Shown here piece after piece: positions 1 through 42,920 of a stretch of 42,920 bases of DNA; positions within the stretch are counted from its first letter, which is position 1; each line of letters starts with the position of its first letter. The stretch is taken from the IMG/VR virus record IMGVR_UViG_3300020312_000213, positions 1-42,920 of that record. One strand, written 5' to 3'. The position numbers and the translations under genes are program-made. This DNA is from a virus. Under the pieces are notes generated by a model. The model was given only the letters and a program-made list of their open reading frames with translations, searched no databases and had not been told where the DNA came from.

Positions 1-35
1 GAGTAGTTAAGAACCTCACTTATGTTGATGAACCT

Positions 36-41
36 ATTATA
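36..41 (-). promoter_or_regulatory. putative promoter -10 for the next operon
   Basis: The minus strand reads GGTGTATAATAGG directly after the T-run of the terminator at 46-72. TATAAT is a perfect -10. No good -35 is visible, as in the other GTGTATAAT sites of this window (5671, 7631). The gene it would drive lies beyond the window edge. Confidence 0.45.
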
Positions 42-45
42 CACC

Positions 46-72
46 ATAAAAAAGCACCCGTGTAGGGTGCTT
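46..72 (-). terminator. rho-independent terminator
   Basis: On the minus strand an 8-bp stem AAGCACCC/GGGTGCTT with a short TACAC loop is followed by six T residues. It ends the transcript that carries the 239-residue gene and is followed at once by a -10 element, so it forms a terminator-promoter junction. Confidence 0.85.
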
Positions 73-90
73 AAGACAGTGTTATAATTG

Positions 91-810
91 TCACGTCGGT
101 GGCATGTTTTGGAAGTTGCCAGATCGACCATACTGCGGTTTGTCTCCTCCTTGTAACTCTTCTGGGGATATACCACCAGCACCATACATGCCTTCTGGAT
201 TTGCTTCAGAAGACCCTACAGAAGGTTGTGAATCAGTCATAGGTGTGCCATAATACCCTGTGGGATTTGCCTCACTTGATGCAACAGCAACAGGATTAGG
301 ATTAGTATAATCTATTGTTGTAGAACCTGTTGGTGGTGACACATAATATGATCCTGCAAGATCATGGTCATAATATCCTGTAGGATTCCCTACACTTGAT
401 GCTACACTGACTTCACCATACATTGTAGTATCAATGTTATATGTTTGTGATGTTGTATCTGCCATGCTAACATGCACATCACTATGACCATCAACATAAT
501 ATCTTGGAGTTGGATATGCTGCTGTATTACCTGCACCAACCTTATCAACAGAATATGATAATGATGGATCATCAGGTGTAATGGTTACAGGATATGTACC
601 ATGAGATGTATCAATTAAATTAACTGCTTCACTAATTTTATCTGTCTTACATCTATAATAATCTAACTGACTATTCAATTCTGCTTTAAACTCATCAACC
701 ATGAATTGTGCTGTTACACCAGCATCACCTAGGTAATCTGCGATAACAGACCGTAGTCTATCTCTTCTGTTATACTCGTAGTCGCTCACTAACTGCTCTT
801 CATTTAACAT
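91..810 (-). CDS. repeat-containing hypothetical phage protein
   Basis: This 239-residue protein has no family I recognise. The first ~65 residues are charged and probably helical. The rest is low-complexity and rich in Gly, Ser, Thr, Pro and Tyr. An imperfect unit of the form ASSxANPTGYYG occurs at about residues 137-147, 177-188 and 199-210. Such repeats are common in secreted or virion surface proteins, but the role here is unknown. A GAGGTAA ribosome site precedes the ATG at 810. The gene has its own strong promoter (836-864) and terminator (46-72), so it is a monocistronic unit. Confidence 0.75.
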   Translation of the reverse strand: MLNEEQLVSDYEYNRRDRLRSVIADYLGDAGVTAQFMVDEFKAELNSQLDYYRCKTDKISEAVNLIDTSHGTYPVTITPDDPSLSYSVDKVGAGNTAAYPTPRYYVDGHSDVHVSMADTTSQTYNIDTTMYGEVSVASSVGNPTGYYDHDLAGSYYVSPPTGSTTIDYTNPNPVAVASSEANPTGYYGTPMTDSQPSVGSSEANPEGMYGAGGISPEELQGGDKPQYGRSGNFQNMPPT

Positions 811-835
811 GTTACCTCACCATCGAATATTGCTT

Positions 836-864
836 AGTATATATGCAATAATTTAATGTGTCAA
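836..864 (-). promoter_or_regulatory. sigma-70 promoter, TTGACA-17-TATACT
   Basis: The minus strand has TTGACA (859-864), a 17-nt spacer and TATACT (836-841). It lies 26 nt upstream of the ATG of the repeat protein. A host-type promoter suggests early expression or expression independent of phage sigma factors. Confidence 0.8.
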
Positions 865-877
865 ATTATATTCTGAC

Positions 878-1102
878 CTATAACTCATCTAATTCTTCTG
901 CAATAGCATATAATTCTTGTGTTGCTTTTAATGTAAGAGTATCACATTCATCAACTACTAATCTAATGAACTGTGCTAATGCCTTAGATCCTATTTTACT
1001 CTTAGGTAGTTTTGTTGTACGTGATAAATCTCCAATAGCACCAAGATAAGCATTTTGGAGATTCTCTGCTCTATGTAATTTGCCGTCTGATCCTAAACTC
1101 AT
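878..1102 (-). CDS. hypothetical protein, 74 aa
   Basis: This is a small soluble, mostly helical protein beginning MSLGSDGKLH. The ATG at 1102 lies 1 nt after the stop of the glycosyltransferase gene, so I prefer it to a longer start inside that gene. No domain is recognised. It is the last gene of its operon, before the promoter at 836-864. Confidence 0.65.
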   Translation of the reverse strand: MSLGSDGKLHRAENLQNAYLGAIGDLSRTTKLPKSKIGSKALAQFIRLVVDECDTLTLKATQELYAIAEELDEL

Positions 1103-1103
1103 G

Positions 1104-2180
1104 TTAATACACCATTGTAAACGCACGTTGGTCTGGGTTATCTAATCCTACCCATTTATCATTTATAAAATGACCAGCAAGTGAACCAGTCTGGTCAAAA
1201 CCATCCAAATCCATTTTTACCTGATTGTCAATGTCATCTACATCAATATGTGATCCTTGCATCCAATACTTAGGATATACTACCTTATTTGTATTGGATA
1301 ACTCAACACCCCACAAACCATAAGAACTATTTGCCATTATATGATAATCACACATGTGCATCATACACAAATCATATGAATAGTTATACAAGTTGTTTTT
1401 TATCTTACGTTTACCAACTGGACTCATGTCTTTAATGATTTGATGTACTGGTACACCAGTTTTATCTGACATTATCTTTAACACCATCTTATAATAGAAT
1501 CTACCCATGCCACTCTCATCAACAATCTTAAGCATCATCTGTGTCCAGTCACAGTTGACTACCTCATTATTATTCTCAATGTCATGTACCAATGTGAATC
1601 GTGATCCAATAAACTTAGGATTATTCATCACATAGTCCTTAGTATTAGTGAATATTAATACTGGTAGACCATCAGGCATTAACTTTAATGCGTCCTCATA
1701 GTAATCATCATCTATTAAGAACATGCCACTCTGTATATCCTCAAAATCTCCTCTTCTAATGTGCATAGAGATTACAGGAGTATCACCAAAGTTATCCTCC
1801 TTAAACTTCTTACAAGCATCATATATCTCATTCCTGAATGTGAAATGCTTTTTAAGTTCTTTTATCTGTGTTGGATCAATAGCATTAGATGGTGTTGGAT
1901 ATCCAAACAAAGGAACATTATCTTCTAACTTTGCTAATACATCCTCAAACTGCTCATCATCTAAAAATTCTATGACCTTATCAGTACTCACTCCCTCTGG
2001 ATCTATCTCATCAAATTCTAATGTTTGGTATGTTGCTTGTAATGCTACTAAGTCATGCTTACCAATACCATACTTCAACCCTGAACGATTTGCCAATGCT
2101 CTCATCATTACATAACAAGAGTGTTGATAACCAAGTCCACTGCCAGTTAATTGATGTTCTTCGTTTAGTGTAAGTGTCAT
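1104..2180 (-). CDS. GT11-type glycosyltransferase (alpha-1,2-fucosyltransferase-like)
   Basis: The 358-residue protein shows the GT11 signature. The motif HIRRGDF is at residues 140-146, where fucosyltransferases have HxRRxDY for GDP-fucose binding. A second conserved block, YHIMANSSYGLWGVEL, is at 279-293, matching the usual HIIANSTFSWWGA-type motif. The N-terminal GLGYQ near residue 16 resembles the degenerate GGLGNQ start of the family. Residues ~205-265 look like an insertion. The family transfers fucose or a related sugar onto glycans, so the likely substrate is a surface polysaccharide or a glycosylated virion protein. It follows the 2OG oxygenase gene by 18 nt. The fold assignment is firm, the sugar is inferred. 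Confidence 0.82.
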   Translation of the reverse strand: MTLTLNEEHQLTGSGLGYQHSCYVMMRALANRSGLKYGIGKHDLVALQATYQTLEFDEIDPEGVSTDKVIEFLDDEQFEDVLAKLEDNVPLFGYPTPSNAIDPTQIKELKKHFTFRNEIYDACKKFKEDNFGDTPVISMHIRRGDFEDIQSGMFLIDDDYYEDALKLMPDGLPVLIFTNTKDYVMNNPKFIGSRFTLVHDIENNNEVVNCDWTQMMLKIVDESGMGRFYYKMVLKIMSDKTGVPVHQIIKDMSPVGKRKIKNNLYNYSYDLCMMHMCDYHIMANSSYGLWGVELSNTNKVVYPKYWMQGSHIDVDDIDNQVKMDLDGFDQTGSLAGHFINDKWVGLDNPDQRAFTMVY

Positions 2181-2198
2181 AATAATATTTTTGATTAT

Positions 2199-2993
2199 TT
2201 AGAAGTATAGTTGCCAAACCCCATCACATTTAACACCATGACCTTGCAAACTCAATCTCCTATCATTAAAGTCTGCATTATATGCTGGTGCAATTTGATG
2301 AACAAGTGATCCAATAAAGTAGAACATCTCACCTGCTGTGTATGGTACTACTGTTGGTTCATCATAATCACCCCATTTACTATAATCCAATTCCTTCATG
2401 TGTTTAGTGTATTCATTATCAATCTCATACTGCTTCATTGATTCCTCTTCCCAAGTATTAAGACCACCACCATTCATAGGAACCTGAATTGGTAGAGTAA
2501 ATGATAATGTATTCTCAAGATCTACCTCTTTAAAATGACTCCATAAAAAGTCATGCTGCTCATGTTGTAAGTCAACATGTATAGTAGCACTTGGTTGCTC
2601 CATATACATCTTGGTTGCCATCTTTGGTGGTTCATTTGGTTTAGTACCAAAGATATGAAATCCTGGATATGCCAAGAAGTCTGCTAACTGACACTCACCA
2701 ATCACATCCCATAAACTATAAACTACTGCATCATACAACCAACCAAAATAATCCTTAAAAACAGGATTTTGGTCTTTTATATAATCGTAGTAGTATTGAA
2801 TATCTGATATACCATCAATGTATGTTGCTACACCCAATGTATAAAAATCAACAGGATTCTCTTCACTAGCAGTAAATCCACCAGCACCACAATAGATACC
2901 TCTCGGTATCCACCAATCCTTCATTAGATCAATACGTTGTATTGTATTGTCTATGCCTTCTTGATCTAATACTTTGAGATATCCTGATCTCAT
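2199..2993 (-). CDS. putative 2OG/Fe(II)-type oxygenase
   Basis: This 264-residue protein has a plausible double-stranded beta-helix iron site. H139-x-D141 lies in ATIHVD, the distal H232 in SLVHQIAP, and a basic residue (R245/R246) would bind 2-oxoglutarate. The N-terminal ~125 residues are specific to this protein. The substrate is unknown. Its ATG overlaps the stop of the 24-residue ORF upstream (ATGA), so translation is probably coupled. The fold call comes from motif order only. Confidence 0.65.
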   Translation of the reverse strand: MRSGYLKVLDQEGIDNTIQRIDLMKDWWIPRGIYCGAGGFTASEENPVDFYTLGVATYIDGISDIQYYYDYIKDQNPVFKDYFGWLYDAVVYSLWDVIGECQLADFLAYPGFHIFGTKPNEPPKMATKMYMEQPSATIHVDLQHEQHDFLWSHFKEVDLENTLSFTLPIQVPMNGGGLNTWEEESMKQYEIDNEYTKHMKELDYSKWGDYDEPTVVPYTAGEMFYFIGSLVHQIAPAYNADFNDRRLSLQGHGVKCDGVWQLYF

Positions 2994-3064
2994 TTTTTAA
3001 ATACACCCATTGATACTAGCACTGCCATTGTTAGTGCTGTCCAAAATACTACGTACCACATCAT
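2990..3064 (-). CDS. 24-aa membrane micropeptide
   Basis: The ORF encodes one hydrophobic stretch of about 20 residues (from MMWYVVFW) ending in KK. Its start overlaps the stop of the upstream gene by ATGA, and its stop overlaps the start of the oxygenase gene by ATGA. ATGA overlaps on both sides are the main evidence that it is translated. It would sit in a membrane. Its function is unknown. Confidence 0.65.
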   Translation of the reverse strand: MMWYVVFWTALTMAVLVSMGVFKK

Positions 3065-3312
3065 TCATCCTCCTTCTTTTGTTTAATGTCATACTCAATG
3101 ACAATCTTCTTAGATGTCCTACCCATAGAGTTAGATGTACTATACTCACTCCACTCACCCTTTAATAAATCTTCCATTATTCTCTTATCAAGACCACATA
3201 GTTGTACACAATTCTCAACTGATTTGCGAACTGATTCTAACCCATCTGGATAAACTTGTACTTTAAATCCATGTTTATCTAACTCATTACCATCTTCATC
3301 ATACTCAGGCAT
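3061..3312 (-). CDS. hypothetical acidic protein, 83 aa
   Basis: The start at 3312 (MPEYDEDGNE) shares TAATG with the stop of the gene upstream, and I prefer it to the longer in-frame start. The protein is charged, soluble and has no recognised domain. It ends in a Lys/Glu-rich tail. It is the third of a tightly overlapping string running from ho1. Confidence 0.7.
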   Translation of the reverse strand: MPEYDEDGNELDKHGFKVQVYPDGLESVRKSVENCVQLCGLDKRIMEDLLKGEWSEYSTSNSMGRTSKKIVIEYDIKQKKEDE

Positions 3313-3725
3313 TATGATACCTCTTCCCAATGAGAGTCATTACCATTCTCATCGTAAACTTTTACTTTACGAGTAACATTCTTTGGTGGTTCATTTACTG
3401 CTAACTGTGCAGTCACAGTATAAAAGCAATTAACACCACTACCAGCATTGTTCTTAACTTCTACTCTCTTACCCCACTCTAATGCACCAACAAATAATTC
3501 TTGGTAATGACCAACAGGTGTCAACTGAACATTAATTGTATTAAAATCAATAGTTCTAACTGCTTGAGGTGGTTTTTTACCCACCCAATCATCTGGGAAG
3601 TTAATATAATTACTACCATTTAACTGACCACTGAATTGTACACCATCACTCCCTTCAAGAAATGTTAATGCACCAACTGCTTCATCATAAATGGCATACT
3701 TTGGTTTAGCGTTAGGATCAGTCAT
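3312..3725 (-). CDS. virion-type beta domain protein, paralogous to the spike protein C-terminus
   Basis: This 137-residue protein aligns by eye with the C-terminal half of the spike protein at 38827-39666. Both have a Gly-rich strand followed by Ile-[ND]-[FL]-P..W, then a [IV]xVQLxPxG block and a CFY strand near the end. Here these are NFPDDW, NVQLTPVG and NCFYTV. In the spike protein they are DLPYYW, TVQLQPIG and DCFYHV. It is therefore probably a small structural or receptor-related beta domain, carried outside the tail cluster. The family name is unknown to me. Its start overlaps the upstream stop by ATGA. Confidence 0.68.
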   Translation of the reverse strand: MTDPNAKPKYAIYDEAVGALTFLEGSDGVQFSGQLNGSNYINFPDDWVGKKPPQAVRTIDFNTINVQLTPVGHYQELFVGALEWGKRVEVKNNAGSGVNCFYTVTAQLAVNEPPKNVTRKVKVYDENGNDSHWEEVS

Positions 3726-3925
3726 GAGTTTGCTTCCTTCAATGCTTCAACTATAATTCTCTTAAGTTGATTTGACTTCTTCTTACCAAGTCCTGCTCTT
3801 GTGTCTATCTGTACTTTTAACCAGTACACAAATGCAAGAACAAGAATGAATTGAATACCTTCACCCCATGATAGGTTCCATGCTTCATTCAAATCCAGCG
3901 ATGCTGCTGCTAATAGATTAATCAT
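3722..3925 (-). CDS. small single-span membrane protein, 67 aa
   Basis: One transmembrane helix lies at about residues 24-38 (IQFILVLAFVYWL), followed by a basic tail rich in Lys and Arg. This fits an inner-membrane protein with a cytoplasmic C-terminus. A holin-like role is possible but not shown. It overlaps its neighbours by ATGA at both ends. Confidence 0.68.
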   Translation of the reverse strand: MINLLAAASLDLNEAWNLSWGEGIQFILVLAFVYWLKVQIDTRAGLGKKKSNQLKRIIVEALKEANS

Positions 3926-4068
3926 CTAAATTCTCCAATTTTACATAATTTTGCGTCAACAGATTCAGGTGTCGCTTTAACACGATATACCACCTCATCC
4001 TTCTTACCCAATCTGGTTAGCATATCTGCTACCTGATCCCATAGGTGTTTGTATTCAGTGTCATTCAT
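3922..4068 (-). CDS. 48-aa hypothetical protein between ho1 and membrane protein
   Basis: The ORF reads from ATG at 4068 (MNDTEYKHLW) to a TGA that overlaps the next ATG by 4 nt. Its start overlaps the ho1 stop. The sequence is charged and soluble, with one Cys near the C-terminus (KLCKIGEF). The tight packing supports translation. No function can be assigned. Confidence 0.7.
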   Translation of the reverse strand: MNDTEYKHLWDQVADMLTRLGKKDEVVYRVKATPESVDAKLCKIGEFR

Positions 4069-4742
4069 TTAAAGATACCTCCAATCCAATTAGTGAACAT
4101 TACCCAAAGAGATTTACGAGCACTGCCCTGAATCTCATCAAACATATTCATGTTTAATTTGAACGCATAGTTTGCTTCTGCAATTATAGCATCTATTTGT
4201 GATTGATCAAGTTCTAACGCATCTAATGATGCACGATACTGATTCTTATACTCTTTAGCATCTTCTATCTTATCAAAATCATAGAAGTGTAACCCTTCAC
4301 CCTCTGGTAATGTTAATGCCTTCTCTGCTATACCTTTGAGTATTTGTCCTCCTGATAGATCACCAATGTATCTGGTATAATGATGACCAATCAACAACAT
4401 CTTGTCATTTACCTCACGTATGCGATTAACATATTGTTGACCTGCAACAGTTGTTGTTACAATGGATCTCCAATTTGGTCCATAATAATACCTGAGATCT
4501 CTCTCAAGTGCATTTGTCCTGTATAATACAGGATCATCAATTACAGCAACAGCAGGATCATCATGATGTTTACTGATCTCCTCCTCCATTGCTCTATAAA
4601 CAAAGAAGAAGTTAGCAATGAGTTTGCGATACTCTTCAGGATCAAGTACACCTCTAAGGAATGACGCAACAAACTTAGTATTCTCTGCTGCGGAGTGTGA
4701 CTTCTTAGTTCCTGTTTTTAATTGCTTTGACAGTGGTTCCAT
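4065..4742 (-). CDS. ho1: heme oxygenase
   Basis: The 225-residue protein is a classic biliverdin-forming heme oxygenase, close to the length of cyanobacterial Ho1. The proximal heme ligand is H16 in KKSHSAAEN. The distal-helix signature is YTRYIGDLSGGQIL. The family opens heme to biliverdin IXalpha using ferredoxin, giving iron and CO. In marine cyanophages ho1 is a known auxiliary gene, often near bilin reductases, but none (pebS, pcyA) is in this window. It lies in a run of small phage genes and overlaps the upstream gene by 25 nt. Confidence 0.95.
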   Translation of the reverse strand: MEPLSKQLKTGTKKSHSAAENTKFVASFLRGVLDPEEYRKLIANFFFVYRAMEEEISKHHDDPAVAVIDDPVLYRTNALERDLRYYYGPNWRSIVTTTVAGQQYVNRIREVNDKMLLIGHHYTRYIGDLSGGQILKGIAEKALTLPEGEGLHFYDFDKIEDAKEYKNQYRASLDALELDQSQIDAIIAEANYAFKLNMNMFDEIQGSARKSLWVMFTNWIGGIFK

Positions 4743-5023
4743 TGTTTGAATAAGTTTAATTGTTCTGGTGCATTTGCATCCTGATATGGAGACTCACGAT
4801 GCCTAACGTACTTTAGTTCACTCCAATACTGATTGTTGCATAATAACAAACAGTGAATCATTTTGTGACGATCATTTTTGGCATGCTCACAATATGGTTT
4901 GGGTTTAACATGAACTTCTATAGTGATATACTCATCACATTTGAAGTAAACCCATCCCTTCTCAACTCCATACTCACCTTTGTCCCAAATAACATAATCG
5001 TCAACCTCTGGTTCATAACTCAT
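4718..5023 (-). CDS. hypothetical phage protein, 101 aa
   Basis: This is a soluble protein with many aromatic and charged residues and several Cys/His positions (YCEHAKNDRHKMIHC, then LLLC). These could bind metal, but the spacing matches no motif I know. It overlaps ho1 by 25 nt downstream and the next gene by ATGA upstream, which suggests coupled translation with ho1. Confidence 0.7.
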   Translation of the reverse strand: MSYEPEVDDYVIWDKGEYGVEKGWVYFKCDEYITIEVHVKPKPYCEHAKNDRHKMIHCLLLCNNQYWSELKYVRHRESPYQDANAPEQLNLFKQWNHCQSN

Positions 5024-5226
5024 AAATCCTCAATAGTTAAATCGTTTATGAATAACCAATTATCTGGACAGTCTTCATCATCTACCACAAATTCACTATG
5101 CAGTGCGTCTGCATCATCTAATCTGTCACTTGCTACTAACTCCATGCACGTTGCCATGAAGAATTCTTCCACATGCTCAATGCACTTCTCATGTCTTATC
5201 TGACTTCTGATGTTGATTTCATCCAT
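5020..5226 (-). CDS. hypothetical acidic protein, 68 aa
   Basis: This is a small acidic helical protein (MDEINIRSQI start) with no recognised domain. It is coupled by ATGA to the 101-residue gene downstream. About 27 nt separate it from the 78-residue gene upstream. Confidence 0.65.
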   Translation of the reverse strand: MDEINIRSQIRHEKCIEHVEEFFMATCMELVASDRLDDADALHSEFVVDDEDCPDNWLFINDLTIEDL

Positions 5227-5253
5227 AATGAGATCCCAAAAGTAACATAGTAT

Positions 5254-5490
5254 CTATGTCATAAATGATGACACGATACCAACATCCTCAGACTCATCAA
5301 GTTTAAGACGCACTGCATTTTTGATCTTAGGCATGATACGATTCACATGGTCATCCTCATACCCATCATTCAAATCAAGACATAAATCAAAACACTGTTG
5401 GTCACTCTCAGCAACCACATTAATCTGACCACCGTACTCAGACTGTGGGAATGGAACCCAGTAGTCTACAATATACAGATACTTATCCAT
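5254..5490 (-). CDS. hypothetical protein, 78 aa
   Basis: I place the start at the ATG at 5490 (MDKYLYIVDYW). The longer in-frame start at 5610 would read through the terminator hairpin at 5522-5552. The protein begins with beta strands and aromatic residues, then is acidic. No family is recognised. It is the first gene after that terminator; no clear promoter is visible between them. Confidence 0.65.
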   Translation of the reverse strand: MDKYLYIVDYWVPFPQSEYGGQINVVAESDQQCFDLCLDLNDGYEDDHVNRIMPKIKNAVRLKLDESEDVGIVSSFMT

Positions 5491-5521
5491 TAGAGAGTTA
5501 AAGAATAGTAAGAGTCTACAG

Positions 5522-5552
5522 TAAAAAACCTCCTCAGTCAAGTGAGAAGGTT
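5522..5552 (-). terminator. rho-independent terminator
   Basis: The minus strand has a 10-bp stem (5543-5552 with 5527-5536, one G-T pair), a 6-nt loop and a run of six T. The stop codon of the 37-residue ORF lies inside the 3' arm of the stem, so a terminating ribosome would cover the hairpin. Confidence 0.85.
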
Positions 5553-5647
5553 TCGTGGTCATCAAGTTGATCTTCGTTGAATGATTCAAATACATCCTCG
5601 TTAAGATCATCTTCTTGGTCTTGGATGAGAAGGAGATCGTCGTTCAT
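5534..5647 (-). CDS. 37-aa acidic peptide ending in the terminator
   Basis: The ORF begins MNDDLLLIQDQEDD and is strongly acidic. It has a -10 TATAAT 24 nt upstream (5671-5676) and ends inside the terminator hairpin. It is thus the only gene of a very short transcript. Small acidic early phage proteins often bind host enzymes, but that is only a suggestion here. Confidence 0.6.
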   Translation of the reverse strand: MNDDLLLIQDQEDDLNEDVFESFNEDQLDDHETFSLD

Positions 5648-5670
5648 GTGAATCCTTTTGGTATACATCT

Positions 5671-5676
5671 ATTATA
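5671..5676 (-). promoter_or_regulatory. putative promoter -10 (GGTGTATAATAGA)
   Basis: A perfect TATAAT in the context GGTGTATAATA, just downstream of the metalloprotease gene and 24 nt before the ATG of the 37-residue ORF. No convincing -35 is present. The same extended sequence recurs at 36, 7631 and 10848. Confidence 0.55.
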
Positions 5677-5679
5677 CAC

Positions 5680-6150
5680 CTACCAATACGAATATGCACC
5701 ACCACATAGACGGTTTGTGAACTGTCTGTCATATTCTGGAATCTTCATGTACTTCTTATACAATGATACTTCCTTCTTCCTAGCATCTATCTCATGTGGT
5801 TGATCGTCATAACCATACTCAGTTATATCACAGTCAGCATAATACATCCTCTTCCTTCTAAGTTTAAGAACACCAGTAACCCATTGATGCACATGTACCA
5901 ACTCATGCAGCAATGTCTTAATGTAATCCTCCTTATCCATGTGTGCTTGAAGAGAGATCTCAAACTCTCTTGGTCTTACATAACTATCCTTCACATCACA
6001 ATATCCAAAAGAATCATCCCTCTTCAATCCACAATGTTTTATGTCAATGTCTAATTTATGTTTTGGCATATGTTCCTTAATGAACCATGCTAAAACATTC
6101 TCACAAAGACGTTTAGAGTAACCATACCCTCTGATGTCATAATAAAGCAT
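5680..6150 (-). CDS. SprT-like zinc metalloprotease
   Basis: The 156-residue protein contains the zincin motif HELVH at 82-86 (LLHELVHVHQW), with two zinc ligands and the catalytic Glu. A downstream HEIDARKKE block (~119-127) could give the third ligand. The size and layout fit SprT-like proteases, which occur as small domains in many phages. The substrate is unknown; protease action on host or DNA-crosslinked proteins is known for the wider family. The start overlaps the upstream stop as TAATG. Confidence 0.78.
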   Translation of the reverse strand: MLYYDIRGYGYSKRLCENVLAWFIKEHMPKHKLDIDIKHCGLKRDDSFGYCDVKDSYVRPREFEISLQAHMDKEDYIKTLLHELVHVHQWVTGVLKLRRKRMYYADCDITEYGYDDQPHEIDARKKEVSLYKKYMKIPEYDRQFTNRLCGGAYSYW

Positions 6151-6272
6151 TAGAAGAACCTCATCTCAAGTGTACTAATAGTTGCAAACGCAACACGCAC
6201 ACCCCAGTGCATCATCCATATGAATGAGACAATGAAGATTAACTTCTCCTTGGCAGTCATATCTTTGCTCAT
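6150..6272 (-). CDS. 40-aa single-span membrane peptide
   Basis: The ORF starts MSKDMTAKEK and has one hydrophobic helix (LIFIVSFIWMMHWGV). The start overlaps the stop of the 42-residue ORF by ATGA and the stop shares TAATG with the metalloprotease start. This double coupling supports translation. It is predicted to sit in the membrane; its role is unknown. Confidence 0.65.
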   Translation of the reverse strand: MSKDMTAKEKLIFIVSFIWMMHWGVRVAFATISTLEMRFF

Positions 6273-6397
6273 TGGCATAACTCCTCAAATCTCTGGTTTG
6301 TTATGTCAATTCTTGTATCCTCATCTAACCAAGGGAACTCTTCAGTTACCTCATCAAATAGATTAAGAAGAATCTCTTCATGATGTAGTGTGCTCAT
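6269..6397 (-). CDS. 42-aa acidic hypothetical protein
   Basis: The ORF starts MSTLHHEEIL and is acidic and helical. It has a strong AAGGAGA ribosome site 5 nt before the ATG, inside the end of the upstream membrane-protein gene, whose stop it overlaps by ATGA. No domain is recognised. Confidence 0.65.
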   Translation of the reverse strand: MSTLHHEEILLNLFDEVTEEFPWLDEDTRIDITNQRFEELCQ

Positions 6398-6717
6398 TTT
6401 GTCTCCTTTTGATTAAAGAACCAGATGATTAATGATAGTATTCCGAAGATCAATGCTATTGCAGCAATCTCCTTCCAATACATGAATACTAGGAACGCAC
6501 CAATCCAAAATAATAATGTACTGATGCCTTCTATTGCACCCATACTACCACCTCCTGAATAAGAATCGCCATCGACACGACGAATGTTAATAGTTTGTTG
6601 GGAACCATATACTCTCTCAAATTGTTGACGAGCACCATTAACTGATGCTGCTTCAACTTGAAGGTTTTGATAACCTCCTTTGGTTCCGAGATAACATTTT
6701 GCGTTCCAAGTTGCCAT
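6394..6717 (-). CDS. two-span membrane protein, 107 aa
   Basis: The start at 6717 (MATWNAKCYLG) follows the upstream stop by 2 nt, so the longer ORF start is rejected. Residues 1-50 form a small soluble domain with YQNLQVEAASV and INIRRV strands. Then comes a Gly/Ser linker (SYSGGGSMG) and two hydrophobic helices (~62-80 and ~84-100) ending in a basic tail. It is probably an inner-membrane protein of unknown function. Confidence 0.7.
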   Translation of the reverse strand: MATWNAKCYLGTKGGYQNLQVEAASVNGARQQFERVYGSQQTINIRRVDGDSYSGGGSMGAIEGISTLLFWIGAFLVFMYWKEIAAIALIFGILSLIIWFFNQKETK

Positions 6718-6719
6718 GA

Positions 6720-6887
6720 TTAAACTGCGTAAACCTCCCAATCTGATTTGTTTACTGATTCTCTGCAACACTGACATGTGAGTGCAGACCAACTAAAGTG
6801 ATATACTTTAGAAGTTTGAGAGCATTTAGGACAGGTGATCCATTTACCATCCTGCCCTGCTCTGGTGTAACGATTGACTTTAGTCAT
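6720..6887 (-). CDS. zinc-ribbon protein, 55 aa
   Basis: Starting at 6887 (MTKVNRYTRAG), which overlaps the upstream stop by 8 nt, the protein has two CxxC knuckles: C19-x2-C22 (CPKC) and C38-x2-C41 (CQCC), 15 residues apart. This is a typical zinc ribbon. Such small proteins often bind nucleic acid or RNA polymerase, but no specific role can be read here. Confidence 0.72.
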   Translation of the reverse strand: MTKVNRYTRAGQDGKWITCPKCSQTSKVYHFSWSALTCQCCRESVNKSDWEVYAV

Positions 6888-7149
6888 GCTTAAGATTACC
6901 CTCCTCATCATACCACTCATCAGTGACATTTTCTAATTCAACAGATGGTACAACACCATCTTCAATAGCATCGTAGTAATCTTGTGGTACTACGTTCTCA
7001 AGGACTTTGAAGATCTCATCCATTTCCTGAACAAGTTCTTCATCATCATTGCCTTGACTGTATCCTTCAAGTACATAAAGGATAGTACTGATTTGACTCT
7101 CAGTGAGTTCACAGTTGAATGTCTGTGGTTTGAATAGTTGCTTAGGCAT
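6880..7149 (-). CDS. hypothetical acidic protein, 89 aa
   Basis: This is an acidic, mostly helical protein (MPKQLFKPQT start) ending in EEGNLKHD. No domain is recognised. Its ATG overlaps the stop of the 29-residue membrane ORF by 8 nt and its own stop overlaps the zinc-ribbon start by 8 nt. Confidence 0.68.
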   Translation of the reverse strand: MPKQLFKPQTFNCELTESQISTILYVLEGYSQGNDDEELVQEMDEIFKVLENVVPQDYYDAIEDGVVPSVELENVTDEWYDEEGNLKHD

Positions 7150-7231
7150 GGGGATCGTAGTGTTGGATGATTGAATAAACTATCACTAATAAGATAAGAG
7201 CGATAGAGATAAGAGAAAGAAGTAAGTGCAT
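7142..7231 (-). CDS. 29-aa membrane micropeptide
   Basis: The ORF starts MHLLLSLISIALILL and is almost entirely one transmembrane helix with a short polar tail (QHYDPHA). Its stop overlaps the start of the next gene by 8 nt, and its ATG is 4 nt after the upstream stop. No clear ribosome site is seen, so it may rely on re-initiation. Its function is unknown. Confidence 0.55.
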   Translation of the reverse strand: MHLLLSLISIALILLVIVYSIIQHYDPHA

Positions 7232-7235
7232 TTAA

Positions 7236-7604
7236 TTAACGAATGTAAAGGTAACCACCTGCCCAGTCTGCTCTGTTGTAGCATGCCATACGCTCTTGAA
7301 TGATGCGTAGGTCATATCTTACATGCTTTGCAGGTGCTCTCCAAGATGCAGGTTTATAAACTTCACCTGTATTCTTATCGACAAAAGCATGTACAGAGTT
7401 ATCTGCAATGATCTTATGGTACTTACGTCCTGTTTGAATCTCAAAGACGTAACGAGAACTATAAGCATTGCGATCATAGTCTGCTTGTAAATGAACGCAT
7501 AGTTCATTAGTCCACTCAAGAACTCTCTCTTGAATAGTTTTATTCTTCACATCTTCGTACTTGTCGTAAGATGGAGAATCAAATTTAACTGGTGTTAAAG
7601 TCAT
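7236..7604 (-). CDS. conserved phage protein, 122 aa, paralog of the 160-aa protein
   Basis: The C-terminal half carries a module with RKYHKI, then FVDKNTGEVYKPASW and a YDLR strand. The 160-residue gene upstream (7678-8160) has the matching RKYYRV, then FVGMTDGRVYKP and WWDLD. They are therefore paralogs. I recall this module from phage proteins of unknown function. It is preceded by a perfect TATAAT (7631-7636) and an AAGGAGG site. Confidence 0.72.
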   Translation of the reverse strand: MTLTPVKFDSPSYDKYEDVKNKTIQERVLEWTNELCVHLQADYDRNAYSSRYVFEIQTGRKYHKIIADNSVHAFVDKNTGEVYKPASWRAPAKHVRYDLRIIQERMACYNRADWAGGYLYIR

Positions 7605-7630
7605 AAGTCAGTTCCCTTGAGTACCTCCTT

Positions 7631-7636
7631 ATTATA
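7631..7636 (-). promoter_or_regulatory. putative promoter -10 (GCGTGTATAATAAGG)
   Basis: A perfect TATAAT, with a weak -35 candidate (TGTACT) 17 nt upstream. It lies 27 nt before the ATG of the 122-residue gene, in the short gap after the 160-residue gene. Confidence 0.5.
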
Positions 7637-7677
7637 CACGCAGTTCCGATCCTAGTACATACAGAATGTGCAGGTGT

Positions 7678-8160
7678 TTAAAGTGGCATATTCTCTTCTG
7701 GATCTTTATTCAAGTAATATCCATGACAATCAGCAATCCTTAGACACTGATCTAAATCCCACCAATGACTTCTATTTGCTGAAGTCTGTGATCTTGGTTT
7801 ATATACTCTACCATCAGTCATACCCACAAAGCAATGTGCCTTGCAATCGTCATCATCAGTCAACTGCAAGACTCTATAATATTTTCTATTGTTGTCATCA
7901 ATGATGAATGAACCTATGTTATAATTATTATCTAACTCTCTCTTCATAAACTTCTTCTTCTTTGCATCATCCTCATGATCAGCAATATAATGATGCAATC
8001 TAAAATATTCCCTTGTCAATCTAAGACACAATAACCCTGTCTTTAACAAAACCTCTTCAGGTTGATACTCCCTTGCTGCTAACCTTGCAGCATAATCCTC
8101 CTTGATATCCTCTAACGACTTAATACCCTGTCTATACAGTTGGAGTAAATCATCATCCAT
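7678..8160 (-). CDS. conserved phage protein, 160 aa, with shared RKYY/VYKP module
   Basis: Residues 1-90 are helical, with basic patches (KKKKFMKREL). Residues ~90-150 hold the module shared with the 122-residue neighbour (RKYYRVLQL, then FVGMTDGRVYKP). No catalytic motif is seen. The two may come from duplication within this cluster. Confidence 0.7.
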   Translation of the reverse strand: MDDDLLQLYRQGIKSLEDIKEDYAARLAAREYQPEEVLLKTGLLCLRLTREYFRLHHYIADHEDDAKKKKFMKRELDNNYNIGSFIIDDNNRKYYRVLQLTDDDDCKAHCFVGMTDGRVYKPRSQTSANRSHWWDLDQCLRIADCHGYYLNKDPEENMPL

Positions 8161-8180
8161 TCACGTTACCAAATGCTATA

Positions 8181-8396
8181 TTATATATCAATCAAATGCT
8201 TAATTGGTTTCTTTTCTACATAATGTCCTTCCATATTGTAAAACAGTTTGTAGTTATCTGTTGTAACATAATGTCCTTTAAGTTCATTACCATCACAATG
8301 CCACCCATAACCACGAATACGTTCTTCTATTCCATCAATGCGGAACTTCTTATCTCCTTTTAAATAGGATTCATACGTTTGGTCTAGGGCGATCAT
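8181..8396 (-). CDS. hypothetical protein, 71 aa
   Basis: The start at 8396 (MIALDQTYES) lies 4 nt after the upstream stop. The ORF extension further upstream is out of frame inside the 80-residue gene and is rejected. The protein is a small mixed alpha/beta protein with several Tyr and Lys residues. No family is recognised. Confidence 0.65.
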   Translation of the reverse strand: MIALDQTYESYLKGDKKFRIDGIEERIRGYGWHCDGNELKGHYVTTDNYKLFYNMEGHYVEKKPIKHLIDI

Positions 8397-8400
8397 TGGT

Positions 8401-8643
8401 TTACTCCTCGTCGTTAGGGTTAGGGTTGAAGTGAGAACCGAATGAACCACGACTACCGTATTCACGATTCTCTAATGTGTCTAGTATACCATCTGCATGC
8501 TGTATCGTTTCAATTTGTGAGATCATCTTAGCTATTTCTCTACAAATCATTGGTCGCTCATTACGAGCAGCAAATGCTAAAGCATTACGAAGACTGGACT
8601 CTGCATCTTCTAGTGAATCAGTCACCTGTTCAGATAGTGCCAT
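8401..8643 (-). CDS. hypothetical helical protein, 80 aa
   Basis: I use the ATG at 8643 (MALSEQVTDS). A TTG 9 nt upstream is possible but less likely. The protein is helical and acidic, with an Arg-containing core (AARNERPMICREIAKM) and a Gly/Ser/Asn tail. It is the first gene of its operon, downstream of the promoter at 8673-8701. Confidence 0.65.
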   Translation of the reverse strand: MALSEQVTDSLEDAESSLRNALAFAARNERPMICREIAKMISQIETIQHADGILDTLENREYGSRGSFGSHFNPNPNDEE

Positions 8644-8672
8644 ATGATACAATTATGTTGATATAAAGACAT

Positions 8673-8701
8673 ATTGTACCTTATATATACATTTTCGTCA
8701 A
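8673..8701 (-). promoter_or_regulatory. sigma-70 promoter, TTGACG-17-TACAAT
   Basis: On the minus strand TTGACG (8696-8701), a 17-nt spacer and TACAAT (8673-8678). It starts the operon of the 80-residue protein and lies just after the end of the double-domain oxygenase gene. Confidence 0.75.
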
Positions 8702-8721
8702 CTCTTAACGATTGCTTTATA

Positions 8722-9885
8722 TTATGTGAACCAAGTTATGATAGCATATCGTGTACCTGAGAGAACTGGCATGATCTCATGAGGATACATGAAGTTAGCA
8801 GGGAATATCACCACTGAACCTGCTGAAGGTTTAATAATATGTGACCTCTCAAAAAATGCTATCTCTCCACCATCATAATTATCATTCAACATCAATGACA
8901 TCGCAACTGTTCTTGGTCTGTCCTTATAGTTATCTGTATGTATAGTATAGAATCCACCTTCATCATATCTCAGTAAATCATAACCACTATCAGTGCTAAT
9001 ATTACAATGAGGGAACTCTTGAATGTACCTAGAAGCAGCACCTCCTGCCTTATCAAATACGAGTGTGTCTATCTTCTTACGGATCTCTTCATTCTTACTA
9101 ATTACTTCCTTCAATGATATATGAGCAATCTGACATTTCCTGACGTTATCTTTCTTTACACCACCACCAACCATTGCATCATACCACTCCTTAGACTCAA
9201 CATACTCATCAAGTATTAACTTACATTCTTTATGTGTAAGTATATTATCATATACTCGTATATACTCGTCGAGAGTATTCACTCTTGGTAATGGTTCTAC
9301 CTTTACTGGTATGTCTTCCTTCTTGCGTGGTTGATCTGTCACTACTTTACGATCCTTATTAAAATAAAATGTGGCATACTTACCTCTACTCCTAACATAA
9401 TGCATGAATAGTTGTGTGCAAGCATTACCAATGTACTCTTCTCTCCAATGTGGTGCAGTCATACCAAAATATATCATAGCATCACCACGATTTAATATAA
9501 CCTCTTGCTTCTGTCCTTTAGGATTCTGTATCCATATTGCCCAAGGTTCATCAGATGCTAAGTTAACAGTCAAAGAGATCTCACACTCTTCCTTATCAAC
9601 ATGTGGTGTTAGAACTGCACCCTTCTCATATATCCTTGCGTAAGTATATGTTGGTAGCACAGTCTCACCAACCAGTTGAGATACCTGCACATTCTTCTCA
9701 CATAATAACTCTACAAACGAGATATAATCATACTTACCAAGACACTTATCTACTTGAGGATCATTAGTTATATCAAACTCCTCTGCATACAAGTTAAACT
9801 CTTTTGCTAGATCAGTTGCTCTCTCTTCTGATATAAAGTTAGGAACAATCATAAAATTGTTCTCTACTAATTTCTCATTCATCAT
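8722..9885 (-). CDS. two-domain 2OG/Fe(II) oxygenase
   Basis: The 387-residue protein carries two oxygenase domains. In the N-terminal one H95-x-D97 (PHVDKEE) and H146 (APHWREE) form an iron site. In the C-terminal, prolyl-4-hydroxylase-like domain H316-x-D318 (TIHTDNY), H369 (PHEIMP) and R379 (GTRYAI) are complete. A linker of ~40 residues rich in Lys, Arg and Pro joins them. Double oxygenases can bind one substrate with one domain and act with the other. The substrate is unknown. It overlaps the upstream oxygenase gene by ATGA, and both stand at the end of an operon. Confidence 0.82.
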   Translation of the reverse strand: MMNEKLVENNFMIVPNFISEERATDLAKEFNLYAEEFDITNDPQVDKCLGKYDYISFVELLCEKNVQVSQLVGETVLPTYTYARIYEKGAVLTPHVDKEECEISLTVNLASDEPWAIWIQNPKGQKQEVILNRGDAMIYFGMTAPHWREEYIGNACTQLFMHYVRSRGKYATFYFNKDRKVVTDQPRKKEDIPVKVEPLPRVNTLDEYIRVYDNILTHKECKLILDEYVESKEWYDAMVGGGVKKDNVRKCQIAHISLKEVISKNEEIRKKIDTLVFDKAGGAASRYIQEFPHCNISTDSGYDLLRYDEGGFYTIHTDNYKDRPRTVAMSLMLNDNYDGGEIAFFERSHIIKPSAGSVVIFPANFMYPHEIMPVLSGTRYAIITWFT

Positions 9886-10547
9886 GGTGCTTCCTCAACT
9901 CTCAGAATATCAAATACGTTAAGACTCATGGTTATTCTCTCAACATTACTCTTGAATGGATAAACTGTATGCTTCAACTCAGCAGGGAATATATACATGT
10001 CTCCAGTCTTAGGAATTACCTTCCATGTTCCTGGAACCAACCAAGTGGTAACTCCTTCAACGAATTCCAGTTGACCTGCACATGGCATGTTACACTTATC
10101 TTTAAAATCTACTGCTTCTTTAGCAATCTCTTCTGGTACATCAATCATAATGACAACACTAAGAGTTCCTCCATGTGCATGAATTGGATTAAACTCATTA
10201 GGTTGTTGATAATTAACCCATGGTCCTTGACCAAGATGGAATCTAAGATGCTTAACACCTTTAGTAGTAGTCTCACCTGGCAATGGTTTTGGACCATCAC
10301 CAATCATATTCTCTTCCATCCTAGTATAACATGCTCTTACATGATCTACTATGTGTGGGTACAGATGTTGCATGAACAAATTAGAATCAACAACCGCTTT
10401 GGTTTGAGATTCTATGTTACCTGCTAAACTATGACCCATACTCCTAGCAGTTCTAGATGCTCTCGCTGTTGCTTGTAAGAGAGATAGAAATTCATCTGAT
10501 ACCCTATCTCTAGAGATAATAGGTCCAAAGGGATGTATAACAGTCAT
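9882..10547 (-). CDS. 2OG/Fe(II) oxygenase of the NPIHxH type
   Basis: The 221-residue protein has the block NPIHAHGGTLS at 120-130, then GDMYIFPAELKH to H193 and R204 in VERITMSLN. This order matches the putative 2OG-Fe(II) oxygenase family common in cyanophages (NPIHxHxxxxLSG...FPxxLxHxVxP...R). H123/H125 and H193 are the likely iron ligands. It is coupled by ATGA to the two-domain oxygenase and shares TAATG with the upstream 33-residue ORF. Confidence 0.85.
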   Translation of the reverse strand: MTVIHPFGPIISRDRVSDEFLSLLQATARASRTARSMGHSLAGNIESQTKAVVDSNLFMQHLYPHIVDHVRACYTRMEENMIGDGPKPLPGETTTKGVKHLRFHLGQGPWVNYQQPNEFNPIHAHGGTLSVVIMIDVPEEIAKEAVDFKDKCNMPCAGQLEFVEGVTTWLVPGTWKVIPKTGDMYIFPAELKHTVYPFKSNVERITMSLNVFDILRVEEAP

Positions 10548-10648
10548 TATTTCTTATTTGCTTCTCTCCAATGCTTTATAAGGAGTTCCAACTCCTTTAT
10601 CCTTGCTTCAGCAGTTTTTATCTTCTCATCCAGATTAGTGTTACTCAT
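10547..10648 (-). CDS. 33-aa coiled-coil peptide
   Basis: The ORF (MSNTNLDEKI start) is a single charged helix with heptad-like Leu and Ile spacing (KTAEARIKELELLIKH). Its start overlaps the upstream stop by ATGA and its stop shares TAATG with the oxygenase start. It may mediate protein pairing. Function unknown. Confidence 0.65.
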   Translation of the reverse strand: MSNTNLDEKIKTAEARIKELELLIKHWREANKK

Positions 10649-10821
10649 ACATCTAACTTGCGAAGACGGAACGACAGTGCCTTACGCTCTCCTTTGTCTG
10701 TATGTATAACTGGTTGACCATGATCGTCAAGGGATATGTCAGTGATAACTGTTCTAACGTTTCTAAACTTACCAACGTCTATCTTATCACCAACTTTAAG
10801 TTCAATATTAAAAGAGTCCAC
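10645..10821 (-). CDS. 58-aa small beta protein, GTG start
   Basis: The frame is open from a GTG at 10821 (read as M, then DSFNIELKVGDK) and closed just upstream, with no ATG in frame. The sequence VGDKIDVGKFRNVRTVITDI suggests a small SH3-like beta barrel with a basic C-terminus. The GTG lies 27 nt after a perfect TATAAT. It overlaps the coiled-coil ORF by ATGA. Confidence 0.65.
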   Translation of the reverse strand: MDSFNIELKVGDKIDVGKFRNVRTVITDISLDDHGQPVIHTDKGERKALSFRLRKLDV

Positions 10822-10847
10822 ATTACTGGGTATTCATCATCTTAGAT

Positions 10848-10876
10848 ATTATACACCATCCGTCAACGTCTGACAA
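10848..10876 (-). promoter_or_regulatory. sigma-70 promoter, TTGTCA-17-TATAAT
   Basis: Minus strand TTGTCA (10871-10876), a 17-nt spacer and a perfect TATAAT (10848-10853). It overlaps the 3' end of the membrane-protein gene and drives the 58-residue / coiled-coil / oxygenase operon. It is the best member of the GGTGTATAATA promoter set. Confidence 0.78.
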
Positions 10877-11210
10877 CTACCACATCTCCACCATCATCAT
10901 CGTCATCCTCATCATCCCAATCATCTTCTATATCATTGTTCAATGCATCTATTCTATCTTGTAATGATTTGTTTAAAGGATCACGAGTATCCTTCTCAAA
11001 ATTTACCACCAATAATTCATCTGTACCTTTAATCTCCTTGACCTCTGGATGATTAGAGTTTAATGGGTTCTCTGGGGGAGGAGTCTTGTCCATTGGTCTT
11101 CTCTTGCCTTCATTATATTTATTGATATCTCTAAGATTAGCGAACATCAAAGCAAATGCTCCACCTGCTAATGCAGCAGAGCATAATCCAAAAATAATTA
11201 CTTCAATCAT
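10863..11210 (-). CDS. single-span membrane protein with acidic tail
   Basis: I use the ATG at 11210 (MIEVIIFGLCSAALAGG); a start at 11216 is also possible. One helix spans about residues 2-24. A Pro-rich linker (PPPENPLNSNHPE) follows, and the tail is very acidic (DDWDDEDDDDD) before a VVVVRR end. The protein is anchored by its N-terminus. Function unknown. Confidence 0.68.
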   Translation of the reverse strand: MIEVIIFGLCSAALAGGAFALMFANLRDINKYNEGKRRPMDKTPPPENPLNSNHPEVKEIKGTDELLVVNFEKDTRDPLNKSLQDRIDALNNDIEDDWDDEDDDDDGGDVVVVRR

Positions 11211-11319
11211 CCTCATCTCTACTTCTCAACTCTTGATTGAGTAGATAAAACCAAATGACACCTAGTACCATGATACAAAATATCCTAATGCTATCAGCAT
11301 TTACTACTATGGTTCCCAT
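11203..11319 (-). CDS. 38-aa membrane peptide overlapping two genes
   Basis: The ORF (MGTIVVNADSIR start) has one hydrophobic segment (FCIMVLGVIWFYLL) and a charged end (ELRSRDEDD). It has an AGAGGAAAG site before the ATG. It overlaps the end of the basic protein by ~26 nt and the start of the next gene by 8 nt. The overlaps and the typical membrane profile support it, but less strongly than the ATGA-linked ORFs. Confidence 0.5.
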   Translation of the reverse strand: MGTIVVNADSIRIFCIMVLGVIWFYLLNQELRSRDEDD

Positions 11320-11488
11320 CTTTCCTCTTCTTATTTTGCTTCTTAATCAACTTAGCATACATGACATCCTCTCTTGTCCACAAATTAGGATTCTTCTTTG
11401 CTACCTTAATCAATCTCTTCGCAGTCTTCCTCAAGTCCTTACGTTGATCATCATCTTTACCTACTCTAACTTCGTGATCCCTGTCCAA
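11294..11488 (-). CDS. highly basic protein, probable TTG start
   Basis: The protein is rich in Lys and Arg (KDLRKTAKRLIKVAKK, then LIKKQNKKRKDG) and may bind nucleic acid. An AAAAGGAGG site ends 6 nt before a TTG at 11488, which lies 1 nt after the stop of the coiled-coil gene, so I prefer this 64-residue form. An in-frame ATG at 11521 would give 75 residues with a 32-nt overlap. Confidence 0.6.
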   Translation of the reverse strand: MDRDHEVRVGKDDDQRKDLRKTAKRLIKVAKKNPNLWTREDVMYAKLIKKQNKKRKDGNHSSKC

Positions 11489-11489
11489 A

Positions 11490-12407
11490 CTAGTCCTCCT
11501 TTTGGTTTTCCTCATCCTCAATGATTAATTTCTCAATCTCATCAACAACTGGAACTTCTTCCTCTTCAAACATCATCTCTAGATCAAACTCATCATCAAG
11601 TTTACTTAAGTCAAAATTCTCAAAGTAACTGTCACCATCTCTAGAGTTATATTTAACATCATTAGAATCTTTCTTAATCTGTTCATCAACAAACTGTTGT
11701 GATGATTCATCTACACCTGTTGCTTTATCAAAATACTCATCATCAATTGCATCATCAAATAAAGATTCATCAACATCACCATCAAATAATGTTACCATAG
11801 GTGATAGTTCGTTATCTCCTTTAACCTTTGGTAAACCATCAAACATACCTTGACTTTCCTTTGCAACATCCTCCATCTGATCTTGATTCATGAAGATCTC
11901 ATCATGATCCTTCATAACCTGTTGTTGGATGCGTTCTACCTGAAGTTCATGATCCTTCATTAAGAATGTCATCTGTCTCTTATGTTCCTTCTCATGCAAT
12001 TCAGCATTAGTATATAATCTCTCCTTCTCAGTCTCATGCTTCAATTCGATCTCCTTCATCTCATCATCATGATTCTTCTGCATATTATCCATCTGAAGTT
12101 CTAGTTCCTTCATGGCATCTTCCCATGATACAACTCTCTTCTTCTCTTCCTCTTCTCTTGCTTTCTGTTCTGCTATCTGACGTTCATTCTCTTCATTAAA
12201 ATGTTCAACATACTTTTGTATCTCTTGCTCTGTGATAGGAGTATGTGGAATAGCAGTATCATACTCTACCCATCCATTACCATCCTTCCATTGGATTGCC
12301 CATAGATGCTCAATATCAGTAAAAGGCCAATTCTCTTTAGTAAAGAATATACCCTTATCGTCAACCTTAATGTAACGATCTGCCTCTATTAAAGTAAATA
12401 CCTTCAT
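11490..12407 (-). CDS. coiled-coil acidic protein, 305 aa
   Basis: Residues 1-65 form a small globular domain rich in Trp and Tyr. Residues ~68-165 are a long charged coiled coil (from QKYVEHFNEENERQ). The last ~140 residues are acidic, mostly disordered, and end EEENQ-like. It stands after two tail-tip genes and is linked to a Cys-containing protein by ATGA. A tail fibre assembly or virion role is plausible. No family is recognised. Confidence 0.65.
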   Translation of the reverse strand: MKVFTLIEADRYIKVDDKGIFFTKENWPFTDIEHLWAIQWKDGNGWVEYDTAIPHTPITEQEIQKYVEHFNEENERQIAEQKAREEEEKKRVVSWEDAMKELELQMDNMQKNHDDEMKEIELKHETEKERLYTNAELHEKEHKRQMTFLMKDHELQVERIQQQVMKDHDEIFMNQDQMEDVAKESQGMFDGLPKVKGDNELSPMVTLFDGDVDESLFDDAIDDEYFDKATGVDESSQQFVDEQIKKDSNDVKYNSRDGDSYFENFDLSKLDDEFDLEMMFEEEEVPVVDEIEKLIIEDEENQKED

Positions 12408-12766
12408 TCCGATCCTCCAAGTTTATGAGTATGGTCATTAGTATCAACATCAATATCTGCTTTAATAATCTTTGTCTCTCTTGCTTGGTTTAGCATTTGA
12501 GCAGCAGCAGATAAAACATTAATATTATTCTCGTTGTTCTTCACCATCTCATTCCTAAATGATTCAACAGCAGCACCAGTACCTCTCTGTTGTTGAGAAT
12601 TCTCTATTAATAACATAGGTAACCATGTTACAGCACAACCCCACTCATCAACTGCTTCTCCTGTTTGTGGATTAGCACCTCTAATTTGTGTATACCATGA
12701 ACAACCAAGTTTTTTACACTTATCTTGTATTAATGGACAGAAATCCTCTGGTTTTAATTGTGCCAT
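12404..12766 (-). CDS. conserved phage protein with Cys cluster, 120 aa
   Basis: The N-terminal half has cysteines in DFCPLIQDKCKKLGCSW and WGCAVTW, suited to a metal site or disulfides, followed by a hydrophobic WLPMLLIE strand. The second half is helical and polar. I recall similar N-termini in other marine phage genomes, without a function. It overlaps the coiled-coil gene by ATGA. Confidence 0.65.
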   Translation of the reverse strand: MAQLKPEDFCPLIQDKCKKLGCSWYTQIRGANPQTGEAVDEWGCAVTWLPMLLIENSQQQRGTGAAVESFRNEMVKNNENNINVLSAAAQMLNQARETKIIKADIDVDTNDHTHKLGGSE

Positions 12767-12781
12767 AATATAATTATATAT

Positions 12782-13360
12782 CTAGTCCAATTGACACATT
12801 ATAACATCTAAGTATTGTATTGCCAAGTTAGATGTTGCTGTATATGTTCCTTGAATTTGTACTGTACCGCTAAATGGATGGTCATGGGGACCTCCAGCAG
12901 CACCTTGATCTACTCCACCAGTATTAGTCGCACCATCTCTTACCCTAGATCCTACATTACTAAATGGTGTAGCATTTGCACCACCAGTAGGTCCAAGTAA
13001 GTGTTCGTGACTGTGCTCTGGTAACTCAGCGATTGATAGAGTGTGGTCACCCACCACCTTTGGTATACCTGAAGGTGGTAGAATAGGTTCAGTATTATTT
13101 ACAGTTATGTTTATATCTCTAACAGTAGATAATACTGTGGTAAAATCAAACACACCACCAGATCCACCACCTGTTCCTGTTACTACTCTAAGTGCTTTAT
13201 TATTATATGCAGCATCTACTAACTGTGTCCATCCAGTTGGTGCAGATGCTTCCCAAAACAATTTCCTCGTTCCAGCAGGATACATCCAATAATACGAATT
13301 AATGGAATTACTAGCGTCTGCTAAATCAAATTGTACTCCATTGGATGTTAATCTTGCCAT
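12782..13360 (-). CDS. tail-tip/collar-type fibre protein A
   Basis: The 192-residue protein contains the tail-collar type signature APTGWTQL, then NKALRVVTGTGGGSGG. His-rich loops follow (PEHSHEH and GGPHDHPFSG), and it ends in a YLDVIMCQ strand. It is a paralog of the next gene upstream. His-x-His pairs in such proteins can coordinate iron in fibre tips. It probably forms part of a short tail fibre or receptor-binding tip. The loops between conserved blocks differ strongly from the paralog, as expected for receptor contacts. Confidence 0.75.
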   Translation of the reverse strand: MARLTSNGVQFDLADASNSINSYYWMYPAGTRKLFWEASAPTGWTQLVDAAYNNKALRVVTGTGGGSGGVFDFTTVLSTVRDINITVNNTEPILPPSGIPKVVGDHTLSIAELPEHSHEHLLGPTGGANATPFSNVGSRVRDGATNTGGVDQGAAGGPHDHPFSGTVQIQGTYTATSNLAIQYLDVIMCQLD

Positions 13361-13361
13361 A

Positions 13362-13928
13362 TCAACTGAAGGTGCATATTAGTACATCGACATACTGAAG
13401 TCTTAAGTCAATCTGTCCTGCTCCTGTAGCAGTAAATGTTGCTGATCCGTTGAAGGGGTGATCGTGTGGTTGTCCTATCTGTCCACTAGGAGATACCACA
13501 TTACCTGTAGGTGAAGATCCTGACACCCTGAAGGTTCCACCTCCACCTGATGCAGATGCAGTACCACCAGTCAGTGAGTTGTGAGTATGATCTGGTATCT
13601 GTGAGATTGCCAGAGTTGTACCACCAACTGTACCAGTTACAGTAGTACTAGCACTGAACGGTACTGCCAGCGATGAGGTAGTATTGGGGAATACTTGAGA
13701 GAATGTTAATCCACCAGCACCAGAGGTTCCACCAAATCCAAACCCACCACCAGTTCCATTAACAAGTCGTAATGCTTTATCGTTATGTGAATTTTCCTTT
13801 ACCCATCCAGTTGGTGCTGCTGCTTGGAAGAATACCATAGCAGCACCCTGCTCGACTACACCATACTTAGATGACAGTGAGGTAGAGTCTCCAAACGTAA
13901 TTCCAGTCGCAGTTAATGTTGCAGACAT
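13362..13928 (-). CDS. tail-tip/collar-type fibre protein B
   Basis: The 188-residue protein has the same blocks as its neighbour: APTGWVKE, DKALRLVNGTGGGFGFGG, PDHTHN, IGQPHDHPFNG and a YVDVLICTF end. The middle is a Gly/Ser/Thr-rich loop. A GATAAATA late-promoter-like element lies ~30 nt upstream, so the pair may be late genes. The two genes are 1 nt apart. Confidence 0.75.
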   Translation of the reverse strand: MSATLTATGITFGDSTSLSSKYGVVEQGAAMVFFQAAAPTGWVKENSHNDKALRLVNGTGGGFGFGGTSGAGGLTFSQVFPNTTSSLAVPFSASTTVTGTVGGTTLAISQIPDHTHNSLTGGTASASGGGGTFRVSGSSPTGNVVSPSGQIGQPHDHPFNGSATFTATGAGQIDLRLQYVDVLICTFS

Positions 13929-13948
13929 TGTATAAGACTTCTATTCCT

Positions 13949-14317
13949 TTATTCTTTATTTATCACCTTTCTAGATCCATCATTTATCCAGAACCCATCT
14001 TCTGTCAATTCCCATCCATCATCCTGCATTGCTTTCCAACTACCATACCTCTCCATTGCTTCCTCAGTTAGATTCATCTTGATCCATGCGGGCCAAAGTT
14101 CCTCTTCAACTTGAGGCATTTGCAATTCCTTTCTACGTTCTAATGCATACTCACGATACATCTCTTGAGTCCACCCATCATTATATGGTGACTGTGCTTG
14201 TATCTCAGCATCCATCAACTTATAATCAAATAAGAGTTCTCTCTCTTTGTCTGGAGTATCAGTATCCCTGACGTAGACAGTCTTGCCACCATCAGGGGAT
14301 TCGTAGATCTTAGACAT
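13949..14317 (-). CDS. hypothetical protein, 122 aa
   Basis: This is an acidic, Trp-rich protein starting MSKIYESPDGGKTVYVRD and ending with repeated Trp-Gly-type turns (DDGWELTEDGFWINDG). No domain is recognised. It lies just before the tail-tip pair and shares TAATG with the upstream gene. Confidence 0.65.
   Translation of the reverse strand: MSKIYESPDGGKTVYVRDTDTPDKERELLFDYKLMDAEIQAQSPYNDGWTQEMYREYALERRKELQMPQVEEELWPAWIKMNLTEEAMERYGSWKAMQDDGWELTEDGFWINDGSRKVINKE
13957..13964 (-). promoter_or_regulatory. late-promoter-like element GATAAATA
   Basis: The minus strand reads GGTGATAAATAAAG, one base from the T4 late consensus TATAAATA, ~30 nt before the ATG of the tail-tip gene B. It overlaps the 3' end of the 122-residue gene, as the clear late promoter at 34600 overlaps its own upstream gene. 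Confidence 0.4.
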
Positions 14318-14505
14318 TAGAGTTCTTCCTCACAATGTTTCTCCACAATCTCTTGAATTACTTCACTAAAAGCATTGCGTAATTCATACTCAATGTCATT
14401 CTTATCCTTCTTTAACCTAGTTACAGTAATAGGTGGAAGATCAAGAGTGGCAGTTATCTCCCATAATCCAAGTTCTTTGTTCTTGTTTGTTTGTATATCA
14501 AGCAT
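14317..14505 (-). CDS. hypothetical protein, 62 aa
   Basis: This is a small alpha/beta protein (MLDIQTNKNK start) with an EITATLDLPPITVTRL strand pair and a helical acidic tail. No family is recognised. Its start overlaps the talC stop by 8 nt, which suggests co-expression with talC. Confidence 0.65.
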   Translation of the reverse strand: MLDIQTNKNKELGLWEITATLDLPPITVTRLKKDKNDIEYELRNAFSEVIQEIVEKHCEEEL

Positions 14506-15154
14506 TTAAACTTGCCTCCGCATAGTCACGATTGAATAGGTCAAGACCTTCTCTAGTCAACACACTGTTGTACATACTATCGAACGTCTTAACAGGTAAT
14601 GTAAGAACATGAGCACCATATAACAAGCAACGTGATGCTTGATGTGCTTCTCTTAATGATGCTGCTAGAATCTTAGTCTCCATCTTGTGTTCCTTCTGAA
14701 CACCACAGATTGCTTTGATTAACTCAACACCACTAAAACTGTTATCATTTAATCTACCAACAAATGGTGATAGGTATGTAGCACCTGCCTTCATTGCTAA
14801 ACATGCTTGAGCAACAGAGAATACTAAGGTTACATTAGTCTTAATGCCACCATCACTCAATCTCTTACATGCCTTAAGTCCCTCAACTGTGCAAGGTACT
14901 TTAATAGTAACAGCAGGAGCAAGAGGATAGAATGTCTCCGCTTGTGCTATCATTTCATCAGCAGTCTCAGCAACTACTTCAGCAGATATACTCTCCATCT
15001 CAGGGAATCGTTCTGCAATCTCCTTAATAACCTCATGCTGAGTACGACCTGACTTCAGTATCAAGGTAGGATTGGTAGTGACACCATCTATTAGTCCAGT
15101 ATCATATCTGGATGCAATAGCGTCAACGTCTGCGGTGTCTAAAAAGAATCTCAT
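14498..15154 (-). CDS. talC: transaldolase (TalC type)
   Basis: From the ATG at 15154 the protein has 218 residues, the usual length of cyanophage TalC, which is much shorter than host transaldolase. The Schiff-base lysine is K85 in TIKVPC, the same position as in fructose-6-phosphate aldolase/TalC enzymes. FFLDTAD at the start and GVTTNPTL are conserved. Established work places phage TalC in the pentose phosphate pathway during infection, favouring NADPH and ribose for phage DNA. It follows a basic 26-residue ORF. Confidence 0.95.
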   Translation of the reverse strand: MRFFLDTADVDAIASRYDTGLIDGVTTNPTLILKSGRTQHEVIKEIAERFPEMESISAEVVAETADEMIAQAETFYPLAPAVTIKVPCTVEGLKACKRLSDGGIKTNVTLVFSVAQACLAMKAGATYLSPFVGRLNDNSFSGVELIKAICGVQKEHKMETKILAASLREAHQASRCLLYGAHVLTLPVKTFDSMYNSVLTREGLDLFNRDYAEASLNA

Positions 15155-15158
15155 GTTT

Positions 15159-15239
15159 TTATTTGTAGTTGTACGGATCATGTTCCGTGGATTTCCTCTT
15201 CTGGAACCAGTCTCTAATCTTCCTCAGTAGTCTCTTCAT
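15159..15239 (-). CDS. 26-aa basic peptide upstream of talC
   Basis: The ORF MKRLLRKIRDWFQKRKSTE... is strongly basic and amphipathic. It has an AGGAGG site exactly 6 nt before its ATG, which lies within the end of the 80-residue gene, and its stop is 4 nt before the talC ATG. talC itself has no clear ribosome site, so it may be translated by coupling to this ORF. Confidence 0.55.
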   Translation of the reverse strand: MKRLLRKIRDWFQKRKSTEHDPYNYK

Positions 15240-15456
15240 TAGGAACCTCCTGTCTTCCTTCTGGTCCAATAAAACCGACAACCTTAGTTTGATTGTCTCT
15301 ATTTCTATAACCAATGTTAGCAACGACATCCATAACCCTTAGAATATCCTTGACGGATGTTCCCTCTGGGCATCTAGTCATAATAAAATCAAACTTAGCA
15401 AAAAACTCATCGGCGGCATCCGTGAGTTCTTCCATTGTTAGGTTATCACTCTTCAT
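15214..15456 (-). CDS. hypothetical protein, 80 aa
   Basis: This is an acidic helical protein (MKSDNLTMEELTDAADEFF) with a C-terminal Glu/Thr tail. It is coupled by ATGA to the upstream 43-residue ORF and overlaps the basic 26-residue ORF by 26 nt. No domain is recognised. Confidence 0.65.
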   Translation of the reverse strand: MKSDNLTMEELTDAADEFFAKFDFIMTRCPEGTSVKDILRVMDVVANIGYRNRDNQTKVVGFIGPEGRQEVPNEETTEED

Positions 15457-15584
15457 TTGGTATCTTCTTTGTTGTCGTGACTATGAAGTACCTCAAGTGC
15501 TTTGAGTAATTCTGGAGTCTCCTCCCACTCCCAAGTGGACTCACGTCCTTTCTTGTCAGTAGTTTTAAATTCTCTTTTAGTCAT
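15453..15584 (-). CDS. 43-aa charged protein
   Basis: The ORF (MTKREFKTTDKKG start) has an AGGAGG ribosome site and is the first gene after the promoter at 15606-15634. It contains WEWEETPELLKALEVLHSH, probably one helix. It overlaps the 80-residue gene by ATGA. Function unknown. Confidence 0.65.
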   Translation of the reverse strand: MTKREFKTTDKKGRESTWEWEETPELLKALEVLHSHDNKEDTK

Positions 15585-15605
15585 ACGACCTCCTAGTACC
15601 ATAAC

Positions 15606-15634
15606 AGTATATCATAAGAATAATTGTTCAGCAA
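15606..15634 (-). promoter_or_regulatory. putative promoter, TTGCTG-17-TATACT
   Basis: Minus strand TTGCTG (15629-15634), a 17-nt spacer and TATACT (15606-15611). It overlaps the end of the SGNH hydrolase gene and would drive the 43-aa / 80-aa / talC operon. The -35 is weak. Confidence 0.45.
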
Positions 15635-16313
15635 TACAATTCGCTACCTTCTTGTAAGTTTGAACACCTCCATGTGATAAATCCCTACCCTTATCAATGG
15701 TATGTATGTATTCACAATCTAAACTCATGTCATCAAAGAGAGTAAACTCAGCATCCATACCAAGTTGTTTAGCAATTTGCTGATATATCTCCAACATAGT
15801 TCTACCATGATGAGTGTAGCGTCTGTATGCTAATCCCAACATGGCAGGATCATCTCTCCAATTTCCACAATGAACTACACGTTCTTTCTGATATAATGGA
15901 GTTCTAGTATATGATGACCATCCAATAACAATTTTATCTGGTTTATACTGACTCAATAAACATGATAAATTATGAACGGAATATTGTGATGATGCACCAC
16001 AAACACCCATGTTAACAACATATTGTCCAGTTATCTCACTCAACTGTGCTGCTATTGTATCCTCTTCATTAACTCCTACGCCAAAGACTAGGGAGCAACC
16101 AAACAAAACAATAGATTTCTTCCAGTTGATTTTGTTAAATTCTTTGGTACGATAACCATAAGAATTAGTTCTATATGTTATAGTCTCAGTCCTATACTTC
16201 CAATCTTTTGGAGCAGTCTTTAGGTTTGCCTTAAACTTCTCCTCACTATCTTGATCATGCCACCATTGATCATGCAGATCACATCTAGAATCCTCAACCT
16301 TAAAGATCTTCAT
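15612..16313 (-). CDS. SGNH/GDSL-type hydrolase
   Basis: The 233-residue protein has the SGNH blocks in order: FGCSLVFGVG with nucleophile S74, NMGVCGAS with N101 and G103, and DLSHGG with D211 and H214 as the catalytic pair. Family members remove or move O-acyl groups, often on polysaccharides. It overlaps the carbamoyltransferase gene by ATGA, so the two may act on one glycan or small molecule. The N-terminal 60 residues (Trp-rich, then TYRTNSYGYRT) are typical of phage and sugar-cluster members. Confidence 0.75.
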   Translation of the reverse strand: MKIFKVEDSRCDLHDQWWHDQDSEEKFKANLKTAPKDWKYRTETITYRTNSYGYRTKEFNKINWKKSIVLFGCSLVFGVGVNEEDTIAAQLSEITGQYVVNMGVCGASSQYSVHNLSCLLSQYKPDKIVIGWSSYTRTPLYQKERVVHCGNWRDDPAMLGLAYRRYTHHGRTMLEIYQQIAKQLGMDAEFTLFDDMSLDCEYIHTIDKGRDLSHGGVQTYKKVANCIAEQLFL

Positions 16314-17725
16314 GTAAAAACCTCAACATTATTAATCTTTGCAAATCTCTTTGCATCACTTATATCATTAACCATAGGTTCACCCTTCACATTAAGACTG
16401 GTATTCAATAACATTGGGCAACCAGTTTTACCCTTCCATAATCTAAGTAAATTATATAGGGGTTTGTTATCACGCATTGTGACGGTTTGTACCCTGCTAG
16501 TGCCATCTACATGCACAATACCTGGATATTTGTCAGGGAAACTACATTTTGCTGTGAATTGCATGTACGGTGATCTCTTTACAGGCAGATCAAAATATAT
16601 CCTAGAATACTCTTCTAATATTACTGGAGCAAATGGTCTGAATGGTTCTCTACCCTTAATCTCATTCACCCTATCCTTAATTCCTATGTCTCTAGGATCT
16701 GCTAGTAAACTTCTATTACCTAATGCTCTAGGTCCAAACTCTGCTCTTCCTCTGGCAATACCACATACCTTGTTGTCTAACAAATGATCAACAATAACCT
16801 CATTATCATACTTAGATGTTATATTAACTCCTGTATATGGAGTATATGTAATATGCTTCTTCTTATGTGCTAACACTGCACCTATAGCAGATCCATTATC
16901 ACCTGGTGCTGGCATGATCCATACATTTTTAAAGAATGAATATGCTTTAGGATTAGCAGCACAATTCAAAGCACAACCTCCCATTAAAACTAAGTTATCA
17001 CTATTAACTAATCTCTTTGCCTTCCTTAAAATTGATTCAAATAATATCTCATATACATCTTGAGTTGCTGCTGCAATATCATGTATATTTTCCTCTGGTC
17101 TCCAATCCTTACATCCCTTATGAAGATTCTTCTTAAACTTAAAATCCTCACCAATAAAGTCATCAAACATTGCTTGCTTCAACTTATTAGAATCACCTAA
17201 TGCAGACATTGCCATAAGGATATACTCTTCCTCATTTGGTTTTAATCCACACCTCTGAGTCATAGCAGTGTACCAAAGTCCAATGCTGTTAGGATATCTC
17301 TTCTGATACCTTAAAGTTAAATTATTATTATATGCTTCCCATATTGTTAAAGTCTGGAACTCTCCAATAGCATCAATAACAACTACACAAGCATTTCTAA
17401 ATCGACTGGTATAATATCCACCACAAGCATGAGTATAATGATGACCATAAAACTTCACTGGTGCATCAATATACTCTGTAAAATTCTCTTTTAATCCTTG
17501 ACCTGCACGTAACTGTCTTAACTGTTTTATGAATGGTCTTTCATACCAACAAACCAAATCTGGTTTACCATACTGAAGAGCATGATGTATAAGATTATCA
17601 GGTATTATTGGATCATTCTTGATACGACTAAATCTCTCACTCTCTGAGGCAAACACCAGACTATCATCTGCAAACACTGCTAGTGCTGCATTATGACTCT
17701 CTGATGATATCCCCCATGTTATCAT
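16310..17725 (-). CDS. O-carbamoyltransferase (NodU/CmcH/TobZ family)
   Basis: The 471-residue protein is a clear member of the NodU/CmcH family. The N-terminal Kae1-like domain has GISSESHNAA and GHHYTHA (94-100). The C-terminal domain has FGPRALGNRSLLADPRD (330-346), then REPFRPFAPVIL and TSLNVKGEP. The family uses carbamoyl phosphate and ATP to put a carbamoyl group on a sugar or other hydroxyl. It is shorter than most bacterial forms (~570). It overlaps the radical SAM gene upstream by 35 nt and the SGNH gene by ATGA. Confidence 0.92.
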   Translation of the reverse strand: MITWGISSESHNAALAVFADDSLVFASESERFSRIKNDPIIPDNLIHHALQYGKPDLVCWYERPFIKQLRQLRAGQGLKENFTEYIDAPVKFYGHHYTHACGGYYTSRFRNACVVVIDAIGEFQTLTIWEAYNNNLTLRYQKRYPNSIGLWYTAMTQRCGLKPNEEEYILMAMSALGDSNKLKQAMFDDFIGEDFKFKKNLHKGCKDWRPEENIHDIAAATQDVYEILFESILRKAKRLVNSDNLVLMGGCALNCAANPKAYSFFKNVWIMPAPGDNGSAIGAVLAHKKKHITYTPYTGVNITSKYDNEVIVDHLLDNKVCGIARGRAEFGPRALGNRSLLADPRDIGIKDRVNEIKGREPFRPFAPVILEEYSRIYFDLPVKRSPYMQFTAKCSFPDKYPGIVHVDGTSRVQTVTMRDNKPLYNLLRLWKGKTGCPMLLNTSLNVKGEPMVNDISDAKRFAKINNVEVFT

Positions 17726-18548
17726 TACGTTTCTCCCAATAACTAAGTGGCAGTGTCGGATCTGGTTTAGTGTATGGTTCTACTTGGTTAGCAGGACACA
17801 TTGAACAAAATGATTCGTCTTCTTTATTTAAGAAGTTTTCTAATTCTTCATCACTACATTCTACCTCTAATGGTTTATATTTCAAGTATTCATCCCATTT
17901 CTCTGACAAATTATACTTCTCTGCTTGCATGGGAAGATACGCTAGAGGTGGACACTTCCATAACTTACCCTCATGTAGTTGTAAAGCATCCTTTGAGATA
18001 CACTTCTCCCAACTCTTCCTAGGGTTATTATCCTCATATGGCATCATTCTATCACCAAACCCTTTATACTGTCTAACCCAATCTCGATTAGTAAAATCCC
18101 AAAACTCTACATGAACACCTAAACCATTCTTCCAATCCTTAGCAAGTTGATACCCACGCTTAAACTTCCTAACATAATTCATATGATCTATGCTATGAAT
18201 TGATACTGCTAGATTAGAATGTGTTGCTAGTAGCATCTGTGGTAATCTAGGATGTAAATGCAAACCAGTTGCATTGGTTATTAAATCAATCTCAGTATAT
18301 GGATCTGGGAACATCCCTCGAACCATGTATAATATATCTGGTAAATCCTTATGTAATGTTGGTTCTCCACCAAGTATAGTAAAAACCTTTGGTCTTATTC
18401 TCTTACTCCAAGTATATAACCACTCCTCACACTCATCTAATGTTATATTACCACTATGTCCCTGATTTGAGTAATGCGAACATCCCTCACATGTAAAGTT
18501 ACAAGCATGAGTAACATGAAGTTCTAATTGTTTAACATCATATACCAT
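17691..18548 (-). CDS. radical SAM enzyme A
   Basis: The 285-residue protein has the radical SAM cluster motif C16-x3-C20-x2-C23 (ACNFTCEGC) and a GGEP block for SAM binding near residue 60. Further cysteines near the C-terminus (KWKCPP-type LWKCPP and FCSMCPAN) may hold a second Fe-S cluster, as in SPASM-like proteins. It is a close paralog of the gene at 20487-21305: both share CEGCxHYxNQGHxGN, RQYKGFGD and YLPMQAEKYNLS. The substrate is unknown. It sits between an oxygenase and the carbamoyltransferase. Confidence 0.88.
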   Translation of the reverse strand: MVYDVKQLELHVTHACNFTCEGCSHYSNQGHSGNITLDECEEWLYTWSKRIRPKVFTILGGEPTLHKDLPDILYMVRGMFPDPYTEIDLITNATGLHLHPRLPQMLLATHSNLAVSIHSIDHMNYVRKFKRGYQLAKDWKNGLGVHVEFWDFTNRDWVRQYKGFGDRMMPYEDNNPRKSWEKCISKDALQLHEGKLWKCPPLAYLPMQAEKYNLSEKWDEYLKYKPLEVECSDEELENFLNKEDESFCSMCPANQVEPYTKPDPTLPLSYWEKRNDNMGDIIRES

Positions 18549-19086
18549 CTATATGATTGTGCTTTGGAACATAATAATTAAAATTGATTATTATTCTACG
18601 ATCTTCATCAGTACATGTAGTACCAGTATGCTTCATGAAGTGTGGGAACCTAAGTAATCTATTTGCTTTACTCTCAACATACTTACCATCCTCAAAGATA
18701 GTCTTACCATCATTTGAATTAACATAGTATATTGCTGTAATTGCTTCATCACCCAAGTCAGAGAAGTCTGTATGAAATGCCCAATCAAATATTATTTGTT
18801 CCTCAGTTTTAATAAGACAATTTGCTTTGATCCTAGCAAGACCAATAACCTCTTCCTTCTTGAGTATTGGTTTCATCAGATCAAATGCAGGACTAATGAC
18901 ATTATGATTAGAGAATATTTGATGTACTAACTGGAAGTGACCATCACCCTTCATTGAGATGCCATTCAACCAATTCCAACACATAGAATTTGCAATGTCA
19001 CCTTTATCCAGGTTACCCATAAAGTAATCATAGATGATTTGATGTTCATCTTCTTGCAAATAATCATCAAAAATCTCAATCATCAA
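18538..19086 (-). CDS. 2OG/Fe(II) oxygenase, 182 aa
   Basis: Iron ligands are H105 and D107 in AFHTDFSD and H153 in MKHTGTT. R163/R164 in EDRRIIINFN would bind 2-oxoglutarate. The order fits prolyl-hydroxylase-type phage oxygenases. It overlaps the radical SAM gene by 11 nt and the next oxygenase gene by 11 nt, so three enzymes are translationally linked. Confidence 0.78.
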   Translation of the reverse strand: MMIEIFDDYLQEDEHQIIYDYFMGNLDKGDIANSMCWNWLNGISMKGDGHFQLVHQIFSNHNVISPAFDLMKPILKKEEVIGLARIKANCLIKTEEQIIFDWAFHTDFSDLGDEAITAIYYVNSNDGKTIFEDGKYVESKANRLLRFPHFMKHTGTTCTDEDRRIIINFNYYVPKHNHIDGI

Positions 19087-19627
19087 TATACCCTGTCTCT
19101 TTTAACATATCAACTGCTTCATCCCAACTTGTCTCAAGTAACTGCATACAAATTGCTCTCCTTTTTATAGGTTTTGGTGTATAGTCTGAAGGAATTAATG
19201 CATGTGGATGAGATACATTCAAAAGATATGCTTGCTTTGAATGTGCCATGAATCTATCAGACTTTTTAAGATACTTATCATGGAATATAGCACCATCAGT
19301 CTGGTTAGCAATCTGAACTGTCTCAACATCCTCTCTTGGATGATAAAATTGTGTTACCATTTTATCGTCAGTCATATAAAAATTCACAATCGCTTCTATA
19401 CCACTATCAGTATGTGCTGGTATCTTATGATTAACCTCCATCAACGAGAACGTACATCTATCTCTATACCTTGCAGGTATTACCTTCAATAAAGGATCTT
19501 CCTTTAATCTAACATATGAATATCTAATTCCAGCAAATCCCATCGGAGTATCAATACCATACTCAATCTTCTTACCAGTTTTAGTTAGTGAATCAATCTC
19601 AAATTCACGATTTAATCTCTTATACAT
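19076..19627 (-). CDS. 2OG/Fe(II)-type oxygenase, 183 aa
   Basis: Likely iron site H72-x-D74 (IPAHTDSG) and H140 (NVSHPHAL), with R156/R157 near the end. The beta-rich middle fits an aspartyl/asparaginyl-hydroxylase-like fold. The substrate is unknown. It lies 2 nt after the 75-residue gene. Confidence 0.7.
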   Translation of the reverse strand: MYKRLNREFEIDSLTKTGKKIEYGIDTPMGFAGIRYSYVRLKEDPLLKVIPARYRDRCTFSLMEVNHKIPAHTDSGIEAIVNFYMTDDKMVTQFYHPREDVETVQIANQTDGAIFHDKYLKKSDRFMAHSKQAYLLNVSHPHALIPSDYTPKPIKRRAICMQLLETSWDEAVDMLKETGYIDD

Positions 19628-19629
19628 GT

Positions 19630-19857
19630 CTATTGAAGTTTAAGGTCAATTAGAATCTCTTCTATAGTACCTGACACAACATCTTTAAAATGCTGATCAT
19701 CTCTTATCTTATTATAACTTCCTGCCTCCGCAACAGTGTGCATAATATCTGGTCTACTCTTTAACCAATCAAGTTCATCACCTGATAACTGAGATATATC
19801 TCCACCCTTAATCTTCTCAAGAAGATTTAAGTATAAGATTTTCTCGTAACTATCCAT
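19630..19857 (-). CDS. hypothetical helical protein, 75 aa
   Basis: This is a helical, slightly acidic protein (MDSYEKILYLNLLEKI start) placed among the radical SAM and oxygenase genes. It overlaps the upstream gene by 8 nt. It lacks a Gly-Gly leader or Cys-rich core, so I do not call it a peptide precursor, although the position invites the question. Confidence 0.62.
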   Translation of the reverse strand: MDSYEKILYLNLLEKIKGGDISQLSGDELDWLKSRPDIMHTVAEAGSYNKIRDDQHFKDVVSGTIEEILIDLKLQ

Positions 19858-20497
19858 TATTCAAACTCCTGTAGTATTCTAACTTATATGGAGCAACGAA
19901 GTCAACCACCAATACACACCTATAATAATCCTTAGCAACTGCTGGTTCTGGATTAACTGGTTGATGATTTATATTTGAATGATGTATCAACAATGAGTTC
20001 TCATCGCCTGGAATAATTATCTCTCTATCATCATTCTCTATGAGAGTACCATAGATTCTAGAAGGATTCTTGAGATAATATATCATCCCCAAATCAAAAT
20101 GCTCATGCTTATGTGTGTTACCATAATTTATATACAATTGCCCATCATATAACTTCTGAGTAACACCCTTCATTCTCTTTGCCCAACATGAAGCAACCTT
20201 AAGTTTTCTAATCTCTGGATCACCAATTATATTAGAATAATTGTAGAGATGCTTCTTAACCAACTTAAAGAATAGTCTCCAAGTCTGCATATGGACTAAC
20301 TTCCTACTAACCAAGTAATTAGTAACCTCAGTAGATCTATCCCACTTATCATCATGTTGCTTTAACTCATCATCAATCTCCCATAACAAATTCTCCCGAT
20401 CATAATCACTCAAAAGATTATATGCTCGGTACAACTCATTCTCACAAAATGACCAATGAGTTATTGTTCTTTTATCTTCCCAAGGATCATGTGTCAT
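19850..20497 (-). CDS. putative double-stranded beta-helix protein, 215 aa
   Basis: Residues 1-115 are helical. The C-terminal part has NTHKHEHFDLGMIYYL, a Gly turn, then ENSLLIHHSNINHQP and YYRCVLVVDF. The pattern of an early His cluster, a distal His and a C-terminal Arg fits a cupin or 2OG-oxygenase fold, but the HxD motif is not canonical. It overlaps radical SAM enzyme B by 11 nt. Confidence 0.55.
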   Translation of the reverse strand: MTHDPWEDKRTITHWSFCENELYRAYNLLSDYDRENLLWEIDDELKQHDDKWDRSTEVTNYLVSRKLVHMQTWRLFFKLVKKHLYNYSNIIGDPEIRKLKVASCWAKRMKGVTQKLYDGQLYINYGNTHKHEHFDLGMIYYLKNPSRIYGTLIENDDREIIIPGDENSLLIHHSNINHQPVNPEPAVAKDYYRCVLVVDFVAPYKLEYYRSLNNG

Positions 20498-21305
20498 ATA
20501 GTTTCTTCCAATAACCTACAGGTAGTAATGGATCTGCTGGTTTGAAGTATTCTGCATTAGCAGGACACATTGAACAGAATGATTCTGCTTTGCGAAGGAA
20601 GAACTTTTTAATCTCAGTTTCATCTGAATCCTCACTCAATGGTACATACTTTAGATATGGATTCCATTTATCAGATAGATTATACTTCTCTGCTTGCATA
20701 GGTAGGTATGCTAAACCAGGACATTTCCATAGTTTACCTTGATATAACTGAACACACAAGCGTGATACACATACATCCCAACTTGACACAGGATCATTAT
20801 CTTCATAGGGTTCCATCTTATCACCAAAACCCTTATATTGTCTTTGCCAGTGTCTTATAGAAGGTCTAAGTTCTACCTGAACACCTCTATCTATCCACTC
20901 TCGTGCCAACTCATAAACTGGTTTAAATCTATCCAAATACTTCTTATCTTCGTTACTATGTACTGATATTGCAAGTACAGTCTTAGTCTTCCTTAAAGGT
21001 TCATATAGATTAGGGTGTCTATGTAATAAGAATCCATTAGTAACTACCTCAGTATATGAATTTTGCCATCTCTTCCTTGTCTCCCACACAAAATCCCCCA
21101 GATCAGGATGGATACAAGGTTCTCCACCCATCAGGGTAAATCTTTTAGGTATAACTTTATCCTTCCAGTTATCCATCCACTCTATCGCAGTCTCCAATGA
21201 TACATTACCAGTGTGACCTTGATTCATATAATGAGTACAACCCTCACATGTTAAATTACATGAGTGTGATACATGTAACTGGAACTCATGTGGTACTTTA
21301 AGCAT
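20487..21305 (-). CDS. radical SAM enzyme B
   Basis: The 272-residue paralog of enzyme A has C16-x3-C20-x2-C23 (SCNLTCEGC), a GGEP block, C-terminal LWKCPG and FCSMCPAN cysteines, and the shared RQYKGFGD and YLPMQAEKYNLS blocks. The paralogs differ most in the central barrel strands that would face the substrate. It shares TAATG with the oxygenase gene upstream. Confidence 0.88.
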   Translation of the reverse strand: MLKVPHEFQLHVSHSCNLTCEGCTHYMNQGHTGNVSLETAIEWMDNWKDKVIPKRFTLMGGEPCIHPDLGDFVWETRKRWQNSYTEVVTNGFLLHRHPNLYEPLRKTKTVLAISVHSNEDKKYLDRFKPVYELAREWIDRGVQVELRPSIRHWQRQYKGFGDKMEPYEDNDPVSSWDVCVSRLCVQLYQGKLWKCPGLAYLPMQAEKYNLSDKWNPYLKYVPLSEDSDETEIKKFFLRKAESFCSMCPANAEYFKPADPLLPVGYWKKLYDT

Positions 21306-21853
21306 TAGTTGATGTTCATTGATAGTATTACACGAGACTCCTCACTTCTATTTACAGGAACATAATGTGCTAAAGATGTTGGAAATACAATCAATGTTCC
21401 TTCCGTTACTCCTTCTGGTATATATTCTAAAACATTACCATCCATGTTACTAACATATGGTGCTACAAAAACAGTTGGTTGATGATGTTCAGGATCAAAC
21501 TTCAAATATAAAACAGAACTAAAACCACCAAACCCATGATTGTGAACATAGTGAGTATGCTTCTTCTCATACTGTTGGAACCATGCGGAGTTTATTCTCA
21601 ACTGCTTGTCTCCATATCCAAAATCCTTTTTAACTCTGATAAGATCATCCATAAGGATTCCTTCAAGTAAAAAATGATACTGACGATTACTATCATAATC
21701 ACTCAGTTGATCACCCTCTACAAAATTCTTTTTAAATCTATCAAATATCTGCCATAGTTGTTCCTTTTTAGAATCCCAGTCATTTATCTCACCACGCCAA
21801 AAAGGAATAGCAAACTTCTTCAGATAAGGACCAGAATAATCATCATCATACAT
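21305..21853 (-). CDS. 2OG/Fe(II) oxygenase of the HxH...FPxxLxH type
   Basis: The 182-residue protein has YVHNHGFGGFSSVLYL (H104/H106), then GTLIVFPTSLAHYVPV with H163 and R174 in SRVILSMN. This is the same family as the protein at 9882-10547. It sits directly before radical SAM enzyme B and shares TAATG with both neighbours. Confidence 0.8.
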   Translation of the reverse strand: MYDDDYSGPYLKKFAIPFWRGEINDWDSKKEQLWQIFDRFKKNFVEGDQLSDYDSNRQYHFLLEGILMDDLIRVKKDFGYGDKQLRINSAWFQQYEKKHTHYVHNHGFGGFSSVLYLKFDPEHHQPTVFVAPYVSNMDGNVLEYIPEGVTEGTLIVFPTSLAHYVPVNRSEESRVILSMNIN

Positions 21854-22005
21854 TATTGCATATCCTCCAAATAATTTATTACACTCTTCCTTACTCTCTT
21901 CAACTCCAACATGTCTATCCCCTCCGACTGTGCTTTAGATCGAAGTTTATGGGTGATCTCTTCACTCAGAATAAACTGAAGTATAAATTGTGATGCTTTA
22001 GACAT
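21853..22005 (-). CDS. 50-aa helical protein
   Basis: The ORF (MSKASQFILQ start) is helical and mixed-charge (HKLRSKAQSEGIDMLELK). Its start overlaps the end of the SET-domain gene by 8 nt, and its stop shares TAATG with the oxygenase gene. No domain is recognised. Confidence 0.65.
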   Translation of the reverse strand: MSKASQFILQFILSEEITHKLRSKAQSEGIDMLELKRVRKSVINYLEDMQ

Positions 22006-22279
22006 TGTAAAAAGTGTACTTCAAAAACAATTCTTCACCTAAATGTACCTTCCGTAAAGTTTTGATAAAATATTTATCATCCTCTTGCCACTTGACACAG
22101 TTAGGATCATCAGAATGATTTATAAACCCACCCAAAGGTGTTCTATAGATAACCTCATCAACAACAATATGGGACATACCAAGAACCATACCAGCAGGTA
22201 TTTCCTCTAATGCAAAGATACCTTGTCCTGCTACAGGACTATCTTTAACATGTAGTCTACTTGGTAGTGCTTGGTACAT
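21998..22279 (-). CDS. compact SET-domain protein, 93 aa
   Basis: The protein shows the SET pattern: an N-terminal SPVAGQGIFALEEIPAG (14-30), the cofactor motif GFINHSDDPNC (51-61), then KTLRKVHLGEELFLKYTF with the conserved GEEL and Tyr (81-88). SET proteins transfer methyl groups from SAM to protein lysine. At 93 residues it is at the lower limit for the fold, lacking most of the variable insert. In a phage it may methylate a host or virion protein. It overlaps genes at both ends. Confidence 0.78.
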   Translation of the reverse strand: MYQALPSRLHVKDSPVAGQGIFALEEIPAGMVLGMSHIVVDEVIYRTPLGGFINHSDDPNCVKWQEDDKYFIKTLRKVHLGEELFLKYTFYNV

Positions 22280-22469
22280 ACTCTAATTCCTTGACTAAAT
22301 CAATTACTTGTTCTCTAATCTCCATCAGTTCATTATAGCACTTCTGGTTATGAGCACAACCACGTAATTGATGATCTGCTTTGTATAATGATTCTAAGAA
22401 TAAGGTCTTACCACGATCCCACTTCTCAGATTTAGTTTCATTGTCAGGTATGGAGTTTTGATCTTTCAT
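22257..22469 (-). CDS. hypothetical helical protein, 70 aa
   Basis: This is a charged helical protein (MKDQNSIPDNETKSEKW start) with two Cys in RGCAHNQKCYNEL. It overlaps the SET gene by 23 nt and the upstream oxygenase gene by ATGA. No family is recognised. Confidence 0.6.
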   Translation of the reverse strand: MKDQNSIPDNETKSEKWDRGKTLFLESLYKADHQLRGCAHNQKCYNELMEIREQVIDLVKELEYVPSTTK

Positions 22470-22951
22470 TGTTTTAGTTTAAGTCCACCGACAAGTATTC
22501 GTTTAGAATCAGAGAATTGTGCTGAATGTTCTGAGTCGGCAGTGAATACTAACATTCTATTTCTCTGTGGTATTATATGATAATCCTTATCCTCATGTAA
22601 GATAGTTGCACCATCCTTACATGAATTGAGGTATAGTATAAAACTATAATCCTCATTGTGTTCATGACTATGGCGAGTCATATACCCACCAGCATCATAA
22701 CTTATCATATGTAGGTAATGATAAGACAATCTCTTACCTGCTGCTGCTTCACATATATCTTTGAGATACTCAAGATGTTGATCAAAGACATTATCTTTAA
22801 CTAATCCAAGAAGATTAGTAGTAGCAAAACAATCATCAGATAGAGAACTATAAGTCTCATCCCCATAAAGATCTTCACGCAACATGAAGTACTCTAACCA
22901 TTTATCAAAGTACTCTGTAGCATCTTTTGTACATTGTAATACAATGTGCAT
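22466..22951 (-). CDS. putative 2OG/Fe(II) oxygenase, 161 aa
   Basis: The C-terminal half has YDAGGYMTRHSHEHNEDY with several possible ligands (H94, H96, H98), a distal H142 in SEHSAQF and R151 in KRILVGG. The layout fits a small prolyl-hydroxylase-like domain. The substrate is unknown. Confidence 0.68.
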   Translation of the reverse strand: MHIVLQCTKDATEYFDKWLEYFMLREDLYGDETYSSLSDDCFATTNLLGLVKDNVFDQHLEYLKDICEAAAGKRLSYHYLHMISYDAGGYMTRHSHEHNEDYSFILYLNSCKDGATILHEDKDYHIIPQRNRMLVFTADSEHSAQFSDSKRILVGGLKLKQ

Positions 22952-23187
22952 TATTCTTCAAGAGCAGATCTATACTCAGTATCACCATAGGTTTGCTCAT
23001 ACTGTTCAATCAAAGTCTCCTTCATCTCATGGTATGGTGTTATGTCAGTATCATACTCATCCCCAAGATTCCAAGAGTTAGTTTGTTTGATTGCCTTATG
23101 TGCAGCAACAATCATTGTGATAAGACCTACCTTATCAACAGTAATAGTCACTAAAGAATCCTGTGGCAATTTAGATTCTAACATCAT
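22951..23187 (-). CDS. hypothetical protein, 78 aa
   Basis: This is a small protein with a beta N-terminus (SLVTITVDKVGLITMIVAAH) and a polar, acidic helical C-terminus. It shares one base with the oxygenase gene (TAATG type) and ATGA with the upstream gene. No domain is recognised. Confidence 0.62.
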   Translation of the reverse strand: MMLESKLPQDSLVTITVDKVGLITMIVAAHKAIKQTNSWNLGDEYDTDITPYHEMKETLIEQYEQTYGDTEYRSALEE

Positions 23188-23381
23188 TCTAACCTCCAGT
23201 TTTGATCCCCATCTTTATTTACCCAAAAGTAGTATTGTTTGTTAAGGGATTCCAAATAATACTTACACTCTGTAGTCTCCTTTACCCTGCATGAATGGAA
23301 TTTCTCCATTATATTAACAAAGCGATCTCTTGCGTGAGTACTCGTGGGAGTGACACAGATAAACTTGGTCTTGGTTTTCAT
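23184..23381 (-). CDS. hypothetical protein, 65 aa
   Basis: This is a small basic protein (MKTKTKFICVTPTSTH start) with alternating strands and aromatic residues (KYYLESLNKQYYFWV). It is ATGA-linked to both neighbours. Function unknown. Confidence 0.62.
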   Translation of the reverse strand: MKTKTKFICVTPTSTHARDRFVNIMEKFHSCRVKETTECKYYLESLNKQYYFWVNKDGDQNWRLE

Positions 23382-23608
23382 GGTAGGATTACAGTTCCTT
23401 GTTTAGGTAGTTTACGATGCTTTGTTATAAAGTTACGAGCAGACTTTTCATTCCTGCAAGTCTTTATAATTTCACCCTCATGCACAATGCATAATCGGGT
23501 CTCGCTGCCAAGCACAGGGACAGCGTAATAACCATCTTTAGTAGCAAATCCATGTTCACAATCTTTATAAAAATTGTAGATCTGCTTTAATTCCTTCTCA
23601 GTAGTCAT
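23378..23608 (-). CDS. hypothetical protein, 76 aa
   Basis: I start it at 23608 (MTTEKELKQIYNFYK), which overlaps the stop of the 57-residue membrane protein by ATGA. The longer ORF contains an apparent CPICC motif that is only an out-of-frame reading of that neighbour. The protein has a helical N-terminus and a basic C-terminus (ARNFITKHRKLPKQG). Confidence 0.65.
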   Translation of the reverse strand: MTTEKELKQIYNFYKDCEHGFATKDGYYAVPVLGSETRLCIVHEGEIIKTCRNEKSARNFITKHRKLPKQGTVILP

Positions 23609-23778
23609 CGGTTCAAAAATAGAATGAGACCACGAATGAACATTGCAGCAAATAGGACATAATATACCCACAATCCAGTCATCATAACTTTATTGTAGGT
23701 AGATCCTTTTACATAATGAACTTCACCTTGTCGATCCCATCCATCAAGCATGTACTCACTTGGATCAATCTTTCTCAT
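23605..23778 (-). CDS. 57-aa single-span membrane protein
   Basis: The ORF (MRKIDPSEYMLDGWDRQ start) has a soluble N-terminus and one transmembrane helix (MTGLWVYYVLFAAMFIRG) followed by LILFLNR. It overlaps the helicase stop and the next start by ATGA on each side. Its role is unknown. Confidence 0.68.
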   Translation of the reverse strand: MRKIDPSEYMLDGWDRQGEVHYVKGSTYNKVMMTGLWVYYVLFAAMFIRGLILFLNR

Positions 23779-24959
23779 GTTTTCATAGTAGCAACTACAG
23801 GTTCACCATCAACAAAAGCAGTCTCATAAACGCTCTGTAAACGGCGAGAAGTTTGTATACCTACATTGTTACTGTAGGTAGGAACAACGATGTTCCCAAA
23901 CTGTTTATCAGGTGCAGGGCGAAGAACCCTACCAACAGACTGACACATCTCAATGACATTCATATTCCTAAGAAGAATAAGAGATGTCAAACCTGGAACA
24001 GAGATACCCTCACTCAAGATTGAGTAGTGAAGAAGTACAAACTTCTTATTGGGATCTTGTCCATACTCCTTCATGGTATCGAAGAAGTCATCTCTTGATA
24101 CTTTTTTGTTGTTAATAAAAGCACCATGCTTTGCAGTGATCCAAAAGAGATCATAACCCAACCATTTGAGTTGAGAACAAAACTCTGTCTCACTGAGCAT
24201 CCTCATTAACACCTTAGTGTTAGGAGCAGCAACTAGAACCTTCTCCATGTGATCTTCATTTGTGATCTGATCTAAGAGAGTTTGACAATCAAGATGATGG
24301 TCACCCTTTTCTCTAGGAACAGGAATCTTCACAGTTTTGATCTCTGGTGGAAGAATAGAACCAGACTTAACTAACCTTGGTGCAGGTACATTGTAGATAA
24401 TCCCACCAAAGAGATTATCATTCATTCCAGTCCTCTTAGGAGTACTGCTAAACTTAGGAGTAGCAGTAAAGAAATAGCACCCACCATTAACTCTAGTTGC
24501 AAAAAATCTAACAGCAGGGTAAAAATTTCTTTGAACACTGTTGTGTGCCTCATCAAAGTATATGGCATCTACATGAATACCTGACTCCTGTATCTTATGT
24601 AAAGAATGGTAGGTAGTGAAGAGTATCCTATGCTGCTTACGGAAGTAGTAGCAGAATGTAGAGATCTTATCAGGTTTAGTGGTTGAATGGTAATTACCAG
24701 AATCACCACTATGAACATGTAGAACACATGCATCAATAATATGCTCAGTAAACTCTGAACACAACTGATTAGCAAGAAGTAGTCTAGGAGCAACAACTAC
24801 AATGGTCTTATGACCAAGGAGTGAAGGTCGTCTAAACAAATTCTTGGCATGCTCTATGGCAATCATCGTCTTACCACCACCAGTGGGGACACAAATGATT
24901 CCCTTACGCTTATGACGCATAACGTCAAGTGCTTCTTTTTGGTGTGTACGAAGTTCCAT
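23775..24959 (-). CDS. SF2 helicase (DEAH type)
   Basis: The 394-residue protein has all main SF2 motifs: Q-like LRTHQKEA, Walker A PTGGGKT (25-31), DEAH (136-139), TATP, and motif VI QSVGRVLRP. It resembles UvsW/RadD-like phage helicases but lacks their extra N-terminal domain, so I give no symbol. A role in DNA branch processing or in the neighbouring restriction-like unit is possible. It has its own extended -10 promoter (24967-24975) and follows the methyltransferase gene by 29 nt. Confidence 0.9.
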   Translation of the reverse strand: MELRTHQKEALDVMRHKRKGIICVPTGGGKTMIAIEHAKNLFRRPSLLGHKTIVVVAPRLLLANQLCSEFTEHIIDACVLHVHSGDSGNYHSTTKPDKISTFCYYFRKQHRILFTTYHSLHKIQESGIHVDAIYFDEAHNSVQRNFYPAVRFFATRVNGGCYFFTATPKFSSTPKRTGMNDNLFGGIIYNVPAPRLVKSGSILPPEIKTVKIPVPREKGDHHLDCQTLLDQITNEDHMEKVLVAAPNTKVLMRMLSETEFCSQLKWLGYDLFWITAKHGAFINNKKVSRDDFFDTMKEYGQDPNKKFVLLHYSILSEGISVPGLTSLILLRNMNVIEMCQSVGRVLRPAPDKQFGNIVVPTYSNNVGIQTSRRLQSVYETAFVDGEPVVATMKT

Positions 24960-24966
24960 AATGTAT

Positions 24967-24975
24967 ATTATACCA
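24967..24975 (-). promoter_or_regulatory. extended -10 promoter (TGGTATAAT)
   Basis: The minus strand reads TATGGTATAATATACATT, with TGn directly before a perfect TATAAT, 8 nt upstream of the helicase ATG. The short distance would give a nearly leaderless mRNA. No good -35 is needed for extended -10 promoters. Confidence 0.55.
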
Positions 24976-24988
24976 TACTATTAGAAGG

Positions 24989-25405
24989 TCACTCGAAGAA
25001 CTGGTCTAATGTTACATCTCCTTCAGTTCCATCGAAACGATAATGATATTCCAACGCATCAGCACAAACATAATGAGGGTGATCTACAGATACACCTAGT
25101 CTTTTACACATCTCACTATGATTATCTTCCATAAATTCTACAGCATACAACATGTTATTAAGAACATGCTCTCTACTGTGATACCTCATCAATACCTTCT
25201 TCAACTGAACAATAAAATTACCATTACCTGCTGCATTATCTAAGAAGGTAGAAGTTGGATCTTTAAGAACACTCTCAGGTAAACCAAGAATCATCTTGTC
25301 ACATAAAGATGGTGGAGTGAATACTTCTCCAGTGTTCAATATCCTATCATCACTCCTAGTGATGTCAGATCCATACTTCTGATTGTGTCTATTCTTAGAG
25401 GACAT
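24989..25405 (-). CDS. SAM-binding part of a split adenine methyltransferase, 138 aa
   Basis: The protein holds methyltransferase motifs in the order X (TGEVFTPPSLCDKMI, 25-39), I (FLDNAAGNGNF, 54-64), II (YAVEFMEDN, 87-95) and III (CADALEY, 114-120), then stops. The catalytic NPPY motif is absent here and lies in the ORF just upstream. Read in gene order, the pair runs IV...TRD then X-I-II-III, the circularly permuted order of beta-class enzymes. It overlaps the catalytic ORF by 11 nt and has no clear ribosome site, so translation is probably coupled. Confidence 0.8.
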   Translation of the reverse strand: MSSKNRHNQKYGSDITRSDDRILNTGEVFTPPSLCDKMILGLPESVLKDPTSTFLDNAAGNGNFIVQLKKVLMRYHSREHVLNNMLYAVEFMEDNHSEMCKRLGVSVDHPHYVCADALEYHYRFDGTEGDVTLDQFFE

Positions 25406-26690
25406 TATTAGTCACCAGATAAGCAACTTCCTCTTCAGTAAAGTTGAACTGAGTATCTAGATCATCATAATCTGTAATATCAGGTACTTCTCCATTCTTA
25501 ACCGCAGCAGCGAATCCACCAGTTCTCTTATACTTATCAATGTATAACTGAATCAAAGGATGCCCAAAGATCTCAGATAATCTCTCACCTTCTTCTTCAT
25601 CTACAATAGGACACCATGCATTAAGCATACCAATATGTGCATTGGTTATAAATCTCTTCTTATATGAAGTAGAGTATGGTACAACAAACTTCAATACATC
25701 ACTAGTCTCAGGTTTTACATTAGTCTTCCAAGGATTATTACCTGAATGTAAGACTTCATACTCACCATCAGTACAATAATCTTCAGTAGCAATCGCTTGA
25801 CCCATCTTCAATGGGATACGTGGATGATTAGAGTTAGCAATCTTATTCAAAATAGAAGTCTCTAATGCTTTATCACCCCATACTGGTACACCATCACGAA
25901 GATCCCAATCAAACTCACAATCATCTGTAATAACTCTAGTCTTACCCTGATATGGTTCTTTAGTTAGATGCCAACTACAAATTTTTATTCCTTGAGTAAA
26001 GTGTTGGTCTGCTGTATAATCAATCTCCTTTAAATTATAAATCGTAGAGCAAAGTTTAAGGAACTTCTTACCAAACCCAGTAGTACCAATAAATGATGCA
26101 GGACAAACCTCACATAGATCACCACCATCCTCTAACATGTCAACATGCTGCAATAGGAACTTATTCCATTGCTTATTATTCTTTGCTTTACTGGTTGGAT
26201 CTTGATAAGGGGGATTAGCAAGAATCGCTGTTGGACGTAACACTGGTTTTTTGTGAGTTAGGGTGACGTTCTTGTCAATATATTCTACCCTATTTCTATG
26301 GTTAGCACAATCATCCCAGACTGTCAATCCATAAACATTAACATTCTTTTCCAACAACCTAGCAGTATGAGAACCGCTTGGATCGGAGTGTATAAGGGTC
26401 TGTGAGGTGTCTTTTAATTTACTAATCATTGGATCAAGAAGAATTAAAGGGATGGTCTGCTGGATGGCAGAGGACACTGAGAGGATATCTAATGTCTTAG
26501 TTACCGACTCTCTCATACTTGTTATGATAGTCTTAGACTCTGTACCAATACGACGTGTAAGTTTCTCTCTGCTATTGTGATTAGCATCTATAACATCAGA
26601 GAGTATACCCTCAGTATCACCACTAATATCACTATAGATTGGTGATTTTAAGATATCATCTATAGTATTAACATTCTTACCTTCCTTCAA
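25395..26690 (-). CDS. N6-adenine methyltransferase catalytic/TRD ORF, probably entered by -1 frameshift
   Basis: The ORF has motif IV ANPPYQ (158-163), a following LEDGGDLCEVCPASFI strand typical of Eco57I-like enzymes, and a C-terminal half that looks like a target recognition domain (GQAIATEDYCTDGEYEV). A degenerate SDPSGSHTARLL...VYGL block at 102-121 may be a decayed motif I. The only start that could open it is a TTG at 26690 with no ribosome site; the first internal ATG is at about residue 59. The frame is open upstream to the slippery site at 26768. A -1 shift there would fuse it to the upstream helicase (~1053 residues in total). Confidence 0.8.
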   Translation of the reverse strand: MKEGKNVNTIDDILKSPIYSDISGDTEGILSDVIDANHNSREKLTRRIGTESKTIITSMRESVTKTLDILSVSSAIQQTIPLILLDPMISKLKDTSQTLIHSDPSGSHTARLLEKNVNVYGLTVWDDCANHRNRVEYIDKNVTLTHKKPVLRPTAILANPPYQDPTSKAKNNKQWNKFLLQHVDMLEDGGDLCEVCPASFIGTTGFGKKFLKLCSTIYNLKEIDYTADQHFTQGIKICSWHLTKEPYQGKTRVITDDCEFDWDLRDGVPVWGDKALETSILNKIANSNHPRIPLKMGQAIATEDYCTDGEYEVLHSGNNPWKTNVKPETSDVLKFVVPYSTSYKKRFITNAHIGMLNAWCPIVDEEEGERLSEIFGHPLIQLYIDKYKRTGGFAAAVKNGEVPDITDYDDLDTQFNFTEEEVAYLVTNNVL

Positions 26691-26695
26691 GATAT

Positions 26696-26721
26696 AAAAA
26701 ACACAAAGAGGTAAACTCTTT
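26696..26721 (-). terminator. weak terminator-like hairpin between helicase and methyltransferase ORFs
   Basis: AAAGAG/CTCTTT stem with a 5-nt loop, then GTG and six T. The stem is A/T-rich, so termination would be weak. It may act as an attenuator or as a second RNA structure near the frameshift site. Confidence 0.25.
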
Positions 26722-26728
26722 AAAATTG

Positions 26729-26789
26729 CCCTAACTACTTTCTTCTTTAAAGCGTTAGGGTCTGGTTCTTTTTTACAGATTCAACCTCC
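26729..26789 (-). promoter_or_regulatory. candidate -1 programmed frameshift signal
   Basis: In order on the mRNA: GGAGG (26785-26789), 10 nt, the in-phase slippery heptamer A AAA AAG (26768-26774, zero frame GTA AAA AAG), a 7-nt spacer, and the perfect 7-bp stem CCCTAAC/GTTAGGG (26754-26760 with 26729-26735) with an 18-nt loop that can add a 4-bp CTTT/AAAG helix. This is the same three-part layout as the Escherichia coli dnaX -1 site. After the shift the frame stays open into the methyltransferase ORF. Confidence 0.7.
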
Positions 26790-28555
26790 GCTTTATAACC
26801 ACTCTCACTATTCATACTCTCATCACCTACTACTGCCGTCTTTAATACCCTTGATGAAACATTATCTGTAGCAAAAGTACTTATATTGTAGTTAAAATCA
26901 ACGTCATCTAGATTCAAAATTGACTCTAAACTTTCCATTGTAGACATAGTAGAATCAATATCAGTAGATAGAATACTATCAAATTCTTCCTGTGTTATAT
27001 CCCTAAAACCATCTTCATAACCGTTAAGATCCATAAACTGAACCTCATGATAGTTTCTCAACTCAGGATTATTATCACATGCTAACTGGAACGCAGTATT
27101 CATTGCTTTAAGAGCACGTTTACCATTAAAGTCAATCACCCACCAATCGTGTTTACCTGATCCTCCACGGAAGGCAAACTGAGTCCAGAACTCAAGAGAT
27201 TCACCACCCTTACAATTGATAATAGTATCAATCTTCTCATTGGTAAATCCTAATACATTTGCAGATTGAGTAAGAATAAGTGCTTTTGGATTTGATTCGA
27301 TAAACTTATTAATTTCCCTTGCCTTATTTTTAGTATCACTAGTAACAACTAGAGTAGGATAATAACACTCAACAATTTTTTTAAACTCATGGCATGCTGC
27401 TATGCTAGATAGTGCCATCATAATAAATCTTCCTTGCAGCATCTTCTGCTTCAATCCAATCTTTCTTTGTGGACCTTTAGGACTAAAGATATCAAAAGCA
27501 AAGTCAGTAGGAAGTTGTGGATTTAAAAACTTACCAGTCTCTTTATCTATCAGGAATATATTATTAATTGAATCAGGATCATTACCAAAAATCTTACGAT
27601 ATGCAGGTGTCTGATATACTCTTATTACTGGTTTCATTCTAGGACGTTTAAACAGTCCCTTTCTTACATCTAGTTGCTCATCAAAATAAGTATATACAAA
27701 CTTATTATCATCATTAAAATCCCATACTATGCTGTAAGCAGTACCAGATACATAAAGTGTCTTAGTATTATACCTCTCTTTAAGTTCAATAAACTCTTTT
27801 GCTGTAGAACCTATATGACACTCATCAGCAACAAGTAAATCTGGTTGGGGTATCTCACGATTCATTAATGATTGTACAGATGCCCATAGAACAATATTAA
27901 CTGGACGTTCCATCCAAAATTCTAATTCCTGTTCCCAATTCTTATCCTTAACTGAAATATATCTAATAGTTGGGAAGAAGTCACGAGAATCATCCTTCCA
28001 TGATTGCTCTGGTGAATTAAATCTAGAACATACAACAGTCAACTTATAATCCCAATCCACAATATGCTTAAGAGTCATTATAGACTTACCTGCACGACAC
28101 TTTGCAAACAATAAAAACTGTTGATGACCAGATTTCCATGCTTTAGATATCTTATTTAAAAAGTTCGTTTGATATGGGTATGGATTAAATGTCTTCCATG
28201 TTTTCTTTGCACCAGAGAAGAATTTCTCATGAATCATTTGAACTACCATTGGCACACTAATAATATTCTCATCAACCTCAAAAGTCTCTCTACCAATCGC
28301 CGTAACACCAGGTATATCTTTCTTCAAAAAATCATGTACAACATGATCTTGATGACTTATATCCAAATCTCCATCAGGTCTTGTAGACTGATTCTCCCAG
28401 ACTCTCAACGGGATGCGTTCACCATCATATACATCTATAACTTGATTTGCTTTACCATAATCACCATCTTTATGTCTCTTCTCATATGATCGTGTAGTCT
28501 CACCAAATCCAAACCTATGGGGTTTGTGTTTGTATCCATCACAATAAAAATGCAT
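26747..28555 (-). CDS. restriction-type nuclease-helicase (GIY-YIG-like domain plus SF2 helicase)
   Basis: The protein has 602 residues from the ATG at 28555. Residues ~14-95 resemble a T5orf172/GIY-YIG-type nuclease: FGFGETTRSYEKR with the key Arg, a VVHDFLKK helix, and ETFEV supplying the Glu. The SF2 core follows, with Walker A CRAGKS (153-158), DECH (244-247), SGTAYS (270-275) and motif VI QFAFRGGSG (459-467). The C-terminal ~120 residues may be a coupler. This is the layout of a restriction subunit. The stop follows a slippery site that would join it to the methyltransferase. The nuclease call is the least certain part. Confidence 0.8.
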   Translation of the reverse strand: MHFYCDGYKHKPHRFGFGETTRSYEKRHKDGDYGKANQVIDVYDGERIPLRVWENQSTRPDGDLDISHQDHVVHDFLKKDIPGVTAIGRETFEVDENIISVPMVVQMIHEKFFSGAKKTWKTFNPYPYQTNFLNKISKAWKSGHQQFLLFAKCRAGKSIMTLKHIVDWDYKLTVVCSRFNSPEQSWKDDSRDFFPTIRYISVKDKNWEQELEFWMERPVNIVLWASVQSLMNREIPQPDLLVADECHIGSTAKEFIELKERYNTKTLYVSGTAYSIVWDFNDDNKFVYTYFDEQLDVRKGLFKRPRMKPVIRVYQTPAYRKIFGNDPDSINNIFLIDKETGKFLNPQLPTDFAFDIFSPKGPQRKIGLKQKMLQGRFIMMALSSIAACHEFKKIVECYYPTLVVTSDTKNKAREINKFIESNPKALILTQSANVLGFTNEKIDTIINCKGGESLEFWTQFAFRGGSGKHDWWVIDFNGKRALKAMNTAFQLACDNNPELRNYHEVQFMDLNGYEDGFRDITQEEFDSILSTDIDSTMSTMESLESILNLDDVDFNYNISTFATDNVSSRVLKTAVVGDESMNSESGYKAEVESVKKNQTLTL

Positions 28556-28576
28556 CAATTTAAATTCACTGAACCT

Positions 28577-28582
28577 ATTTTA
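28577..28582 (-). promoter_or_regulatory. putative promoter -10 (TGGTAAAAT)
   Basis: The minus strand reads TTTTATGGTAAAATAGGTTCA, an extended -10 (TGG then TAAAAT), directly after a terminator and 22 nt before the ATG of the nuclease-helicase. The layout and sequence resemble the terminator-promoter junction at 36-72. Confidence 0.5.
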
Positions 28583-28726
28583 CCATAAAAAAAACCCCTT
28601 GATAGGGGTTTGTGACGGATCGTAATCTGGATCGTAGTCTGGTTCTCTTGGATCAATCCGTGAATCCCACCAAAAGAACTGACATTGATCTAGACGCATA
28701 TGAACTAATGGTTTATTTAATTTCAT
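28580..28726 (-). CDS. 48-aa protein reading through the terminator
   Basis: The ORF (MKLNKPLVHMRLD start) overlaps the tail fibre stop by ATGA. It is Trp/Phe-rich, then acidic (DPREPDYDPDYDPSQ). Its last codons cross the whole terminator hairpin and its stop lies in the next promoter -10. It is probably co-translated with the fibre. Function unknown. Confidence 0.58.
   Translation of the reverse strand: MKLNKPLVHMRLDQCQFFWWDSRIDPREPDYDPDYDPSQTPIKGFFLW
28587..28611 (-). terminator. rho-independent terminator of the tail fibre operon
   Basis: AAACCCC/GGGGTTT stem, TATCAA-type loop and a run of eight T on the minus strand. It separates the late tail fibre transcript from the restriction-like unit. 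Confidence 0.9.
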
Positions 28727-31700
28727 TTTGCCTCCAGTACATTTAATCTATCCTTTAATTCTATGATTTGTAATTGCTGTTCCTTGACTGCTTCAATTAA
28801 AAGAGCAACCATATTCTGATATGCAACTGACTTCAGTTTACTATCAGGATGTTCTTGTACAAGTTCTGGAAGAACCTTCTCAACCTCTTGTGCAATCAAT
28901 CCCATCTCAAGAGCATCATTAGACTTACGTCTGTAATTTACACCACGTAATGACTGAACTGTACTTAGAGCATGTGGAATAGTCTCAACATTATACTTGA
29001 TACTTTCATCAGATGTAACTGTGATTGTACCAGTAGAAGTTATGTTACCATTTGCAGCAATTCTAAGTCTCTCTGCTGGTGCAGATGGACCTGTCTCCAT
29101 TGTACCAAAGGTAATACCAAACTGTCCAGATGATCCTTCAGATACACCACGGATATATCCTCTCTCACCACTGTTACCAGTATCGTAACCTTCCCACTTA
29201 ATACCACCATACTCATATGAAGCATTAAGGATCGTATCAGTCTGAACAAATCTTAAGAAGTTACCCTTAGTATCTCCAGTAGTCTCTGGGTTAGTGGTAA
29301 TAAGAACGTCTGCTTGATGAGTTGAGACACCAACTGTTCTAAACGTATTAGCATTAAGTTGCTGATTAAAGGTAGTAATACCAGTATTAATCAACCAACC
29401 ATCAGGTACATTCCAAAGAACAGAATCCATCCTGAACTCAACAGTGTTCTCGAATAGAACTGCACCAGCAGCATATAAAGAGTAACCTGGTTTTGCCTGA
29501 GAAGTTTCAATACCAACCTGTGCTGTGGTAGATATACCAACACCATCAAATACCCAAACGTCAGATACGTTTGTTAACTGTGAACCATCTCCTTTGAATG
29601 ATCCACTAAAGATACCAACATAAGCACCATCTGGTTTTGCTTGGATTGGACCAAACTTCATCCAGTTGTTATCATCAGTGTATACCCAACCAGCAGTACC
29701 ACCTGAAGATGGTTCTGAATCGAAGGTTACATCACCTACGTTACCAGCAGTAATAGGAGTTGATACACCAACAGTATACTGTCTAGCAATTGTTTCATCA
29801 CCTTGGATGAATAAACTATTTGCTTCAACAGGAGCGTTAGTAGTAACCTTCTTATTAAAGACTACAGGACCATTGAACTCAGAGATAATATTCTTATCCT
29901 TACCACCATCAACCTTTATTCCTCGGTTAACAGTTAGTTGGTCAGTATCCTCTACATCAAATCCAATAGCGTTTGTATTAGATGTAAGGTCTTCACCTGT
30001 AACTGTTGGTACTGGTGCTCCAGTAATTAAGTCTTGTCCACTAGATCCACTAGTAAACTTGTTAACAGTGTATTGGTTACCTTGGTCATCTAAACCATTA
30101 TAGAATGGTGTACCACCATTATCTGATACAGACTGTGATAATATCCTCTCTACATTCTTAAAGTCTCTATCCTGTCTGGATGGTAATGCAGTGGAGTAGT
30201 TACCTGGCCCATATCCAAGATATTCAAATGTGTGACCTGATGCACGAATAATTGAGTTACGTCTAAATTCAATCGGTTTGAACTTAACTCTCCTAATCTG
30301 AGATCCAATTGGGTGACTCTGTTTTTGAGTACCAAATAGACCACGGAATACATCAATCGTTGTATCCTGAACAACAGTCTCACTAATTCTCATTATCTCA
30401 TTATCAACAATGAGGTAATCTCCAACATTCCAGTTATAATTCAGAGCATTAGAGACTGTCAGTGTATTGATAGTTGGGTCTGTTAATGCAACAGTAATTG
30501 ATGTAGTAATACCTGCATACTGTGGGGATAATCTAGGAGATGCAAATTCATTAGCAGGATCAATAGTAGCAGCTTGAGCAGTATATCCTGTTGGATATAA
30601 TGACCATCCAGTTCCAGTTGGGGTTACTGCCTGAGTACCCACACCAATATTAATTCCAAATGAATTAACTCCATAGATCTCAGTAACGTCAAATACACCA
30701 TTGAATAATTCTTGATCAAATCCAATAATTCTTGCACTATTATTGGTTAATAGACCGTGTGCATAATTGGTAACAGCACTTGCAATACCAGTAGTATTAT
30801 TATAAGTCAGTGAAGTAATACCAACCACCTCACCAGTTACATAGGATGTAACGTCAGACAGAATAGTATTATTAATATTAGTCAGACCATTAGTATTGAC
30901 ACCTGTTATTGCCGTCTCACCTATAAATTGGTAATTAGCATATACCGTTGATGCTGAAGATACATTTACCTTCTTAGTTTCACCAACAGGAACACTAGTT
31001 ACTCTATAAAGTTGGTTATAATCTTCAAATACACTATCTCGAATACCCTCAACCTTCAAGATCTCGTTGGTACTATCATGTATTCTTGTTACCTCAACAA
31101 CACCCTGTTGCCATCCAGTTGTAGTAGCAACACCAACAACAGCAAGTGTATTACCAATACCATATGCAGAACCACCATCAATAATCTTAACGGCAGTAAT
31201 CTGACCAGTAGGATTAATCTTAATGTTTGCAGTAGCATGGTCACCTGTTACCGAGGTTCCAATACCAACTAATCGAGCATTATAAAGAGTCTGAATAGAT
31301 CCAGATCCATCTCCATATCCAAAACCAGCACTAGATATTGCAACAACATTAATTCTATTAAGGTTGTGATCTAGTTCTGTAGTTAAGGTATGAGCAGTAC
31401 CAGTATGAGATTCAATCTCAACAATTCCAACACCAACCTCAAAGTCTCTAATATTTTTATTAACAACCTCTTTTGTAATACTATTTCTAGGATCGTTTAC
31501 ATCAGTTAAACCAATCGGTGTTGGTAGAGAGAATGTCCTAGTCTGATCAGGATCAGAATTTGGATTATCTCGATCTAACTGAGGGTAAAGATTCTGAATA
31601 GGTTGTGAGAACCTCATCTCATCGAATGGTTCTACACTAGGACTATTAGAAGCATCAATTAGAGTTAAGTGATAAACACCATCCTTGACGTTTGCCTTAT

Positions 31701-34566
31701 ACTCCTGAATCTCGTCCTTCTTATAAAGGTATAATGTATTATTAAATTCAGTTCTAGTAAATCTTGGAAGACCTACATTCCTTTGAGATGTATTATTTTG
31801 GAATACACCTGGATCTGTCTTAATACCAACAGTAAATTCTTTTCTAGAGACTCTACCTGTTACAGTATATTCACCATTATATCCAGTATTACCTAATCCA
31901 GTTGTGTTAAGACCAGATATTATATTAGTAATAGCAACTTTAGATCCAACAGATAATTCATGGGGAACTTCTGAAGTAAACGTAGCAACACCAACTGTTC
32001 CAATACCAGCATCCCAAACTGCATTTGAGATAAATCTTGGGTTCCTTAATTCAGAAGTATTACTAATCTGAACTGGATCAATACTATTGTACTTAAGTAC
32101 TTCAGCATCAGTTAATCCAACAGTAGAACTAGATTCCTGAATAACAAATGAATCAGTTGGTGGTTTGGATAATACAGTAGAATCTTTAGGTACAACATAT
32201 CTTACCTTATAGATCCTATCATCCAGTGATCTCGTATCAGGTTTTCTAGTTATGAATGTTCTTGGAGATGCAGCACCTAAAGTTGATGTACCAAGACCTA
32301 CAACAGAATCATAAATCTCGTTGTTGACTGTACTTGTATTAACATACCATTGACCAATAGTACTATCATACTGAACTGGGTGACCAATATCACCTGATCC
32401 CTTATCAGATACTCTAGACTCAATACTTAAAATACCACCCTTACTGTTAACCGATACAGGTGCTAAACTAATAGTATCATTTAATGTCTGTGCCAATTTA
32501 ATTTGGTCACTATTAATACCAGAAGTAATTGCATAGTAAACTGTATTATGGTCTATACCATCAGGAAGTTCACCATCGTCACTCATTACTCTGACAGATT
32601 CACCATTAATAAACTGGTGACTATCCGTTAGAGTAAAGATATTAGAAGTAATACTGTTAATACCAATAGTATTCCTACCAACAATAGTTGTCTTAATAGA
32701 ACTTACTTCTTTTGTACCAGTACCTTGAGTATCAGGAAGAACTATTCTCGACTTCTTAGTAACTGGAGTACCATTAATGTTAAAGATTGCCTTTAACTCA
32801 TCATTCTTTGCAGCACCCAGTCTATAACCTTCTAGTACTGTATTAGGTGGTTCAGCAACATTAAATTTATTATATAAGTATAATCTCGATGAGTTAGCAA
32901 CACTAACTGTCTTCTCAACATCAATAGGTAAAAATTCAATACCTATATCCTTACCAGTAATCTTTTGTGGAGGAATAAAGTGTGTAACATATCCAGTATC
33001 ATCCCTTGGGAAGGCATCTGCCCTAAATCCCTTACAAACAATCGCTCTCGAACCAAAGTTAGAGTTGGAGTTTGTAATAGAATGGTCACCACCACTTTCT
33101 GCTACGAAGTGATTAGCATAACCAATACCGAATGTAGATACTAACTGTAAAAACGCATCATTGGATGCTTTAATATGGTAGTTAGAGTAGGCTGGTTTGT
33201 AGAGTGCTCTTGAATCTGTGTGTAAATTAGATACAGCAGTAGAGTCCTCGTAAACACCAGACGTAGGGTTGTACTTAACAAATGCGTTGTCATCTTTCTG
33301 TAGTCCGATACCAGTGAACTGGGCAACAACCATAGATTTGAATCCATCTGCTTTTGCACCATCAGCATGGAGACCACACATACCATAAACTGATCTTAAC
33401 GAACAGTTAAAGATGTATGGAGAAGCAGAAGTAACTGTATCAACAACAATATTAAGTGTTGGTGATCCACTTACAATATTAGGAAGTGCGTTTGCAGGAG
33501 CAGAGGATACGTTATATTTGATTCTAGTATCACTCTCTACCTTATTAATAACAAATGATCCATTGTATCCACCAACAGGAACACCCTCGATCCTAATTGG
33601 AGTATCAACGTCAAGTCCTTTAATTGCTTCAGTAATATCAACTGTAATCTGGGTAGAAGATGTATTACCATCACCTGCCTTAATACTACTGATACCAATA
33701 TTTTGTCCTTGAGAACCAACAATACGGTGTTCATCAATTTTTGCTTGAATATCTACACCAGTATTAGGGAAGTCAGGAGTAATCTCTCTTCCACTAGAAG
33801 ATCCATAAAGTAAACCGATCTTCTGATAATACATATCAAGATCAGTTCTTGTTGTATTATAGTTTAAGTAAGAGTCAGCAAACTTAACAGAGTTAACACC
33901 ATCAGCGTACTCAAAACAAGTAAGTTTATGGTGTGACTTGTTAGGTACGAACTTATTATTACCGTAATCTTGGAATATTAATGAATTGGGGTCTGCATCA
34001 AAGAATGTAAACTGGTTAAAGTAACAAGTACCAGTAACCCTAAAGAGGCATGTTGTATCAATAGTTCCGTCTTCTGGATTTGGAACAAACTTTGGTCTAA
34101 CTTTAGTCTTTCTAAGATCTCGTCCAACAATAGAAGTACCACGGGGAATAATAACTCCACCGAAGACAGAGTTCATCTTATAAAGATCATTATCATCACT
34201 ATCAATATCAAAATTTGTATCTAACGTAAATTCAGTTAACCCATTAGATCCTGATCCACCTCTTGTCATCCAGTTATTACCAGACAAAGGATTATCATGG
34301 ATAGGTATCCAACCTGGACGGTTATCTATAACATGATCACCTGGATATACTATAATTGTGGTTCTACTAAACCTATCATTATCCAACCCCTTCTGATAGG
34401 AGAATCTGGCTGCCTCAATCAGTGCCCTTTGAATCGTCTTAAAGGGTCTTACCAGAGAGTTACCTTGGTTCTCAATACTATCGGTTGAGTCTATACTTGA
34501 AGGATCAACGTAAAGAATATCTCCACGACTGTTCTTCAGAAAATTATCTAAGCGACTAAGACCCAT
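28723..34566 (-). CDS. large tail fibre/virion protein with S74 chaperone
   Basis: The 1947-residue protein begins MGLSRLDNFLKNSRGD, typical of cyanophage tail fibres. It continues with a likely beta-helix region (IVYPGDHVI, then FGGVIIPRGTSIVG). Beta-sandwich modules of the type H-x-L...G..V.I....nGxYxV recur at several places. The C-terminal ~100 residues are an S74 intramolecular chaperone: SDESIK with the Ser/Lys pair, then GLIAQEVEKVLPELV and a final coiled coil. S74 domains trimerise the fibre and cut themselves off. A late promoter precedes it. It is probably a main adsorption fibre. Confidence 0.88.
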   Translation of the reverse strand: MGLSRLDNFLKNSRGDILYVDPSSIDSTDSIENQGNSLVRPFKTIQRALIEAARFSYQKGLDNDRFSRTTIIVYPGDHVIDNRPGWIPIHDNPLSGNNWMTRGGSGSNGLTEFTLDTNFDIDSDDNDLYKMNSVFGGVIIPRGTSIVGRDLRKTKVRPKFVPNPEDGTIDTTCLFRVTGTCYFNQFTFFDADPNSLIFQDYGNNKFVPNKSHHKLTCFEYADGVNSVKFADSYLNYNTTRTDLDMYYQKIGLLYGSSSGREITPDFPNTGVDIQAKIDEHRIVGSQGQNIGISSIKAGDGNTSSTQITVDITEAIKGLDVDTPIRIEGVPVGGYNGSFVINKVESDTRIKYNVSSAPANALPNIVSGSPTLNIVVDTVTSASPYIFNCSLRSVYGMCGLHADGAKADGFKSMVVAQFTGIGLQKDDNAFVKYNPTSGVYEDSTAVSNLHTDSRALYKPAYSNYHIKASNDAFLQLVSTFGIGYANHFVAESGGDHSITNSNSNFGSRAIVCKGFRADAFPRDDTGYVTHFIPPQKITGKDIGIEFLPIDVEKTVSVANSSRLYLYNKFNVAEPPNTVLEGYRLGAAKNDELKAIFNINGTPVTKKSRIVLPDTQGTGTKEVSSIKTTIVGRNTIGINSITSNIFTLTDSHQFINGESVRVMSDDGELPDGIDHNTVYYAITSGINSDQIKLAQTLNDTISLAPVSVNSKGGILSIESRVSDKGSGDIGHPVQYDSTIGQWYVNTSTVNNEIYDSVVGLGTSTLGAASPRTFITRKPDTRSLDDRIYKVRYVVPKDSTVLSKPPTDSFVIQESSSTVGLTDAEVLKYNSIDPVQISNTSELRNPRFISNAVWDAGIGTVGVATFTSEVPHELSVGSKVAITNIISGLNTTGLGNTGYNGEYTVTGRVSRKEFTVGIKTDPGVFQNNTSQRNVGLPRFTRTEFNNTLYLYKKDEIQEYKANVKDGVYHLTLIDASNSPSVEPFDEMRFSQPIQNLYPQLDRDNPNSDPDQTRTFSLPTPIGLTDVNDPRNSITKEVVNKNIRDFEVGVGIVEIESHTGTAHTLTTELDHNLNRINVVAISSAGFGYGDGSGSIQTLYNARLVGIGTSVTGDHATANIKINPTGQITAVKIIDGGSAYGIGNTLAVVGVATTTGWQQGVVEVTRIHDSTNEILKVEGIRDSVFEDYNQLYRVTSVPVGETKKVNVSSASTVYANYQFIGETAITGVNTNGLTNINNTILSDVTSYVTGEVVGITSLTYNNTTGIASAVTNYAHGLLTNNSARIIGFDQELFNGVFDVTEIYGVNSFGINIGVGTQAVTPTGTGWSLYPTGYTAQAATIDPANEFASPRLSPQYAGITTSITVALTDPTINTLTVSNALNYNWNVGDYLIVDNEIMRISETVVQDTTIDVFRGLFGTQKQSHPIGSQIRRVKFKPIEFRRNSIIRASGHTFEYLGYGPGNYSTALPSRQDRDFKNVERILSQSVSDNGGTPFYNGLDDQGNQYTVNKFTSGSSGQDLITGAPVPTVTGEDLTSNTNAIGFDVEDTDQLTVNRGIKVDGGKDKNIISEFNGPVVFNKKVTTNAPVEANSLFIQGDETIARQYTVGVSTPITAGNVGDVTFDSEPSSGGTAGWVYTDDNNWMKFGPIQAKPDGAYVGIFSGSFKGDGSQLTNVSDVWVFDGVGISTTAQVGIETSQAKPGYSLYAAGAVLFENTVEFRMDSVLWNVPDGWLINTGITTFNQQLNANTFRTVGVSTHQADVLITTNPETTGDTKGNFLRFVQTDTILNASYEYGGIKWEGYDTGNSGERGYIRGVSEGSSGQFGITFGTMETGPSAPAERLRIAANGNITSTGTITVTSDESIKYNVETIPHALSTVQSLRGVNYRRKSNDALEMGLIAQEVEKVLPELVQEHPDSKLKSVAYQNMVALLIEAVKEQQLQIIELKDRLNVLEAK

Positions 34567-34594
34567 TTTATTTTACGAGATAAATCTTTATATG

Positions 34595-34801
34595 TTATAT
34601 ATTTATACCCTCAGAATCACCACCTTTTTCCCTCAACTCGATTAAATGCTCAATCGTAGTTGCTACATCATTCATTGCTTCACGAATTTCTTTCCTACTT
34701 CCCGTCTGTTGGTGTGAATCGCCCTTGGGTGCATATGTTTTAGTATATAGGGACCATCTCCATTCATTCAGTTGTGGGGAGTGCCATATTTGAACTCTCA
34801 T
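34595..34801 (-). CDS. hypothetical protein, 68 aa
   Basis: This is a Trp-rich N-terminus (MRVQIWHSPQLNEWRWSLY) followed by a polar helical part. The gene overlaps the end of the oxygenase fusion by 38 nt, and the late promoter of the fibre lies over its last codons. No domain is recognised. Confidence 0.62.
   Translation of the reverse strand: MRVQIWHSPQLNEWRWSLYTKTYAPKGDSHQQTGSRKEIREAMNDVATTIEHLIELREKGGDSEGINI
34600..34607 (-). promoter_or_regulatory. T4-type late promoter TATAAATA
   Basis: An exact TATAAATA in the context GGGTATAAATATATAAC, 33 nt upstream of the tail fibre ATG. T4-like phages read late genes from this element with the gp55 sigma factor. A structural gene directly downstream fits. 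Confidence 0.82.
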
Positions 34802-35867
34802 ATACTGGGTTACTCCAATCGTTAGTAAAGTTTCTTAAGTACTCTATCTTATCTAGCATCTCCCAACTATCTAAAACAAATTCTTCGTTAGCAAAATGCA
34901 ACTTAACTTTAAGTGCTACTGCCAACCGCATAATATAATCTCTTCTGTGATAATCATCAGGTAAAGAGAAGATACTAAACAGCATAATATGATCAAGATT
35001 ACCCTCTTGAATCAAATACTCAAGATAAGTATGTCTTCTACCTTCATTATCACCAGTTTGATGTGGGAATGTATAACCCATCCTATTGCAATAATCCTTA
35101 ACAGTCAAAGTTTGGAAGTGTAAATCAATATGTCTAGTCTTAAATCCCTCATATTCAGCATACATTACAACATTATCACTCTCTTTAATCTCGACCTTAC
35201 GTGAATGAATGTCTGTATCACCTAATTTCCTAAAGTATGCACCTGGCCATTTCCTATGAGGTTGACCATCTTTTAATAGAAGTCTAACATCAACACTTAT
35301 TCTAGTCTTACCAGTTCTATTGGGAGCAGCACCATGAATATGCTCCTGTGTAAACAGGATAAACTGACCCTTCCTAATATTAACTGGTTCACAATACTTC
35401 TTACATTCTTCTTGAAGTCTAAGGTAGTCCCACTCCGTACAAGCAGCAGTAATTTTCCTACTATCCATAAGGTTTACTATTTGCAGAGAGTTACTATCAT
35501 AGGCATCAGTAAAAGGTAACCACACAGTTCTAAGACCTAAACCATTACCAACCCATTGACCTTGATGGAATGGTAAGACAGTTCCATCCTTATCTTGATT
35601 TGGTATATTAATTCTTATATTACCAAACCTCTGGACCAATATCTCACCTAAAGATACATAATCTCGAAGAAGATCATCAAATATACTATAAAAATTAGTA
35701 TCTGCTAGATCTTTACCTATAAGCTTCGCTAATTCTCCAATCTTCTTAGCAGGAACATGTTCATGTAATAAGGTCAAATCCTTTACATCAGGATAATACT
35801 TTTGAATCGACTCTAGAGCAATTTCTGATAGGGGATAATTTTTCGCATCATATGTGTATCGTCTCAT
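34764..35867 (-). CDS. fusion: sporadic-carbohydrate-cluster oxygenase plus LIC12192-like domain
   Basis: Residues ~1-205 form a phytanoyl-dioxygenase-like domain: LPFHQGQWVGNG, then WLPFTDAYDSNS, KGQFILFTQEHIHGAAP (H176/H178) and R189. The position of the HxD Asp is Gly (H101-Q-G103), as in 2OG-dependent halogenases, or Q104 may be used. Residues ~235-345 match the sporadic carbohydrate cluster (LIC12192-type) pattern: TVKDYCNRMGY, MLFSIFSLPDD, LHFANEEF. In bacteria both families occur as separate genes in sugar clusters, so a fusion suggests a joint sugar-modifying step. It is coupled to its neighbours by ATGA. Confidence 0.72.
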   Translation of the reverse strand: MRRYTYDAKNYPLSEIALESIQKYYPDVKDLTLLHEHVPAKKIGELAKLIGKDLADTNFYSIFDDLLRDYVSLGEILVQRFGNIRINIPNQDKDGTVLPFHQGQWVGNGLGLRTVWLPFTDAYDSNSLQIVNLMDSRKITAACTEWDYLRLQEECKKYCEPVNIRKGQFILFTQEHIHGAAPNRTGKTRISVDVRLLLKDGQPHRKWPGAYFRKLGDTDIHSRKVEIKESDNVVMYAEYEGFKTRHIDLHFQTLTVKDYCNRMGYTFPHQTGDNEGRRHTYLEYLIQEGNLDHIMLFSIFSLPDDYHRRDYIMRLAVALKVKLHFANEEFVLDSWEMLDKIEYLRNFTNDWSNPVYESSNMALPTTE

Positions 35868-35998
35868 CGTTTCACATCATGGGCACACCCATCACCAGTA
35901 TAGTCATCGCTGTCATAATATCCTCCTTTAGTTCCAAAGTAAAGTGTAGTTACTACAAAGGGAACACAAATAAAAATAAGTATGTCTGCTAAGATCAT
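35864..35998 (-). CDS. 44-aa single-span membrane protein
   Basis: The ORF (MILADILIFICVPFVV start) has an N-terminal transmembrane helix and a polar tail with GTKGGYYDSDDYTGDG. Such small tails recur in cyanophage genomes I recall. It overlaps both neighbours by ATGA. Function unknown. Confidence 0.7.
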   Translation of the reverse strand: MILADILIFICVPFVVTTLYFGTKGGYYDSDDYTGDGCAHDVKR

Positions 35999-36231
35999 AA
36001 TACTTGAATAACACCGTTACAATCAGGAATATCATTTAACAATTTAGATTCTATACCTTGTTTTAATGTCATAGCACTCATAGCACATGTAGAACATGCA
36101 CCACCTAACCTAACCTTAACAAAGTTAGTCTCGTGCTCTATCTCTACAAACTCAAGGAATCCACCGTCTGCTTCTATGTACGGTGCAAGTTCAGAGAGAA
36201 CTTCTATTACATTTGCTTCTGTTAGTTCCAT
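35995..36231 (-). CDS. NfuA/NifU C-terminal type Fe-S scaffold
   Basis: The 78-residue protein is a single Nfu domain: ADGGFLEFVEI, then RLGGACSTCAMS with C46-x2-C49, and TLKQGIESKLL. The family holds and hands over [4Fe-4S] clusters. In an infected cyanobacterium it could support photosystem I, ferredoxin or phage Fe-S enzymes such as the two radical SAM proteins here. It shares TAATG with the upstream 93-residue gene, downstream of a structured leader. Confidence 0.9.
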   Translation of the reverse strand: MELTEANVIEVLSELAPYIEADGGFLEFVEIEHETNFVKVRLGGACSTCAMSAMTLKQGIESKLLNDIPDCNGVIQVL

Positions 36232-36512
36232 TAGTCTAATGGTAATTCTCTGGGGTTCTCGATTTGATCTGTCATATCAAAATGCTCTGGATGTGCTTGC
36301 TCCATCATAAGGTAGCGAGAAAAAACATACAACTGTTCTTGAGTGTATATTATATGATTAGCCTTATTTTGATTTGCTTCTTGAGCAACCTTTTTATCAG
36401 TACATTCTTCAGTTGTTAGATCCTCAAAAGTATAAGGATAACCATTTATAAAACACATTCTAACTACTTGATCTTCATACCAAACGTATTTCCAAGTAAT
36501 TTTTAATTTCAT
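36231..36512 (-). CDS. hypothetical protein, 93 aa, first gene after structured leader
   Basis: This is an aromatic-rich N-terminus (MKLKITWKYVWYEDQVV) followed by a polar, acidic helical part. No domain is recognised. It has no clear ribosome site: the ATG follows an A/T-rich spacer after the leader RNA, so folding of the leader may control its translation. Confidence 0.65.
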   Translation of the reverse strand: MKLKITWKYVWYEDQVVRMCFINGYPYTFEDLTTEECTDKKVAQEANQNKANHIIYTQEQLYVFSRYLMMEQAHPEHFDMTDQIENPRELPLD

Positions 36513-36533
36513 TTGCAGTTTTTAAAATAGGTG

Positions 36534-36633
36534 GGAGGGCACTCTTTCTACCTGCGTATTACGCCTAGAGATCTTTTGTACTCCCTCCAAAGAGGTTGTA
36601 ATCAACGGACAAAACTGAGAATCAATTGATTAC
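36534..36633 (-). ncRNA. structured 5' leader RNA (candidate cis-regulatory element)
   Basis: The transcript should begin near 36633. At once there is a perfect 8-bp helix GTAATCAA/TTGATTAC (36626-36633 with 36598-36605). Next, CTCTTT (36589-36594) and the adjoining GGAGGG (36583-36588) can pair with AAAGAG (36542-36547) and CCCTCC (36534-36539). These two helices cross, so they form a pseudoknot or two exclusive states. A GCGT-AAT-ACGC hairpin lies in the loop. It could be a riboswitch or protein-binding leader. wcaG and manA are known structured RNAs of marine phages, but I cannot match it to either. Confidence 0.55.
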
Positions 36634-36639
36634 TGTACT

Positions 36640-36668
36640 ATTATATAGTCCTAGGAAAATAGTGTCAA
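36640..36668 (-). promoter_or_regulatory. perfect sigma-70 promoter, TTGACA-17-TATAAT
   Basis: Minus strand TTGACA (36663-36668), exactly 17 nt, then TATAAT (36640-36645): full consensus. It overlaps the 3' end of the sulfotransferase gene and drives the leader and the NfuA operon. This should be one of the strongest host-read promoters of the window. Confidence 0.88.
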
Positions 36669-37199
36669 GTCCTGTCTGTAGTGGAGATGTACATGATCAA
36701 TAATAGCATCCGTCTTTACAATTCTTTTATATTCTGGTTGCGTATATTCCAATAAAATTGGTTGCCCATGAATATTGTAGAGATATTCAGAATCTAATGG
36801 TTGAATTATAAAATCATTCTGTAGTATATTACTCATCCACTCAGCAAAAGCATCACCAAACCCATCCTCAAATCTCCAAAGATGAGTTTTCATATTAATA
36901 TAATCTACCTGTGGTCTAAACCATCCCTTTGGATGATGTGGATGAGACTTTAATGATATGTACCTTTCTACTGGATCTCGTACAATAGCAATCTGTTCTA
37001 AGTACTCTACATCCAAATACTTCTCATATAATTCTCGATGAAGATGAGAGATCTCGACACCCTCAATTGGTTCCCATATAATTTGCTCTGGTACATATCC
37101 ATTCAATCTTATATTCTCTTGAATGAATCTACCAGCAGTCCTTGGAATATGAACAAACAGGAATCGTCTTCCAGTCTCTTTATGATGATACGTAGGCAT
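36651..37199 (-). CDS. sulfotransferase-family protein
   Basis: From the ATG at 37199 the protein has 182 residues. It has the 5'-phosphosulfate-binding loop FVHIPRTAGRF (15-25) and the 3'-phosphate motif IVRDPVERYIS (72-82) of PAPS-dependent sulfotransferases. These put sulfate on glycans or other hydroxyls. The longer ORF start lies in the upstream gene and is less likely. It ends the cytidylyltransferase/oxygenase operon, just before the consensus promoter. Confidence 0.82.
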   Translation of the reverse strand: MPTYHHKETGRRFLFVHIPRTAGRFIQENIRLNGYVPEQIIWEPIEGVEISHLHRELYEKYLDVEYLEQIAIVRDPVERYISLKSHPHHPKGWFRPQVDYINMKTHLWRFEDGFGDAFAEWMSNILQNDFIIQPLDSEYLYNIHGQPILLEYTQPEYKRIVKTDAIIDHVHLHYRQDLTLFS

Positions 37200-37770
37200 T
37201 AAACCAAAAAGATAATATGTATCGAGTTCCAGACTCGACTTCACTAACATGATGAAGATACTCTCGATTTGAGAAAATCAATAACTTACCAGTTTTTGGT
37301 TTAACATCAAACCATACCTTCTCATCTAATGTATCGAACTGTGTATGACCACCAGTATAATTATCGTTCAAATATAAAAATGCTGCAAGTACATTTGGAC
37401 TAAACATTTCGGATTTGTCATAATGTGGTTTCATAAAAGTACCCTTAGGCCACCTTATAACACCACAATAATCTAATTGTATATCATTAACAAAAGTCTT
37501 GCAAATATTAGTTACATTACTGATAACATTTTTAAAAAGTTCATCCTTTGTCAATTTAATATCAACAGGACGTACATCACCACCCAAATAAATTGCACCA
37601 TAATCACCATCTGGTTCTGGTATATCGGGAGCATAACTCAAACTCTCACCAGAATTTGAATGAGTTACCGTCTCCAAAAAAGAATCATTCTCCTTCTCAT
37701 GAAGATCAATAAATGGTTCACATAAAGATGGACTTAAAAAGTCCTCCTCAACATACATTACTTTCTTCAT
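37180..37770 (-). CDS. prolyl-4-hydroxylase-like 2OG oxygenase A
   Basis: The 196-residue protein has a complete iron site: H116-x-D118 (KPHYDKS), H174 (YLHHVSEV) and R183 (GTRYILSFWF). It is a tandem paralog of the next gene upstream (shared MKKxxYxEExFxSPxxC start, RWPxGTFMKPH, FLYLND or VLYLND). It overlaps the sulfotransferase gene by 20 nt. Confidence 0.85.
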   Translation of the reverse strand: MKKVMYVEEDFLSPSLCEPFIDLHEKENDSFLETVTHSNSGESLSYAPDIPEPDGDYGAIYLGGDVRPVDIKLTKDELFKNVISNVTNICKTFVNDIQLDYCGVIRWPKGTFMKPHYDKSEMFSPNVLAAFLYLNDNYTGGHTQFDTLDEKVWFDVKPKTGKLLIFSNREYLHHVSEVESGTRYILSFWFNAYVSS

Positions 37771-38261
37771 CGGTTATACCATATACTAAGAGCAAATCTC
37801 TCACCACCCTCAATCTTACTGACTGAGTGTTTATATACAGAATTCGAGAATATAAGTAACTTACCTGTCTCTGGTTTTATCTCATACTCATCAAAACAAG
37901 TATACCCACCATCAAAATCATCATTCAAATAAAGAACTGCTGCAAACAAATCAGGTTCTTGATTAGGTCTATGTGGATCAATATGAGGTTTCATAAAAGT
38001 ACCAGAAGGCCATCTCACCACACCTGCATAATCTATAAGTACTCTATTATCAAACGTCTTACATACATTCGTTACCTTATCAACAGCATTATTCTTTTGA
38101 GATTCAAAGTATATTCCATCAAGAGTTGTTAGATATGTATTGCCACCTCTACTCTCATCACCATAAGGCATCTCGTCTGGATTTGACTTAGATAACTCAA
38201 TAAGTTCTTTACACTCTTCTGGACTTATAAAGTTCTCTTCAGTGTATATTATCTTCTTCAT
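37767..38261 (-). CDS. prolyl-4-hydroxylase-like 2OG oxygenase B
   Basis: The 164-residue paralog has H93-x-D95 (KPHIDPHR), H145 (YKHSVSKI) and R155 (GERFALSIWY). It differs from copy A mainly in the ~40-95 region, probably substrate loops. It overlaps copy A by ATGA and the cytidylyltransferase gene by 23 nt. Confidence 0.85.
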   Translation of the reverse strand: MKKIIYTEENFISPEECKELIELSKSNPDEMPYGDESRGGNTYLTTLDGIYFESQKNNAVDKVTNVCKTFDNRVLIDYAGVVRWPSGTFMKPHIDPHRPNQEPDLFAAVLYLNDDFDGGYTCFDEYEIKPETGKLLIFSNSVYKHSVSKIEGGERFALSIWYNR

Positions 38262-38685
38262 TCCACCTATTCAAAATCCATGAACTACTGTTCTTTTTAT
38301 CATCACCACCAACACCAAATTTAAATTCTACTCTAGGATCATCCTTCCATTTTGCCATCTCTGGTATATTACTTTTATTCCTATCACCACCATTACAAAA
38401 TATTACCTTATTATATACCTCTAATGCCATTTTAATAGCATCATTGGCAGTATCATCTTTATCACTAAATTCAATACAAACATCAACACACTTCAACTCT
38501 TTAATTATAGACATCCTCTCTGCCACATTCATAAAATACTTTCCTTTCTTCCTGATTAACCAATCATCAGAATTAACAGCAACTCCTAGAGTTCCTAGTT
38601 CTTTTGCTGCTTTAAAAAATGCAATGTGTCCACTATGTAAGGGGTCAAATCCACCACTTACTAATACTAAAGTTGTTTCACTCAT
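38239..38685 (-). CDS. cytidylyltransferase-like nucleotidyltransferase (HxGH)
   Basis: The 148-residue protein has GGFDPLHSGH (11-20) with the HxGH motif, then VAVNSDDWLIRKKG and NVAERMSII in the usual order. The family makes CDP- or ADP-activated alcohols or sugars (glycerol-3-phosphate, heptose-1-phosphate and others). The substrate is unknown. Placement with sulfotransferase and oxygenases suggests a sugar or lipid-head-group pathway. It overlaps the membrane peptide gene by 8 nt. Confidence 0.85.
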   Translation of the reverse strand: MSETTLVLVSGGFDPLHSGHIAFFKAAKELGTLGVAVNSDDWLIRKKGKYFMNVAERMSIIKELKCVDVCIEFSDKDDTANDAIKMALEVYNKVIFCNGGDRNKSNIPEMAKWKDDPRVEFKFGVGGDDKKNSSSWILNRWNEEDNIH

Positions 38686-38830
38686 TTACATGCTCTACTC
38701 GTATAGGATCAGTGAGAATATCAGCAAGTCTCCAATATGCAATAGCAGTAAAGACTTGAGGTACTATAAAAGCAACCATTGCTACAACCCAAAAGATGTA
38801 GTAATAGTTCTCTTTATTTTGTGTTCTCAT
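38678..38830 (-). CDS. 50-aa single-span membrane protein
   Basis: The ORF (MRTQNKENYYYIFWVV start) has one hydrophobic helix (~11-36) with a conserved-looking PQVFTAIAYWRLAD end. It overlaps the spike protein stop by ATGA and the next start by 8 nt. Function unknown; a role in lysis or adsorption is possible. Confidence 0.68.
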   Translation of the reverse strand: MRTQNKENYYYIFWVVAMVAFIVPQVFTAIAYWRLADILTDPIRVEHVNE

Positions 38831-39666
38831 TTGGTGTTGGTATTCGGAGGACCAGAGAATCTAGGATCATTATACACCCTTTCATCAGAATCTACCTTAT
38901 TTGGATCATAGTTTGGATCTGGATAATCCTCCCAACTATCACCCTCGTATTCTGTGATTAATGGATTAATGTCTTTTCGTTCTCCGTAGACATGATAGAA
39001 GCAATCTATCGGTTTGTCATCTGCCTCACCCACAATTATGTACTCATTTGTGAATTCTATGACATTTAAATGAAAATGTCTACTTCCAATTGGTTGCAAC
39101 TGTACAGTAATACTCTCTTCTGCAACCAAATCCTTCCAATAATATGGTAAATCAATTCTATCAGAGTCCTTTAATCTACCTCTATAATATACTCCTACCT
39201 CTGGTCCCTCAATACAAGCATATCTAAGTCTATGACCTTTACCTTTAGTAGGATGTTGTATATCAAAAGGTTTTGGTTTACCATCAGCAGCAGAGAATCT
39301 CGAAGCAAGTTTACCTTTGTTACCACAATCTACTGCACCAGTAAAGAAGGCATCCCCATCAACATATAATAGATCAGTCTGTGGTCCAGAGATCTTAAGG
39401 GTATTTGACATTCTGCCATTACCCTCCATTATAGAATCACCTTTAACCTTCAAGGAAATAGGTGGCATCATTGCATCTGGATTAAATGTATTAGCAATCA
39501 TTACGGTTGCTTCAGAATAGGTAAACCAAGGAGCACCAACAACCATAGGTGCTTCAATGTATGCACCACCTCTAATCTGACTAGGACCAATTCCTAAACA
39601 AGGTGCTGGTAAACCCTCACCTACAAATAAAGTCTTTTTACATTCTATGTCTGGGAACTTAGCCAT
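38827..39666 (-). CDS. spike-complex/virion structural protein
   Basis: The 279-residue protein follows the needle gene by an 8-nt overlap. It has an N-terminal Gly/Pro-rich beta region (MAKFPDIECKKTLFVGEG) and a central strand-rich part (LLYVDGDAFFTGAVD). The C-terminal domain (from GHRLRYACIEGPEVGVYYRG to CFYHVYGE) recurs alone in the protein at 3312-3725. The last 40 residues are acidic, Pro/Asp-rich and probably disordered. It is probably a baseplate spike-associated protein. Confidence 0.72.
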   Translation of the reverse strand: MAKFPDIECKKTLFVGEGLPAPCLGIGPSQIRGGAYIEAPMVVGAPWFTYSEATVMIANTFNPDAMMPPISLKVKGDSIMEGNGRMSNTLKISGPQTDLLYVDGDAFFTGAVDCGNKGKLASRFSAADGKPKPFDIQHPTKGKGHRLRYACIEGPEVGVYYRGRLKDSDRIDLPYYWKDLVAEESITVQLQPIGSRHFHLNVIEFTNEYIIVGEADDKPIDCFYHVYGERKDINPLITEYEGDSWEDYPDPNYDPNKVDSDERVYNDPRFSGPPNTNTK

Positions 39667-40234
39667 CTAATCCACCCTCTCGTTGTTGATCTTCTAATAA
39701 TGATTCACCTTTAGATGGAAGACCTGTGGTTGCTCCATCAGCACAGTCAATTAATCCACCCCAAAAATTAAGAGTGTTTTGACCAATTAACTCTAATAAA
39801 CCAGATGAGAAGAATTTTACCACAGAGTCACCATTAATCTCAATGGTTTTAGATTTCATATTGATCTTCTCATTAGAATCTAGGTTTATTATACCTTTAT
39901 TCGCATGCATATCAATATCTTGTCCTTCTATCCTTACTCTACCTCGTGCTGCTCTGATAACAATATCACCTTCAGCAGCATTTAATATAAAAGCATTGTT
40001 TGTTACTGGTCTCTCTCCACAATGTATTTGAAAGACACCTGGACATCTATTAATAGTACCACCCTTCTGAGCACCAGAAGAGATCATAGTCATATAATGC
40101 TCAACTTCCTGACCTGGAAGACCATTCCTAAGCATGATACCACTTAGTTGGTTGTTCATATTAATATGACCAAACTTTAAATGACCGTAATCATTACCCA
40201 ATTCTAGAGGGTTATGTACTTTTAACTTTGCCAT
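39659..40234 (-). CDS. beta-helix needle protein (gp5 C-terminal/VgrG-tip like)
   Basis: Residues ~80-160 form regular short strands with repeating polar-hydrophobic pattern: GDIVIRAARGRVRIEGQDIDM, KGIINLDSNEKINMKSKTI, EINGDSVVKFFSSG. This is the repeat style of the gp5 C-terminal beta-helix and VgrG tips that pierce the outer membrane. It shares TAATG with the gp5-like gene, so hub and needle are made as two proteins here. Confidence 0.76.
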   Translation of the reverse strand: MAKLKVHNPLELGNDYGHLKFGHINMNNQLSGIMLRNGLPGQEVEHYMTMISSGAQKGGTINRCPGVFQIHCGERPVTNNAFILNAAEGDIVIRAARGRVRIEGQDIDMHANKGIINLDSNEKINMKSKTIEINGDSVVKFFSSGLLELIGQNTLNFWGGLIDCADGATTGLPSKGESLLEDQQREGGLDG

Positions 40235-42690
40235 TAGTTACTCTCTATGATTCGGTATCCCTTATTAGGATCAACAGTTCCTCTATTAACATTACCAACA
40301 CAATCAACGACTCTAACAAGAGGTGTGCCTGGTGGAATTTCACCAACAGTATCATCACCAATTCTCCTAACACAGAAGATTGGATTTATAACAGCATTAT
40401 AACCAGTATTAGTAGAGACATATATCTCAGGTCTCTCTGTCCATCCCTCACCAGGATTAATAATCTCGACAGTATCTAATACGCCAAAAGGACCAAAGGT
40501 TGCTTTTATCTCTGCCCCAGTTGGATTTGGTTCAATAACAACCTTATCATAGTTAGAATCATAATTCATACCTGCTTGTTCAATCTCTAATCCACAAAGA
40601 TAAAGCATTACAGGATAACTACCAACAGTTAATGCAGGGAATGCATTAAAATCTGTCTCACCATCAGGACCTGTACCTGGAAGTAAAGTTGTACCCTTCC
40701 TACGTGCGATCCTATCTTCCATTGGTTGATCGCCATCCAAAGTCTCAGTTCCACTACCACCAGGAGGAAGACCACTAGTAGTGGTAGGAGTGGGAAGTCC
40801 ACCAGGACCAATTATTGCAGATCCAACCCCAACTATATTTCTATCCTCTGGTCTAAGTACTGTATCACCCACACCACCATCTACATTAGGTGTGGTAGTA
40901 TCAATCTCTGGTGTAATTACTGCATCTTTATCAAATCGTTGCCATTTACCATCAGCTCTTTTAACTACTGTCTGGTCAGAAGTTGCCCAAACTCGACCAT
41001 CACCACCCATATCTCCATTTGGTTGTGATGGGAATCCATATCCAGGTTCCTCAACTACAACATTATCAACACTAAATGTTGGACGACCTGTATCTGGATT
41101 AGTTCCACCATCTGGTCTCATCTTTGGTCTAACAAATCCACCTTTACCTTTACCACAATTATCTTTAATGGTAACAAAAGGTTCTTTTGTATATCCTAAT
41201 CCTGGTGCAATAATATCAACTCCGAGAATATCACCTGCTGCACTAATAATTGCATTACCTCTAGCATGATTTGGTGAATTGCGTGATAAACCACCACCCC
41301 AGAAAGTTACTATTGGTGGAGCACAAAATACTGGTCCGACATTACATGCATTAGCAGCATTTGTAGCAGAGGTTAACATATCATCTAGATTCAACCCTTT
41401 AAGAGTATCAAAATCAACTAAATTCTTAACATCAGAAGCAAGTCCTTTTGCCTGATTTAAAACACTCTGAATATCAAATGTTGCATCTGGTTGACCACCT
41501 GCAAATATATCCCACTCACTAGACTCTGGACATTCTTGCTTATCATCACAACTAAAGAATCCAGCAAGTTGTGCTAAAAGACCTAAGATAGAATCTGCAA
41601 TATTAAATGATCCACCAAGGATACTTGAGAGACTACCCATAATACTATCAACTATTGAACTTATAGTTCCTAGTAGATTGCCCATTAATCCACCAATAAA
41701 ATTCTCAATAGCACATGCTGGTACATTAATAAATCTATCAACCATCTTGCCTAAGAAGTCACCTATCATTTTAAATAGATTCTTAGTTATCTTACTGTAT
41801 AAACAGGACAATAACTCAAGAGTACCATCTTTAGCAGCTTTTACTTTATCTCGATCTATCGGAGCAACTTCGTGATATAACTTCTTCGTCTCATTATTAA
41901 GTGTCTCCAAGACATTCTTACGCATCTCTTTAATCATCCACTTCATACCTCTCGATACAAAGTTAGATGCGATATCAATTTTCTTCTGGATGTACTCTTG
42001 TTTGTCGCTAATCCATCCAGAGGCAGTATTCTCCCACCTTGAAAGTTGGTCTTGTGCTCTCTCAATATCTTTAATCATTCCTTGGATAGCCTTCTGCACC
42101 TGCCCCATTGGAACTTTTTCACATTCACTGGGTTGAGCAAACCCAAGTACTGGTTCTTCCTGTTGCCTTTGATCAGATATACCCCAAACATTTGGATAGG
42201 CAAATCCTTCCATAGGTTGACCTACCCTTAAAGGTATATCAAAAGTTGCAACCAGATCTTTTTCAGTGTATCCACTAAGAGGAGCAAAACCATCAGTGGT
42301 CTCTTGCTTCTTGTTTAGTTTAGTTTGTTCATTATTAGATTTTATACCAATAATAAATGCCCCTGTCTTTTCAGCAGCATTAGTCCACATACCACGAACA
42401 TGAGTACCTTGAGTAACAGCAGAAGATGCACCACTTCCTTTATGTCCACTACCCATTGTACTTCCTGGTAATTCTGCCCAGATAAGTTGATCATCTGGGT
42501 TTATATTTTTGTCAGGAGAGTTCACCCCAATAATTCTGACACGAACTCTCTGACTCCAGTTCTTTAACTCATCTGTACTAGTCAGACCTTCTTCATCCCT
42601 AGGCCAAGATTCTCTAGGTGCAACAATCCCTTCCCAAAAAGTCTTGGAAATAGATTCTGGATTAAAAAGTAAGCCTGATTCCTGTACCAT
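40234..42690 (-). CDS. gp5: gp5-like baseplate hub protein
   Basis: The 818-residue protein has the N-terminal OB fold of T4 gp5: WSQRVRVRIIGVNSPD, then LIWAELPGSTMGSG, SAVTQGTHVRGMW and FIIGIKSN. Residues ~200-300 are helical. The rest has glycine-rich beta modules with a repeated GxGYTxxPxVxI pattern (APGLGYTKEPFVTI, NPGEGWTERPEIYV). I see no lysozyme domain with the usual Glu/Asp/Thr triad, unlike T4 gp5. It forms the centre of the baseplate with the needle gene directly downstream. Confidence 0.82.
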   Translation of the reverse strand: MVQESGLLFNPESISKTFWEGIVAPRESWPRDEEGLTSTDELKNWSQRVRVRIIGVNSPDKNINPDDQLIWAELPGSTMGSGHKGSGASSAVTQGTHVRGMWTNAAEKTGAFIIGIKSNNEQTKLNKKQETTDGFAPLSGYTEKDLVATFDIPLRVGQPMEGFAYPNVWGISDQRQQEEPVLGFAQPSECEKVPMGQVQKAIQGMIKDIERAQDQLSRWENTASGWISDKQEYIQKKIDIASNFVSRGMKWMIKEMRKNVLETLNNETKKLYHEVAPIDRDKVKAAKDGTLELLSCLYSKITKNLFKMIGDFLGKMVDRFINVPACAIENFIGGLMGNLLGTISSIVDSIMGSLSSILGGSFNIADSILGLLAQLAGFFSCDDKQECPESSEWDIFAGGQPDATFDIQSVLNQAKGLASDVKNLVDFDTLKGLNLDDMLTSATNAANACNVGPVFCAPPIVTFWGGGLSRNSPNHARGNAIISAAGDILGVDIIAPGLGYTKEPFVTIKDNCGKGKGGFVRPKMRPDGGTNPDTGRPTFSVDNVVVEEPGYGFPSQPNGDMGGDGRVWATSDQTVVKRADGKWQRFDKDAVITPEIDTTTPNVDGGVGDTVLRPEDRNIVGVGSAIIGPGGLPTPTTTSGLPPGGSGTETLDGDQPMEDRIARRKGTTLLPGTGPDGETDFNAFPALTVGSYPVMLYLCGLEIEQAGMNYDSNYDKVVIEPNPTGAEIKATFGPFGVLDTVEIINPGEGWTERPEIYVSTNTGYNAVINPIFCVRRIGDDTVGEIPPGTPLVRVVDCVGNVNRGTVDPNKGYRIIESN

Positions 42691-42920
42691 TACTCGTCGT
42701 ATACTCTACACTCTAATGCATCTGGATGATTGTCACAATACTGATCCAACTTCTTATCTTGATGTCTCAAGTGATAATCATTAATGCCAGTCTCAGGTTC
42801 ATCATCCTTATGGTACTCCTCATAATATGCGTGAGCAGTCTCCAAATCTTCCTTAGAGTATTCCAACATACCATGATTGATATGCTCTTTACCATCTTTA
42901 GGATCAAGATAAACTTCGTG
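42690..42920 (-). CDS. 3' end of an upstream gene (partial)
   Basis: The frame is open from the window edge to a TAA that shares TAATG with the gp5-like gene. The visible 76 residues begin HEVYLDPKDGKEH and are charged, with many His, Tyr and Glu residues, ending LECRVYDE. No domain is recognised. The start lies outside the window. Confidence 0.7.
   Translation of the reverse strand, partial: HEVYLDPKDGKEHINHGMLEYSKEDLETAHAYYEEYHKDDEPETGINDYHLRHQDKKLDQYCDNHPDALECRVYDE

What the first reader, a model, noticed from the sequence alone, without database searches (positions are those of the whole stretch)
24989..28555. Phage-borne restriction-modification-like unit with a permuted, split methyltransferase
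Gene order is GIY-YIG-like nuclease plus SF2 helicase, then methyltransferase motif IV and target recognition region, then a separate 138-residue protein with motifs X, I, II and III. This is the motif order of beta-class enzymes, but split between two genes and fused (by frameshift) to a translocase. The total resembles a type ISP enzyme with the SAM-binding lobe cut off. It sits on its own promoter after a terminator, so it looks like an inserted cassette. It could defend against rival phages, degrade host DNA, or mark phage DNA. I know of no described system with this layout.
Basis: partly seen in the sequence, partly recalled or inferred. Interest (0 to 1): 0.85.

Follow-up and report, generated by a model that had tools for sequence, protein, structure and literature searches.

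The report
Frameshift-coded phage restriction-modification-like enzyme
A marine T4-like phage gene uses a conserved ribosomal 'slip' signal, of the kind known from dnaX, to make both a short nuclease-motor protein and a longer version fused to a DNA methyltransferase, next to a separate small SAM-binding subunit; I found no earlier report of a restriction-modification-like enzyme made this way.

Summary
The three reading frames exist as described. At the break lies an in-phase A AAA AAG heptamer with GGAGG 10 nt upstream and a hairpin 7 nt downstream: a dnaX-type -1 frameshift cassette. It is present in every sampled member of the clade (19/19 contigs found with a pattern that did not ask for it). 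The downstream coding phase has flipped at least 3-4 times by indels just after the site, and in either phase one frame gives a short nuclease-helicase and the other the full fusion. Codons at the site are nearly frozen, the stem shows compensatory changes, and the -1-frame region is under purifying selection. A sequencing error or pseudogene is very unlikely. The fusion is domain-collinear with type ISP enzymes (best structural match LlaBIII), but its N-domain looks GIY-YIG-like, not Mrr. The 'SAM lobe cut off' reading is only partly right: the catalytic chain keeps a complete Rossmann fold with a variant motif I (GDPSGSHT), while the 138-aa protein is a second, canonical SAM-binding half, paired across T4-like phages with very different catalytic chains and sometimes fused to them in permuted order. 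New variant of a known kind; activity untested.

The parts
28592..28611 (-). intrinsic terminator after the tail-fibre gene (AAACCCCTATCAAGGGGTTT + T run)
   Evidence: sequence
26747..28555 (-). ORF-A, zero-frame product (602 aa from ATG 28555; TTG 28558 possible): GIY-YIG-like N-domain + SF2 helicase/translocase; ends 7 codons after the slip site at TAA 26749-26747
28210..28555 (-). N-terminal GIY-YIG-like (T5orf172/MUG113-type) domain; invariant Y, G-x-T, R, D-x3-H, E-x-F
   Evidence: weak Pfam hits in relatives; b-b-a-b-a topology
26785..26789 (-). internal Shine-Dalgarno-like GGAGG, 10 nt before the slippery heptamer
26768..26774 (-). slippery heptamer A AAA AAG, in phase for -1 frameshifting
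26729..26760 (-). frameshift-stimulating hairpin (CCCUAAC..GUUAGGG), starts 7 nt after the heptamer
25395..26768 (-). ORF-B in the -1 frame (457 codons after the slip; conventional ORF starts TTG 26690): HsdM-like helical domain, MTase core with variant motif I, NPPY, TRD; fusion product with ORF-A = 1053 aa
26364..26384 (-). variant motif I DPSGSHT in ORF-B (one residue shorter than D-x3-G, no GxG)
26205..26216 (-). catalytic motif IV NPPY
24989..25405 (-). ORF-C = S subunit (138 aa): motifs X (EVFTP 25327-25313), I (FLDNAAGNGNF 25246-25214), II, III; stand-alone SAM-binding half; overlaps ORF-B by 11 nt

Best explanation
It is a phage-encoded ATP-dependent restriction-modification-like enzyme, built like a type ISP enzyme, whose motor gene is decoded by a dnaX-type -1 programmed ribosomal frameshift. 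About 596 codons in, ribosomes meet GGAGG-N10-A AAA AAG-N7-hairpin. Those that stay in frame stop 7 codons later and make a nuclease-translocase (R-like). Those that slip back one base continue and make a 1053-aa nuclease-translocase-methyltransferase-TRD fusion (R-M-like). The next gene, overlapping by 11 nt, supplies a 138-aa canonical SAM-binding half (S) that pairs with the catalytic chain. The long form plus S would recognise and methylate sites (probably N6-adenine, NPPY). The short form would supply extra nuclease/motor protomers for two-strand cleavage of unmethylated DNA, either of the host or of rival phages. Shown here: the conserved frameshift signal, both reading phases, selection on both parts, the domain architecture, and the C-S pairing and natural C-S fusions. 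Inferred: slippage efficiency, the assembly, the role of S in the window's own enzyme, nuclease and methylation activity, and the biological target.
For: Frameshift: the heptamer is in phase, with GGAGG 10 nt upstream and a stem 7 nt downstream; it is the only in-phase A AAA AAG among 65 Lys-Lys pairs in the window's minus-strand ORFs. All four frame-broken groups break exactly there, and intact relatives keep the site with immediate tandem stops in -1. 19 of 19 contigs found by a downstream-only pattern carry GGAG + A AAA AAG. Synonymous codon identity is 0.89 at the site against 0.58 overall; the wobble A is kept when Val becomes Ala, and the G of GGAG when the codon is Ala, Arg or Met. Stem: 96% of cells paired against 15-42% when slid, 3 pairs with two-sided changes; hairpin z -1.3 to -4.2. 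Phase changes 4 times on the tree, 3 forced. dN/dS of the -1-frame part is 0.06-0.12 in the best-sampled group, and no ATG or SD supports reinitiation. Architecture: Foldseek LlaBIII E 6e-16 over 1026 columns; VIA helicase RadD Z 21.4, MTase CamA Z 19.3, HsdM/PacII Z 18.6. S: conserved in 44 loci, CamA 9-189 Z 11.6, next to a C gene almost everywhere; single-chain C-S proteins L115 and ZPAH1.
Against: No experiment; slippage efficiency and products are unmeasured, and the host and its lysine tRNAs are unknown. Several clade members encode the fusion in one frame, so the long form does not always need slippage. More distant relatives (L037, L060, L067, L071, L093, MA01) lack the heptamer or use separate overlapping genes (S-CAM7, ACG-2014f). 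dN/dS between the window and L032 is higher (0.34 in C, 0.43 in A). ORF-B has its own Rossmann lobe, so S may not be its SAM donor. GIY-YIG assignment rests on weak hits (0.0068, 0.064) and a conserved pattern; its acid is D, not E. Stem covariation comes from two main groups, so the sequences are not independent.
Confidence: 0.7

Rival explanations
1. The frame break is a sequencing or assembly error, or a decaying pseudogene; the real gene is one frame (fusion) or dead.
For: The break sits at a run of A, a classic error site; close relatives L034 and L007 are intact.
Against: The same break position occurs in four groups from independent assemblies; the -1 frame is open over 457 codons with dN/dS 0.06-0.12 in the best-sampled group; site codons are frozen; phase differences between relatives come from indels after the A-run.
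Confidence: 0.05
2. Translational coupling: the short product terminates and ribosomes reinitiate to make ORF-B as a separate subunit, without a fusion.
For: The stop of ORF-A lies close to ORF-B; in S-CAM7 and ACG-2014f the corresponding genes are separate and overlap.
Against: There is no start codon with SD in the -1 frame near the stop: in the window only TTG, 78 nt after the slip and without SD. GGAG has no start codon at initiation distance, yet keeps exact spacing to the heptamer.
Confidence: 0.07
3. Transcriptional slippage on the A-run, not ribosomal frameshifting, makes the two products.
For: It would give the same protein products; known for dnaX of Thermus (PMC5009743).
Against: The run has only 6 A (9 A/T in the examples named in PMC5009743); conservation of GGAG and of a hairpin at fixed spacing is the signature of ribosomal frameshifting.
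Confidence: 0.08
4. S is not the SAM donor of the window's enzyme: ORF-B binds SAM in its own lobe (GDPSGSHT) and S is an accessory or regulatory half-methyltransferase in the complex.
For: Complete Rossmann core in the fusion model; GDPxGxHS is conserved in many long C proteins, and S-CAM7 0809CC03 gp55 even has DPAMGGG.
Against: Minimal C proteins begin at NPPY and still pair with S; single-chain C-S proteins have only the S lobe; the loop in ORF-B is a residue short and lacks GxG.
Confidence: 0.3
5. One reading: one methyltransferase cut into two genes, with the catalytic ORF lacking a SAM lobe.
For: True for minimal pairs such as P-SSM2 gp36/gp37 and L092-L105.
Against: In the window's ORF-B the lobe is present in variant form.
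Confidence: 0.1

Closest known systems
Type ISP restriction-modification enzymes LlaBIII / LlaGI (PDB 4xqk, 5ffj)
   Same: Domain order nuclease - SF2 helicase - helical/coupler region - adenine MTase - TRD; Foldseek best match over 1026 columns.
   Different: GIY-YIG-like N-domain instead of Mrr; motor and MTase joined by a programmed -1 frameshift; variant motif I plus separate S subunit; carried by a phage.
Bacterial dnaX -1 programmed ribosomal frameshifting
   Same: A AAA AAG, upstream SD-like element at about 10 nt, downstream hairpin, short and long products sharing the N-part; role reversal of zero and -1 frames is reported for dnaX (PMC5009743).
   Different: Gene product is a nuclease-translocase-methyltransferase; both polarities occur repeatedly within one phage gene clade.
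Split/permuted N6-adenine MTases of T4-like phages (PHROG 4376/21201 + 3689/5172/11371), e.g. P-SSM2 gp36-37, Klebsiella PKO111 gp114-115, Aeromonas ZPAH1 orf67
   Same: Same S subunit and NPPY catalytic chain, order C then S as in beta-class MTases.
   Different: Mostly no helicase/nuclease and no frameshift; annotated 'hypothetical' or 'DNA methyltransferase' without note of the split.
CamA (C. difficile adenine MTase) and M.TaqI
   Same: Fold of both halves: ORF-B region to CamA 5-577 Z 19.3, S to CamA 9-189 Z 11.6.
   Different: Single-chain gamma-class enzymes with canonical motif I.
Synechococcus phage MA01 WVQ00382 / S-CAM7 gp055-056 'type II restriction-modification system restriction subunit'
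   Same: Homologous nuclease-helicase (36%) and C (43%) with S nearby.
   Different: Encoded in one frame (MA01) or as separate genes (S-CAM7); no A AAA AAG cassette noted there.

Membership tests
dnaX-type -1 programmed ribosomal frameshift | slippery X XXY YYZ heptamer in the zero frame, upstream of the zero-frame stop | tested here: met
   A AAA AAG 26774-26768, in phase, 7 codons before the stop
dnaX-type -1 programmed ribosomal frameshift | SD-like stimulator about 10-14 nt upstream | tested here: met
   GGAGG, 10 nt; GGAG at the same spacing in 15 of 16 haplotypes
dnaX-type -1 programmed ribosomal frameshift | stable hairpin about 5-9 nt downstream | tested here: met
   7 nt in all frame-broken haplotypes, 8 or 11 nt in intact ones; pair support and z-scores
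dnaX-type -1 programmed ribosomal frameshift | evolutionary conservation beyond coding need | tested here: met
dnaX-type -1 programmed ribosomal frameshift | measured frameshifting and two protein products | not testable with these tools
   needs reporter assay or proteomics
Type ISP restriction-modification enzyme | nuclease-SF2 helicase-coupler-MTase-TRD order in one chain | tested here: met
   order met in intact relative L034; in the window only through frameshifting
Type ISP restriction-modification enzyme | N-terminal Mrr-family nuclease | tested here: inconclusive
   no Mrr hit; conserved pattern resembles GIY-YIG
Type ISP restriction-modification enzyme | canonical SAM motif I in the same chain | tested here: not met
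   GDPSGSHT variant; canonical motif I lies on S
Type ISP restriction-modification enzyme | ATP-dependent translocation, cleavage, single-strand methylation | not testable with these tools
   biochemistry needed
Split, permuted (beta-order) N6-adenine MTase | one polypeptide with motifs X, I, II, III and no motif IV | tested here: met
   S:
Split, permuted (beta-order) N6-adenine MTase | partner with motif IV and TRD, lacking its own SAM lobe | tested here: not met
   ORF-B has its own variant lobe; met only in minimal relatives
Split, permuted (beta-order) N6-adenine MTase | single-chain homologue joining the two parts in that order | tested here: met
   L115 448 aa; ZPAH1 orf67 387 aa
GIY-YIG nuclease domain | b-b-a-b-a core with conserved Tyr, Gly, Arg and acid | tested here: inconclusive
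   pattern Y..G-x-T..R..D-x3-H..E-x-F invariant or nearly so; Pfam MUG113 0.0068 and GIY-YIG 0.064 in single relatives only; no PDB sequence hit

The most novel reading that the evidence does not exclude
A restriction-modification-like machine whose R : R-M subunit ratio is set by near-50% programmed frameshifting, so that the coding phase downstream of the slip can flip by single-base indels without losing either product, and which draws its SAM-binding half from a stand-alone subunit shared, as one interchangeable part, by many different catalytic chains across T4-like phages.
Probability: 0.55. Interest if true: 0.9.

Novelty: new variant of a known kind. Interest (0 to 1): 0.8.

Why it matters
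Known phage frameshift genes are mainly tail-assembly chaperones; a frameshift that sets the ratio of motor-nuclease to motor-nuclease-methyltransferase would be a new way to tune restriction against modification, a long-standing question for R-M systems (how self-cleavage is avoided). The repeated phase flips give a natural experiment for frameshift efficiency, since a tolerated flip suggests comparable output from both frames. The S subunit, found with very different catalytic chains (minimal, pseudo-lobed, GIY-YIG-fused, helicase-fused), makes the modular evolution and permutation of DNA methyltransferases directly testable in widespread marine phages. Genes in these phages now labelled 'hypothetical' gain a specific, testable role.

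Tried and rejected
Inserted-cassette idea: no promoter excess and the same slot holds other C-S versions, so treated as a variable locus. Rfam: no hit in 24900-28800. PDB sequence search for the N-domain: no credible hit. No natural C-S fusion among the 80 best IMG/VR loci; fusions were found only with the genome collection and Aeromonas phages. PADLOC and NCBIfam give only fragmentary MTase or type IIG hits. VIA second look does not cover residues 1-118 of the fusion, so no fold claim is made there. I did not build a C-S chimera for folding (only unaltered locus proteins allowed). Literature searches for frameshifting with restriction-modification, cyanophage frameshifting, and split or permuted MTases in phages returned nothing that describes this; PMC3711429 and PMC5009743 were searched for restriction and methyltransferase terms and hold no such case in the passages shown. 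The library is open-access only. PMC10885494 mentions 'methyltransferases' in a list of genes known to contain frameshifts without detail that I could follow.
Full report
WHAT IS THERE. The window is an IMG/VR virus record of 42,920 bases with T4-like cyanophage content: baseplate hub/lysozyme, a 1947-aa tail fibre, transaldolase, and a UvsW-like helicase next door. PHROG 22930 runs across the break: profile 13-574 matches ORF-A and 603-689 matches the start of ORF-B. So the break splits one ancestral chain, and ORF-B continues into a methyltransferase (PHROG 3689).

THE FRAME BREAK IS A PROGRAMMED FRAMESHIFT SITE. The break lies at GGAGG-10 nt-A AAA AAG-7 nt-hairpin, the layout of E. coli dnaX. 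Four groups of relatives break at exactly this heptamer with the zero-frame stop 0-7 codons later: window/L031, L032, L046/L047/L050, L049/L056. Relatives that encode the fusion in one frame (L034, L007, L035, L039, L044, L045, L061, L062) keep the heptamer in the same phase, and there a -1 slip hits tandem stops at once (V** or D**). Either way one frame gives the short nuclease-helicase and the other the fusion. The phase changes 4 times on a tree of the C part, 3 forced by well-supported branches. The alignment shows that the phase differences come from indels just after the heptamer, not in the A-run.

CONTROLS. In the window's minus-strand ORFs 1 of 65 Lys-Lys pairs is an in-phase A AAA AAG, and it is this one. 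In 17 clade genomes 16 of 22 such heptamers sit at this site, among 356 Lys-Lys pairs. A search that specified only downstream coding sequence returned 19 contigs with 11 distinct junctions, and all 19 carry GGAG and A AAA AAG. Synonymous codon identity is 0.89 around the site against 0.58 overall; among the highest windows listed, the others lie mostly in the first ~150 codons. GTA/GCA-AAA-AAG is invariant in codon choice even where Val becomes Ala, and GGAG is kept where its first G is the third base of Ala, Arg or Met codons. The stem has 96% of cells paired (15-42% when slid), three pairs with two-sided changes; RNAalifold finds the same stem unaided; single hairpins have z from -1.3 to -4.2. 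The -1-frame part has no stops, and dN/dS is 0.06-0.12 in the best-sampled frame-broken group (0.34 for the more diverged pair window/L032). There is no start codon with SD that could explain separate expression. Window and L031/L005 are distinct genomes, 99.47% identical with 82 mismatches in 17.8 kb. Caveat: the clade is modest (about 16 haplotypes in two main groups).

WHAT THE PROTEINS ARE. The AlphaFold2 model of the intact relative L034 (mean pLDDT 73.9) has LlaBIII, a type ISP enzyme, as best Foldseek match over 1026 columns. By VIA-align the motor (122-545) is closest to RadD (Z 21.4) and 687-1019 to CamA (Z 19.3, rmsd 3.0, 211 aligned); the helical region plus MTase (535-897) also matches the M subunit of PacII (Z 18.6). 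The slip site therefore separates an R-like part from an M-TRD-like part. The N-domain keeps Y, G-x-T, R, D-x3-H and E-x-F in all or nearly all of 12 relatives and has a b-b-a-b-a order. This fits GIY-YIG/T5orf172-type nucleases, but profile support is weak, so it is called GIY-YIG-like only.

THE SEPARATE SAM HALF. S carries motifs X, I, II and III with 28 invariant positions in 44 loci, folds as half a Rossmann domain (pLDDT 84.7) and matches CamA 9-189 (Z 11.6). At least 394 relatives exist in IMG/VR. Among 80 examined, S is always its own 132-165-aa ORF and mostly follows, with a short overlap, a gene with NPPY. That partner varies: minimal chains starting at NPPY (P-SSM2 gp36, L092, L104), chains with a degenerate or variant lobe (GDPxGxHS), and full fusions. 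In one bacterial contig (L115) and in Aeromonas phages ZPAH1 and Aswh_1 the two parts are one chain in the order IV-TRD-X-I-II-III: L115 is 29% identical to the Ah1 catalytic chain (E 7e-22) and 42% to the window's S (3e-18). So C and S are halves of one permuted methyltransferase in those systems. In the window, however, ORF-B keeps its own b1-b3 lobe, with DPSGSHT one residue short and lacking GxG. Whether S displaces it or acts beside it is open; I favour S as SAM donor at about 0.6.

MECHANISM. Shown: signal, conservation, both frames, selection, architecture, pairing. Inferred: ribosomes slip at a substantial rate (tolerated phase flips suggest comparable outputs, as argued for dnaX, where both polarities are reported; PMC5009743); the short R-like form and the long R-M form plus S assemble into an ATP-dependent restriction-modification-like complex. 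Host-genome attack, exclusion of rival phages and protection of phage DNA are not separable here.

COMPARISON AND NOVELTY. It works like a type ISP enzyme but is not filed as one, because the canonical motif I in the chain is absent and the nuclease family is unproven. The frameshift meets every sequence criterion of the dnaX type. No paper in the searched open-access library describes frameshifting in a restriction-modification enzyme. Verdict: new variant of a known kind, high interest, activity untested.

Noticed in passing
L051-L059, around 4150-5414: Same slot (tail-fibre gene / S / UvsW-like helicase) holds only a minimal NPPY chain (279-284 aa) plus S: an orphan methyltransferase version without the motor.
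   Followed up: partly
L115:1975-2697: A 240-aa ORF directly upstream of the single-chain C-S methyltransferase in the rumen Paludibacteraceae contig; possibly its cognate restriction enzyme, no Pfam hit.
   Followed up: no
L120 (Prevotella phage Lak-B6) 2033-3403 and 4487-4936: Lak megaphages carry a C-like NPPY gene (456 aa) and, about 1.1 kb downstream, an S-like ORF; the record is unannotated.
   Followed up: no
L023 and L028, upstream of S (e.g. Klebsiella PKO111 gp114, Shigella PSD9 ORF103): N-terminal region that looks GIY-YIG-like fused to an NPPF catalytic half, with S as the next gene: possible compact nuclease-methyltransferase in Tevenvirinae.
   Followed up: no
many C proteins, e.g. 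window 26384-26364: Conserved GDPxGxH[ST] loop in the lobe before NPPY, a variant of motif I kept across distant phages; function unexplained.
   Followed up: partly
L113 (PAHT02000089.1): Contig binned as a Rhodobacteraceae MAG carries an 88% identical S gene followed by a 397-aa ORF where related phages have the UvsW-like helicase; probably a phage contig misbinned.
   Followed up: no
L018 4478-8047 (ACG-2014f Syn7803C24): S lies before, not after, the nuclease-helicase and C genes, so order is not fixed in all phages.
   Followed up: no

What the first reader, a model, noticed from the sequence alone, without database searches (positions are those of the whole stretch)
26729..26789. Textbook dnaX-like -1 frameshift signal joining a nuclease-helicase to an adenine methyltransferase
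Seen directly: GGAGG, 10 nt, in-phase A AAA AAG, 7 nt, then a perfect 7-bp stem. After a -1 shift the frame stays open for 26 codons into the methyltransferase ORF, which has no ATG and no ribosome site of its own. The E. coli dnaX signal has the same three parts. The expected products are a ~602-residue nuclease-helicase and a ~1053-residue fusion, so one gene would set the ratio of restriction to restriction-plus-modification protein. The main alternative is an indel in the A6 run (sequencing error, phase variation or gene decay) in a gene that was once a single ORF.
Basis: partly seen in the sequence, partly recalled or inferred. Interest (0 to 1): 0.92.

Follow-up and report, generated by a model that had tools for sequence, protein, structure and literature searches.

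The report
Conserved ribosomal frameshift in phage restriction-modification-like gene
A family of cyanophage-like viruses carries a conserved three-part signal that should make ribosomes slip back one base inside a helicase-methyltransferase gene, giving a short and a long protein from one message; which of the two needs the slip has flipped several times in evolution, which suggests that both proteins matter.

Summary
On the minus strand: GGAGG (26789-26785), 10 nt, in-phase A AAA AAG (26774-26768), 7 nt, CCCTAAC/GTTAGGG stem (26760-26754 / 26735-26729). The zero frame stops six codons later (602 aa); the -1 frame runs 457 codons through an Eco57I-type methyltransferase (1053-aa fusion). Comparative data turn this into a conserved dnaX-type -1 frameshift cassette. 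All 25 genes of the close family (window plus 24 IMG/VR contigs) keep A AAA AAG in phase and an upstream GAG, with a stem kept through compensatory changes. In 11 the methyltransferase is in the -1 frame, as here. In 14 the fusion is one open frame, and a -1 shift reads one codon and stops, as in E. coli dnaX. The wirings differ by 1 or 4 nt outside the A6 run and have interchanged about 2-4 times. So the conserved output is probably a short helicase plus a long helicase-methyltransferase, at comparable amounts. A6 indels, decay and assembly error do not explain the pattern. Not shown: that slippage occurs, its efficiency, and that the short form is a restriction nuclease; no nuclease domain could be identified. 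No earlier report for this gene family was found.

The parts
26747..28555 (-). Zero-frame ORF: short product, 602 aa, SF2 helicase (ResIII) with N-terminal module of unknown fold; an upstream TTG at 28558 is possible
   Evidence: helicase motifs GKS, DECH, SGTA, QFAFRGGS visible in alignment
26785..26789 (-). GGAGG, internal Shine-Dalgarno-like stimulator 10 nt upstream of the slip site
   Evidence: the GAG codon in it is identical in all 12 diverse homologues compared
26768..26774 (-). Slippery heptamer A AAA AAG, in phase (GTA AAA AAG)
   Evidence: in phase in 25 of 25 close homologues, against 2 of 132 Lys-Lys pairs elsewhere in these genes
26761..26767 (-). 7-nt spacer between slip site and stem; the 1- or 4-nt length change that sets the wiring lies here
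   Evidence: Alignment A3
26729..26760 (-). Stimulatory stem-loop: CCCTAAC (26760-26754) with GTTAGGG (26735-26729), extended by further pairs in the fold
   Evidence: -12.7 kcal/mol, z -3.9; covariation
26747..26749 (-). Zero-frame stop TAA, six codons after the slip site
25395..26768 (-). -1 frame: 457 codons, helical linker domain plus Eco57I-type N6-adenine methyltransferase (DPSGSHT, NPPY), to stop at 25395-25397
   Evidence: dN/dS

Best explanation
This is a programmed -1 ribosomal frameshift of the E. coli dnaX type inside a phage helicase-methyltransferase gene. Ribosomes reading GTA AAA AAG are held by an internal SD pairing upstream and a hairpin downstream, and a fraction re-pair both lysine tRNAs one base back. 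Non-shifted ribosomes stop six codons later and give a 602-aa helicase. Shifted ones give a 1053-aa helicase-linker-methyltransferase fusion. Related phages keep the same cassette but have a 1- or 4-nt length difference after it, so there the fusion is the default and the slip gives the short form after one codon. Shown: the cassette, its conservation and covariation, the two wirings, selection on both frames. Inferred: that slippage occurs; that efficiency is near half, because only then can the wiring flip without changing the output much; and that a short, methyltransferase-less form is needed beside the fusion in a restriction-modification-like complex.
For: Heptamer kept in phase in 25 of 25 close homologues, down to about 66% nt identity; A AAA AAG is only 2 of 132 Lys-Lys pairs elsewhere in the same genes; codons GTA AAA AAG (GCA in two) and the SD's GAG are synonymously invariant. 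Stem: 96.5% of cells paired against 15-42% when slid; 4 pairs with changes on both sides; covariation score above all 500 shuffles; arms CCCTAAC/GTTAGGG, CCTTGACA/TGTCAAGG, CCTTGATA/TATCAAGG. In all 14 genes with an open fusion frame a -1 shift reads exactly one codon and stops, expected at 12% of random positions. Downstream frame under purifying selection between -1-wired genes: dN/dS 0.06-0.20 in the L020-L025 group, 0.34 for window-L018. Wiring changed 4 times on the methyltransferase tree, 3 forced by well-supported branches; helicase tree 3.
Against: No expression data. The hairpin spacer is 7 nt here (5 in E. coli dnaX, PMC8861025), 8 in most open-frame relatives and 11 in L016/L017, which may slip poorly. 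dN/dS near the window is only moderate (0.34-0.84). Four related fusions (L034, L036, L039, L048) lack an in-phase heptamer, so the device is dispensable in some lineages. A single host tRNA-Lys(UUU), which favours slippage at AAG, was not checked.
Confidence: 0.9

Rival explanations
1. Gene decay or an assembly/sequencing indel split a gene that was a single ORF; the A AAA AAG is incidental.
For: The closest relatives L016/L017 (91-94% nt identity in the methyltransferase) encode one open 1059-aa frame.
Against: The A6G run is identical in both states, and the difference is 1 or 4 nt in non-homopolymer sequence. Eleven contigs from many samples have the -1 state, in at least two distant groups. 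Both frames stay open and selected. A decayed gene would not keep heptamer, SD and covarying stem.
Confidence: 0.04
2. The methyltransferase half is started on its own (reinitiation or internal start), so the two ORFs are separate genes and no shift occurs.
For: In S-CAM7 and ACG-2014f the methyltransferase is a separate overlapping gene.
Against: No start codon in the first 20-26 codons of the -1 frame in any -1-wired gene, no SD before the first ones, and in the window the first ATG is at codon 84, while the protein is conserved from codon ~10 on. Does not explain why open-frame relatives keep the heptamer with a -1 stop.
Confidence: 0.03
3. Transcriptional slippage of RNA polymerase at the A run makes a mixed mRNA population, as in Thermus dnaX.
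For: Would give the same pair of products from either wiring; used for dnaX in Thermus (PMC5009743).
Against: Only six A; the Thermus dnaX case uses a run of nine (PMC3711429). Would not need a conserved SD-like GAG at 10 nt or a hairpin 7-8 nt downstream.
Confidence: 0.03

Closest known systems
E. coli dnaX tau/gamma -1 programmed frameshift
   Same: Same heptamer A AAA AAG, internal SD upstream (10 nt, from general knowledge), hairpin a few nt downstream; in open-frame relatives the -1 frame stops one codon after the slip, exactly as for gamma (PMC5009743). Short and long product share the N-terminal part.
   Different: Unrelated gene (phage helicase-methyltransferase, not clamp loader). In the window the polarity is reversed: the long product needs the shift. 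Spacer 7-11 nt instead of 5 (PMC8861025).
Reversed dnaX (Chlorobium type, long subunit from the shift)
   Same: Same reversal of roles; Atkins et al. 2016 (PMC5009743) state that near 50% efficiency a single-nucleotide change can swap the roles.
   Different: The dnaX reversal separates distant bacteria, and several such cases were assigned to transcriptional slippage at long A runs (PMC3711429). Here both polarities occur in one phage gene family, down to 91-94% nt identity, with the A6G unchanged.
Fused restriction-modification enzymes with suspected frameshifting (NsoJS138I C-REase)
   Same: A slippery-like sequence at a domain junction with a nearby -1 stop.
   Different: In NsoJS138I the expected short product was sought and not seen (PMC3850674); a different enzyme type (controller protein fused to a restriction enzyme).
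Synechococcus phage MA01/MA10/ME01/MC09 and S-CAM7 'type II restriction-modification system restriction subunit'
   Same: Homologous helicase and methyltransferase, 25-41% identity.
   Different: MA01 type: one open frame without the cassette at the junction. S-CAM7/ACG-2014f: two overlapping genes split about 110 residues further on.

Membership tests
dnaX-type -1 programmed ribosomal frameshift cassette | Slippery heptamer A AAA AAG in the zero-frame phase | tested here: met
   25 of 25 close homologues
dnaX-type -1 programmed ribosomal frameshift cassette | Internal Shine-Dalgarno about 10 nt upstream | tested here: met
   GGAGG at 10 nt; GGAG or GAGG kept in all, GAG codon invariant
dnaX-type -1 programmed ribosomal frameshift cassette | Stable hairpin 5-8 nt downstream, kept by compensatory change | tested here: met
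   spacer is 11 nt in L016/L017 only
dnaX-type -1 programmed ribosomal frameshift cassette | Alternative frame yields a defined second product | tested here: met
   Stop 0-6 codons (zero frame) or 1 codon (-1 frame) after the slip in every member
dnaX-type -1 programmed ribosomal frameshift cassette | Measured shift in vivo (about 50% in E. coli dnaX) | not testable with these tools
   Needs reporter, ribosome profiling or proteomics
Programmed transcriptional realignment | Long homopolymer (nine or so A) at the site | tested here: not met
   A6 in every member
Homopolymer phase variation | Tract length differs between relatives | tested here: not met
   A6G constant; length change lies outside the run
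Fused restriction-modification enzyme (type IIG / ISP-like) | Adenine methyltransferase domain | tested here: met
   PF07669 Eco57I above cutoff in L019, L027, L005, L008; phrog_3689 for the window half
Fused restriction-modification enzyme (type IIG / ISP-like) | SF2 helicase/translocase domain | tested here: met
   PF04851 ResIII above cutoff in the window protein; motifs
Fused restriction-modification enzyme (type IIG / ISP-like) | Nuclease domain | tested here: inconclusive
   N-terminal module has invariant or nearly invariant G, T, R, H, D, Y, K, H, E residues but no Pfam, PDB sequence or fold match
Fused restriction-modification enzyme (type IIG / ISP-like) | Target recognition domain | tested here: inconclusive
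   A segment swap late in the methyltransferase (L029 vs L033) looks like one; no family match

The most novel reading that the evidence does not exclude
A frameshift cassette in a phage restriction-modification-like gene is the conserved element while the reading-frame relation around it flips repeatedly, so the same two proteins are made by opposite decoding routes; selection acts on the short:long ratio, implying near-50% slippage and a functional need for a methyltransferase-less partner subunit.
Probability: 0.65. Interest if true: 0.87.

Novelty: new variant of a known kind. Interest (0 to 1): 0.8.

Why it matters
Conserved programmed frameshifts outside transposons, tail chaperones, prfB and dnaX are few, and none was found reported for a helicase-methyltransferase (literature searches here, open-access library only). 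The family offers a natural test of the idea that near-equal slippage lets the polarity flip freely, with pairs of genes that are over 90% identical and wired oppositely. It would also mean that gene callers mis-annotate these phage genes in both states: split in two, or missing the short product. And it suggests a stoichiometric way of balancing helicase-only and helicase-methyltransferase forms.

Tried and rejected
Indel in the A6 run: rejected, the run is constant. Pseudogene or assembly error: rejected by the repeated -1 state and by dN/dS. Separate start of the methyltransferase: no start near the junction. GIY-YIG-like nuclease at the N-terminus: conserved residues looked suggestive by eye, but Pfam at E<=1, PDB profile and Foldseek gave nothing; left open. 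Full-fusion AlphaFold model failed (pLDDT 46), so no fold search was made with it. SD strength does not differ between wirings (p = 1.0); hairpins are somewhat stronger in -1-wired genes (mean -16.5 vs -13.4 kcal/mol, p 0.018, not corrected for relatedness). Genome collection: only one MAG contig with a phage-like copy. A pattern scan for SD plus heptamer found 35 stretches; those encoding this protein were already known, and the others were not examined further. Distant L129 has a heptamer at the same place but no SD and no nearby -1 stop.

Full report
OBSERVATION. The finding lies on the minus strand. One search shows GGAGG (26789-26785), TTGAATCTGT, AAAAAAG (26774-26768), AACCAGA, CCCTAAC ... 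GTTAGGG (26735-26729). In the zero frame the heptamer is read GTA AAA AAG, the phase that a -1 slip needs. The zero frame stops at TAA 26749-26747; the -1 frame continues for 457 codons. GGAGG-N10-AAAAAAG is unique in the window, with none in 100 shuffles. The three parts together are expected 0.017 times per strand in simulated sequence. The hairpin is better than 199 of 200 shuffles, z -3.9.

WHAT THE GENE IS. The short product is an SF2 helicase (ResIII; phrog_22930) with a conserved N-terminal module of about 120 residues that I could not assign. The -1 frame encodes a helical linker and an adenine methyltransferase (phrog_3689; Eco57I, PF07669, above cutoff in fused homologues). Named relatives, at 40% identity or less, are all Synechococcus phages, several annotated as type II restriction-modification restriction subunits. 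The window is an IMG/VR virus record with tail-fibre and baseplate genes. So it is a cyanophage-like virus; its host is not directly shown.

HOMOLOGUES SPLIT IN THREE. IMG/VR scans gave 24 contigs of the close family plus the window in which A AAA AAG is present in phase at the junction. In 11 (window, L015, L018, L020, L022-L026, L032, L038) the methyltransferase is in the -1 frame, and the zero frame ends 0 or 6 codons after the slip. In 14 (L016, L017, L019, L021, L027-L031, L033, L035, L037, L040, L047) the fusion is one open frame, and the -1 frame reads exactly one codon and stops. That is the arrangement of E. coli dnaX, where shifted ribosomes terminate one codon later to make gamma (PMC5009743). 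Some of these contigs are near-copies; about 18 junctions are distinct. Four relatives (L034, L036, L039, L048) and phage MA01 have open fusions without the heptamer in phase at the junction.

THE SIGNAL IS UNDER SELECTION. At the junction 17 of 17 representatives use xxA AAA AAG; elsewhere in the same genes 2 of 132 Lys-Lys pairs do. Across 12 diverse members the codons at the slip site and the GAG within the SD are identical in every comparison of like residues. The stem pairs in 96.5% of cells, falling to 15-42% when slid by 1-3 columns; four pairs change on both sides, and the covariation score exceeds all 500 shuffles. RNAalifold independently finds the same stem. The shuffle control does not correct for relatedness, but the slid control keeps it, and the arms differ strongly between groups. 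Nei-Gojobori dN/dS in the -1 frame is 0.06-0.20 among L020-L025 and 0.34 for window-L018, at dS 0.08-0.9, so the downstream frame is very probably translated. Around the window the ratio is higher (up to 0.84 in the helicase half), perhaps because the gene is a mosaic.

WIRING FLIPS. L016/L017 differ from the window by four more nucleotides in the spacer, and L019-type genes differ from L022-type genes by one. The A6 run never changes. On the methyltransferase tree the wiring changes four times, three forced by well-supported branches; the helicase tree gives three and a local tree three, with 2-4 in bootstraps. L021 (open) sits beside L020/L023/L032 (-1), and window/L015 beside L016/L017. Recombination can inflate such counts, but both polarities clearly occur among close relatives. 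Whether the heptamer arose once and was lost in L034/L039/L048, or never was there, is not resolved.

MECHANISM. The best reading is a -1 programmed ribosomal frameshift. Atkins et al. [quoted passage not shown] Repeated swapping with the cassette kept therefore argues that both products are needed in comparable amounts. This is inference; no efficiency was measured. Hairpins are a little stronger in -1-wired genes, which would keep the long form abundant in that wiring, but the test ignores relatedness.

WHAT IT DOES. Most likely the long form is a helicase-methyltransferase of restriction-modification type, and the short form is a helicase subunit without methyltransferase, possibly partnering with it. 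That the N-terminal module is a nuclease is unproven. Swaps of the N-terminal module (L017/L018) and of a late methyltransferase segment (L029/L033) are what a modular, specificity-changing enzyme would show.

NOVELTY. dnaX signals, and their reversal between distant bacteria, are known (PMC5009743, PMC3711429). Frameshifting was suspected but not seen in one restriction fusion (PMC3850674). Searches of the open-access library found no report for phage helicase-methyltransferases or cyanophages; subscription papers were not covered. I rate it a new variant of a known kind.

Noticed in passing
L017 and L018, first ~150 helicase codons: The two genes are 100% identical in DNA over the N-terminal ~150 codons and only 56-82% over the rest of the helicase half: a recent swap of the N-terminal module.
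   Followed up: partly
L029 vs L033, methyltransferase codons ~250-400: Near-identical genes that differ (68-80% DNA identity) only in a late methyltransferase segment, as if a target-recognition part had been exchanged.
   Followed up: partly
L009 (S-CAM7) and L010 (ACG-2014f): In these phage genomes the same enzyme is two overlapping genes, split about 110 residues downstream of the slip site of the window family.
   Followed up: partly
L129, matching the junction: A distant homologue (37% identity) has an in-phase A AAA AAG at the same place but no SD and no nearby -1 stop; vestige or chance.
   Followed up: no
L104 (PAHT02000089.1): A contig filed under a Rhodobacteraceae MAG carries an 85% identical methyltransferase half; probably a misbinned phage contig.
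   Followed up: no
window 24989-25405 and 23775-24959, minus strand: Two genes follow directly: a 138-aa protein with similarity to a phage methyltransferase family (phrog_21201) and a 394-aa DEAD/ResIII helicase.
   Followed up: no
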